A stretch of 41,578 bases of DNA from a virus. Below, piece by piece: positions 1 through 41,578 of this stretch. Location: positions 1-41,578 of IMG/VR virus record IMGVR_UViG_3300025168_000188. One strand, given 5' to 3'. The notes under the pieces were generated by a model, which saw only the letters and a program-made list of their open reading frames with translations, ran no database searches and was not told the origin of the DNA. Position numbers and translations under genes: made by a program. The first letter of the stretch is position 1, and each line of letters starts with the position of its first letter.

Positions 1-214
1 GACAGAACTTGTTGATGAACTATTTGAACATCCAATGCCAAAGCATGACGATTTAATGGATGGACTTTATTATGCTGATTACTATGCAAAGAAACCAAAA
101 AGTGCTAAGACAAGTGTTGATAATCTAGGAGAAGAAGATACAACATCAAAAAGGTTTAAAGTTAAGAAAGTATACAATTGGGTAACGGGATCTAGGTCAT
201 AATAAGTATTGCAC
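1..214. repeat. Terminal direct repeat, left copy (matches 41365-41578)
   Basis: These 214 bases match the last 214 bases of the window with two differences, at positions 22 (A here, G in the right copy) and 88 (A here, G in the right copy). Both are third-codon-position transitions in the terminase gene and are silent. The overlap closes the contig into a circle. It reflects either a circularly permuted headful-packaged genome or assembly overlap. The mismatches suggest population variation. Confidence 0.95.
2..202 (+). CDS. terL: Terminase large subunit, C-terminal fragment (contig-end copy)
   Basis: This is the last 66 residues of the large terminase, cut by the contig start. The reading frame begins at base 2 and ends at the TAA ending at 202. 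It repeats the end of the full gene at 39959-41566, including the HDDLMDGLYYADYY segment that carries acidic residues of the nuclease domain. It is not a separate gene: joining the two contig ends gives one terminase. Confidence 0.95.
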   Translation, partial: TELVDELFEHPMPKHDDLMDGLYYADYYAKKPKSAKTSVDNLGEEDTTSKRFKVKKVYNWVTGSRS

Positions 215-260
215 TATAAACTATTTGCTTTGTAATATTAACCATATTAAATTTCCACAA

Positions 261-653
261 ATGCCAAGATTTTCTAAACGATCAAAAAACAGACTATCAA
301 CTTGTGACAAGAGATTACAAAACATTTTCAATGAAGTCATTAAGCACGTTGATTGTTCTATACTAGAGGGACATAGAGGTGCAAAAAGGCAGAATAAATT
401 CTATAACGAGGGTAAGTCGAAGGTTAAGTTTCCTGATGGTAGGCATAATCGTAACCCTTCTAAAGCCGTGGATGTTACCCCTTATCCTGTGGATTGGAAG
501 GACAGGGAAAGACAAACGCTCTTTGCTGGTTTCGTTCTCGGTATTGCTCGTGGTATGGGGATTCATCTAAGATGGGGTGGAGATTGGGATCAAGATTTTC
601 ATGTAATGGATAATCGCTTTGACGATTTCCCACATTTTGAGGTAAGAGATTGA
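261..653 (+). CDS. Endolysin, M15-family L-Ala-D-Glu/D-Ala-D-Ala-type peptidase
   Basis: This 130-residue protein should cut peptidoglycan cross-links or stem peptides at lysis. The M15 zinc-site pattern is visible: H62 within RHNRNPSKAVD, D71 of the same motif, and H125 in DFPHFEVRD near the C-terminus. The segment RWGGDWD (104-110) is also typical of phage M15 endolysins. There is no signal peptide or membrane segment, so it needs a holin. The frame is open from a TTG at 225, but the ATG at 261 gives the usual family start (MPRFSKRS) and is preferred; neither has a strong ribosome site. It follows the terminase by about 60 bases, away from the small membrane proteins at 12.9-14.1 kb that may include the holin. 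Confidence 0.88.
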   Translation: MPRFSKRSKNRLSTCDKRLQNIFNEVIKHVDCSILEGHRGAKRQNKFYNEGKSKVKFPDGRHNRNPSKAVDVTPYPVDWKDRERQTLFAGFVLGIARGMGIHLRWGGDWDQDFHVMDNRFDDFPHFEVRD

Positions 654-2083
654 ATACTACAGATACAATTAACGCAAAACTTACTCCCGGTGAGTTTGTA
701 ATAAAAAGAGAAGCAGTAAATATGATAGGTGAACCATTTTTAAACGCACTAAACAATATGCCAGAAGCTGGTGGTGGACACGCAGAAATTGATAAATTAA
801 TTGCTATGGCAAGTATGGCAAACTCTCAAAACATGAACATGGGTGGCCCTGTAGAAGAAGAGCAACAAGGTTATATGGGCGGAGGTATGGCGAATAAAAT
901 GAGTTACATGCAGGAAGGTGGTTCTGTATTGGATATGGCATTAAGAAGATCAGATCCTGTACAATCAGCAGACCCTGAATATCAAATGGTTAGCAGTCGT
1001 ATGATGGAGCGACCTAGCAAATATTCTAAATTTAATATGCAGCAAGAGTATTTAATGCCTGAATATGAAAAATTTAGAAACGCAACTGGTAATATGTTTG
1101 GTTTTCCTGAAAATGAATTAATTCGTCAATTAAATCAATCTTCACAAGATTACAGTAAAACACAAGGCAATCGAACAACAAGGGGTTATAATCCTTTTTT
1201 TGCTGTGCAAGAATGGGCTAAAAGAGTTGACCCAAAAGGTAAATTTAAAGAAGGAACTATATCTGATGAAGTTGCACTTAGCAAATTAAAAAGATTATAT
1301 AGTGATTATATTGCAGATACCGAAAAAGCAAGTGTTGAAATGGGTAGAATGGTATATGATGCAAATCGAGGTCAGTTTTCAAGAGGGAATAAACCTAGTG
1401 CTTCAGAAAAAAAACAACAACCTTTAAAAAGCATACAAGCTTCTGCTATTGAAGTTACTGATTTAATTAAAAGTATAGTTGCTGATAGACCCATAGCTAA
1501 CAAACTTCTATACAATGATTCTAGCCTTAAAGAATTAAATGACTCTGAGATGGGAAAACTTTTTGAAGATCAAGAACAATCTCCAGAACAGGGAACTTAT
1601 GATAGTGGTATGATGCATGGTGGAATGGCTAAACCTCAAGGTTATATGGCCGGAGGCATGGCAAATAAAATGATGTATGAAGATGGGGGTATGGCTTCGG
1701 TAGATTCAATGAACAATCAATCGATGGATCCTATGGATAGATTAAGAAGTTCTGTTGATTCGTATAATCAAGCAGCACCACAACAGATACCAGCAGGAGC
1801 AATGGCCCAATTACAAGAAAGGCAAATGATGGAACAACAAGCCCTAGAAGAGGCGATGTATGCGAATGCAAAACAATCCTTATTAGAGTTAATGATGGAA
1901 GATATGAAAGCTAAAGGTATGTACCCTAGTGATACGACACCTAATAACAATGAATATTTAAAATCTTTAGGTGGTACAAATATCAATTCAAATATGAGTT
2001 CAAATCCATCAAACCTTAACCCTGTAGGTAGGGATAGCCTTATGATGTTCCCTAGTAATCCTTCAATAATGATGCCTAGATAA
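650..2083 (+). CDS. Putative virion protein with TPGEFVIKREAV motif and Gly/Met repeats
   Basis: Function unknown; probably structural, from its place between endolysin and portal. The N-terminus carries LTPGEFVIKREAVNMIG, a short motif recalled from many phage tail and internal proteins. Low-complexity Gly/Met/Gln blocks follow. GYMGGGMANKMSYMQEGG near residue 85 recurs as GYMAGGMANKMMYEDGGM near residue 330. The C-terminal third is rich in Met, Gln, Asn and Ser and looks disordered. The start is a TTG whose last two bases fall in the endolysin stop (ATTGA). The motif begins too early for any downstream ATG to be the start. Similar GG-x-[VA] motifs occur in the proteins at 17422 and 18122, suggesting a shared virion role. 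Confidence 0.65.
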   Translation: MNTTDTINAKLTPGEFVIKREAVNMIGEPFLNALNNMPEAGGGHAEIDKLIAMASMANSQNMNMGGPVEEEQQGYMGGGMANKMSYMQEGGSVLDMALRRSDPVQSADPEYQMVSSRMMERPSKYSKFNMQQEYLMPEYEKFRNATGNMFGFPENELIRQLNQSSQDYSKTQGNRTTRGYNPFFAVQEWAKRVDPKGKFKEGTISDEVALSKLKRLYSDYIADTEKASVEMGRMVYDANRGQFSRGNKPSASEKKQQPLKSIQASAIEVTDLIKSIVADRPIANKLLYNDSSLKELNDSEMGKLFEDQEQSPEQGTYDSGMMHGGMAKPQGYMAGGMANKMMYEDGGMASVDSMNNQSMDPMDRLRSSVDSYNQAAPQQIPAGAMAQLQERQMMEQQALEEAMYANAKQSLLELMMEDMKAKGMYPSDTTPNNNEYLKSLGGTNINSNMSSNPSNLNPVGRDSLMMFPSNPSIMMPR

Positions 2084-2084
2084 C

Positions 2085-4115
2085 ATGGACAAAGACCCAA
2101 GGGCTTTATACAACGAGGAACTACACAGGCAATGGCGAGATGCTCGATCTGATTGGGACACACACGCAAGGACTGATATAGATTTTTACTTAGGTAATCA
2201 TTTTACCCAAGAAGAATCAGATGAGTTAGCCCAAAGAAATCAAGCAGATATTCCTATGGATAGGACATCCGCTGCTATTGAAAAATTTAAAGCAGTGCTT
2301 ACATCTAGGGCACCGGCATTTACAATAACCCCAAGAGAAGATTCTGATGTTAAAGTAGCCACTGTATGGAGAACGATACTGGGTTACGTTTGGCAAAATT
2401 CAGATGGCGATTCTCAAATGAAACAAGCTATACATGATTACGCAACTACTGGTATGGGTTATCTATATGCGTACATAGATGGAGAGTCTGATTTTGGTAG
2501 AGGTGATGTTAAGTTTACCTATATTGATCCCTTTAGAGTTTATGTTTCTCCTTCTTCGAGGAATCGATGGTTTAGTGATTCTGATGGTATGATACTGTCA
2601 ACTATCATTACGGGTGAACAAGTACTTAGCCTCTACCCGGAGCTAGGAGATCGAGTAGATCCGATGACAGGAGAAGAAATACCGGGTATTATAAATGAAC
2701 TATCTGGCTTCTCTTATAACGATGAAGATTACCCCTCTTCTCAGAATAAAAATTCAATGAATACATTTACTCCAGCGGAAGTAAAAGATAAAGATTACTC
2801 TGAAGTCAAGAAATATCAGATTCTAGAACGATTTTATAAAGTAAAGGTTCCTTTTTATCGAGTTATCGATATGCAAACTCAAGAAGAAGATATTTTATCA
2901 CAAGAAGATTACATGAGGTTCGCACAAGAAAACTCTGAAGTAATTGAAGCGGGTATGTTTACTGTTATAGAGGTCTATCAAAATAGAGTAAAGGTCTGTG
3001 CTACATTAGGTGAAATAGTATTGTATGAAAATATATTAAACACAGATGAATATCCTATTGTGCCACTACCAAATGTCTGGACTGGAACACCTTACCCTAA
3101 AAGTGATATATCTAGAGCTAGACCGATGCAAAGATTACTTAATAAATTGTGGTCGCTGGCTCTTTCACATGCACAGGCATCAGCTGGTTTAAAGCTGTTA
3201 GTACCGCTAGGTAGTGTAGATGATGTAAGTCAATTAGAACAGGATTGGGCAAACCCAAATGCTGTAATAGAAATAGATTCATCTCAGGGTGAACCTCATT
3301 ATCCAGCACCTCAACCACTTGCTGGTGAGTTTTATAGGTTAATTCAACAATCAGAATTTTATATTGATTTTATATTTGGTATGCCTGAAATGATGCATGG
3401 ATTTTCTGACAAGGCTCCTGATACTGTAAAAGGTACGGAACGAATGATAGCATTAGGTTCTGAAAGACCTAAGTCTAAGTTAAGAGATATAGAATTTAGT
3501 ATGAATAGGCTTGGTAAAGTTTTGTACAATTTATCAAAAGGACACTATACATACAAAAAAATGTTTCGTTTGGTGCAGCCAAACAATGATAATACGGAGA
3601 TGATGGCAGAATTCTATACAGATATGGCTAGTACAGTCCTTGATGTAAAGAAAGAAAAACATTTAATCGATCAACATGATGTTCGTATTGAACCCGGTTC
3701 TACAATGCCTTCTAACAAATGGGCAGAATTAAGTGTATACCTAGAAGCTTACCAGATGGGTATAGTTGATAAATACGAAGTATTAAAAAAGAATCCGGAA
3801 ATATTTGACAAGGAAGGTATAATGAGACGTACCGATGAAAAACAACAGATGATGTCACAAGTAGCTGGTTTAGAAGAACAGCTCAAGACTTTGCAGGGAG
3901 ACTTGCAAACAGCCCAAAGGGAATCTGTGACGGACAGAAAGAGAGTTGAAGTTGAAAAGTTCAAAACAAAGCTCTCCGAAGTGAATACAGATGCCAAAGC
4001 TGACCGAAGGGTACAGCGAAACAAACTCGAAACCGAAGTGAAGCTCGAAGTAGAGAAATTAGCTAGAGATCTTGAAAGAGGTGCTCAACAAGCTGGTTCA
4101 ACTCAAAATACATAG
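2085..4115 (+). CDS. Portal protein, P22-like
   Basis: At 676 residues this is the size of P22-type portals. It begins just after the previous stop. The N-terminal half (DTHARTDIDFYLGNHFTQ, then the DYATTGMGYLYAYID region and IDPFRVYVSPSSR) follows the podovirus portal pattern. The last about 90 residues are a charged coiled coil (VAGLEEQLKTLQGDLQTAQRE onward), like the barrel region of long portals. It would form the dodecameric ring through which DNA is packaged and to which terminase and neck proteins bind. The order portal, scaffold, major capsid protein supports the call. Confidence 0.88.
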   Translation: MDKDPRALYNEELHRQWRDARSDWDTHARTDIDFYLGNHFTQEESDELAQRNQADIPMDRTSAAIEKFKAVLTSRAPAFTITPREDSDVKVATVWRTILGYVWQNSDGDSQMKQAIHDYATTGMGYLYAYIDGESDFGRGDVKFTYIDPFRVYVSPSSRNRWFSDSDGMILSTIITGEQVLSLYPELGDRVDPMTGEEIPGIINELSGFSYNDEDYPSSQNKNSMNTFTPAEVKDKDYSEVKKYQILERFYKVKVPFYRVIDMQTQEEDILSQEDYMRFAQENSEVIEAGMFTVIEVYQNRVKVCATLGEIVLYENILNTDEYPIVPLPNVWTGTPYPKSDISRARPMQRLLNKLWSLALSHAQASAGLKLLVPLGSVDDVSQLEQDWANPNAVIEIDSSQGEPHYPAPQPLAGEFYRLIQQSEFYIDFIFGMPEMMHGFSDKAPDTVKGTERMIALGSERPKSKLRDIEFSMNRLGKVLYNLSKGHYTYKKMFRLVQPNNDNTEMMAEFYTDMASTVLDVKKEKHLIDQHDVRIEPGSTMPSNKWAELSVYLEAYQMGIVDKYEVLKKNPEIFDKEGIMRRTDEKQQMMSQVAGLEEQLKTLQGDLQTAQRESVTDRKRVEVEKFKTKLSEVNTDAKADRRVQRNKLETEVKLEVEKLARDLERGAQQAGSTQNT

Positions 4116-4135
4116 AGACATTTTAAGGAGATAAC

Positions 4136-4933
4136 ATGAGTACATTAGAAGAAGCAGAAGCCAGAGCAGGCTCAATTAGCGCAGGAAGTGAAACAGAATT
4201 AGTGCAGGATATCGTAGATCAAGAAGCTATTGCTTATCAACAAGAGCAAAGTTTTGTAGATGATGTACAAGACGTACAGGAAAATCCTATTTCAATAGAC
4301 CATGAAGCAGAAGCAAGGAAATTTCAATCTATGTATGATCGGGCTCAGTCCGAAAATGCTAGGTTAAAAAGACTGGAGCCGGTTGCTGAACTATTGGAAA
4401 AGAGGCCAGACTTAGTGCAGAAATTACAAGAAGGTATTGCCACACCACAAAGTTCAAAAGAATCACAGCCCGGTATTAATAAAGATGACTTCAACCCTTG
4501 GGATGCCTATACAGAAGAAGGATCAGTTTCCAACCAGCATGTTAAAAATCAAATGCAACAAGTAGCTGGTGGTATGATTCAAAATGCAATGGCAGAACAA
4601 CAACGTCAAATGCAAGCAGATATGCAACTAAACAACACAGTAAATACGTTAAGAGAAACTTATAAGATGGCTGATGCCGAAATACAAGACTTTATACAAT
4701 TTACTACGCAACCAAAAGAAGCGGTTGGGATGGGCAATCTGGTTAAGCTATGGCGAGATGTTAATGGTACACAAATAGTTGCCAATGACACAATGGAAGC
4801 GGTAAACGCAGCCAAACAGGCTCCCAGAACAGCTGGTGTCCTTCAAGGACAGGCTCCCACATCACCAAAAACCTCCCAAGACAAAGCTTGGGACTCGGTG
4901 TTGAATACTGGAAGCGGCAGTCGTTTACCATAA
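4136..4933 (+). CDS. Capsid scaffolding protein
   Basis: This 265-residue protein is acidic at the N-terminus and rich in Gln, Glu and Ala. It has a predicted coiled coil around residues 60-100 (EARKFQSMYDRAQSENARLKRLEPVAELL) and a flexible, low-complexity C-terminus. Position between portal and major capsid protein plus this composition is the normal signature of a phage scaffold. No protease motif is seen, so it probably acts as a non-cleaved assembly core. Its ATG follows AAGGAGATAAC, a good ribosome site. Confidence 0.8.
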   Translation: MSTLEEAEARAGSISAGSETELVQDIVDQEAIAYQQEQSFVDDVQDVQENPISIDHEAEARKFQSMYDRAQSENARLKRLEPVAELLEKRPDLVQKLQEGIATPQSSKESQPGINKDDFNPWDAYTEEGSVSNQHVKNQMQQVAGGMIQNAMAEQQRQMQADMQLNNTVNTLRETYKMADAEIQDFIQFTTQPKEAVGMGNLVKLWRDVNGTQIVANDTMEAVNAAKQAPRTAGVLQGQAPTSPKTSQDKAWDSVLNTGSGSRLP

Positions 4934-4961
4934 TCAATAATACAATAATAGAGGTAAAATA

Positions 4962-6347
4962 ATGGCAATATCATATAATTCTGGAGTATTAAAATCCAGT
5001 GATATCACAGCTACTACTTCCGATGCCGGTGTGGGTCAAAGACCCGATCGTAGACGATTATTTAATTTTGGAGACAGGGTTGCTGAATTAACTCCTGAAG
5101 AATCTCCATTTTTCGTTTACCTGAGCAAGGTAGCAAAGTCTCCTACTGACGATTCAGTCTTTAGATACTTGGAAAACAGAAACAAAATAAATTGGACAGA
5201 TAGATCGTTCAAAATGTCAAACGGGCCCGGAACAGTTACAGTGGGAAGTTCTCATAACTTTAGTGTAAGTGATGCTGATACCCCTGCAACTCCTATTTCT
5301 TGGTTGTTAAAAGGAATGGTGTTTGTTGTTCAGTCTGTTAATAATACTGGTGATGCTGGTATTGGTCATATTGTTGTTCGTGTAGAAAGTGCCGTTACAG
5401 ATGATGTAGCCGGAACAAGTTCCGTTTTTACAGGAAAAATAATAGACCTTTCCAATTCAAATGTAACTGGATACGACGCAATCGCAGATAATGATCTCTG
5501 TCAAGTAATTGGCACATCATTTGAAGAAGGTTCTGGTTCTCCAGATGTATTTTCAAGTGAGCTAGAAGATGGATTTGGGTATACTCAGATTTTTAAGACA
5601 GCCGCTGAAATGACAAATACAGCTTATGCTACAAAGTACAGGGGTTATTCTGATGAATGGTCACGAATTTGGGCAGATAAGTTAAGAGAGCATAAGATTG
5701 ACATAGAAAGAGCAATGCTCTTTGGTCAAAAAGCTAGGACTGGTGGAATACAGTATACCGAAGGTATTGTAGGGCACATATTAAAGAATGTTAACCCAAT
5801 TGCAAACACTGATGACTTTTCCTATTCTTCTGGTAGTTCTTACTACAGAAGTGTAGCTCTTGGAGAATTGACTTACGATAGATTGTTAAGTGACCTTGAA
5901 GTCATTTTTGATCCAGCTCGTGGTGGTTCTTCTGATAAGTTAGTTCTGTGTTCATTACCTGTAATCTCTCATTTTAACAAGCTAGGTTCTGGTGGGTTTC
6001 TTGATTCATCTATTGGTCATGGCGATAGTCCTTTTAGACAGAATATGTCTTCAAGAGATGGTGCTTTTGGTCATAGTGTTATGGTTATCGATACTATACA
6101 TGGTCGTTTAAACCTTGTTAAAGAGCCGTTATTTAGAGGAGTAGCTAAAAGCTTTATGCTTATGGCTGATATGAGTCAATTGGCTTATAGACCTTTAATA
6201 GGTAATGGTATCAATAGAGATACTCAAGTGATGACTAATGTTCAATCAGCAGACGAAGATTTAAGAAAAGATATGATCTTGACCGAAGCCGGTCTTGAGG
6301 TTACTCTTTCTGAATCTCACGCTCTGTATAACTTGGAGAGTAACTAA
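4962..6347 (+). CDS. Major capsid protein
   Basis: This 461-residue protein lies directly after the scaffold. Its N-terminus (ITATTSDAGVGQRPDRRRLFNFGDRVAELTPEESPF) resembles coat proteins with an HK97-type fold from environmental podoviruses. The middle has a Gly/Asp-rich, beta-rich insertion (about 85-190), which may be a surface domain. The C-terminal part holds YRPLIGNGINRDTQVMTNVQ, typical of a capsid A-domain. It should be the most abundant virion protein. GAGGT before the ATG gives a good ribosome site. The fold is inferred and not tested. Confidence 0.85.
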   Translation: MAISYNSGVLKSSDITATTSDAGVGQRPDRRRLFNFGDRVAELTPEESPFFVYLSKVAKSPTDDSVFRYLENRNKINWTDRSFKMSNGPGTVTVGSSHNFSVSDADTPATPISWLLKGMVFVVQSVNNTGDAGIGHIVVRVESAVTDDVAGTSSVFTGKIIDLSNSNVTGYDAIADNDLCQVIGTSFEEGSGSPDVFSSELEDGFGYTQIFKTAAEMTNTAYATKYRGYSDEWSRIWADKLREHKIDIERAMLFGQKARTGGIQYTEGIVGHILKNVNPIANTDDFSYSSGSSYYRSVALGELTYDRLLSDLEVIFDPARGGSSDKLVLCSLPVISHFNKLGSGGFLDSSIGHGDSPFRQNMSSRDGAFGHSVMVIDTIHGRLNLVKEPLFRGVAKSFMLMADMSQLAYRPLIGNGINRDTQVMTNVQSADEDLRKDMILTEAGLEVTLSESHALYNLESN

Positions 6348-6904
6348 TGAAAACTAATGTATTAAATCCTAATAGTGGATCATATGGAGACTTTAACAGT
6401 CCTCTTTATGATAAAGATTCAGCCTTTGCTTCAGGTAGATGGCAAGATCTAGTTAGAAAGGGTCATATAACATCTTTAGCTGTTTCTGATGCTGTTGTTG
6501 ATGCTGGTATTAGTATCCTGCCGAATCATGAGTATGTTTCGTCTTGGACTTCTGATGCTACTTCAGCTATTGCTCTCCCAGCCGCAGTTGAAGGCACATT
6601 TATCGCTTGGATGAATGTCGCAGATGCTGATGCAGGTAATGCTATGACAATTAGTGCTGTCAGTGGTGATGTATTTGAACCTTATCAAGAGGTTCATATC
6701 GGAACTGGAATCCCTGCACAGCAAGACTCGTCTGTTGCTACAGATGATATTCTTACAATAACTCCAGCCGGTACAAATGGTGGATGGGGTCAAATAGGTA
6801 GTTCTTATATGCTCTACTGTAAGAATGCTGGCAAATGGTTAGTTAAAGTTAATGGAGTGCTAAAAGGTACTGGTGCAGCAGGCACAATTGCTTTTAGCTC
6901 TTAA
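6347..6904 (+). CDS. Putative capsid decoration or head-associated protein
   Basis: This 185-residue protein starts at the TAATG overlap with the capsid gene stop, so translation is coupled. The body is rich in Ala, Gly, Thr, Val and Asp with alternating hydrophobic residues (SAIALPAAVEGTFIAWMNVADADAGNAMTI), suggesting a beta-sandwich. Position and composition fit a head decoration protein or capsid spike. No family was recognised. The short repeated DAVVDAG/DADAGNA patches look typical of marine phage surface proteins. Confidence 0.55.
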   Translation: MKTNVLNPNSGSYGDFNSPLYDKDSAFASGRWQDLVRKGHITSLAVSDAVVDAGISILPNHEYVSSWTSDATSAIALPAAVEGTFIAWMNVADADAGNAMTISAVSGDVFEPYQEVHIGTGIPAQQDSSVATDDILTITPAGTNGGWGQIGSSYMLYCKNAGKWLVKVNGVLKGTGAAGTIAFSS

Positions 6905-6917
6905 TCAATAATAACAG

Positions 6918-6968
6918 TTTATAGTACTGTGGGGAATATCAATAAAAGGTGTTCCCCAAAACTATAAA
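6918..6968 (+). other. Two-part hairpin between head genes
   Basis: An outer 8-bp stem (TTTATAGT at 6918-6925 with ACTATAAA at 6961-6968) and an inner 6-bp stem (GGGGAA at 6931-6936 with TTCCCC at 6952-6957) are perfectly complementary. No T run follows, so it is not a classic terminator. It sits just after the major capsid transcription unit's most abundant products. It could stabilise or process the mRNA, or lower expression of the downstream genes. Confidence 0.6.
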
Positions 6969-6977
6969 AGGATTGAA

Positions 6978-7181
6978 ATGAAAAAACAATGCATACACTG
7001 TAAAGAACCAAATAAAGAAGGCTGGTTTTACTGCCGAGAGTGCGGTAAGAAAGCATCTAAAACTAATTTTACTACAAACATGTGGATGCGATCAGATATG
7101 GGTAAGCGATCAGATGTCGAGGTTTCCGTTCAGTCTGTAGATGAAAACACTAAAGAAATGAATAAAAGAATTTATGCCTAA
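6978..7181 (+). CDS. Small zinc-ribbon protein
   Basis: This 67-residue protein has two CxxC pairs, CIHC near residue 5 and CREC near residue 19 (FYCRECGKK). That is a zinc-ribbon of the kind found in many small bacterial and phage proteins. The C-terminal half is short and charged. It lies between the capsid genes and a set of very basic small proteins and may be minor virion or regulatory. AAAAGGATTGAA before the ATG gives a ribosome site. Function is not known. Confidence 0.7.
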   Translation: MKKQCIHCKEPNKEGWFYCRECGKKASKTNFTTNMWMRSDMGKRSDVEVSVQSVDENTKEMNKRIYA

Positions 7182-7479
7182 GAAAAAATATAAAACAGCA
7201 GCTTGGACTAGGAAGGAGGGTAAGAACCCTAAAGGTGGATTAAATGCTAAAGGAAGAGCCTCTGCGAAAGCACAAGGCAGTAATCTAAAAGCACCTGTTA
7301 AAAAAGGTACTAATCCTAGAAGAGTTTCTTTCGCTGCTAGATTTGCTGGAATGAAGGGGCCTATGAAAGATTCAAAAGGAAGACCGACCAGAAAAGCCTT
7401 AGCTTTAAAAGCTTGGGGATTTGGTTCGGTAGAGTCAGCTAGAAATTTTGCAAATAGACATAAAAAAAATAAAGGATAA
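7174..7479 (+). CDS. Basic DUF6321-like protein
   Basis: This 101-residue protein is highly basic (many Lys, Arg, Ala and Gly). Its core TRKEGKNPKGGLNAKGRASA matches my memory of the DUF6321 phage family, a domain without known function. The start overlaps the previous gene by eight bases. No membrane segment is present. The composition is compatible with DNA or RNA binding, possibly packaging-associated, but that is inference. It is the first of three consecutive Lys-rich small proteins. Confidence 0.65.
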   Translation: MPKKKYKTAAWTRKEGKNPKGGLNAKGRASAKAQGSNLKAPVKKGTNPRRVSFAARFAGMKGPMKDSKGRPTRKALALKAWGFGSVESARNFANRHKKNKG

Positions 7480-7482
7480 GTT

Positions 7483-7665
7483 ATGAAGGGTGTCAATCAT
7501 TATACAAAAGAAGGCAAAGTGTGGAAAGGCGAAATGCATAAGATGTCAAATGGTAAATTACATAGCGGAAAAACACATTCAAAATCTTCTAAGAAGTTAT
7601 TTCACTTTAAAGAATTAAGTAATAAGTCAAAGGTCTTAGCTAAGTCTAGCTGGGGTAAGAAGTAA
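7483..7665 (+). CDS. Lys/Ser/His-rich small protein
   Basis: This 60-residue basic protein has no recognised domain. HYTKEGKVWKGEMHKMSNGK and HSGKTHSKSSKKLFHFKEL are visible. Composition is mostly Lys, Ser and His with few hydrophobics, so it is probably nucleic-acid binding or disordered. Spacing to its neighbours is 3 bases upstream and a 1-base TAATG overlap downstream, a coupled unit with the DUF6321-like and DUF5872-like genes. Confidence 0.65.
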   Translation: MKGVNHYTKEGKVWKGEMHKMSNGKLHSGKTHSKSSKKLFHFKELSNKSKVLAKSSWGKK

Positions 7666-8060
7666 TGCCTTCTGCAAAGAAGACAAATGAAAAAATGTGG
7701 AAACGGATTGTTTCTTCTGTAAAGTCTAGCAGTTCGGGTGGTAACCCCGGTCAGTGGAGTGCTAGAAAAGCACAGTTAGCCACAGCAAGGTATAAAAAAG
7801 CTGGTGGTGGATATAAAGGAGCAAAGTCTTCAAGTAACAGTCTATCAAAATGGTCAAAGCAGAAATGGGATTATGTGTCAAAATCAGACAAAGAAAAGCC
7901 AAAGGCAAAAAGAGGTAGGTATTTACCTGAATCAGTACGAAAGTCCCTTACTAGTGGACAAAAGTCTTCTACCAACAGAAAAAAACGTAAGGCTTCTGCC
8001 TCGGGTAAGCAACGAGCAAAGTACAGTAAAAAAATAGCCAGTAAAGTAAGGAACGCATAA
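7665..8060 (+). CDS. Basic DUF5872-like protein
   Basis: This 131-residue protein is very rich in Lys and Ser. The N-terminal half (EKMWKRIVSSVKSSSSGG, then QWSARKAQLATARYKKAGGG) resembles the DUF5872 family found in phages and giant viruses. That family is of unknown function. The C-terminal half is a disordered Lys/Arg/Ser tail. It starts at a TAATG overlap. With its two neighbours it makes a small basic-protein cassette inside the head gene cluster. Confidence 0.65.
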   Translation: MPSAKKTNEKMWKRIVSSVKSSSSGGNPGQWSARKAQLATARYKKAGGGYKGAKSSSNSLSKWSKQKWDYVSKSDKEKPKAKRGRYLPESVRKSLTSGQKSSTNRKKRKASASGKQRAKYSKKIASKVRNA

Positions 8061-8061
8061 A

Positions 8062-8544
8062 ATGGCAACTACATTAAAAGTAAAAATTATTGAAGATATA
8101 ATTCTTGACAATCAAGATTATAGCTCTAAAAGAGTATTGGAAATAGGAAGTATTGCTTCTGTCGTAAAAAGAGTTGTTAACATAGGTACTGATGAATTTG
8201 GATTGCTTGGATTTGGAGCAGCCTATAATACTGAATTATCTAAGTCGTATTTAGCAGGTCAATTCGACGAAGACCTTGTTAGATACATAAGGATTACAAA
8301 CTTGGATACTACCAATCACATTGCATTGGTTTTAAAAAATGAAAACAATGACGAGTTTGGTGTAAAAGTTGATAAAGGATGTTCCTTTTTATATTGTGCT
8401 GATTTAGCTGGTGGAGTAAAAGATACTATGGATTCTGCCGATGCTGCTGGAATCACTCCTAATTCATTTGGCGATTTAGTAGATATAACTTGTGCTGCCG
8501 ATACAGCTGCTTGTGATGTTGAAGTTTTTGTAGTGAGTGCGTAA
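8062..8544 (+). CDS. Putative structural protein (beta-rich)
   Basis: Function not recognised. The 160-residue sequence alternates hydrophobic and polar residues (VLEIGSIASVVKRVVNIGTDEFGLLGF; VRYIRITNLDTTNHIALVLKN), which suggests a beta-sandwich such as a head or tail decoration module. There are a few Cys but no CxxC pairs. It sits between the basic proteins and the adaptor candidates, and the next gene starts at a TAATG overlap. Confidence 0.6.
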   Translation: MATTLKVKIIEDIILDNQDYSSKRVLEIGSIASVVKRVVNIGTDEFGLLGFGAAYNTELSKSYLAGQFDEDLVRYIRITNLDTTNHIALVLKNENNDEFGVKVDKGCSFLYCADLAGGVKDTMDSADAAGITPNSFGDLVDITCAADTAACDVEVFVVSA

Positions 8545-9176
8545 TGGCAACCTTTGAAGCTCAAGTAGAAGGATTAACTGGATTAACAATTAGTGGTTCC
8601 AGTACTCCAACTCAAGCCGAACTAACTCAGTTTTTAACAGATGGAGCAAAAGAACTTATTAATCAATTTCCTATCGATTTATTGAAAATGTGTTCTGCAG
8701 AGCAAACATTTACATCTGCCCAATCAGGCAGCGAAGCTGAAACAATGAATACAGGTAAAATATTAAGTGTATTTAGAAACGATGGTGACATAGACCAGCC
8801 TTGTCGTAAGATATCCTCAAACAATAGAGGTAGAGTGTTAGATGAAGATGATATGTCTTATGCTAGTATATCAGATCCTATCTACTATACAATTAATAAT
8901 AAAATAAATGTTTTACCAAATGGTGGGGCCTGTAAGTATTCTGAAGTACAGTTCCCAGCTCCAGCTTTTGACGATACAGCAATTGGAGTCTTTCCAGATG
9001 AAGCAGAGTATCTTGTTGTACTTTATGGGGCTGTAAAATCAATAGAGCATAAGATAGCATCTTATTCAATTGACGATGAGGATGTTGAGCTATCAGCTTC
9101 TTTAAGTACTGTTTTGGCTTCACTTAGATTAGATTATGATGCGGGTGTAAAGATATTAATAAAAGGAAGTGCATAA
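8544..9176 (+). CDS. Putative head-tail adaptor (connector) protein
   Basis: This 210-residue protein begins with an alpha-helical segment (TQAELTQFLTDGAKELINQFP) and has a mixed middle and an acidic C-terminal helix (DDEDVELSASLSTVLASLRLDYDAG). The helix layout and position after the head genes fit a gp4-like adaptor that docks under the portal. The family was not matched precisely. Start and stop overlap the neighbours by TAATG on both sides. Confidence 0.55.
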   Translation: MATFEAQVEGLTGLTISGSSTPTQAELTQFLTDGAKELINQFPIDLLKMCSAEQTFTSAQSGSEAETMNTGKILSVFRNDGDIDQPCRKISSNNRGRVLDEDDMSYASISDPIYYTINNKINVLPNGGACKYSEVQFPAPAFDDTAIGVFPDEAEYLVVLYGAVKSIEHKIASYSIDDEDVELSASLSTVLASLRLDYDAGVKILIKGSA

Positions 9177-9532
9177 TGGCAGTTCATTCTTTAAGTGTAA
9201 AAAAAATAATAAGTAGAGTAAGACAAGTGTTTCCAAACGCTTCTGAGAATTACATAATAAATTTAATCAATGATGGACTGGTTGAGATTGGAAATCATCA
9301 CACAAAAATAGTTCAAGGTAGAATTAGCACAGTTGCAAATCAATTATCTTACAATATAGGTGATGAATCTAAGGATTCTAATGGAAATAACCTTGAGGCG
9401 AATAAGGTTTTTAGAGTAGATTTGATGGACAGTGAAGGTGACTATATAAGGATTCCAAGACAGATAAGTAAAGACTTATTATTGTGGGATGCTACAAGTG
9501 AGTCAGCTATAAATAAACCGGATAGTAAATAA
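9176..9532 (+). CDS. Putative neck protein, part 1
   Basis: This 118-residue protein opens with a helix-rich SVKKIISRVRQVFPNASENYIINLINDGLVEIGNH, then a beta-rich section ending NKPDSK. The next gene begins at the TAATG formed by its stop. As I recall, related environmental phages encode this material and the following ORF as one polypeptide, so the two may be halves of a split neck or tail-adaptor gene. This is from memory and untested. Confidence 0.5.
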   Translation: MAVHSLSVKKIISRVRQVFPNASENYIINLINDGLVEIGNHHTKIVQGRISTVANQLSYNIGDESKDSNGNNLEANKVFRVDLMDSEGDYIRIPRQISKDLLLWDATSESAINKPDSK

Positions 9533-9963
9533 TGGCAAGTAATATTACATACCCAGATTCAGTAGCAGTATGGTTTATTGAAGGTGATGCTTTAATATTA
9601 GCTACAAATGTAGATAGTACAGGAGTTGCAAGAACGTCATCTAGGAAAATGTGGAAAGCGATTGATGAATCCGTTACTGATGGGTTGTTAGTCCATTACT
9701 ATGCTGAACCTAATAAGGTTAGAAGCATAGAAGATACTCCAGATATAGATAATTCTATGCATAGTGCTTTAGTTGACTATGTTAAAAAATGTTTATTTAT
9801 GGATAAAGCTGGATTAGTTCCAGATCCTGCAATGTCACAATCTGCAATGACAATGGTTGCTATGCATGATAAAAAATTTAACGATGCTATTAAAAGACAT
9901 GGCATGAGGAAAAGAGATAAGACAGGAGGTACAAGAGCTGTGCTTCCTAGAAGTTTTACATAA
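9532..9963 (+). CDS. Putative neck protein, part 2
   Basis: This 143-residue protein starts at the TAATG overlap with part 1. It contains a beta-rich N-terminus (YPDSVAVWFIEGDALILATN), then VTDGLLVHYYAEPNKVRSI, then a helical, conserved-looking C-terminus ending KRDKTGGTRAVLPRSFT. The C-terminal motif looks familiar from marine podovirus neck proteins. It is in a different frame from part 1. No slippery sequence was seen at the junction, so independent but coupled translation is the simplest reading. Confidence 0.55.
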   Translation: MASNITYPDSVAVWFIEGDALILATNVDSTGVARTSSRKMWKAIDESVTDGLLVHYYAEPNKVRSIEDTPDIDNSMHSALVDYVKKCLFMDKAGLVPDPAMSQSAMTMVAMHDKKFNDAIKRHGMRKRDKTGGTRAVLPRSFT

Positions 9964-10012
9964 GATTTTATAATGCTTTAATAGCGGTGGGGGTGGATAA
10001 ATAGGAAATATT

Positions 10013-12364
10013 ATGGCTGACATAAACAAGTTCACAACTAAAGAAGTATTAAATAAAGTACTTTTAGATTCATCAGGTAATGCAGTTGCTGCATTCTCAC
10101 ACACATCCCAAGAAGCTTTAAACGCTGTACTAGATACAACGAATAATAGATTAAATATATCATTAGTTGGTGGAGCAATTAGTGGTGATTTAACTGTTAG
10201 TGGTGACTTAACTGTTAGCGGTGGAGGTTCTCAGGCTTTTGACGAAATAATAACTGGTAGTAGCTCAATTAAAAGCACTGCAGAAGGGTCAGCTACAGCT
10301 GGGGCTCAGTTTAGGTTATTTACAGATGATGGTTCGACAATGGAGTCTGGTGACAGACTTGGTTCTATTGAGTTTGCCGGAGCAGAAGACGCATCTAATA
10401 ACATTATTGTCGGAGCTAGTATTCAAGCTTTTACAGAAGCCCAATGGAGTGCTACTGAAAATGGAACTAGTTTAAAATTCTTTACAACTGATGCAAATAA
10501 TTCACATTCAGAAGTATTAGCATTGGATTCCAATAAGAATGCTATTTTTTCGGGTAGCAATATTAAAACAACTGCTGATTCAAGAATATTTCCAAGCACA
10601 GGAACAAGTGCAACTTCAACAGTTTTTGGTAAATTAGCTGGAAATGCTTTAGCTGCTGGCGGAGCAAATAACACTCTAATCGGTGAAAACGCTGGAAAAA
10701 CTTTAACTACTGGTGATTTTAATACAGTAATCGGGTATAATGCGATGCCTACTGGGACAACAGGATTGGGTTATAATGTAGTAATCGGAAAAGGTGCAGC
10801 TCTTAATTTAGCAAATGGGTCTGAAAACGTAATAATTGGAACAGATGCTTTACAAATAGATGACAATACAAAGGAAAATATTGTAATAGGAACAAATGCT
10901 GCCAGTAAACAAAATCATACTACAGGAAAAACAGTCGCTATCGGTCATAGTGCGGTAAGATATAATACTACTGGATTGTATAATACGGCAGTCGGTAGAA
11001 GTGCTTTGCAAGGTGGTACAAGCAGTGGAACAGTTTACGCTAATAATTCAGCATTTGGATATTTAACTCTTTCTGGAATAACGACTGGTGCAAGTAATAC
11101 TGCTATTGGAGCAAATGTTCTAAAATCCTTAACAACTGGTGATTTTAATGTTGGAATCGGATTTGAAGCTTTAAGCGATTCAATAGTAACTGGAGACAAT
11201 AATATTGGAATAGGTAATGCTTCTCTAAAAAATGTTACAGGCGGAATTAACAATATTGCAATGGGTCTTGCTTCAGGTTATACTTTGACTTCTGGAAATA
11301 ATAATGTTTTAGTGGGAGCAAATGCTGGAGTAGCTACAGTAGACGTTGATAATGCGGTTATTATTGGAGCAGATGCTGGAGGAGCAAATTTAACTTCCGA
11401 TGCTGACGGCTCAGTTTTTATAGGTTATAAATCGGCAAATGCAATGACTGTTGGGCAATTTAATACTGCTGTTGGTTTTGAAACTCTACTTACAGAAACT
11501 GATTCAGATAATAATACAGCAGTTGGCTATCACGCACTAAGAAATTCAAATGTTGCTAATAATTCAGGAGCTAATACTGCAATAGGTTCTATTGCAATGG
11601 GTGCTGGGGCTTTAACAGGCAAAGAAAATGTCGCTATCGGGTCGAGTGCTATGAAAAATCTTGGTAGTGGTTTTTCAAACATTGGAATAGGTGTCAATGC
11701 GGGTTTTGATGGTGTCACAGGTACCCATAATGTCATGGTAGGCGATAGAGCGGGTCAGGGAAATCGACCCGGAAGTCGTAATGTTTTATTAGGGCCAGCG
11801 GCAAAGCTAGATGAACATGATGATAGTTTTCAAGTAAAAATAGGTGACCAAGGAATTATAAAATATAAAGCTGCTAGAGTAACATTAAATGATTCTTATG
11901 GAGATACTCCAGCAGAGCACGATGCAGCTCACGATAATTCCTTATTTAATATTCCATCTTATAGTTATATAAGTAAAATAAGTGTAAAAGTAATTACGTT
12001 AAGTGCAAATGGAACTGCTACGTTTTCTATATATAAATCAGCAACTTTAGATACTGCAAGTGGAATAGCTTTAAATGGTGATAGAATTGAATTGCTAGGA
12101 GCAAATGCAGAAGATAATGCTGGTATAAAAGTAAGAAGTCAAAATGCTCAAACTGCTGATTCTGATATTGTTGCGAGTAGTGGTGGTACTGCTAATATGG
12201 TATGGCTTTCTAATATTGATGTAACTGTAGATAATTCTGTGGGTTGGATTGCTGATGCAAATTCAGGTGTAGGTTGGGGAATATACATTGGTCACGCTGG
12301 TGGCAATACTGGTAGTGATGGTGGTGCGGATGCTGTATTAGATATAATGGTAGAGTACTACTAA
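10013..12364 (+). CDS. Tail fibre or receptor-binding protein with YadA-like head repeats
   Basis: This 783-residue protein has three parts. The N-terminal about 200 residues would be the attachment region. Residues about 200-600 are a chain of about 14-residue repeats (NTAIGANVLKSLTTGD, NNIGIGNASLKNVTGG, NTAVGFETLL) typical of the left-handed beta-roll in YadA-type trimeric adhesin heads. The C-terminal about 150 residues (ISKISVKVITLSANGTATFSIYKS to the end) are beta-rich and look like a jelly-roll tip. It would recognise a host surface structure. The gene precedes a set of small membrane proteins and is followed by the lysis/tail region. GGAAATATTATG gives a weak ribosome site. Confidence 0.8.
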   Translation: MADINKFTTKEVLNKVLLDSSGNAVAAFSHTSQEALNAVLDTTNNRLNISLVGGAISGDLTVSGDLTVSGGGSQAFDEIITGSSSIKSTAEGSATAGAQFRLFTDDGSTMESGDRLGSIEFAGAEDASNNIIVGASIQAFTEAQWSATENGTSLKFFTTDANNSHSEVLALDSNKNAIFSGSNIKTTADSRIFPSTGTSATSTVFGKLAGNALAAGGANNTLIGENAGKTLTTGDFNTVIGYNAMPTGTTGLGYNVVIGKGAALNLANGSENVIIGTDALQIDDNTKENIVIGTNAASKQNHTTGKTVAIGHSAVRYNTTGLYNTAVGRSALQGGTSSGTVYANNSAFGYLTLSGITTGASNTAIGANVLKSLTTGDFNVGIGFEALSDSIVTGDNNIGIGNASLKNVTGGINNIAMGLASGYTLTSGNNNVLVGANAGVATVDVDNAVIIGADAGGANLTSDADGSVFIGYKSANAMTVGQFNTAVGFETLLTETDSDNNTAVGYHALRNSNVANNSGANTAIGSIAMGAGALTGKENVAIGSSAMKNLGSGFSNIGIGVNAGFDGVTGTHNVMVGDRAGQGNRPGSRNVLLGPAAKLDEHDDSFQVKIGDQGIIKYKAARVTLNDSYGDTPAEHDAAHDNSLFNIPSYSYISKISVKVITLSANGTATFSIYKSATLDTASGIALNGDRIELLGANAEDNAGIKVRSQNAQTADSDIVASSGGTANMVWLSNIDVTVDNSVGWIADANSGVGWGIYIGHAGGNTGSDGGADAVLDIMVEYY

Positions 12365-12394
12365 GATTTTTAACTAACAACAAAGGAGCTAAAA

Positions 12395-12628
12395 ATGGCT
12401 AAAAATAAAAAAGAAAAGCCAGTTTTAACTATCGATGACAAACAATATGACATTGAAAGTATGACTGACGAACAAAAAATACTAGTAAATCATTCACAGG
12501 ATTTACAAAACAAAGAGAATAGTATGGCATTTAACCTAGACCAAATAAGAATAGGTAAAGATGCAGTTATTTCTAAATTAAAAAAATCTCTAGAAGATAA
12601 ATCTGAAGAGGTTGAAGAGGTAGCATAA
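12395..12628 (+). CDS. Small acidic/charged protein after the fibre gene
   Basis: This 77-residue protein is helical and charged (KENSMAFNLDQIRIGKDAVISKLKKSLEDKSEEVEEV). There is no membrane segment. CAAAGGAGCTAAAA before the ATG gives a strong ribosome site. It could be a fibre chaperone or a coiled-coil accessory, judged only from its place after the fibre gene. The stop is shared with the next start (TAATG). Confidence 0.65.
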   Translation: MAKNKKEKPVLTIDDKQYDIESMTDEQKILVNHSQDLQNKENSMAFNLDQIRIGKDAVISKLKKSLEDKSEEVEEVA

Positions 12629-12924
12629 TGTTAATAAGGAAGTGTAGTCAAGGTCACAGGATTAGAATCCATAGAAATACAACTCCCAATGCTGTTCGTA
12701 AAAAAATATATGCAGATGGCAGTGAAGAAACCTTGACTTACCCTTCTTCTCGTTACAATTATTTTGTAGAGGTTGGGGGTAAGGTTATTAAACGCTCTGA
12801 TAGTTTTGAAACAGTAGAAGAGTTTTACGTTGATGAATGTGCAAAAAAACATGAAGATGGTCATGGCAGAATGTTTATAGGAAAGCATAAATTAGTTGAA
12901 AACGTCATTACAGAAATAGAATGA
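12628..12924 (+). CDS. Hypothetical protein, 98 residues
   Basis: No family recognised. The protein has a basic N-terminus (RKCSQGHRIRIHRNTTPNAVRKKIYADG), then YFVEVGGKVIKRSDSFETVEEF. Two Cys occur but no zinc pattern. Its stop overlaps the start of a 26-residue membrane peptide (ATGA). The alternating structure looks like a small globular alpha/beta protein. Confidence 0.6.
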   Translation: MLIRKCSQGHRIRIHRNTTPNAVRKKIYADGSEETLTYPSSRYNYFVEVGGKVIKRSDSFETVEEFYVDECAKKHEDGHGRMFIGKHKLVENVITEIE

Positions 12925-13001
12925 AGCAACATGCTAAAGGTAAAATACTTTACGTTTCTTGGTTGGTTATGATAATAGCAATTGCCTACTTAGCAGCTTA
13001 A
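12921..13001 (+). CDS. 26-residue single-membrane-span peptide
   Basis: The short ORF starts at the ATGA overlap with the previous stop and ends at the TAATG that starts the next gene, so it fills the gap exactly. Its residues from LYVSWLVMIIAIAYLAA form one hydrophobic span behind a basic start (MKQHAKGK). It could be a small holin subunit or an accessory membrane peptide. The overlaps at both ends are the main evidence that it is translated. Confidence 0.6.
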   Translation: MKQHAKGKILYVSWLVMIIAIAYLAA

Positions 13002-13327
13002 TGTCAAATGGAGAAATTAAACGAGGTGCTAGAAGCTTTAATGGGACAAGGATTGATGATTCGTTTAACATTAATATTAACATTAAGTGGATGCTTCAAA
13101 TTATTGGTGGATGCGTTGCTCTTGTGTATACATATGTACAAGTTATCAACCGGCTTGAAACTCTTGAGAGTGGAGTGGAAGATGCTGATCAGCGGATAAG
13201 TGAATTGATTGAAAAGCATGTAATAAAAGAGAGTGAAGAGAGAAAGGCAATGGAAGAGCGTATATCCTTTTTTGAGAAGGAGTTGAATTTAAATCCATTT
13301 AGTTGGAAGAAGAAGAGAAAAAAATAA
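13001..13327 (+). CDS. Membrane-anchored coiled-coil protein, 108 residues
   Basis: The start at 13001 (TAATG overlap) is chosen over an upstream ATG at 12959, which lies inside the preceding peptide. The N-terminal 25 residues are polar (MSNGEIKRGARSFNGTRIDD). A hydrophobic span follows (LQIIGGCVALVYTYVQVI), then a coiled coil (LETLESGVEDADQRISELIEKHVIKE) and a basic end (KKKRKK). The shape, one span plus an external or internal coiled coil, fits a spanin- or holin-related or membrane-tether role. I recall similar proteins from marine phages, without assigned function. Confidence 0.65.
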   Translation: MSNGEIKRGARSFNGTRIDDSFNININIKWMLQIIGGCVALVYTYVQVINRLETLESGVEDADQRISELIEKHVIKESEERKAMEERISFFEKELNLNPFSWKKKRKK

Positions 13328-13328
13328 A

Positions 13329-13649
13329 ATGGAAGATTTTTTAGCAATATACTCTGAGGCTGGTATGATAGGTGTAGTCGGAGCTATGTTTGTTTTTATG
13401 GTTTACTCTATGAATAAAAGAGGTAACGAACAAGGAGAGGCATTGAGACTACTAGAAATAGAAAACAAAGGCCAGTCAGAGACTTTGGAGAATATGGAAA
13501 GTATGGTTATTAAATTAATAGGAAGATGGAATCAATCTGATGATAAGTTAGATCGTAAGTTTGATGGGTTGAATAAAGAAATAAATGATTTAGATAATCA
13601 AGTCTCAGAAATTAAAGGCAGTTTATCTAGAATTAATGGGAAATCATAA
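13329..13649 (+). CDS. Membrane protein with coiled coil, holin-like
   Basis: This 106-residue protein has a hydrophobic span near the N-terminus (GMIGVVGAMFVFMVYSM) followed by a charged helix with heptad pattern (LRLLEIENKGQSETLENMESMVIKLIGRW; LDRKFDGLNKEINDLDNQVSEIKGS). It resembles the preceding protein in layout. A holin or membrane-tail-linked function is inferred from the neighbourhood of small membrane proteins. The stop overlaps the next start. Confidence 0.6.
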   Translation: MEDFLAIYSEAGMIGVVGAMFVFMVYSMNKRGNEQGEALRLLEIENKGQSETLENMESMVIKLIGRWNQSDDKLDRKFDGLNKEINDLDNQVSEIKGSLSRINGKS

Positions 13650-13792
13650 TGGATAGTTTAAAAGTAAGTGGAATTAGTACAAGCCTAGGGTTAGTGTATT
13701 ATACGGATATCATATCAGGGATTTTAATGTCTACTATGTTCGCAATTAATATTTATTATATTTTATTAAAAATAAAAAAAATAAGGGAGTAA
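13649..13792 (+). CDS. 47-residue membrane protein (holin candidate)
   Basis: The start is the TAATG overlap with the previous stop. The peptide has a hydrophobic middle and C-terminal half (IISGILMSTMFAINIYYILL) and a basic tail (KIKKIRE). This is a plausible single-span or hairpin holin. It belongs to the chain of five short genes, most of them overlapping, at 12921-14105. Confidence 0.65.
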   Translation: MDSLKVSGISTSLGLVYYTDIISGILMSTMFAINIYYILLKIKKIRE

Positions 13793-13794
13793 TA

Positions 13795-13950
13795 ATGGAA
13801 CTTTTGTCAAATAACTGGGAGTGGGTTTTACTTGCTTTTATGGTGTTGGAAAAAATAGTAAAGATATCTCCTACCGACAAAGACGATATCTTAGTGGATA
13901 TGGTCTTTAAAGGTTTATCTAAAATGTTAAAAAAAGGAGAATCAGAATGA
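13795..13950 (+). CDS. 51-residue small protein, membrane-proximal
   Basis: The N-terminal third is hydrophobic (LSNNWEWVLLAFMVLEKIV), followed by charged KISPTDKDDILVDMVFKG. AAGGGAGTAATA before the ATG is a good ribosome site. The stop overlaps the next start (ATGA). It may be a holin partner. Function unknown. Confidence 0.6.
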   Translation: MELLSNNWEWVLLAFMVLEKIVKISPTDKDDILVDMVFKGLSKMLKKGESE

Positions 13951-14105
13951 GTTTATTATCTAGGTATATAAACAAGCAAGTAAAAAAGAAAGGGATGGAA
14001 GCTGTGGTCATTTGGTTTTTAGAAATGATAGCCAGAGCTACTAAATCAAAAAAAGATGATGCTATAGTCGCTAAGATAAAAGCATTTATGCAAGAAATAA
14101 AATAA
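13947..14105 (+). CDS. 52-residue basic amphipathic protein
   Basis: The ORF starts at the ATGA overlap and is followed at once by the large tail gene. It has a basic N-terminus (SLLSRYINKQVKKKGMEAVV), then IWFLEMIARATKSKKDD and KIKAFMQEIK. The amphipathic helical pattern could associate with membranes. GGAGAATCAGA upstream is a ribosome site. No family recognised. Confidence 0.6.
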   Translation: MSLLSRYINKQVKKKGMEAVVIWFLEMIARATKSKKDDAIVAKIKAFMQEIK

Positions 14106-14106
14106 T

Positions 14107-16644
14107 ATGCCTAAGAGGCAACTTTTATTAAATGACTTTTCAGGTGGATTGAACACATACCAAGTTCCTAGGGATTTAAAAATAAATGAGTTTCAGTCCC
14201 TTCAAAACTTTACCTTTCAGAAAAGAGGCACTTTAATTCCCGTTGGTACAGTAGGTACACATAGTACTGTGCCTACACAGGCGGCTACCATAGTCGGAGG
14301 GTTTGGTTTGTTTACATTTGAATCTGATTATTCTCCAGTTACCTATGAGGCGGTAGATACAAGCCAAAGCACTAACATCGTTTTTGCAAATGACTCCGGT
14401 GAGGGATTAAATTCAACTACTTCAGCAGGCACATTTAATGGCCGTTTTGTGGAAGCCGGTGACATAGTTCATAGTGCTGAAAGCAATTCAGGAATAAAAG
14501 ACACAGTTGAGTCTAATTTATTTGAAGGTATGCAGATAGCAGTATCTGGAACTGTAAGTAACAATGGAATATTTGAAGTTAGGGGTGTTGGTGACAGCGT
14601 TAATCTGGAGTCAGACGGAGGAGCGGTAAATGCTATAGAGATTATTGGAACTTTTGCCGATGAAACAATAGCAGCTAATTCAACTTCAGTAGGGTCAGTC
14701 AGTATAAAGACTCATGCTTTAGGTGAAAATATATTGTTGCTATCAGATGTTACTAATGGTACAGTAGATGTTTATTCGAAGTCTACAGATGTTTTTGTAA
14801 ATAGTGAAATAACAACTAAAAATACAGGAACAGCAATTGCAGCAGCTATAGCACCGGAGTACTCTTTTTATGCAGTTGACAATGCAGTTAGAGTAAGTGA
14901 TGGCAAGAAAATAAGTGCAAGTCAAAAAATAAAATGGTACGGGTATGTTAGTAGAGATCATTTCCCGGGATTACAAAACAGTAGTGTTCCTTTGTCAAGG
15001 GATGGTGCGGGTCTTTATACTGGTTGGTTTAGTGAGGATAATGACTTAAAAAAGCCGACAGCAGCAAGAACTGATACTAGTGATACTTTCACCACTGCAA
15101 ATAACGGATTTGCTATAAATTATACAAATACAGTAGCGAACGATAACAGTGAGTGGACTTCCGAGACATATGTTATTGCTCTTTCATTTATCTATGATGA
15201 CAATCAAGAGTCTTTGCTTTTTATACCTACAAGTAACCATACATTTAATTCTGTATCCGGTAATGAATTAACAATAAAGGTGTTAGCACAGAAACTATTA
15301 ACAGTTGGCTTTGGAGCTAGGGTTAGTGGAGGTAGGCTTTACTATAAACCAGCAGATAACTTAGGTGAGCCTTGGACACTGTTAGTGGATATTAATCTAT
15401 CTGATGGGGTTGCTTCCTCTGTGACTGGCGATAGGACAGTTTGGACTGCTGCAACTACTACAAGAGCCAATTCAGCTGTTACTATTTTAAAACCAAATAT
15501 AGATACTTACGATTCAATTAACGGGTACTCACCCGACATACAATCAAATTCAATAGGTGCTGAAGGTGAAAGTTGGAAGACCGCAGTTATTACAAACAGA
15601 AGAGCTTTTGTTGCAAATGTAAAAATTAAAAGTCCATCAACTGGAGTTATTGAGTCCTTTTCAGACAGACTAATGTATAGTATGCCTAATAAGTTTGATA
15701 CATTTCCTTCTTTTAATTTTATAGATGTCGTTAAAGGGGATGCAGAATCCTATGTTAAATTAGAGTCTTTTTCAGATCGGTTGTTAGCGTATAAACAACA
15801 TTCAGTACAGTTTATTAATATTTCCTCGCCTAGTGATACTAATTGGTTTTTAGAGGCAGATATAAAAGATAATGGAGTCTTACATCCAGCTGCTGTATTT
15901 AGATCTAGTATTGGTGTATTGTGGGCAAATAAAAAAGGGATGTTTTATTATGATGGGTCTGCAATTAAAAACCTAATGGAAGGCAAGATAGATCAAAGCG
16001 AATGGGCTTCTTTCATTACAAGCTTCTCTGTTGTTGGTTATGATGGTAATTCTAACATGGCTATGGTTGTTAGGGATTCAGAAAACTCTGGAGCAGCCCA
16101 AGGAGATGCGTACATATTTGATTTTAAAACAGGCTCTTGGTCTTTTGTTACTGATTTGTTAGCTGCTAGTGCTGGTAAATACACTAATTTTATTACAGAT
16201 TACGATGGAAACTTAAGCATAGGTGTTCAAAGCAGCGGCAATATATTAACTCAAACTTTTTCATATAATAATGTAGATACGAAAGCTACTGGACTACTAT
16301 TCGCACAGACGAAAGATATAGACTTTGGGAGTCCATCTCTTAATAAAAAAATATATGCAGTAACAATTACCTATAAAAGCGATTCAGCACAGACTAAACC
16401 GATAGAGTATGCAACAAATGGATCTACTTCATTCTCTAATTTTTTTATAGGTGATTTTATAGCGACTGGAAATGTTTGGAAAAAGCTAAGGGTATTCGTA
16501 ACAACCCCTATAACTTGTCAATCTATTGCTATACAGGTAATCAACAAGACAGCAGCTTCCGGTACTACTTACGGGATACAAGTATCGGATATAAGTATTG
16601 AATATAGGACTGTCGGAAACGATAGGGTCACTAGTGATACATAA
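14107..16644 (+). CDS. Tail hub/stabilisation protein, P22 gp10-like
   Basis: This 845-residue protein opens with LLLNDFSGGLNTYQVPRDLKINEFQSLQNF, a start that I associate with podovirus tail proteins of the P22 gp10 (head-tail stabilisation, tail hub) type. The middle and C-terminal parts are beta-rich and include repeated blades (WFLEADIKDNGVLHPAAVFRSSIGVLW; SNMAMVVRDSENSGAAQGDAYIFDFKTGSWSFV) that look like a beta-propeller. It would join neck to tail tip. The family call is by remembered N-terminal pattern and length. Confidence 0.7.
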   Translation: MPKRQLLLNDFSGGLNTYQVPRDLKINEFQSLQNFTFQKRGTLIPVGTVGTHSTVPTQAATIVGGFGLFTFESDYSPVTYEAVDTSQSTNIVFANDSGEGLNSTTSAGTFNGRFVEAGDIVHSAESNSGIKDTVESNLFEGMQIAVSGTVSNNGIFEVRGVGDSVNLESDGGAVNAIEIIGTFADETIAANSTSVGSVSIKTHALGENILLLSDVTNGTVDVYSKSTDVFVNSEITTKNTGTAIAAAIAPEYSFYAVDNAVRVSDGKKISASQKIKWYGYVSRDHFPGLQNSSVPLSRDGAGLYTGWFSEDNDLKKPTAARTDTSDTFTTANNGFAINYTNTVANDNSEWTSETYVIALSFIYDDNQESLLFIPTSNHTFNSVSGNELTIKVLAQKLLTVGFGARVSGGRLYYKPADNLGEPWTLLVDINLSDGVASSVTGDRTVWTAATTTRANSAVTILKPNIDTYDSINGYSPDIQSNSIGAEGESWKTAVITNRRAFVANVKIKSPSTGVIESFSDRLMYSMPNKFDTFPSFNFIDVVKGDAESYVKLESFSDRLLAYKQHSVQFINISSPSDTNWFLEADIKDNGVLHPAAVFRSSIGVLWANKKGMFYYDGSAIKNLMEGKIDQSEWASFITSFSVVGYDGNSNMAMVVRDSENSGAAQGDAYIFDFKTGSWSFVTDLLAASAGKYTNFITDYDGNLSIGVQSSGNILTQTFSYNNVDTKATGLLFAQTKDIDFGSPSLNKKIYAVTITYKSDSAQTKPIEYATNGSTSFSNFFIGDFIATGNVWKKLRVFVTTPITCQSIAIQVINKTAASGTTYGIQVSDISIEYRTVGNDRVTSDT

Positions 16645-16646
16645 CT

Positions 16647-17369
16647 ATGAATATGAATAGAGATATAAGAAGACTTCAAAATTCTAAGAACACTAACATA
16701 GCAGAAGGTAGTAAAAAGTCTGTAATGTCACATGCACCAGCTGTTAGCAATATGGCAGACGGAGAGCAGGTTTTTGCACAGGAAGCAAATAGGCCATTAG
16801 CCCTGTATAAAAAGAACAAGGGTTCTTTATGGAAAAGTTATTTTTCAAACAATGGGAATCAAATTGTAGACAGAACACTAATAGCGGATGAATTAAAATT
16901 TACTAGGAAGTTTACAGACTATAAAATCTTTCTTCATAACTTTAGTTTAGACCTAGGGACAACTGAAACTTTTATACCTTGGGTTGGAATAAAGCCTTAT
17001 GCTAGTAATTTTGTAGCAACTGAAAGTTCTATTCTAGCTCCCTATAAGATGACATTGCAAAAATTAATGATAAGACCTACTACTATTGATGCTGGGGATA
17101 ACGATTTAAGAATCAGACTTTATAGAATGGATAACGCAGACACTACAGTAGATACAATTGCTAGTGCTATTTGGGATGTTTCCGATGCAGCTTATGTTGA
17201 TCATGCAAGTGGTAGACTTATAGATTTTAAGGAATCTGATTTTGATAACAGTCCTACATATAAATACGGAGATAAAGGTGCAATATCAATGCTCTTTGAT
17301 GGTGATGTAACTAATAGTGCTACAGTATGGAATATAACATCAGTATGGAAGACAGAAATATTAATATAA
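16647..17369 (+). CDS. Putative minor tail/virion protein
   Basis: This 240-residue protein is not recognised. Its C-terminal about 150 residues (IPWVGIKPYASNFVATESSILAPYKMTLQKLMIRP to WKTEILI) have the pattern of a jelly-roll like the tip of the fibre protein at 10013. The N-terminus is polar and low complexity. Location suggests a minor tail component. It starts 2 bases after the previous stop. Confidence 0.55.
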   Translation: MNMNRDIRRLQNSKNTNIAEGSKKSVMSHAPAVSNMADGEQVFAQEANRPLALYKKNKGSLWKSYFSNNGNQIVDRTLIADELKFTRKFTDYKIFLHNFSLDLGTTETFIPWVGIKPYASNFVATESSILAPYKMTLQKLMIRPTTIDAGDNDLRIRLYRMDNADTTVDTIASAIWDVSDAAYVDHASGRLIDFKESDFDNSPTYKYGDKGAISMLFDGDVTNSATVWNITSVWKTEILI

Positions 17370-17421
17370 AACAATAATTTTTAAAATCAATAAATATTTA
17401 TTAAATTCTACGGAGAATAAT

Positions 17422-18108
17422 ATGAAAACACTACTAGGCTATACATTTGAAGATGGGACTAAATCATCAGGCCCTAACTATAACGGCTACTATATGGGCC
17501 AAGATAATTCTCTTATGGGTATGCAAACTGGCGGAATGGCTAGGTTAGCTCAAGCTAGGCAAAAAAGAAAAGATGATGATTTATTTTCAGCTAGAGAAAG
17601 GGCTGAAGCTAAACGTCAAGGAAAGTCTAGTTTATTTGGTGGTATCGGAAGGTCACTTGGATCTTTAGCTGGTTCTGTTTTCGGCCCAGCGGGAACTGCT
17701 GCGGGTTCTTATTTAGGAGCTAAAATAGGAAGAGGTTTAAGTGGTGCGGGAAAAGGAATTAGTGAGAAAGAAGCTACAAGAGGTACTGTATATAAGCAAG
17801 ATAGATTTAAAGATATTAGCAAAGCTAGTAAAGCATTTGACAAACAGCAAAGAACTAAAGATTTAATGTCTGCGGGCACTGCTGGTGTAACAGCGGGGGT
17901 TGGTGATGGAGGATTCTATGGGAGTATAAATAGAGCCGCAAATCCAGTTCCTTTTAGTTCAACTTTTGGTCAAGCAGCTGCTTCATCGATAGGAACTCTT
18001 GGTATGACACCCGCTATTTCAATGCCGCCTGTTAATTTATACAGAAACGCAGGGTTTAGTATGACAACTCCTGCTTTTAATGGGTACACTCCGCCTTTTG
18101 GTGGATAA
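17422..18108 (+). CDS. Gly/Ala-rich putative internal virion protein
   Basis: This 228-residue protein contains a Gly/Ala-rich, membrane-friendly segment (SLGSLAGSVFGPAGTAAGSYLGAKIGRGLSGAGKG, about 75-110), as in phage ejection proteins that enter membranes. The N-terminus carries MQTGGMARLAQARQ, resembling the GG-x-[VA] motif of neighbouring proteins. The C-terminus is Pro/Gly/Asn rich. CGGAGAATAAT before the ATG is a strong ribosome site. Ejection-protein role is inferred from composition. Confidence 0.55.
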   Translation: MKTLLGYTFEDGTKSSGPNYNGYYMGQDNSLMGMQTGGMARLAQARQKRKDDDLFSARERAEAKRQGKSSLFGGIGRSLGSLAGSVFGPAGTAAGSYLGAKIGRGLSGAGKGISEKEATRGTVYKQDRFKDISKASKAFDKQQRTKDLMSAGTAGVTAGVGDGGFYGSINRAANPVPFSSTFGQAAASSIGTLGMTPAISMPPVNLYRNAGFSMTTPAFNGYTPPFGG

Positions 18109-18121
18109 AGAAAGGTATATT

Positions 18122-19342
18122 ATGAATAATTTATTTTCAATGTTAAATAAACCTAAAAAGCAATCATTAGGTGATGGTATTGTTGGATACCAAAATGGTG
18201 GCTCAGTGTATACTCAAGTACCTATGTATGCACAAGCAAACCCTATAGACTATAACACAGAGACATACTTTAGTACTCCTAATTTTAACACAGAAGAAAA
18301 TCAAAACAGAGTAAGTAGAATGGAAACTGACTTAGCGGTTGCTAGGAATGAAAATAAACAGCAAGCACCATCTAGTCCCGAAGCTTTAGCTTTTATACAA
18401 GGAAACATGGGTCAACCGACTGGTTTAAATCTACTAAATCAATTAATTTCTTCTGGAGGCCCTGCTCAACCGCCTTACAGACAAGAAGGGCAAGGAGGAA
18501 TAGATATAAATCGAGACATTAACAGTTCTGTGCCTGTTTCTCCTGAGAGTAAACAAGAATCTCCTTTTTTAAATAACGCTGATACAGGGGCAGGTAACTT
18601 CTTAAGTAATTTAGGTAAAGGAGCAGGTAGCCTATTAAATAAATTTTCCAATATACCGAGCAGTGTTTACAAAGGATATACAGATATACAAAGAAAAGAT
18701 CGGTTAAAGACTTTATCTGATTTCTTAGTGTCTAGCCAAGGGGGGGTATCTGAGTCTGTTTTAGAGGCTTTATTTCCAGAAGAAAAAAGCAAACCTATGC
18801 AAATGGGTGGCCCCGTATATAACTATGAGGAAGGGGGAGCTACTTCTTTAGATCAAGCTCTTGGTAACATTGGTGTTAATTTGACAGAAGATCAACTAAA
18901 ATTAATGCAAGGGTATGACATTGGGACAGAGGAACGAGATATTAGAGTAGGAGGTCAAAGAGGTTTACAAAAATTAACACAAAATCAAATGGCTCAAAGT
19001 GCTCAATCTGGTTTTGCAGGTGCCGGTGTAAGTCCAATGGCAAGGCAAGACATTATCTCAGATGTTGAAAGTATGCAAGACAAGAGCAGAAGAGCGTACC
19101 AAGAGAGAGTCACTGGTGATATTGCTGATTTAGTAGCTGGAGGTGCTAATGTAAACTTTGGAGATAGTGGGGTTGGTAATAATGTTGTTTTTGATCAAAA
19201 TGTAGGCGGTTCTAGAACAAATCCAGATACAGGGGCTCTTGAATATTGGAATGGAAGTACATGGGTTCCTAGTTACACTCAAGCAGTAGAAGAAGGCAGA
19301 AGCAATTACGATGCTGGAATGGGCGATAGTTTTCAAACTTAA
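18122..19342 (+). CDS. Putative internal virion protein with GG motifs
   Basis: The ATG at 18122 is chosen because AAGAAAGG lies just upstream and upstream codons overlap the preceding gene. The 406-residue product has the YQNGGSV motif near residue 25, and MGGPVYNYEEGGA near the middle. There is a Gly/Leu/Ser segment (NFLSNLGKGAGSLLNKFSNIP) that could be amphipathic. Gln, Asn and Ser are enriched. No enzymatic motif is visible. Its GG motifs link it to the proteins at 650 and 17422. Confidence 0.55.
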   Translation: MNNLFSMLNKPKKQSLGDGIVGYQNGGSVYTQVPMYAQANPIDYNTETYFSTPNFNTEENQNRVSRMETDLAVARNENKQQAPSSPEALAFIQGNMGQPTGLNLLNQLISSGGPAQPPYRQEGQGGIDINRDINSSVPVSPESKQESPFLNNADTGAGNFLSNLGKGAGSLLNKFSNIPSSVYKGYTDIQRKDRLKTLSDFLVSSQGGVSESVLEALFPEEKSKPMQMGGPVYNYEEGGATSLDQALGNIGVNLTEDQLKLMQGYDIGTEERDIRVGGQRGLQKLTQNQMAQSAQSGFAGAGVSPMARQDIISDVESMQDKSRRAYQERVTGDIADLVAGGANVNFGDSGVGNNVVFDQNVGGSRTNPDTGALEYWNGSTWVPSYTQAVEEGRSNYDAGMGDSFQT

Positions 19343-19363
19343 AGACAATAACAGGAATTAGTT

Positions 19364-20995
19364 ATGGCAAATGGAAGAAGAAATAGAAGTATATATGATT
19401 CAATGTATGCACCAAGTCCTTTAGAGGATTTACTAGCCTCAATACCCGACAAGCTTATTGAAATGGATAGGAATCGACTTCAGAAAAAGAAATATCAAGA
19501 TGCCCTTACACAACAAAAATTTAACAATGATAGGCTTATGGAAAACGATAAGTTTACTAGGGAGAAATACGAAAAAAATCAAGAAGATAAAGAATTTAAC
19601 AGGATATTTAATGCTTTAACGGATCCTAAACAAAAGGCTATGTTTTTAAGAAGAAACAAGAAGAATGATGAGGCCCTTATGTTTGAGAAGGAGGCTGCCG
19701 GTAATGACGAAATAGGAAATAAATGGTCATCAGCCAAGAATCAGATACAAAGAACAAATAACACATGGGAAAAAGATGCAATTTTAAGTAGTTTTAGTAA
19801 AAAATACAGTGACAATCCTTATTATAAGTCAGTATCTCTAGAATATGAATCTTATCTTAAAGATAATATGAAGGATATAAATAATTTTGGTGATGGTTCT
19901 ACCGAACCTTCTAATTGGGAAGGGCCCAATAGCGAAAAAGACAAAGAGGCCTATAGTAGCCTTTTAAGCCTTCAAAAAGAAGTATATAATCAAATTTCAA
20001 AAATAAAAACCGATCTTATACCAATGGAAGGTAATCCTTCATACTCTAAATTTTATAATGAAAAAGTAAAAAGTATTGAAGCCTTGGAGAATCAAAGGAA
20101 ACTTATCTCTACCGATAAGGTAAATCTTAGTAAAAAATACAGAAGAGAAAATAAAGAAGAATACAACATAAGAAAAGCTGATGAAAGAAATACTCCTTTA
20201 TCTACAAGTATTGCAAGACCCGGAACATTCGAATATGAACAGGCAGTAGCTGCAATGACATCTGAAGATCAAGAAAAGGCCTTAGTATCACGAAAAATTA
20301 ATGAAGATAATATTGCAAGCCTATATAACTTCAACGAAGAAATCAATGAAAATAATGTTGCAAAAATAGAAAACAATGTGAATAAAGATTTAGATTTAAT
20401 TTTAAGTGACAAAGTAGAAGGTGAAGAAGTAGTAGCCAATGATCCAGCGGCAAACCTTCTGAGAAAAGTTGGAGTGAACACACTACAAGCAGGGTCACCG
20501 AGTCAGGTAGTTGTAGACACCAGTGAAACAAAACCAGTAATTGAAGAAGTAGAGATACCTCAAGATGGAGTTAGTGATGAATCTGTAGGTGAACAAATTG
20601 GTGTTACTGATCAAAATGTATATAACCCTCCGGGAATTAAAAGAAATGAGGTTCCTAGAAAATATAAAAACGCTACTGAATCAGCTGGTAAAAGCTTAGC
20701 AAAATCCTTTAAAAGAATTAAAAAACAACAAGATATCGTAAACTACAATAGAACAATTAACAGCTCTTATGGCAATAAAAGGCTTAATTCCTTAAAAGAT
20801 AGTTTTAGAAAAGACACTACAGGTATTTATGATGCTGATGCAAAAAGATTTAAGTATGTTATGAATGAAGAATATTCGGACTCTAATTCTTTTGAAGATA
20901 GTCTTTTGAGGTATCCAGAATTAAATGGTTTCACTAATAGAGCGGAAGTTCAAGAGTTTTTAGATTTTATGAGCCAACTAAACAATTCTGTTTAA
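19364..20995 (+). CDS. Charged alpha-helical putative internal virion protein
   Basis: This 543-residue protein is very rich in Lys, Glu, Asn and Asp with long helices (NRLQKKKYQDALTQQKFNND; RENKEEYNIRKADERN). No catalytic pattern or membrane segment is visible. Its place between the GG-motif protein and the 1315-residue protein, with the same strand and tight spacing, suggests a cofactor of the ejection apparatus. Function unknown. Confidence 0.55.
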   Translation: MANGRRNRSIYDSMYAPSPLEDLLASIPDKLIEMDRNRLQKKKYQDALTQQKFNNDRLMENDKFTREKYEKNQEDKEFNRIFNALTDPKQKAMFLRRNKKNDEALMFEKEAAGNDEIGNKWSSAKNQIQRTNNTWEKDAILSSFSKKYSDNPYYKSVSLEYESYLKDNMKDINNFGDGSTEPSNWEGPNSEKDKEAYSSLLSLQKEVYNQISKIKTDLIPMEGNPSYSKFYNEKVKSIEALENQRKLISTDKVNLSKKYRRENKEEYNIRKADERNTPLSTSIARPGTFEYEQAVAAMTSEDQEKALVSRKINEDNIASLYNFNEEINENNVAKIENNVNKDLDLILSDKVEGEEVVANDPAANLLRKVGVNTLQAGSPSQVVVDTSETKPVIEEVEIPQDGVSDESVGEQIGVTDQNVYNPPGIKRNEVPRKYKNATESAGKSLAKSFKRIKKQQDIVNYNRTINSSYGNKRLNSLKDSFRKDTTGIYDADAKRFKYVMNEEYSDSNSFEDSLLRYPELNGFTNRAEVQEFLDFMSQLNNSV

Positions 20996-21025
20996 GTTTA
21001 ATTTTATTGTATTAAAAACATATAA

Positions 21026-24000
21026 ATGTCAATAAACCAAAACAACTTTACATTATACTCAAATACTTTAAATAAAGTTTTATCTGACCCTAATCAAGTC
21101 AATGACTTAGAATTTCAAAGACTACAAGAAACTTCTGATTACTTAGAAGAACAGTCAAAGCCTGATGCTGATGTCTTTGACAAGTATTCTTATGCTAAAA
21201 GATTAGATTATGAGAACTCTGAGGTTAGAAAGTCTTCCGAGGATGAAGAGCTGTACGGGTTTATACCCGGTGATATATTACCAAAATGGGTAAAGAAAGG
21301 TTATAACGATAGTATAACTGGACTTGCTGACCAAATATATAATGGTAAGCAAAGATTCGATTTAGGCGATTATGGAGAAAAGGATTTACCTTTTTTAGAG
21401 GATATTGGTGCAACTTTAATTAGCTTTATACAACCATTAGACTTTGTAGCTATGGCAGCCGGTGGAGGTGTAGCTTCTGCCCCAGCTAGAATGGCTACTA
21501 AGAGTGCGATAATGAAAAGCATTGCTAAAAGCGGTTTGAAGAAGAAGGCGAATACTAAAGTTGTCGAAGCCTTAATGAAAACCGAAGCGAACAGGGCCGC
21601 TAATCTATTAATGCAAAATGGAGTTAAAAGAAATTTAGCTGAAAAGGCAGTAAAAAAAGCTATGCCTAGAGTCCTTCATCAGGCTAGGGATATAGCATTA
21701 GGTGGAGCTGGTGGATTAGGCTTTTATTCTGGATTGCAGACTGCGATGGGACAACAAGCCAATGAAGGTGATTTTGAAGTTGCATTAGCACTTAAGGAAG
21801 CGGCTAAGGGGGCTTTTTTAGGTTCAGTAACCGCCCCAACTGGAGTCCTTTTAAAGGGAGCAATGAAACCAACAACAACTGCTTTAGGTAAAATAGCTCA
21901 AGAGACAGCAGCAAAAGCAATTGAAACAACAACATTTGGTACGGCATCACCTCTTTTGTCTGGTGAGATTCCTAAATTAAAAGATTATGCTCATGCAGCT
22001 GGAGTAATAGGAGGCTTAACAGCCCAAAAGAAAGCGTTAAAATATGCTAAAAAAGGATTTAGGACATTAACAAAGCAAAGAGAATTAGAAGGGACTACAG
22101 TTACATCTGAAGAACTTGCAAAACAAATGAGAAAAGGAATAGAATCAAAATCTATTTTTACCAATAAGAAAGGAGAAGCTTTTAGGAAAGTAAAGTTTAA
22201 TAACAGAAAAGAAACTGTATCGATGCAGTCGATAAAAACAAAAGAAAAAAGTACTTTATCGTATCAAGAGTTCAATGAAGGTGTTTTTAAAGACCAAGGA
22301 AAAGCAATTACTGAATCTGGATTATCTCAATCTAGGAGGGGTGGTATTTTTGCAGCTAAGAAAAAATTAAACATGGGTATACAAGAGTTTAGGAGGATTA
22401 TTAAAGCTTCTAAATATACAGAAGGTGACCCTATCCTAAAAGAAAAAGTAATAAAGGGAACTAAGACAAAAACAGGATCAACAGGTTTATCTTCTTTAAA
22501 TAGGGTAGAACAATTAGGTGTTTTACAAGAGATGAGACATCGCCTAAGAGTAGAAACTTTGAATAAAGAATTTAAAGCAGCAGGTGTAGAAAATGTTTTA
22601 TCTTCGCAAAACTATTTAGACAGACTAACTCCAGAGTTTATAAAGAGGTCTAAGTATAGAATCGACAAAACATCTGTTGGTAAACTATCTATTTCAGATA
22701 TGGATAACGCAAACGCAAGAGAGTTTACATTAATAGGTGAGGGAGTCCAAAAGTTTTTTAATGCTGGTTTACTTAAGCAAGGAGTTGGTAAAATAAACCT
22801 ATTTGGTAAGACTCTATATAAAGGTAGCCGTAAAGAAAAAAACCTTAAGGAGAAGTATGAAGAACTAGGGAAAAAGCTAGAGAATCCCAAGTTTAAAAAC
22901 GACCCTGAAGTAAAAGAATATAGAAAAATATTAGACTGGATGTGGGAGACGGCTACAAAAAGCGGAATAGACTTAGGCCCTAGAGAAAATTTTTATTTCC
23001 CTAAGATGTTTAAAAAAGAATACTTGCAAGCCTTTGCAAAAGACTTAGCTAAAATAGGCGAGATACATCCTGAATTAGTAATGAATAAGAATCTACAAAC
23101 ATCAAAACCCTTTGCCAAAACTGTTAAAAATTTAATTAAAAAAGATTTCTTTGATCAAAAGACAGTTGAGGCTTTAAAAGCTATAGCTAGTAGATCAACA
23201 GTAAAAGATAAGGATATGGCAATTGCTAGTGCTATCAGTAAGCTACATCGAAATACTAAATCAGGTTTTGGTGATAGGAATAAGAATTTAGAAATGGCTA
23301 GAAAAGCCGACATCTTATTTGATAAAGAAAGTCCTGTCTTTGAAAGAGATGCTAGAGTTGTACTAACCAAATACCTAAATCAATGGGGTAAAAGAGTTGC
23401 TTTCGTAGAAAATTTTGGTGATAACGGCCAAGTTATGTTAGATAGAATAGGTGCTATAAACAAAAAAGCTAAAATGTTAAAAAAAGATGGTAAAATAAAA
23501 GAGTCTAATGTCCTAAAAGAACAGGCAAACGCTTTAAAACAAGTTTTTATGTCCTTAACAAATGAAATAGAAACGGATCCCTCTTACAACTGGATAAGTG
23601 CTAGAGCTAGAAGATATTGGAATGAAATCGTTAACTTTGAAGTGGGCACAAAGATTGGTTTAGGCTTTGCCACCATTCCTAACTTTACTCAAATGGGGGT
23701 ATCGACTGCTGTCAAAGCGGGTTATTACCCAATGATAAAAGCAATTTATTTACTTTCTAGACCAACAGAAGAGGGTCGAAAGTACCGGTCTTTAGTTAGG
23801 CAGTCAGGAGTAACTAGTCTTTCTATATTTGAAATGTTACAAGGATTTGCTCCTACTGACTCTCTTTTAAGTAAGTTTGCAGACTTTACCACAACATACA
23901 GTGGCTTCCAGAAAATAAACAGAATCAATCAATTAGTATCAGCTGCTACAGCTAAAGAATGGATAGGCTTACTTCAAAAAACAGCAAAGGGTGAAGGGTT

Positions 24001-24973
24001 AGGAAGATTCGAAGCTAGAAGAAACTGGGCTCAATTAAACTTGCAAGACTTGGGGATAACAGATTTTAAAAATATTACAGAAAGACAGAAACTTGAAGCC
24101 ATGTTTAAGTTCGCTAGGGATTCCCAATTACAAAGAAATGTACTAGAAGAACCATTGGCTTTTAACGACCCTAGGTTTAGACCTTTCTTTTTATTTAAAA
24201 AGTTTGGATACAAACAGACTAACTGGATAAAAGACAATTTAACAGCTGAAGTTAAAAGAGGTAATTTACTTCCGATACTAAGACTAGGTGCAGCCGGTAT
24301 GATCGGAGGGGAATTAATATTATGGTCTAAAGATAAAATATCTGAACTACTATCTGGTCAACCTGTATATGATGAAAACAATTATCTATTTCCCTTTTTA
24401 AAGGAAGGGACTCCTATGGGTGCAGACACTGAGGAAGATATGTCTAAGTTTACTATGGATGACTTTCTTGATAGGGTTTCATCGGTCGGGGCCTTTGGAG
24501 TTATTACAGACATTGTAGCAAATGAAAATAGATTAAGAGCTTTAGAGTTTGCTTTTATGCCTGCTATTATACAGGATTTAGATAAAGTTTGGGATGCTTC
24601 TCAGCGTACTATTGAAGACATGGGTGAGTACGGCACATTAGGATCTTTGCAGAGATTACCTAAATACCTAGGCCCTTTACTTGGTACCATTACTAGAAGA
24701 GTGATATCTAGGGGTGAGACAGCCGGGCAGAAACAAACTTCAATTACATATCGAAAAGGATTAACTAAAAGTAAGATACTAGATGCTCTTATAGATGGTG
24801 ATAGTAATAAAGCTAGCAGATTGGTTAACGCTTGGAATAAAACTTACGGAGAGTATGTTGGTGTTTCTAGAAGTGGTAATCCTGTTTATGGAGCAATATT
24901 TGCTGAAGACATATCGAATAAAGTTATAACAGATCGAATTATTAGTAAGGCAAGAAAAAGAGCAAACCCTTAA
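21026..24973 (+). CDS. Large internal virion/ejection protein, 1315 residues
   Basis: This is the largest protein of the genome and the last late gene. The N-terminal fifth has a hydrophobic, Gly/Ala-rich stretch (IGATLISFIQPLDFVAMAAG; then DIALGGAGGLGFYSGLQTAM) of the type that may insert in membranes. The remainder is long, basic and alpha-helical. No lysozyme or transglycosylase motif was seen. Size, position and composition match phage ejection proteins (compare T7 gp16-like proteins by role, not sequence). There is no clear ribosome site before the ATG. Its last codons overlap the minus-strand gene at 24970 by 4 bases, so the late and early units meet tail to tail. Confidence 0.6.
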   Translation: MSINQNNFTLYSNTLNKVLSDPNQVNDLEFQRLQETSDYLEEQSKPDADVFDKYSYAKRLDYENSEVRKSSEDEELYGFIPGDILPKWVKKGYNDSITGLADQIYNGKQRFDLGDYGEKDLPFLEDIGATLISFIQPLDFVAMAAGGGVASAPARMATKSAIMKSIAKSGLKKKANTKVVEALMKTEANRAANLLMQNGVKRNLAEKAVKKAMPRVLHQARDIALGGAGGLGFYSGLQTAMGQQANEGDFEVALALKEAAKGAFLGSVTAPTGVLLKGAMKPTTTALGKIAQETAAKAIETTTFGTASPLLSGEIPKLKDYAHAAGVIGGLTAQKKALKYAKKGFRTLTKQRELEGTTVTSEELAKQMRKGIESKSIFTNKKGEAFRKVKFNNRKETVSMQSIKTKEKSTLSYQEFNEGVFKDQGKAITESGLSQSRRGGIFAAKKKLNMGIQEFRRIIKASKYTEGDPILKEKVIKGTKTKTGSTGLSSLNRVEQLGVLQEMRHRLRVETLNKEFKAAGVENVLSSQNYLDRLTPEFIKRSKYRIDKTSVGKLSISDMDNANAREFTLIGEGVQKFFNAGLLKQGVGKINLFGKTLYKGSRKEKNLKEKYEELGKKLENPKFKNDPEVKEYRKILDWMWETATKSGIDLGPRENFYFPKMFKKEYLQAFAKDLAKIGEIHPELVMNKNLQTSKPFAKTVKNLIKKDFFDQKTVEALKAIASRSTVKDKDMAIASAISKLHRNTKSGFGDRNKNLEMARKADILFDKESPVFERDARVVLTKYLNQWGKRVAFVENFGDNGQVMLDRIGAINKKAKMLKKDGKIKESNVLKEQANALKQVFMSLTNEIETDPSYNWISARARRYWNEIVNFEVGTKIGLGFATIPNFTQMGVSTAVKAGYYPMIKAIYLLSRPTEEGRKYRSLVRQSGVTSLSIFEMLQGFAPTDSLLSKFADFTTTYSGFQKINRINQLVSAATAKEWIGLLQKTAKGEGLGRFEARRNWAQLNLQDLGITDFKNITERQKLEAMFKFARDSQLQRNVLEEPLAFNDPRFRPFFLFKKFGYKQTNWIKDNLTAEVKRGNLLPILRLGAAGMIGGELILWSKDKISELLSGQPVYDENNYLFPFLKEGTPMGADTEEDMSKFTMDDFLDRVSSVGAFGVITDIVANENRLRALEFAFMPAIIQDLDKVWDASQRTIEDMGEYGTLGSLQRLPKYLGPLLGTITRRVISRGETAGQKQTSITYRKGLTKSKILDALIDGDSNKASRLVNAWNKTYGEYVGVSRSGNPVYGAIFAEDISNKVITDRIISKARKRANP

Positions 24974-25185
24974 AGAGCTGCTATATTTAGAATAGTTAGT
25001 TCTTCTAATATCTGATGTTTCCAACAGTATACGCTACCACTCTCAATATTTTTATACCAATGTTCTGTTCCTGTAGTATCAATAACTTGATCTAATACTG
25101 TTTCTTTTGGATCTTCCATAATACTCACATTCTTATTAAATGAAGAGATAGAGAACAAAAGTATTAAAATTATAAGTTTTTCCAT
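24970..25185 (-). CDS. Small predicted secreted/lipid-free signal-peptide protein
   Basis: This 71-residue protein has a hydrophobic start (EKLIILILLFSISSF) that looks like a signal peptide or membrane anchor. A short acidic section follows, then GTEHWYKNIESGSVYCWKHQILEEL. No family recognised. It converges with the end of the large ejection-protein gene, overlapping it by 4 bases, and is the last gene of the minus-strand cluster. Confidence 0.5.
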   Translation of the reverse strand: MEKLIILILLFSISSFNKNVSIMEDPKETVLDQVIDTTGTEHWYKNIESGSVYCWKHQILEELTILNIAAL

Positions 25186-25223
25186 ATGAAAACTTATACA
25201 TAAAGATATAGATTACAATAGCT

Positions 25224-25424
25224 TTATTTATTTAAATCTAACATCTTATTCTTCATTTCTTTTGCGTAGTCGGGATGACCGATAGAATCCCAAAATTCAG
25301 ATAGTTTTTTTAAGTACTTTTTTTCCGATATAGTTTTGGCGTACCTAAGTCTTATTATTTTCATAAACTTTTCTTGTTCATCAGCGGTAAAATATAAATG
25401 TTTTTGACTGTCCCATATATCCAT
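25224..25424 (-). CDS. Hypothetical protein, 66 residues
   Basis: A charged, helical protein (YFTADEQEKFMKIIRLRYAK; KKYLKKLSEFWDSIG). No family recognised. The start is a TAATG overlap with the gene upstream on this strand (25424-25669), a coupled pair. Confidence 0.6.
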   Translation of the reverse strand: MDIWDSQKHLYFTADEQEKFMKIIRLRYAKTISEKKYLKKLSEFWDSIGHPDYAKEMKNKMLDLNK

Positions 25425-25669
25425 TATTTAAATCCTCCAGATAAAAATCTCGTTTGATATTCTATATTCTTTTTCTTTGCCCAAGTAGTTCGTTGGGATT
25501 TTGTCATTTTCAACCAACACTCTTCCAGTCCCTCAACTCTTGTATCGAAACCTGTACTTACACCACAAAATAACTTTTCTACCTCGTCATATTTTTTTGT
25601 CATAGGATTATATGTGTCTTTTGCACAAAAAGGACATATCTTATTCGTCTTAGTACAGACTTCAAACAA
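25424..25669 (-). CDS. Hypothetical Cys-motif protein, TTG start
   Basis: This 81-residue protein has a CPFC pair at about residues 12-15, a candidate zinc site, plus later Cys (FCGVSTG, EECWLK). No ATG exists upstream of the conserved-looking part, so a TTG at 25669 is used. A possible ribosome site, AAGGTG, lies 10 bases upstream, but the same bases pair in a hairpin. The C-terminus is basic (WAKKKNIEYQTRFLSGG). Confidence 0.55.
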   Translation of the reverse strand: MFEVCTKTNKICPFCAKDTYNPMTKKYDEVEKLFCGVSTGFDTRVEGLEECWLKMTKSQRTTWAKKKNIEYQTRFLSGGFK

Positions 25670-25679
25670 AATTCAATTT

Positions 25680-25696
25680 CACCTTAAAAAAAGGTG
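25680..25696 (-). promoter_or_regulatory. Hairpin sequestering the ribosome site of 25424-25669
   Basis: On the minus strand CACCTT, five Ts and AAGGTG form a 6-bp stem with a 5-base loop. The 3' arm, AAGGTG, is the only ribosome-site-like sequence before the TTG start at 25669. It is not followed by a T run on the minus strand, so a terminator is unlikely. Pairing would reduce translation; that is inference. Confidence 0.5.
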
Positions 25697-25819
25697 CCTA
25701 GGTTGACGTATATATGCATAATACTCTTTTTTGGATAGTAAGTATGATTAAAAATAATACAGATAATAGCAGGCGATTAGACCCACTATTAACTGTATCG
25801 ATATTAAAGTACTTCTTTT

Positions 25820-26032
25820 TTAGAAAAGCACCTCTTCTTTGCTCTTTGGGGTTTGGAATTTACCACTTAAGTAGCGTTTTCCTTCTTTGTTAGTGTTTAT
25901 CCACATAGAAGCATCTAATTGTACACCATTTACTTTCGCTTTTCCGGTGTAGTCAGGTTTTTTATCACCTTCGTTTTTGTATGCGTTCTTCCATAGATTC
26001 ATACTATCGTCTTTCATTTCGAAATCAGCCAT
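25820..26032 (-). CDS. Small protein, DUF736-like appearance
   Basis: This 70-residue protein has the pattern KPDYTGKAKVNGVQLDASMWINTNKEGKRYLSGKFQ, which reads like a compact beta-rich nucleic-acid-related fold and reminds me of DUF736-type proteins, without certainty. AAAAAGGAGAGATC before the ATG is a strong ribosome site. The upstream 26-base leader also ends a possible short ORF. Confidence 0.55.
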   Translation of the reverse strand: MADFEMKDDSMNLWKNAYKNEGDKKPDYTGKAKVNGVQLDASMWINTNKEGKRYLSGKFQTPKSKEEVLF

Positions 26033-26100
26033 GATCTCTCCTTTTTAATTGTGTAGATAAAGGGATACAGTTCTTTCTGCTCTCGCATTTCGTTTATCAT
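26014..26100 (-). CDS. Possible 28-residue leader peptide
   Basis: The ATG at 26100 is part of an ATGA overlap with the stop at 26097-26099 of the reading frame described for 26097-26284. The peptide (MINEMREQKELYPFIYTIKK and so on) runs 19 bases into the gene at 26032. It has no recognised family. It is listed because of the coupled start only. Confidence 0.3.
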   Translation of the reverse strand: MINEMREQKELYPFIYTIKKERSWLISK

Positions 26101-26284
26101 GAAGCCACCCATGTTAACTCTGTATCCCAATATACTACTTGTTCTTTTTCTGATGCTTTAACCTTAAAAACATCATTCTTTTGTAGGCCGAGCCAGATAT
26201 TTTCAACCTATCTTCTTTATATAATTTTTCATAGAGTGCTAAGACTCCCGCTTTAGTGTATAAAGATTTATTATTTTCCTTCAT
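26097..26284 (-). pseudogene. Possible frameshifted small gene
   Basis: The ATG at 26284 overlaps the RuvC-like gene and opens MKENNKSLYTKAGVLALYEK, ending after 49 residues (stop at 26135). In the -1 frame, opening at the GAAAAT run near 26205, the codons read NIWLGLQKNDVFKVKASEKE, then QVVYWDTELTWVAS with a stop at 26097. The second frame looks more protein-like than the first frame's tail (LKISGSAYKRMMFLRL). It also ends at an ATGA overlap as real genes here do. A one-base deletion in the A run, or programmed -1 slippage, would join them into about 62 residues. Confidence 0.45.
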
Positions 26285-26750
26285 GTTCTTTCCCATAGAC
26301 ATTTATTAATATTGAATCGGCATTGTACAAAGTAACATTGCCACAGTTGATTGGTAAATATTCTTTTGCTATTTCTTTTAACTTGTTCTTTCTATCTTTT
26401 TTATCCTTTGGTAACCTGCCTTCTTTTGTTTGCTCTCCAAAGTATTTCATCCATCTTTGTGGAGACACTAAAACTGTTCTTATCTCCAGTGCTGAAAGTA
26501 TGCCTAGCCACTCTCCATAGTTTTGACCGAACTTAAAAGCAGAAGATCTAGCATCTGTAGGGAATGCGTGGACTTGTTCTATGTAAGCAACTGCTATTTT
26601 GCTTTCTCCATTTAAAAATATACCATTAACAACCTGACCCATTTCCTTTACTGTCTGGGGACATTTGGTATTTATTATTAATTCTTCATTGTATCGAACA
26701 CTTATAGCGCCACTTCTTCCGGGGTCAATACCTATTATAATTTTCTTCAT
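26271..26750 (-). CDS. RuvC-like Holliday-junction resolvase
   Basis: This 159-residue protein begins IIIGIDPGRSGAISV, the RuvC-type strand-1 motif with catalytic D9. E58 (YIEQVHA) is the second acidic residue and D145 in NADSILINVYG fits the C-terminal site. SPQRWMKYFG and KKDRKNKLKEIAKEYL are also typical of phage and bacterial RuvC-like enzymes. It would cut branched DNA before packaging or during recombination. The 3' end overlaps a small ORF that starts at 26284. The gene upstream on this strand (26747-26926) overlaps its start by 4 bases. Confidence 0.85.
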   Translation of the reverse strand: MKKIIIGIDPGRSGAISVRYNEELIINTKCPQTVKEMGQVVNGIFLNGESKIAVAYIEQVHAFPTDARSSAFKFGQNYGEWLGILSALEIRTVLVSPQRWMKYFGEQTKEGRLPKDKKDRKNKLKEIAKEYLPINCGNVTLYNADSILINVYGKEHEGK

Positions 26751-26926
26751 ATTGCTTTTCTCATTTTATTGATTTGGCCACGATCCCTACACTTAGGACA
26801 TGACATAAATAATCGTTTAGTGTTAGCCCAATACTCGTACTTACATCCTATACACTCGTATAGAAATTCAAGCTTTTCGTAACCTTCTATGTATTTTTTC
26901 TTAATAGTTTTTCTTAATTCTGGCAT
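26747..26926 (-). CDS. 59-residue zinc-ribbon protein
   Basis: The ORF starts at the ATG at 26926 and ends in an ATGA overlap with the RuvC-like gene. It contains YECIGCKYE (C25, C28) and FMSCPKCRD (C43, C46), a four-Cys zinc ribbon. It is preceded by a basic helix (RKTIKKKYIEGYEKL). It could be a nucleic-acid-binding partner of the nuclease. Confidence 0.7.
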   Translation of the reverse strand: MPELRKTIKKKYIEGYEKLEFLYECIGCKYEYWANTKRLFMSCPKCRDRGQINKMRKAI

Positions 26927-27165
26927 ACGTCACCTTTAACGATAGAAGAGCTGACTTCTCTATTTATTATAGAATCTTCAACTTTATCTATCATCCTCTG
27001 CCTTATAGCAGTGAGGTCTTTCTCTAAAGACTTATAAGGCCTTTTCCAATTATCATTATTAGAATAAGGTATCTGTACTTTAATTAAATTCTGTAAAGCA
27101 TTAATAGCTAATTCTAATTCTTGCTTAGAGAATTTTATAGTAGCTATACATTCAGGTCTTTTCAT
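26914..27165 (-). CDS. Hypothetical protein, 83 residues
   Basis: No family recognised. The sequence has a helical middle (KQELELAINALQNLIKV) and a charged C-terminal part (KSLEKDLTAIRQRMIDKVED). Its start is an ATGA overlap with the PD-(D/E)XK gene, and its end overlaps the zinc-ribbon ORF by 13 bases. Confidence 0.6.
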   Translation of the reverse strand: MKRPECIATIKFSKQELELAINALQNLIKVQIPYSNNDNWKRPYKSLEKDLTAIRQRMIDKVEDSIINREVSSSIVKGDVCQN

Positions 27166-27632
27166 TGTATTATCCTTGCTTTTTCTATTGGTAGGAAAGC
27201 ATTTGTCCTAACTATCTCACCACCATTTATAGTTTTTTGTGTTTTCGTATTAGCTATATTAAAGTCAAAAGAAAATGTTCCCTCACTATCTGTTATCTGC
27301 CAACATAGTATCCTTTCGTCTCTGATTAAATAAAGGAAGCCAAAGAAGGGAATTCTTAATAATTTAGATACCTTTCTTCCATCTAATATCTTATCCATAG
27401 TTATTAGCCAAGACCCGAATCTCTTTAGTTCATCTAAGCTTAACTTTCTACACTTAGATTCAAAAGCCCCGACTAAAACATTGTTTTTAATAATAAGACC
27501 ATCTATCTTGGCATCTGTGTCTTTATCAGTCTCCACTAAATCGACACCTCTTATCTCTGAAATCTTGTCTAACATTATCTTTTCATAATGCAATGAAGCT
27601 TGTCCTTTTTCTGAAAGTATATCTAAACCCAT
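27162..27632 (-). CDS. PD-(D/E)XK-type nuclease-like protein
   Basis: This 156-residue protein has the pattern KIDGLIIKNNVLVGAFESK: D44, then E58-S-K60, the D...ExK core of this nuclease superfamily. Small size and N-terminal helices fit phage endonucleases of that fold. The substrate is unknown. The start overlaps the preceding gene at TAATG and the stop overlaps the next at ATGA, so it belongs to the early operon with the RuvC-like and Cas4-like enzymes. Confidence 0.7.
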   Translation of the reverse strand: MGLDILSEKGQASLHYEKIMLDKISEIRGVDLVETDKDTDAKIDGLIIKNNVLVGAFESKCRKLSLDELKRFGSWLITMDKILDGRKVSKLLRIPFFGFLYLIRDERILCWQITDSEGTFSFDFNIANTKTQKTINGGEIVRTNAFLPIEKARIIQ

Positions 27633-28105
27633 TAGAAAAGAGCCTTATCAGATAGTAATTGTATAGCCCTAGCAACGGGGTACTTTATTTCTTTCTCGTA
27701 TTCATTCGTAAATGACTTCATAAAAACATCAATCAATATGTTAGATGATTTTATGTCTGGCAAACTAATTACGGGTAGTTGCACTCCTTTACTATTCTTT
27801 TTATACAAACCAAAAAACGATATAAACTTAACATACCCCCAATTCTTTTTAGGGTCATACAAGAAACCTTCCTTTTCTTTATATCTAAAGATACCATTAT
27901 CAAGTACACAACTATCAGAATACTCGGGATGTTGCATACCATCAATCGCATACTCCGGTTTAAATACATCCGCTACATACTTTCCAAATCTTAAGTTCGT
28001 TGTCACTTCTAAGTCAACAATCCTAGACGAGTACCTACCCGCAGGAACTCCTTTTGATAAGGGATCAGAATCCCCGGGGTAGTACGCATTTCCAAAGTCA
28101 GACAC
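27632..28105 (-). CDS. Hypothetical early protein, ssDNA-binding candidate
   Basis: This 157-residue protein uses a GTG start at 28105 that overlaps the TAG stop of the previous gene (TAGTG). It has a beta-rich N-terminal half (PAGRYSSRIVDLEVTTNLRFGKYVADVFKP) and a helical end (RAIQLLSDKALF). Placement between two nuclease genes suggests a single-strand-binding or annealing role, but no OB-fold family was recognised. Confidence 0.5.
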   Translation of the reverse strand: MSDFGNAYYPGDSDPLSKGVPAGRYSSRIVDLEVTTNLRFGKYVADVFKPEYAIDGMQHPEYSDSCVLDNGIFRYKEKEGFLYDPKKNWGYVKFISFFGLYKKNSKGVQLPVISLPDIKSSNILIDVFMKSFTNEYEKEIKYPVARAIQLLSDKALF

Positions 28106-28530
28106 TAACCGACCTTTAGTTCTTGTATTCTGTCTAAAGACGATTGAAGATTATTAAGAGTTATTTTACCATCTTTCAACGCTTTCATAACTTTGTTCGC
28201 TTTACTTTTGTCCATTCCCTCAAGTGCAGATTCTATCTTTTTCTGAACATGTTCTTTAGGACTACCATCTAATACTTCTCCATTAAAAGTCTCTACAATC
28301 TTTTCTTGTAAAGACTCTTTAGGTTTCTCTTTTGTTGGTTTTTTGTCTTTAAGGATTTTATTTAACCCTTCTAGACCATGTATAACAAAATATACCCACC
28401 TATCTACCTCATCCATTGTATCTTTATTGAGTTCCATACCTTTCTTAAAGGCCTCTACTGCAAAGCCATGTCTAACTTTACCCTCTGTTATTTTATCCCA
28501 ATTCGGGGTTTCACTTGTTTGATTACTCAT
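28105..28530 (-). CDS. Hypothetical early protein, 141 residues
   Basis: The N-terminal part (WDKITEGKVRHGFAVEAFKKG) looks familiar from phage DNA-metabolism loci, but no function can be given. The middle is Lys/Pro/Glu rich and likely flexible (KDKKPTKEKPKESLQEKI). The C-terminal 45 residues are helical (ESALEGMDKSKANKVMKAL). Start overlaps the Cas4-like gene (ATGA). Confidence 0.55.
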   Translation of the reverse strand: MSNQTSETPNWDKITEGKVRHGFAVEAFKKGMELNKDTMDEVDRWVYFVIHGLEGLNKILKDKKPTKEKPKESLQEKIVETFNGEVLDGSPKEHVQKKIESALEGMDKSKANKVMKALKDGKITLNNLQSSLDRIQELKVG

Positions 28531-29261
28531 AATTCAGTATCTCCTTTCATGTTACTTATTCCACCACCACATACTTCAAAGAAGTTGCAATACTTTATAT
28601 TGCATTCCCATTTGTAAACGGGTGCTACTCCTAATTCAATAGCAGGGTTACCTTTCTTATATCGCTTATTGACATCTCGCCAATACTCTTTTGCTACATC
28701 AATGTAATCTGTCGATACACTGAGTTCTCTCATTCTGGAATTGTCTTTATTGTAATACAGTAAAGTCATTCCTTTCAATTTCTCTTCATGGGTTTCTTCG
28801 TACCACCATGCGTAGGTGCCTAATTGTATATAGTAATTAATAGAGACGTTGGGATCTGGCTTTCTGCCAAATAAGTTCTTCCACTTCCAAGCATTGCATG
28901 TTTTAATATCGTAGATGATATTATCTTCAATGACTAAGACATCTAAAAACCCCCGAACATTGACCTCCGGCAGCTTAATCTCTCTTTCTATATATACCTG
29001 TGAACCATTTCGTTCTGCATATTGGCGTAGTGCATCTTGTATATCTTCATGTATTAAGTCACCTATGCGAAATAATCTCATGGTATCTTCTTTAATCGGT
29101 TTAGGCTTTACTTTAGCTATGTGCTGAAAGTAATGTTTCCTCATACACATACCGGATGCAGAAGCATGGAACCATTCCTCTTTACCCTCATACCTTTTCT
29201 TAAAATGGGTTTTGTTATTCTCCATTAAATGCTCATTATATATCTTTGTTAAGTCTAACAT
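28527..29261 (-). CDS. Cas4/RecB-like nuclease with Fe-S-type cysteines
   Basis: This 244-residue protein carries a full Cas4/RecB-family signature. C39 (SGMCMRKHYF) is near the N-terminus and C220, C225 and C231 (WECNIKYCNFFEVC) are near the C-terminus, the four cysteines expected to hold a 4Fe-4S cluster. The PD-(D/E)XK core is H71 (IGDLIHED), D107 (RGFLDVLVI), D118-I-K120 (IIYDIKTCN) and the QxxxY motif (YYIQLGTYAW, Q146 to Y150). It would be a 5'-3' or ssDNA exonuclease in recombination or replication. It is the first gene after a 110-base spacer with a structured inverted repeat. CAAAGGAGATTT before the ATG is a strong ribosome site. Confidence 0.88.
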   Translation of the reverse strand: MLDLTKIYNEHLMENNKTHFKKRYEGKEEWFHASASGMCMRKHYFQHIAKVKPKPIKEDTMRLFRIGDLIHEDIQDALRQYAERNGSQVYIEREIKLPEVNVRGFLDVLVIEDNIIYDIKTCNAWKWKNLFGRKPDPNVSINYYIQLGTYAWWYEETHEEKLKGMTLLYYNKDNSRMRELSVSTDYIDVAKEYWRDVNKRYKKGNPAIELGVAPVYKWECNIKYCNFFEVCGGGISNMKGDTEL

Positions 29262-29283
29262 AAATCTCCTTTGTAAGGTGGGA

Positions 29284-29369
29284 ATATGGGCAAGGAAAGA
29301 AAACAGGAGCCTAGTGAGGACATACTATAACTCCTATGGATTTGCGGAATCCAAAAACCTTGCCCATAT
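29284..29369 (-). ncRNA. Candidate structured RNA: 12-bp stem enclosing two hairpins
   Basis: ATATGGGCAAGG (29284-29295) pairs perfectly with CCTTGCCCATAT (29358-29369). Inside are AGGAG/CTCCT (29305-29309 with 29331-29335) and GGATT/AATCC (29338-29342 with 29348-29352). Together they predict a three-way junction. It fills the intergenic gap between two minus-strand genes, just upstream of the Cas4-like gene. It is not a tRNA (no anticodon arm or TTC loop) and not a terminator (no T run). The strand is assumed to be that of the operon. Could be a cis-regulator or processing site. Confidence 0.5.
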
Positions 29370-29371
29370 AA

Positions 29372-29617
29372 TTATCTATTGTCCTCTTGTATTACCATAT
29401 TGATAGGTGATACCTCTAATGTATATTCGTTTCTATTCACTACCGGAATAGGATTCTTTGAATATAGTCTTATCTCTACTTGATTGTCTTCTTTATCGAC
29501 TATTGTTAATATTCTATAATGTTGTGTTCCTTGAGCAAACTCTATCTCATTTGTTATTTCAAGTCGTGATGTATCGTGTACATCTATTGTTGTTTTATTT
29601 CCGGTTGTTATGTTCAT
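29372..29617 (-). CDS. Hypothetical protein, 81 residues
   Basis: No family recognised. The sequence is beta-rich with charged turns (TIDVHDTSRLEITNEIEFAQ; HYRILTIVDKEDNQVEIRLY), suggesting a small beta-barrel. The start overlaps the end of the gene at 29595-29831 by 23 bases. Its stop lies next to the candidate structured RNA. Confidence 0.6.
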   Translation of the reverse strand: MNITTGNKTTIDVHDTSRLEITNEIEFAQGTQHYRILTIVDKEDNQVEIRLYSKNPIPVVNRNEYTLEVSPINMVIQEDNR

Positions 29618-29831
29618 TGTTGGTGCCTCTCCTTTTCATTTCGCTTTCAGCCCATCTATCTAAATCGTTATACTCTTTAGATTCTTCTCTTGCTATTGTT
29701 CTTAATGCAATCTTTAATCCACATAATTCTGCGAACAATAAATCATTTTCGGGGTTATCTTCTAAAAGTTCATCTAGAAGAGTAATGTCTTTATTTATTT
29801 GTTTTTTTATTCTTGCTAATACTGTAAACAT
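29595..29831 (-). CDS. Hypothetical helical protein, 78 residues
   Basis: Charged helical sequence (ARIKKQINKDITLLDELLEDN; LKIALRTIAREESKEYNDLDRW). No family recognised. It overlaps the 58-residue ORF at 29791-29967 by 41 bases, the largest overlap in this cluster, so one of the two starts may be downstream. Confidence 0.55.
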   Translation of the reverse strand: MFTVLARIKKQINKDITLLDELLEDNPENDLLFAELCGLKIALRTIAREESKEYNDLDRWAESEMKRRGTNNEHNNRK

Positions 29832-29967
29832 TATTTGTGTCCTCTATGTCTGCGATATCATATTCTTTACCAGTGTTTGGGTCATACATAATAGGAACAA
29901 CAATGTGTTTTTCCCCGTTATGCCCTTGGTATTCGTATCTTGTTTTCAACTCTATATTGTCTTTCAT
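29791..29967 (-). CDS. 58-residue small protein
   Basis: The ATG at 29967 follows AAAGGAGAG after a slightly long spacer. The sequence ELKTRYEYQGHNGEKHIVVPIMYDPNTGKEYDIADIED looks like a small beta-rich domain. It has a 41-base overlap with the next gene. Function unknown. Confidence 0.5.
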   Translation of the reverse strand: MKDNIELKTRYEYQGHNGEKHIVVPIMYDPNTGKEYDIADIEDTNNVYSISKNKKTNK

Positions 29968-29988
29968 ACTAGTAGTACTCTCCTTTTA

Positions 29989-30492
29989 TTACTTTGTTCC
30001 ATTTTTTTTTATTTTACTGTCAATAAATTCTTTCATGTCTTCAAAATAGCCACGCTCTTCCCAAGTTTTTTTCTTATGGCAATTCCGACATCTTACCTCG
30101 CACTTATCAATTTCTTTCTTTATAGTAAGCCACGAATAGCCTCCTCTGACTAAAGCGGATACACCATCAGAGCGTTTACCTACTCGTTTTTTAGTCCCTC
30201 GTACATGATCGAATTCTAATACTCTTATATCTGCCTCTCCACAATCAAAACACCCTTTGATAAAGTATTCATCAACAACCTTTTTGTAATTAAGTTGTCT
30301 TGTCTTGAATTTATTTCTCTTGACTCGGCCTATATGCTTTTTCTTGTTTCTCGGGTACCAAACATCTCTATGATAGCTATTTGTACAGCGTTTACATTTA
30401 ACTTGGAATCCGTCTTTTTTTGACTTGTTTTTGCTAAATCTTTTTTTTAGTTTAAGTTTCTTACACTTGCTACATCGTTTAAAGATATTCAT
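29989..30492 (-). CDS. HNH endonuclease
   Basis: This 167-residue protein has the HNH signature CFDCGE (C81, C84), LEFDHVRGTKK (D95-H96) and CEVRCRNCHKKK (C135, N137, C138, H139). Two further CxxC pairs at the N-terminus (C7/C10 and C33/C36) add a zinc module. It could be a homing endonuclease or a packaging/recombination nuclease. An HNH near a terminase would suggest packaging, but this one lies in the early cluster, away from it. The start at 30492 (TAATG overlap) is preferred to one at 30504. Confidence 0.85.
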   Translation of the reverse strand: MNIFKRCSKCKKLKLKKRFSKNKSKKDGFQVKCKRCTNSYHRDVWYPRNKKKHIGRVKRNKFKTRQLNYKKVVDEYFIKGCFDCGEADIRVLEFDHVRGTKKRVGKRSDGVSALVRGGYSWLTIKKEIDKCEVRCRNCHKKKTWEERGYFEDMKEFIDSKIKKNGTK

Positions 30493-30764
30493 TATCCTAT
30501 GCAATCATGCATGTATATTGGAGTATATTCACCAACGTAGGAACCATCAATATTGAAATAAAAATGATCAAAGGAATCCTCTTCTGTCATCCCTTCTTGC
30601 ATTAGGGTACCAATAATTATATTTACCGAATAGATAGCACAGCCCTTAGTAGTAAATCCCACAAGGGCATTATCAAATCCATCTGCAAACATCATCTCAT
30701 CGTTTCCGCTTTGCTCTGACAGTTCTTCTCTAGTGTATCTATTGTCTGTATCTTCTATATTCAT
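30492..30764 (-). CDS. Conserved small phage protein, FADGFDNALVGF type
   Basis: This 90-residue protein has MFADGFDNALVGFTTKG, GTLMQEGMTEEDSFDHFYFN and YVGEYTPIYMHD, a pattern I remember from many phage and bacterial small proteins of unknown function. The acidic N-terminus probably is flexible. The stop shares TAATG with the HNH gene. Confidence 0.7.
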   Translation of the reverse strand: MNIEDTDNRYTREELSEQSGNDEMMFADGFDNALVGFTTKGCAIYSVNIIIGTLMQEGMTEEDSFDHFYFNIDGSYVGEYTPIYMHDCIG

Positions 30765-30801
30765 ATAGCAACATTAAGTCTTGTAGGGTTCAAATCCTAA
30801 C

Positions 30802-30993
30802 CTATTCTTTACCTATTTTATTTTTAATCTGTATTAGTTTAGCAGAAAGATAGACACAGGCATCTAATGTTTCCTCTATCGCTTCCTGTATCCATTCTCT
30901 ACCATCATTAACATCTATCTCCTGTTTATATTCCTTCTTACCCACCTCTAATCTCTCTTCAATTAACTGCACTATTTCTTTATTATTATTCAT
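30802..30993 (-). CDS. MazG-like NTP-pyrophosphohydrolase fragment
   Basis: This 63-residue protein has EERLEVGKKEY and EAIEETLDACVYLSAKLIQI, which resembles the helix pair with ExxE and ExxD motifs of all-alpha NTP pyrophosphohydrolases. It is shorter than usual. A role in nucleotide pool control or (p)ppGpp removal is known for relatives, but here it is only possible. It overlaps the next gene by 4 bases. Confidence 0.5.
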   Translation of the reverse strand: MNNNKEIVQLIEERLEVGKKEYKQEIDVNDGREWIQEAIEETLDACVYLSAKLIQIKNKIGKE

Positions 30994-31364
30994 TTCGAAT
31001 CCTTCTCTTTTAATATATGAACTAGTAATCCTTCACAACTTCTACACACTTCTGTCTCGCTAAAGTGTAATTCTATTGCACATTCTTCACAGTATCTCTC
31101 TTCCTCTTCTAAATCAAAGTAGAGGTCTGAGGTTTCTTTGTTGTTCTTGTTGTAATGATAATCATCGATAACCTCATTTAAAATATCGACAACTTTATAA
31201 GCATCTGTCACGACTGCCTGTTCGCCTTCATTTGTGTACCTCCATTCACGCCTAGTAACAACAAGGTCTTGTATATCTGTGCTGACAACATGTAATCTAA
31301 ACCTACTTCCACCAAGGTCTAGCTTACCGATCGGCATCTCTAGTACTGTTCTTTTTTTAGCCAT
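30990..31364 (-). CDS. Hypothetical protein with C-terminal zinc motif
   Basis: This 124-residue protein ends with YCEECAIELHFSETEVCRSCEG, a two-pair CxxC zinc ribbon. The N-terminal half is beta-rich (GGSRFRLHVVSTDIQDLVVTRREW) and the centre holds an acidic helix (NNKETSDLYFDLEEEER). No family recognised. It overlaps the MazG-like gene by four bases. Confidence 0.6.
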   Translation of the reverse strand: MAKKRTVLEMPIGKLDLGGSRFRLHVVSTDIQDLVVTRREWRYTNEGEQAVVTDAYKVVDILNEVIDDYHYNKNNKETSDLYFDLEEEERYCEECAIELHFSETEVCRSCEGLLVHILKEKDSK

Positions 31365-31457
31365 TTATTTATCCTCAACTTTTATTTTACTATGTTCTTT
31401 TAATTTTTTCATATAACGAACCTCTTCTTTTAATTTTTATTTCTTTTCTCGGAGTCA

Positions 31458-31538
31458 TTCCGAATCTATTTTCGGATTTCGGAATTCGGATTTCGGATTT
31501 CGGATTTCGGAATTTCCGAATCTGTTTTCGGATTTCGG
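31458..31538. repeat. Heptamer array (TTTCGGA/CCGAAAT) between 25-bp direct repeats
   Basis: Bases 31458-31482 and 31514-31538 form a 25-bp direct repeat with one difference. Between them are tandem copies of the heptamer ATTTCGG/ATTCGGA. On the minus strand this gives an NPKSEIRNPKSE-like protein pattern. I recall similar repeats in some environmental bacterial genomes, but that is not checked. The repeat lies at the C-terminal end of the gene at 31466-31684. Confidence 0.8.
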
Positions 31539-31684
31539 TTGGTACGAATTTTGTATTCACTTTTTGCTTTCGCATATTCTTTCTTTATCCTCCCGTTACT
31601 ATCTCTTAATTCTAAATGGGTATACTCATCTTTAGCTGGAGCATCTTCCCTATTTAAATAATCTATATATTCTGTAAGTCTCAT
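31466..31684 (-). CDS. Hypothetical protein with repeat-derived C-terminus
   Basis: The 72-residue protein begins MRLTEYIDYLNREDAPAKDEY, then HLELRDSNGRIKKEYAKAKS. Its last about 25 residues (NRNPKTDSEIPKSEIRNPNS) are encoded by the heptamer array, so the original C-terminus may have been replaced or extended. AGGAGGTAAGTAGG before the ATG is the strongest ribosome site in the region. A second open frame in the same stretch (31390-31575) is probably not real. Confidence 0.55.
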   Translation of the reverse strand: MRLTEYIDYLNREDAPAKDEYTHLELRDSNGRIKKEYAKAKSEYKIRTNRNPKTDSEIPKSEIRNPNSEIRK

Positions 31685-31685
31685 C

Positions 31686-31937
31686 CTACTTACCTCCTAA
31701 GTACTTATGAGCAATTGTTTCGTCTCTATAATCATCTTTCATTGTTGGTACTCCAACCCAATTACAAACAATTTCATCAGCATCTTTGTAATTAGGATAT
31801 ATTAGTTGTCCCCAATTACCATTTGTTATATAATAACACTCATAACCATTGTTCCTCATTTCATCAATAATACCTTCTGGGTTTTCGGTGTAGAAGTCTA
31901 TACAGATTGTATTTTTTCCTTCATCTACTTTTATCAT
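31686..31937 (-). CDS. Hypothetical protein, 83 residues
   Basis: No family recognised. The pattern CIDFYTENPEGIIDEMRNNGYECYYITN looks like a compact alpha/beta domain. It is the first gene after promoter-like copy 1 (31971-32001), with the -10-like box 34 bases before the ATG. Its stop is 1 base before the next start. Confidence 0.6.
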   Translation of the reverse strand: MIKVDEGKNTICIDFYTENPEGIIDEMRNNGYECYYITNGNWGQLIYPNYKDADEIVCNWVGVPTMKDDYRDETIAHKYLGGK

Positions 31938-31970
31938 TTTTTAACTCCCTGTTTGTTTGTTCGCTTTCTT

Positions 31971-32001
31971 CTTGTACACACTAAGTTTCAAAAAGTTCCA
32001 A
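31971..32001 (-). promoter_or_regulatory. Promoter-like element, copy 1
   Basis: Minus strand: TTGGAA (32001-31996), 19 bases, then TACAAG (31976-31971). The spacer begins CTTTTTGAAACTTAG. The gene at 31937 starts 34 bases downstream of the box. The same spacing occurs in three other copies. The role as promoter is inferred from position, spacing and resemblance, not from known factors. Confidence 0.55.
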
Positions 32002-32006
32002 ATTAA

Positions 32007-32300
32007 TTATTTAGTAAGATGCTTTAAGTACCTTTTAAGTTCTTTGTATTCCGTTTTTATACCTTTGTACTCTGCTTCTAATCCTCTAATTGTATTTGGC
32101 TTTGCCTTATAATGTTTAGCACACCTTATATCGTCTTTAGCTTCTTCAACTAATTCGTCTTCTTCAATTACATATATTATATATTTAACATCCCTTATAA
32201 GGTTAGCTAGAGAATCAAACCTGATGCTTTCATCGTTCTCCACGGCAGAGCAATAAGGTGCAGTATTTAATTTATTTATTAATATATTTTCTTTTTTCAT
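32007..32300 (-). CDS. Hypothetical helical protein, 97 residues
   Basis: Mostly charged helices (SLANLIRDVKYIIYVIEEDEL; RGLEAEYKGIKTEYKELKR). No family recognised. It follows promoter-like copy 2 (32334-32364) at the same 34-base distance as the previous gene from copy 1. Confidence 0.6.
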   Translation of the reverse strand: MKKENILINKLNTAPYCSAVENDESIRFDSLANLIRDVKYIIYVIEEDELVEEAKDDIRCAKHYKAKPNTIRGLEAEYKGIKTEYKELKRYLKHLTK

Positions 32301-32333
32301 TTTGAACTCCTTCTTTTGTTTTTGTGTTCCCTT

Positions 32334-32364
32334 CTTAAACGCATAAGTTTCAAAAAAGTTCCAA
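32334..32364 (-). promoter_or_regulatory. Promoter-like element, copy 2
   Basis: Minus strand: TTGGAA (32364-32359), 19 bases, then TTTAAG (32339-32334). The spacer (CTTTTTTGAAACTTATGCG) differs from copy 1 by one extra T and a few bases. The gene at 32300 starts 34 bases downstream. Exact 19-base spacing is shared with copies 1, 3 and 4. Confidence 0.55.
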
Positions 32365-32379
32365 AATTAATTTTTACGA

Positions 32380-32775
32380 CTATCTTTCATTTAATAAAAA
32401 AAAGTAGTATTTATGTAATATCGTAGAATTATTGCGGTCATAATGGCCACCATCACTTACTATCTCAGTATCAATACCATCATTTATTTTAAAGCAATCT
32501 TTAATATAACCCAATGTGATGTCGGATACAAACTCACCACCTAGCTGAGTGTGGGGTTTGTCGTTTACATAAAAATAAAATAAAGGTTCACATTTGTAGG
32601 GTACATTTATGTTATCTTCTCGTATCATTTTATATATATCATATCGCCTAGATACAATATCTTTGCTCGGGTATCCAGACATACCCATTAACAGCCTAGT
32701 TTTATCGATTAGTGCTAGTTCGTTACTGTTTTTAATATAAGTATCGATCGTTTTCTCTTTGTTTCTTATCATCAT
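32380..32775 (-). CDS. Hypothetical protein, 131 residues
   Basis: No family recognised. Contains helical EKTIDTYIKNSNELALIDKT and SKDIVSRRYDIYKMIRED, then a mixed C-terminal half (YVNDKPHTQLGGEFVSDITL; DTEIVSDGGHYDRNNSTI). It ends just before promoter-like copy 2. Confidence 0.55.
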   Translation of the reverse strand: MMIRNKEKTIDTYIKNSNELALIDKTRLLMGMSGYPSKDIVSRRYDIYKMIREDNINVPYKCEPLFYFYVNDKPHTQLGGEFVSDITLGYIKDCFKINDGIDTEIVSDGGHYDRNNSTILHKYYFFLLNER

Positions 32776-32776
32776 T

Positions 32777-33010
32777 TTATTTATCCTTCTTTCTGCATTT
32801 TAAACAAGTAACCCTTGGTAATTTGTACGTAGGTATTACCTTATAATAATTTTGACCTCTTAATACATGCTCCCATACTTTTTTACATACTGTACAAAAC
32901 TTTAGTTTTGCTCCCGACCTGTCGTATGAATGTGATTTCTTGTTGTTGATAGGGTTGAAAGACTTTCCTTGAATCATCGCTTCAATAACCCATTTTGTAC
33001 TCTTATCCAT
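32777..33010 (-). CDS. Zinc-ribbon protein, 77 residues
   Basis: Two CxxC pairs, CTVC near residue 39 and CLKC near residue 71, form a zinc ribbon, separated by KVWEHVLRGQNYYKVIPTYK. I recall similar small phage proteins with the pattern GAKLKFCTVCKKVWE. They have no known function. Starts at a TAATG overlap with 33010. Confidence 0.65.
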   Translation of the reverse strand: MDKSTKWVIEAMIQGKSFNPINNKKSHSYDRSGAKLKFCTVCKKVWEHVLRGQNYYKVIPTYKLPRVTCLKCRKKDK

Positions 33011-33471
33011 TAAGCTTCTCCTAGTTCATTCGTATATAAATCAAAACTCATATTACCAAAGTCTTCAATATTAATATTCATTTCTTTACCGCAATCCTCA
33101 CAGGATATAGATTCTTGAGTGTTGGTATCAAATTCTCTAGGTTGGTATACTGTTGTAAGATGCTTACAATATGCCTGTTCCCTCTCCTGTTCTTCGCTAT
33201 CCATTACATAATCTGTAACAAGGTCATAATACCATGTACTCATATGCTGTTCTTCTATTGCCGTTGATATATCTTTTTGTAGTTCATCACAATCAAATAC
33301 AGCTATTGACCGCTTTGTAAGTGGTGACTTCGTTACAAAACCTTCTTTGTCGTACTCGGCAAAGTATGTAAAGAACTTTTTGTTTCTACCTCCATTCTCA
33401 GATATTATACCCGTATAAAAAGAATCTGAATTTATACCCGCTTTATGAAATTTTATTTTAACTATCTTCAT
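33010..33471 (-). CDS. Hypothetical protein with CxxC pair, 153 residues
   Basis: No family recognised. The centre has an acidic helix region (DELQKDISTAIEEQHMSTWYYDLV). The C-terminal part contains SCEDCGKEMNINIEDFG, one CxxC that may pair with the upstream CKH (AYCKHLTTVY) as a zinc site. The start overlaps 33468 by 4 bases. Confidence 0.55.
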   Translation of the reverse strand: MKIVKIKFHKAGINSDSFYTGIISENGGRNKKFFTYFAEYDKEGFVTKSPLTKRSIAVFDCDELQKDISTAIEEQHMSTWYYDLVTDYVMDSEEQEREQAYCKHLTTVYQPREFDTNTQESISCEDCGKEMNINIEDFGNMSFDLYTNELGEA

Positions 33472-33758
33472 TGCATTAACTCTTCTTCTTCAGTTGGTGT
33501 AAGGTCATGGAGAAACAGTTCTTCAAACTCAACAGAAGCATCAGTACCTGCTTCCCAATCCCATGTTACTGCATACAATTCTGTATTACATGCCGTTAAT
33601 TTAATATCAAAAAAATCATCTTCAGACCCTTTACATAGTGACCATTTATGATTCGTACCAAATGCTTGTTCATCTCCATAATCTAATTCTTTAAGCATTT
33701 TTACTGTTACCATATCAAATGGTAAGTCTTTAATTGCATCTTTCCAAAACTGTCTCAT
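33468..33758 (-). CDS. Hypothetical protein, 96 residues
   Basis: No family recognised. It opens RQFWKDAIKDLPFDMVTVKM and contains LTACNTELYAVTWDWEAGTD and an acidic end (LHDLTPTEEEELM). It is the first gene downstream of the 38-bp repeats and promoter-like copy 3. AAGGGGAATAACA before the ATG is a good ribosome site. Confidence 0.6.
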   Translation of the reverse strand: MRQFWKDAIKDLPFDMVTVKMLKELDYGDEQAFGTNHKWSLCKGSEDDFFDIKLTACNTELYAVTWDWEAGTDASVEFEELFLHDLTPTEEEELMQ

Positions 33759-33782
33759 TGTTATTCCCCTTTTTTTGTTAGT

Positions 33783-33911
33783 TACCTACGTTCGTTAGTT
33801 ACTTGCGTTAATTAGTATACTACCTACGTTCGTTAGTTACTTGCGTTAATTAGTATACTACCTACGTTCGTTAGTTACTTGCGTTAATTAGTATACTACC
33901 TACGTTCGTTA
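33783..33911. repeat. Three tandem 38-bp repeats plus a partial fourth
   Basis: The unit starting TACCTACGTTCGTTAGTT begins at 33783, 33821, 33859 and 33897 (last one partial, 15 bases). Each unit has a TATACT on the minus strand (AGTATA at 33814, 33852, 33890) and two related CGTTA-type halves. The last unit's minus-strand TATACT is also the -10-like box of promoter-like copy 3. Sequence identity between units is essentially complete over the unit. Function: iterons, or triplicated promoter boxes. Confidence 0.9.
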
Positions 33912-33920
33912 AAGTTCCAT
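33890..33920 (-). promoter_or_regulatory. Promoter-like element, copy 3
   Basis: Minus strand: ATGGAA (33920-33915), 19 bases, then TATACT (33895-33890). The spacer is CTTTAACGAACGTAGGTAG. The TATACT is repeated in the two neighbouring 38-bp units closer to the gene at 33758, so additional start sites are possible at 33852 and 33814. Confidence 0.55.
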
Positions 33921-33946
33921 TTTATTTTAATTATTTATTTTAACTA

Positions 33947-34141
33947 TTAATTAATACAGATATAGGTAGGTTTTTTAGTATCAGTACTATAACAGTCATT
34001 TTCATCTTTTTGCATCGGTGTAGGTGCAAATTTTACGCTTTCAATTTTATTACCTTCATCATCACTAGAATATACTATTTCTAAATTACCATATGTATTT
34101 TTATAGCTTTGCAAGTTGTTTATTAATTCGCTTATTTTCAT
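33947..34141 (-). CDS. Conserved small phage protein, 64 residues
   Basis: MKISELINNLQSYKNTYGNLE and YSSDDEGNKIESVKF form a pattern that I remember from phage proteins with an MTVKELIEKLQ start, with no function. It is followed by the repeats and lies last in the 34-36 kb block of genes with a common leader (TAAAATAAGGA and then the ATG). Confidence 0.65.
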   Translation of the reverse strand: MKISELINNLQSYKNTYGNLEIVYSSDDEGNKIESVKFAPTPMQKDENDCYSTDTKKPTYICIN

Positions 34142-34158
34142 TTTATTATTTCCTTATT

Positions 34159-34776
34159 TTATATTTTATTATTTAAATCATCTTCAGCATCAGCATCAAA
34201 TCTCGCATCCCTATCCATATCATCAGCATCATCATCACCGTCTCTATCGAAATCAACTTTCATTACACATCCTGATAATAGACTTGATTGTATCTCATTT
34301 ACATCATCATAGAATGTATCTATAGCCTCATCATAATCTATTCCTTCTGCTTCACATTCCTCTTCCCAAGGTCTTTCAGGCCCCTCATCATCATCCATTT
34401 TCCAATGAAATCCATTCTTGCTACCATACCCAGCAAATAAGAAATCATCAGACTCTTCATCACCTATAAAGGATATACAAGCATTCTCATCCATAGCAAC
34501 TATAACAGAACTCAACTCCTCTAAGAAGCCGTCTGCTGGGTGCCACGCTGAACAAAAGTTTATATAACTTTCATCATCACCATAATTAGAGTCTTCAATA
34601 ATTACCCACTTAGAACCTACAGCATTTGTATCGTATTTGAAGTTTTTACCAAATACGGGTTCTACAACTTTTTTTACATCATTATAATCTAATCCACTCC
34701 ACCACTTTTCTAGTGTTCTATGTACTCCTTCTTTTTTAGAGTTTACAGTTACTTTTTGCCATACGTGATTAGCCAT
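34159..34776 (-). CDS. Api92-like protein with strongly acidic C-terminal tail
   Basis: This 205-residue protein begins MANHVWQKVTVN, the start of Api92/DUF1281-type ferredoxin-like-fold phage proteins. The middle has WWSGLDYNDVKK and YINFCSAWHPADG, typical of that family. The last about 40 residues (VDFDRDGDDDADDMDRDARF and on) are almost all Asp, Glu and Arg, with net strong negative charge, and may mimic DNA or bind basic partners. Function of the family is not established. Confidence 0.7.
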   Translation of the reverse strand: MANHVWQKVTVNSKKEGVHRTLEKWWSGLDYNDVKKVVEPVFGKNFKYDTNAVGSKWVIIEDSNYGDDESYINFCSAWHPADGFLEELSSVIVAMDENACISFIGDEESDDFLFAGYGSKNGFHWKMDDDEGPERPWEEECEAEGIDYDEAIDTFYDDVNEIQSSLLSGCVMKVDFDRDGDDDADDMDRDARFDADAEDDLNNKI

Positions 34777-34791
34777 ATTATTTTTTGTTCC

Positions 34792-35076
34792 TTATTTTAA
34801 TTTTTTTAAAAGATTATCGATATCATCTTTGCCAGTCCATCCAGCAACTTCGTCATTAGTGTCTAAAAACTTATCAGTGACAAAACTTCTTTCCATAGAA
34901 TTATCCCATATAGCAACTTCGAATGAACTGAATTTACTAGAACTACTTAAGTCCATTCGTGGAGTACTGTAAACAAACTTACCAGCTTGAATACTTACTG
35001 TAACATCTTTAAATTTTACAGTAGTTCCAATGCCACCGTGATGTTGTTTCTTAAATTTTAAATCTTTTAATTTCAT
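34792..35076 (-). CDS. Hypothetical protein, 94 residues
   Basis: Beta-rich N-terminal half (LKFKKQHHGGIGTTVKFKDV), then STPRMDLSSSSKFSSFEVAI, acidic C-terminus (DTNDEVAGWTGKDDIDNLL). No family recognised. Its TAA stop is fused to the TAAGGA ribosome site of the next gene (34776). Starts in an ATGA overlap with the ORF at 35073. Confidence 0.6.
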   Translation of the reverse strand: MKLKDLKFKKQHHGGIGTTVKFKDVTVSIQAGKFVYSTPRMDLSSSSKFSSFEVAIWDNSMERSFVTDKFLDTNDEVAGWTGKDDIDNLLKKLK

Positions 35077-35192
35077 ATTATTTTTATTTCCTTATTTATT
35101 TTGTTAAATAAGAGCGTGTCAGGTCTTTTATGGAATTTACGCATCCCTGCGAACTGCCGTTTTATCAAGTCAATCTTTAACGCTCTTATCAT
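35073..35192 (-). CDS. 39-residue basic ORF
   Basis: The ATG at 35192 gives IRALKIDLIKRQFAGMRK, then FHKRPDTLLFNKINKEIKII and an ATGA overlap with 35076. It is basic and could be a small DNA-binding peptide. The span also contains a perfect 10-bp inverted repeat (35108-35117 with 35180-35189), so it may instead be a structured RNA. Confidence 0.45.
   Translation of the reverse strand: MIRALKIDLIKRQFAGMRKFHKRPDTLLFNKINKEIKII
35108..35189. repeat. Perfect 10-bp inverted repeat with 62-base loop
   Basis: ATAAGAGCGT (35108-35117) pairs with ACGCTCTTAT (35180-35189). The loop is 62 bases, the same length as in the element at 29284-29369, though the inner sequences differ. Inside is CGCA/TGCG hairpin potential. 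It overlaps a 39-codon ORF, so it may be coincidental. Confidence 0.4.
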
Positions 35193-35235
35193 ACCCTTTA
35201 TACACTACTTACGGGTCTTTGTTCCCAACTTTCTA

Positions 35236-35364
35236 TTATTCGCCCCTTTCTTGTATTTCCTCATAAATACTTTTCTGAATTTTTAATAATTCTTGAGTAG
35301 TTAATATATCTCTTATTACAAATTTGATATATAACTTTAATGTCTTTCTATGTTGTTTTGTCAT
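35236..35364 (-). CDS. 42-residue small helical protein
   Basis: ORF from ATG at 35364 (TKQHRKTLKLYIKFVIRDIL to QERGE). Mostly helical and basic at the start. No family recognised. GAAAGGGAATAAA before the ATG is a ribosome site. Confidence 0.55.
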   Translation of the reverse strand: MTKQHRKTLKLYIKFVIRDILTTQELLKIQKSIYEEIQERGE

Positions 35365-35448
35365 TTTATTCCCTTTCGTTTTAGTTTGTTTAATAGTTTA
35401 TTTTTTGTTCTTTACTACTTTTATTTTCTGCTATAAAAAGAGTTAAGT

Positions 35449-35613
35449 TTAAGATTTTAATTTAGTCATTAATTTAGATCTAGCTTCTTTTCTTTTTTGA
35501 CTGTCCCAAGCTGCACTAATTCCACTTGTTAAAATGTCTAATATTATATTTAAAGATTGTTTACTAGTCTTACCTTCTTTTCTATATTGATTATATAATT
35601 TCTGTATACTCAT
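35449..35613 (-). CDS. 54-residue small protein
   Basis: ORF from ATG at 35613: SIQKLYNQYRKEGKTSKQSL, then NIILDILTSGISAAWDSQKR, with a basic end. No family recognised. The leader (TTAAAATAAGGAAC and a run of A) is the one shared by its neighbours. Confidence 0.6.
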   Translation of the reverse strand: MSIQKLYNQYRKEGKTSKQSLNIILDILTSGISAAWDSQKRKEARSKLMTKLKS

Positions 35614-35641
35614 TTTTTTAGTTCCTTATTTTAATTAATGT

Positions 35642-36268
35642 TTAATGAATAACTAGACCTACTTTTAAGCTCTTATTGTGCCACTTAGTAGCGTATAAAT
35701 CATAGTTACTAGTATCTGTATACCCTTCAGATTTTAAAGCCGTTAGTGAGTCAAATATTTTAGTATGTCGCTCTGTTTTCAAATCTCTCATATGCGATTG
35801 CTTGCCACTATCCGAAAAGATAAAATCAAAATTATTAGGTATTGATTTTAAACTTCTAATCATAGTCACGTTATTAGTATATGAATAAAAGCGGACGTTT
35901 GGTAATAATTCAGCTATTTTTAACCACTTTAAAAGATACTTTTTAGAGTAGTAGTCCCCGCCATCGTGTACTCTAATATAATTGGCTTTTTTATCTTTTA
36001 TGTCTTTTATCATCATATCAATAAAATTATCACTTAAAGTATCTAAATATTTAAAGTGAGCGTATCTTTCAGCTAATTTATAAAAGCCTTTTTGAGCATA
36101 GCAAAATTTTATACAAGCATCTGCCATAACACAAATTAATTTATTATCTTTTGTTTTATACGCGGGTATTGAAAAATTATATACCTTAGCATTAAAATGC
36201 TTACTTGTTTTATTAATTTTACTGTTTTGTGTTAGTAAGTTGTAATTATAGTTATTTCTAGTATTCAT
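35642..36268 (-). CDS. Gp88-like cysteine-motif protein
   Basis: This 208-residue protein has the pattern LICVMADACIKFCYAQKGFY (C46, C52, C56), then YIRVHDGGDYYSKKYLLKWL (97-116), FYSYTN (127-132) and FSDSG (151-155). This order of motifs matches my memory of the phage Gp88 family (mycobacteriophage gene product 88), which has a barrel-like fold with a Cys cluster, possibly radical-SAM-like. Its function is unknown. No SAM-binding CxxxCxxC is exactly present; the spacing here is C-x5-C-x3-C. It is in the early cluster with the standard leader. Confidence 0.65.
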   Translation of the reverse strand: MNTRNNYNYNLLTQNSKINKTSKHFNAKVYNFSIPAYKTKDNKLICVMADACIKFCYAQKGFYKLAERYAHFKYLDTLSDNFIDMMIKDIKDKKANYIRVHDGGDYYSKKYLLKWLKIAELLPNVRFYSYTNNVTMIRSLKSIPNNFDFIFSDSGKQSHMRDLKTERHTKIFDSLTALKSEGYTDTSNYDLYATKWHNKSLKVGLVIH

Positions 36269-36269
36269 A

Positions 36270-36578
36270 TTATTTTGATTTCCTTATTTTACAACAGTTA
36301 TTAATTTTGTAAGGATGTCCATACTTATCATTTAAAGATTTATTACTCATTGATTTAAGTTCGTCATACGAAACCCCGTCTTCAAGTGCATATTCCATAT
36401 TTATTTCTTTTTGTTCATATAAAAAATCAGAATTTACATCCTCAGTAAATCGGTTTAAAACTGTTTTACGACTTAAAACATTATATGATTTTCTTAAATC
36501 TCTACAAGTTGAATTATGAACTTCATAATGATATTTATTTACAATTTCTGGTTGTACTATTATGTATTTATTTTTCAT
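36270..36578 (-). CDS. Hypothetical protein, 102 residues
   Basis: Contains NKYHYEVHNSTCRDLRKSYN near the N-terminus, an acidic helix (YALEDGVSYDELKSMSNKSL), and a C-terminal YGHPYKINNCCKIRKSK. No family recognised. It is the first gene after promoter-like copy 4, whose -10-like box is 39 bases before the ATG. Confidence 0.6.
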   Translation of the reverse strand: MKNKYIIVQPEIVNKYHYEVHNSTCRDLRKSYNVLSRKTVLNRFTEDVNSDFLYEQKEINMEYALEDGVSYDELKSMSNKSLNDKYGHPYKINNCCKIRKSK

Positions 36579-36616
36579 TTTGTTATCATCCTTATTGTTT
36601 ATTGTTAATTATATAA

Positions 36617-36647
36617 GGTATACTCACTAAGTTCTAAAAAGTTCCAT
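36617..36647 (-). promoter_or_regulatory. Promoter-like element, copy 4
   Basis: Minus strand: ATGGAA (36647-36642), 19 bases (CTTTTTAGAACTTAGTGAG), then TATACC (36622-36617), followed by a TATAAT at 36610-36615. Of the four copies it is the closest to a standard -10. It stands between the origin-like repeats and the gene at 36578. Confidence 0.6.
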
Positions 36648-37057
36648 TTTATTTTAAAATAATTACATTGTATGTTTAAATAAGTGTCCCCCCTTATATA
36701 TAGTATAATATATATTAATAACTATTGGTTACTCTCAGGGTTACATACATACATAGGGCCCCGTTTAGATAGGTTACTTACGTGAACAAAAAACTATATA
36801 AAATAGTATTAAATAATTTACGGCCGTGAACAAACTTTATATAATAACTTTCGAGCGTGAACAAACCATTAAATAAAACTTTGAGCGTAAAGTACTTGCG
36901 TGAACAAACTTTATAATAAATCTACTTCCGTGAACATTCCACTATATAAAATAATAAATTGTAGATCTAGTCGCAGGTAGTACAATAATAGCAGATACAG
37001 AAAAGGCCAACCAATACAATATAGTATTAATTAGCCTTATATAGCCCTATTAGACAT
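36648..37057. other. Intergenic origin-like region with CGTGAACA repeats
   Basis: No gene is seen in these 410 bases. CGTGAACA or a close form lies at 36781, 36825, 36856, 36886 (degenerate, CGTAAAGT), 36899 and 36929. Most are followed by an A/T-rich arm (AACTTTATATAA), and most spacings are about 30 bases, close to three helical turns. Iteron-like arrays of this kind bind replication initiators. Flanking sequence is very AT-rich. An early regulator operator is the alternative. Confidence 0.55.
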
Positions 37058-37092
37058 AAAAAAAGGGATAACCTACGCCTAGGCTACCCCTT
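37058..37092 (-). terminator. Rho-independent terminator of the 37.2-38.0 kb genes
   Basis: A 13-bp stem (37080-37092 with 37063-37075), a 4-base loop and a run of seven T on the minus strand. On the minus strand two pairs are G-U, while the same positions on the plus strand would be A-C mismatches, so it was selected on the minus strand. It separates the genes at 37162-38012 from those reading from copy 4. Confidence 0.85.
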
Positions 37093-37140
37093 ATCTTTAC
37101 TCACACACTAAACTATTGTTTTCTATACGATTTAGCCTCT

Positions 37141-37160
37141 ATTATTATTCCCTTATTTTA
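37141..37160 (-). other. Orphan leader without a gene
   Basis: On the minus strand these 20 bases read TAAAATAAGGGAATAATAAT, the leader that precedes the ATG of several genes at 34.1-36.3 kb. Here no ATG follows; the next bases are AGAGGCTAAATCG. It begins one base after the stop of 37162-37356. Suggests a lost gene whose ribosome site remains. Confidence 0.5.
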
Positions 37161-37161
37161 G

Positions 37162-37356
37162 TTATTTAATTACTTTGTAGCTATATTCTCTTCCGACGTA
37201 GTTTATATGTTTAGATGAAGTCATAGACCAATATCCTAGAATATTTATAGTTCTGTTAATATGGTCTATTGTTGCAACTTTCGTATTATAGCTGAATATA
37301 TTGTTATCATCTACTTTTAAGTTCTTTTTATACTTAATTAGGCTTGTTCTATTCAT
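37162..37356 (-). CDS. Hypothetical protein, 64 residues
   Basis: Basic N-terminus (NRTSLIKYKKNLKVDDNNIF), beta-rich middle (VATIDHINRTINILGYWSMT). No family recognised. It is the last gene of a three-gene unit ending at the terminator at 37058. Confidence 0.6.
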   Translation of the reverse strand: MNRTSLIKYKKNLKVDDNNIFSYNTKVATIDHINRTINILGYWSMTSSKHINYVGREYSYKVIK

Positions 37357-37422
37357 ATTATTTTTATTGTCCTTTTTTTTATCTGTTTAATTATGTAAGC
37401 CCCTTGCGGGGCTTACAGTTCG

Positions 37423-37785
37423 TTATTTTGTTGGTTGTGTTTCGTTGGTTTCTATCCAATCGACCGTATGTTTCTTTGCGAGTTCGAACCAATCAACTTC
37501 ACTTAATACGAGGCTTAACAGGTCTTCTGTCATTGTCCTGCTTACATCAACTCCACCTTGCCTTTCAAAGTAGATAGGGAGAAGCAGTTCGCTTATATCA
37601 TCCTTTAATACCTCTGTTATTTCCCAAAGCAATTCATCACTAGGGGCGAAGTATATGTCTCCATACTTCTTTAGATGAGTCGAAATCATCTCATTTATCC
37701 AAGTGTAATTGCCCTCATCATTATTCATATAGAGATTGACTATCCAAGTCGCTTTATTTTTCCAACCATTATATTTATTTCCCAT
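37423..37785 (-). CDS. DUF7249-like GWKNKATWxVNLY protein
   Basis: This 120-residue protein opens KYNGWKNKATWIVNLYMNND, a motif I remember from phage proteins assigned to DUF7249. The rest is helical and acidic (YTWINEMISTHLKKYGD; ELLWEITEVLKDDISELL). It has no known function; related genes are in phage early regions. It overlaps its neighbour at 37785 by one base (TAATG). Confidence 0.7.
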   Translation of the reverse strand: MGNKYNGWKNKATWIVNLYMNNDEGNYTWINEMISTHLKKYGDIYFAPSDELLWEITEVLKDDISELLLPIYFERQGGVDVSRTMTEDLLSLVLSEVDWFELAKKHTVDWIETNETQPTK

Positions 37786-38012
37786 TATTTCACCACCTTT
37801 ATTAATCCGTTTTTCATAGTGATTTCAGCGAAAAATTCACGTCCTTTCCTCTGTGAAAACTTTGGATATTCGGGTGAATAAGGTCTATTGCAACCTAAAA
37901 ACGTCCCATTTGAATTATACTCATTCCCAAACAAACTTGTTTCCGTATAATCTAATGATTCTCCAATACATTCTTTAATGTGTTTTTTAGATTTGTAATT
38001 TAATATCATCAT
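37785..38012 (-). CDS. Conserved small phage protein, KSKKxIKECIGESLDYTETS type
   Basis: This 75-residue protein carries YKSKKHIKECIGESLDYTET, SLFGNEYNSNGTFLGCNRPY and ending FFAEITMKNGLIKVV. It is familiar from many phage genomes, without assigned function. It is the first gene of the leftward unit beginning at 38012. The start follows AAAAAAAAGGACAATAACA. Confidence 0.7.
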   Translation of the reverse strand: MMILNYKSKKHIKECIGESLDYTETSLFGNEYNSNGTFLGCNRPYSPEYPKFSQRKGREFFAEITMKNGLIKVVK

Positions 38013-38141
38013 TGTTATTGTCCTTTTTTTTATTAGTGAATTAAACAGCGTGTAAGAATTAACCCCGCCTCAACTATAAATGGAATATTTTCACCGCTGA
38101 AAGTCCCTAGGTTTTCACTAGTAGCATTTTAAATGTCTGCA

Positions 38142-38206
38142 ATCAGAAGCCGTTCCAATAATTGAGGAAGGTTAATATTTTCTAATTGTCAAAAAGCGGT
38201 TCTGAT
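38142..38206. repeat. Imperfect inverted repeat in the divergent region
   Basis: ATCAGAAGCCG (38142-38152) pairs with CGGTTCTGAT (38197-38206) with one bulged G. The 44-base interior contains TTCC/GGAA hairpin potential. It could be an operator, origin element or RNA structure upstream of the gene at 38012. Confidence 0.4.
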
Positions 38207-38544
38207 GTTAATTAATACTACAAACAATATTTTAATAATGCAAGTAAATAATTAAATTAATTTCGGCCTTATCTATTATTATTGTTGAGGTTGGCCCGTG
38301 TGACGCACCTACCAACGCCCCTAGGGATATAGTTGAATTTTTCAACCAAATTAATCCTAACCTAAAATCATTAAGGGGGTGGCCCCGTGCATATAAAAGA
38401 TGCGGACACAAAGTGAAATATTTTTCTAGAATTTTTTAGAAGTTTTTTAAAACCTTTATAAAAATAGACTTATATATTGGATCTAATACTTAACAAAAGG
38501 CTTACATAGGCTAAAAAAGGGCATAAATGCCGGGGGTACTATTG

Positions 38545-38735
38545 GCGATACTATTGCGGGTAATATTATATTAATATTATTAATATTATATATATAATAT
38601 ATATTATATATAATACCTATATAGACTTACTATATAATACCTATATATAAGTTATATATAATAGTACTATAGTACTATATTACTATTATATTAATATTAT
38701 ATTACTATAGTACTATATTAATACTCCTATAACCA
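38545..38735. repeat. Extremely AT-rich repeat block
   Basis: Almost only A and T, made of TATATAAT, ATTAATATT and TACTATAGTACTATATTA-type motifs. The 17-base ACTATAGTACTATATTA occurs at 38666-38682 and again at 38704-38720, 38 bases apart. CTATATAATACCTATATA also recurs. It has the character of a DNA-unwinding element near an origin or pac site. Confidence 0.65.
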
Positions 38736-38810
38736 ACCGGAAAGTAAAGAAGTTATATATAAGTTATATCAAACATTTTGTTTTTGTCAAGTTTTTTTAT
38801 AAATTAAAAT

Positions 38811-39065
38811 ATGAATAACATAAAAACAAAGCCAAACAGTCTTGTGTTTAAAGAATATAATACAGACAACCTCGTGCCTAACCTAAAACGATGCATTGAA
38901 TTAGCAAGTGCTTTATCCAAAATAGACATCGTACAACCAACATCCAGTCAATTAACCAAGCTATCTGAACTATTGTACAGGGTGCAACACATGCCAGAAG
39001 TTGATTACATTGATTTCAATGAAGTAGTCCAGCATGAGATGCAAGTCTCTGGTGTTATCAATTGA
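38811..39065 (+). CDS. Hypothetical protein before terminase, 84 residues
   Basis: Helical, acidic protein (NLVPNLKRCIELASALSKID; TSSQLTKLSELLYRVQHMPE). No family recognised. It is the first gene of the late unit, 12 bases before terS. AT-rich bases precede the ATG and no clear ribosome site is seen. Confidence 0.6.
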   Translation: MNNIKTKPNSLVFKEYNTDNLVPNLKRCIELASALSKIDIVQPTSSQLTKLSELLYRVQHMPEVDYIDFNEVVQHEMQVSGVIN

Positions 39066-39077
39066 AAACGTATTAGA

Positions 39078-39845
39078 ATGGCTTACTCTAAACGAGTAAA
39101 GAAAGAACTGCATTACATCTTCTTTGACAAAGACGAATTCAGAAAAGTATACCCAAAAGAAAAGATTCAGGACAATTGGAGAGAAGCAGAGGAAGGGAGT
39201 TGGTGTTACAGTGATGACAATCAAATCGTACAAGTCCTTAAAAAAGGAGCATTAAAAAGCAGATCATCAAAGAAACCAACCATCTACATCAAAACCTTAC
39301 TAGGCATGAAGCGAGTCTCTGAAAAATCTACGCTTGGCGGGGATCCCCCCGAAAGCATCCACAACTTTTCAGGGAAGCACAGTAAGACAGACTATAAAAA
39401 CAAAAACATAACCTCTTCAAAGAGATTATTTGCAAAATACGTTGCCTACGGCATGGAAATAACAGAGGCATATCGTAAGGCACACCCAAAAGCGAAGAGC
39501 ATTGATTATATACATTCTCAAACAAAACTTTTATTAAAAAGCACAAAGGTGAAGAAATTGATAGACAAAGAAGTAGAAAACTTATTAAGTGAATCAGGGA
39601 TTACACATCGCTACCTATTAGAACAATCAAAAGAGATTATCGATAAACCAGATGCGAAGGATGGAGATAAGTTAAGATCGATTGAAACGCTGATGAAGAT
39701 ATCAGGGTTGTTGAATGCGGAGAAGAGAACTGATACAATGGCAATGATACAAGAGTTTAAAGGCTTTAGCCACGATAAGCTAATGGCATTTGAAGCCGGG
39801 GCAAGACCACAAGAATTAAAGGAATCAAATGATAGTGACTTATAA
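39078..39845 (+). CDS. terS: Terminase small subunit
   Basis: This 255-residue protein has the pattern of small terminase subunits in its central and C-terminal parts: LFAKYVAYGMEITEAYRKAH (helix-turn-helix), SQTKLLLKSTKVKKLIDKEV, then LLSESGITHRYLLEQSKEII. The N-terminal 110 residues are an extra domain with basic patches (HYIFFDKDEFRKVYPKEK). It would bind the packaging site and load the large subunit. It is followed by a small ORF and terL. Confidence 0.75.
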   Translation: MAYSKRVKKELHYIFFDKDEFRKVYPKEKIQDNWREAEEGSWCYSDDNQIVQVLKKGALKSRSSKKPTIYIKTLLGMKRVSEKSTLGGDPPESIHNFSGKHSKTDYKNKNITSSKRLFAKYVAYGMEITEAYRKAHPKAKSIDYIHSQTKLLLKSTKVKKLIDKEVENLLSESGITHRYLLEQSKEIIDKPDAKDGDKLRSIETLMKISGLLNAEKRTDTMAMIQEFKGFSHDKLMAFEAGARPQELKESNDSDL

Positions 39846-39969
39846 TGACTCTATGTGGTATACTGGAAGTACCTCTATTTGCTCGTATACAGTACCTAAA
39901 TCGATCAAATGGGGTAACACCCTATACAACATACAACTAAAAGAAGATACGGCCTTAAATGAGCAATGA
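39829..39969 (+). CDS. 46-residue ORF between terS and terL
   Basis: The ATG at 39829 follows AAAGGAATCAA, a good ribosome site, and overlaps the terS end by 17 bases. The peptide is IVTYNDSMWYTGSTSICSYT, then VPKSIKWGNTLYNIQLKED, and it ends 11 bases inside terL. The overlap at both ends and codon usage support it. Function unknown. Confidence 0.6.
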   Translation: MIVTYNDSMWYTGSTSICSYTVPKSIKWGNTLYNIQLKEDTALNEQ

Positions 39970-41566
39970 TATAACAGATTCTTTTAACATTATCCCTAGC
40001 CCTTCGATTATGGCAGAACGGGATGAAATATTAAAAAAGTCATATAACAACTTAATTTTCTTTGGAAGAGCTTTTTTACCTAGGGACTTTTTAAATAAAT
40101 CAGCTTCACCTGATTTTCATTTTAATGTAGCAAAGAAGCTAATTAGCACAAAACCCGGGGCGAGGTCTTGTATTGTAATGCCTAGGGGATTCGGTAAATC
40201 AATCTTGTCTAAAACAGCTATTATGCACAAGTTATGCTTTTCAAGTAAAGATAAACAAAACTTTATTGCATGGGTGTCAGAAGAACAAAGTCAGTCTATT
40301 GATCATTTAAAGTATTTAAAGTCTCACTTTGAAAATAACAAACGACTAAAATATTACTTTGGTAATATGGAAGGGGCCGCATTCGGTAAGAGATGGACAG
40401 AAAAAGACATTGTAACCTCTAAAGGCGATCGACTTATTGCAAAAGGAACGTCACAAAGATTAAGAGGTAGAGCTGAAGTAGATGTTCGGTACACTGGAAT
40501 AATCTTAGATGACTTTGAGTCCGAACTAAATACAAAGACACCAGAGAGGAGAAAGGAAATTAAAAAGTGGATTGTATCCACAGTATACCCAGCACTAGAA
40601 GAAACACCGGGTAACGAAGGATGGATATGGTTGTGTGGTACGATTGTTCATTATGATAGTTTTTTACAGATGGTATGTGACGGATCTAGAAAAGCAAAAG
40701 AAGATGGGAGAAGTTACCCTTGGGATTTAGTGTTTCATAGAGCGATAGAAGATAGCAAGTCTATTTGGCCCCAGCAGTTCTCACTGCAAAAACTAGAAAA
40801 GAAAAAGATTGAGTTTATTGAAGCAGGTCTTGTTAATAAGTTTGCTCAAGAATATATGAATGATGCAAGAGATATTACAAATGCAGCATTTAAAATAGAT
40901 AGAATACAGTACTACAGTTCTAAAGTAGAGAGCAAAAACGGATTTAATTATTTAATTGATAATGAAAACGCAACCCCAATAAATATTTATATTGGTGTTG
41001 ATTTAGCAGCAACAGCAACCTCGACATCGGACTATCAAGTAATTATGGTAATGGGAATAGATGCGGTTGGAAATCGATATGTTCTTGATTACTTTAGAGA
41101 AAGGATACCAGCATTTGATGTACCAGCTAAAATAATAGAATATGCAAAGAAATATGCTCCCGTTAGACGGGTAACCATTGAGACAGTAGCCGCACAGGAA
41201 ATGGTACGAGACATGGTCACGAGGTTATCAGTAAATGAAAAAAGACTATTGCCGGGAATCTTTAAAGGGGTTAAGCCCCCCGCAAGAATTAAGAAAGAAG
41301 ATAGGTTAGAGACTTGTCTAGGGCCTATTGTTAATTCAAAAAGGTTGTACATCCAAAGACACATGACAGAACTTGTTGATGAACTGTTTGAACATCCAAT
41401 GCCAAAGCATGACGATTTAATGGATGGACTTTATTATGCTGATTACTATGCGAAGAAACCAAAAAGTGCTAAGACAAGTGTTGATAATCTAGGAGAAGAA
41501 GATACAACATCAAAAAGGTTTAAAGTTAAGAAAGTATACAATTGGGTAACGGGATCTAGGTCATAA
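39959..41566 (+). CDS. terL: Terminase large subunit
   Basis: This 535-residue protein has both domains of a phage packaging motor. The Walker A motif MPRGFGKS is at residues 74-81, and Walker B IILDDFE is at 181-187. The nuclease domain includes D348 (IYIGVDLAATATS), E408 (VTIETVAAQEM) and D485/D486 with D489 (KHDDLMDGLYYA). It pumps DNA into the prohead and cuts it. The C-terminal 66 codons are repeated at the contig start. Circularly permuted ends agree with headful packaging, though no pac site was identified. Confidence 0.93.
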   Translation: MSNDITDSFNIIPSPSIMAERDEILKKSYNNLIFFGRAFLPRDFLNKSASPDFHFNVAKKLISTKPGARSCIVMPRGFGKSILSKTAIMHKLCFSSKDKQNFIAWVSEEQSQSIDHLKYLKSHFENNKRLKYYFGNMEGAAFGKRWTEKDIVTSKGDRLIAKGTSQRLRGRAEVDVRYTGIILDDFESELNTKTPERRKEIKKWIVSTVYPALEETPGNEGWIWLCGTIVHYDSFLQMVCDGSRKAKEDGRSYPWDLVFHRAIEDSKSIWPQQFSLQKLEKKKIEFIEAGLVNKFAQEYMNDARDITNAAFKIDRIQYYSSKVESKNGFNYLIDNENATPINIYIGVDLAATATSTSDYQVIMVMGIDAVGNRYVLDYFRERIPAFDVPAKIIEYAKKYAPVRRVTIETVAAQEMVRDMVTRLSVNEKRLLPGIFKGVKPPARIKKEDRLETCLGPIVNSKRLYIQRHMTELVDELFEHPMPKHDDLMDGLYYADYYAKKPKSAKTSVDNLGEEDTTSKRFKVKKVYNWVTGSRS

Positions 41567-41578
41567 TAAGTATTGCAC
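41365..41578. repeat. Terminal direct repeat, right copy (matches 1-214)
   Basis: Right-hand copy of the contig-end overlap. It covers the last about 67 codons of the terminase large subunit plus 12 bases downstream. It differs from the left copy at two silent sites, so the ends were not simply duplicated by copying one read. Confidence 0.95.

Follow-up and report, generated by a model that had tools for sequence, protein, structure and literature searches.

As a rule, a phage either begins with strong sigma70 promoters or supplies a polymerase or a sigma factor of its own. In the middle promoters of T4, a MotA box replaces the −35 element at a fixed distance from a TATAAT-like sigma70 −10 box. 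The −10 box of SigW-like promoters is CGTA, while the −35 box of SigW (TGAAAC) and the TCTNA-like −10 box of RpoE both differ from the phage elements described here. Phage 7-11 encodes its own sigma factor, with the bipartite promoter GTAAtg-(16)-aCTA (PMC8948821). The resemblance to the present elements lies in a phage-wide bipartite late promoter with a 16-base spacer; the difference is that 7-11 and phiEco32 encode a sigma factor whose targets are middle or late genes, whereas the elements analysed here precede early genes and no sigma factor was found in 18 phage records.

Among host sigma factors, EcfG, the regulator of the general stress response, is exclusive to Alphaproteobacteria, and the promoter of Rhizobium etli EcfG1 has the form GGAAC-N16-CGTT (PMC3892343). 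The EcfG promoter of S. melonis is GGAAC-N17-20-GTT (PMC6599016), and the −35 box of E. coli RpoE (sigma E) is GGAACTT (PMC8103513), which is shared with the phage elements. One element of the phage, at position 32362, fits this R. etli EcfG1 consensus exactly and the others share its −35 box and spacing. In contrast to EcfG promoters, the phage elements mostly have CGTA or AGTA as the −10 box, usually carry a T-tract after GGAAC and lie in front of early genes, and the host is not known to be an alphaproteobacterium.

The phage record and its relatives

The window, that is, the whole stretch of 41,578 nucleotides that was analysed, is a complete phage record that closes circularly, with an end overlap of 214 bases at 99% identity. 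The structural genes lie on its plus strand, and small early genes form a block on its minus strand; the portal, the major head protein and both terminase subunits were assigned to PHROGs families. Similarity to cultured phages was remote and limited to TerL, portal or MCP (about 26% or less for TerL), and many contigs in IMG/VR encode a TerL that is 76–82% identical to that of the window. The contigs of this clade are uncultured and marine, with a G+C content of at most 42%. A 58% contig (L122), which would have extended the clade to high G+C, belongs to an unrelated siphophage. Rfam gave no match in the window or in three relatives. Searches for the host gave no lead: they found no TerL relative in GTDB genomes, no tRNA gene and no cultured relative.

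A bipartite element in front of early genes

The original prediction described four minus-strand sites (32001–31971, 32364–32334, 33920–33890 and 36647–36617) at which a GGAA-containing box is followed by 19 bases and a −10-like box, and all four are present, with TTGGAA or ATGGAA, 19 bases and a 6-base box. The constant spacing is real, but the conserved register is another one: the elements are better described as GGAAC(TTT)-N16-(C/A/T)GT(A/T) than as GGAA, 19 bases and a −10 box. In this register, and always on the minus strand, element 1 (36619..36645; GGAAC-N16-AGTATA) lies 67 bases upstream of the ATG of gene 36578–36270, element 3 (32336..32362; GGAAC-N16-CGTT) lies 62 bases upstream of that of gene 32300–32007, and element 4 (31973..31999; GGAAC-N16-TGTACA) lies 62 bases upstream of that of gene 31937–31686. 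Element 2 (33892..33918; GGAAC-N16-AGTATA) is followed by a tandem array (33783..33911) of 3.4 identical copies of a 38-bp unit, which repeats the GTATAC box of the element without its GGAAC box. The box-to-ATG distances predicted for the four sites (34, 34, 56 and 39 bases) were correct as measured, the value of 56 being counted, as stated there, from the tandem copy; element 2 itself is 160 bases upstream of the ATG of gene 33758–33468. A fifth element, overlooked before, occupies 35199..35225 (GGAAC-N16-TGTATAA, with no T-tract) and precedes a hairpin-flanked leader and gene 35076–34792.

The spacing was examined among the relatives in IMG/VR. GTATA followed GGAAC at N16 plus one base in 50 cases; a distance shorter by one base never occurred, and one longer by one base occurred once. 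An unbiased set was then selected by GGAACT with a downstream Shine–Dalgarno sequence and start codon, ignoring the second box. Here (A/C)GT(A/T) occurred 51 times at N16 and at most 5 times at any other spacing from 8 to 20, with secondary counts of 7 at spacing 21 and 15 at spacing 25, and the control word GGAAG had no second box at N16. Because GGAAC peaks at N16 too when the next base is A, C or G (20 cases), the T-tract is common and is not required. The same peak is the reason why element 5 is recognised as a member, and its orthologues precede genes in seven relatives (L063, L075, L050, L095, L109, L137 and L143). The second box after GGAACTTT in the relatives was CGTA in 26 cases, AGTA in 21 and CGTT in 10.

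Within the window, GGAACTTT-N13-(A/C/T)GT(A/T) was observed four times against 0.06 expected, and at most twice in any of 300 randomised sequences. TGGAACTTT alone is uninformative (15 matches when one mismatch was allowed, where 19 were expected); the information sits in the spacing and the second box. A matrix was built from 50 sites of the relatives with the window left out; these sites had been chosen by GGAACTTT and the second box, so that the outcome bears on recurrence in the window and not on motif discovery. It ranked elements 1, 3, 4 and 2 first to fourth, with 31.7, 30.6, 28.1 and 24.1 bits. The prediction would have been contradicted by copies of equal score at random sites, coding regions included, and none appeared: the next match, antisense in the portal gene, scored 12.5 bits against 24.1 for the lowest of these four elements, and the best score in 20 randomised windows was 13.6 bits. 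Element 5 falls outside the top matches of this matrix, which was trained on sites with a T-tract.

Chance, base composition or a recent functionless duplication is an exceedingly improbable explanation of these sites. Two of them, at 31999 and 32362, do share a 105-bp stretch with 75% identity and are probably related by duplication, but the other sites share little besides the motif, relatives keep it despite unrelated spacers and downstream genes, and shuffled sequences do not yield it.

Distribution in viral and cellular DNA

The element was looked for in related phage genomes, as the prediction had proposed, and recurs in dozens of relatives, in several copies per genome and on the early strand. 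Complete or long relatives carry up to seven GGAACT-type elements, nearly all of them within the early block. Exceptions occur in a conserved part of the portal gene, in antisense orientation, and at position 37335 of relative G005. A strict 20-base version of the motif was found at 41 loci among the 2.9 million viral contigs of IMG/VR, and most of these loci encode the nuclease, HNH or terminase proteins of the clade. Other carriers include L114, L117 and L144, which have one other locus in common, and the unrelated siphophage L122. The strict version serves as a practical marker that singles out an uncultured clade among 2.9 million contigs. Bacterial and archaeal genomes totalling 257 Gb contained it at a single place, before a collagen-like gene of a member of the Flavobacteriales (L145), probably by chance; thus, no host regulon of exactly that form was seen. 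In four cultured phages whose MCP or TerL is distantly related, the motif was not enriched at N16. The rigid spacing, the position ahead of start codons on the early strand and the near confinement to the clade support the original proposal of a phage-specific promoter or activator site, as opposed to a chance arrangement.

The element as a candidate core promoter

In the relatives, the start codon is often 47–65 bases from GGAAC, and the Shine–Dalgarno sequence can be as near as about +37. This short gap suggests that a transcription start would fit only just past the second box, and the two boxes are most simply read as a core promoter. A different view holds that the elements are operators, that is, sites for a repressor or another DNA-binding protein lying over ordinary promoters. 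A fixed spacing could be compatible with a DNA-binding protein, as could the repeat one helical turn apart that some copies show. Such a reading is nevertheless very improbable, given that the boxes are asymmetric, that the shortest cases leave no room for a separate promoter between the element and the Shine–Dalgarno sequence, and that sigma70-like matches across the region are at chance level (42 found against 45 expected). The repeat itself, which had been put forward as part of the element, was indeed seen in some copies; its second copy, GAAACTT, occurs in a subset of relatives and is absent from many. A direct repeat at helical-turn spacing was thus rejected as a defining feature and appears dispensable.

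Known promoter classes were compared with the core promoter reading. Canonical sigma70 promoters (TTGACA-N16-18-TATAAT) were rejected at the GGAAC sites, which have no TTGACA. Sigma54 promoters (GG-N10-GC) were rejected as well, the bases 12–13 from the start of GG being AA at 31999, 33918 and 36645. The −35 boxes of the extracytoplasmic-function (ECF) class contain GAAC or AAC, and GGAAC is present at all five window sites; the −10 boxes of this class are CGT-like at a rigid spacing of 16–17 bases, and the phage elements have their peak at N16 with CGTA, AGTA and CGTT. The narrower EcfG pattern, GGAAC-N16/17-CGTT, is exact at 32362, with AGTA or TGTA at the other window sites and CGTT as a minority form in the relatives. 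This resemblance to ECF promoters had gone unnoticed in the original prediction and is an addition to it. Features of the −10 box speak against the ECF reading: CGTA and AGTA are commoner there than the EcfG form CGTT, and (C/A)GTATAA coincides in part with a sigma70-like TATAAT at 17-base spacing.

This overlap is the starting point for another explanation, in which the elements would be sigma70 promoters with a GGAACTTTT-binding activator in place of the −35 contact, as with MotA of T4, the TATAAT-like −10 box lying 17 bases from GGAACT. The second box is often GTATAA, GGAACT-N17-TATAAT has the ideal spacing for sigma70, and the T-tract extends the upstream box past GGAAC. However, when members with bases other than A or T after the core of the second box were inspected, the box was CGTATGCG, CGTATCAA, CGTTCAAA or CGTACAAT, in which CGT is retained and the TATAAT hexamer is not. 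The elements thereby differ from T4 middle promoters, which also have another upstream box. Moreover, the activator would have to exist beforehand, because the box is already part of the first early promoter in many relatives, and no activator gene was identified; Pfam and PHROGs scans of the early proteins named no relative of MotA or AsiA. An activator of this kind is considered unlikely.

A separate sigma70-type promoter and the early leader

The window also contains a sigma70-type promoter, read from sequence as CTTGACA-N18-TAACTT (38761..38790, minus strand), which points into the early region. Relatives have 25 non-identical versions at the same place, near the terminase block, roughly of the form CTTGACA/T-N17/18-TAWWTT. 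By its sequence, this is an ordinary sigma70-type promoter, and its separate conservation indicates that the phages of the clade carry two distinct promoter classes, one of GGAAC type and one of sigma70 type. Its invariant CTTGAC −35 box would suit an alphaproteobacterial host, as a weak hint. The promoter reads into an A+T-rich array of palindromes and then into the first early leader; it possibly primes an origin or provides early read-through.

The leader before the first early gene of the window contains the boxA-like motif GCTTTTTGACAATT (38184..38197, minus strand), and the window has no GGAAC ahead of it. In many relatives, (G)CTTTTTGACAATT or TTCTTTGACAATTTG stands about 15–35 bases past the −10 box of the first GGAAC promoter, in some of them with a short inverted repeat in between; we take this motif to resemble the boxA antitermination motif of rrn operons.

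The conservation of the sigma70-type promoter weakens the case that nothing is expressed before the first GGAAC promoter. This promoter could first express a phage sigma factor, or another factor that binds RNA polymerase, too diverged to be recognised, which would then read the GGAAC elements in the manner of phage 7-11. In addition to that precedent, with its comparable GTAAtg-(16)-aCTA promoter (PMC8948821), and to the 25 versions of the sigma70-type promoter ahead of the early block, the near confinement of the motif to the clade favours this explanation. Against it, a search of 18 phage records, fragments among them, found no Sigma70_r2 domain (PF04542) and no Sigma70_r4_2 domain (PF08281) above the cut-off. 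A phage-encoded sigma factor is not supported by these records, which have no recognisable region 2 or region 4 domain. The early proteins conserved in the clade, as far as checked, were nuclease-like, HNH or small unknowns, and the genes behind the first leader vary among the relatives. A diverged phage factor is, on this evidence, rather improbable.

A host sigma factor as the probable reader

Since the architecture equals that of ECF promoters and the search of the phage records for sigma domains was negative, the reading that we favour, with modest confidence, is that host RNA polymerase, equipped with an ECF-type sigma factor of the host, reads the early promoters. Each element would act as the core promoter for an early transcription unit, formed by the −35 box GGAAC, usually followed by the T-tract, 16 bases and the −10 box (C/A)GT(A/T), and transcription would start probably 6–9 bases beyond the −10 box. 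The reader would be an RNA polymerase carrying a sigma factor of the ECF type, presumably borrowed from the host, the closest named match being alphaproteobacterial EcfG. Among the papers searched, we found no phage early promoters read by an ECF or EcfG sigma factor, which is not proof of their absence.

It is conceivable, if doubtful, that marine phages of a widespread clade have brought their early genes under the control of a stress sigma factor of the host, either EcfG or another ECF sigma. If this were true, the infection would read the general or envelope stress state of the host instead of, or besides, sigma70. Early promoters of the ECF type would also narrow the host to bacteria that have a matching ECF sigma factor, and an early programme of this type with no phage sigma factor found would tie the infection to the stress physiology of the host.

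Hairpin cassette and repeat arrays in the early region

Downstream of the putative ECF-type promoter that precedes the gene at 35076-34792 (the fifth promoter, GGAAC-N16-TGTATA, 35225-35199, minus strand), an 11-bp stem, AUAAGAGCGU/ACGCUCUUAU, closes a cassette of about 90 bases at 35190-35107 on the minus strand (z -2.3). The cassette is also found in the viral contig L063 (position 626, minus strand), where the region shares 97% identity with the window over 141 bp and the stem differs by one A-U to G-C change. In the compared contig L075 (position 1362, minus strand), the fifth promoter is present without the cassette and the gene comes directly after it. The cassette is possibly a small RNA or a mobile insert.

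A perfect 38-bp tandem array (3.4 copies, 33783-33911) lies immediately downstream of element 2, another putative ECF-type promoter (GGAAC-N16-AGTATA, 33892-33918, minus strand), and repeats the GTATAC box of that element, whereas GGAAC is not repeated. An imperfect array of about 10 copies of the heptamer TTTCGGA occupies the 3′ end of one early gene (31458-31538). In the non-coding stretch at 36770-36960 (minus strand), a TGTTCACG motif occurs five times at intervals, in an iteron-like arrangement; most of the copies read TTTGTTCACG.

Compared viral contigs

The contig G003 (IMGVR_UViG_3300030098_005115, 56959 bases) carries two sets of TerL, portal and MCP, with 78-81% and 27-32% identity to those of the window, and is probably a chimeric assembly from two phages. 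L122, found with the strict GGAAC motif, is a siphophage of 58% G+C that is no kin of the window's clade; its nearest cultured relatives are phages on Salicola, Idiomarinaceae and Alteromonas (primase about 41%). Two of its sites (5636 and 6527, both plus strand) combine GGAACTTT, CTTGACA and CGTATA, and from their sequence look as if ECF and sigma70 promoters overlapped.

Early leader and sigma70-type promoter

The first early leader contains a boxA-like motif, GCTTTTTGACAATT (38197-38184, minus strand), shared with L026, L051, L066, L034, L037, L059 and other viral contigs; in some relatives, it comes after an inverted repeat that lies where transcription presumably starts. This motif suggests antitermination of the rrn or nut type. 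The conserved sigma70-type promoter CTTGACA-N17/18-TAWWTT (38790-38761, minus strand) points into an A+T-rich palindromic array at 38561-38723, and together they may constitute a transcription-primed replication origin.
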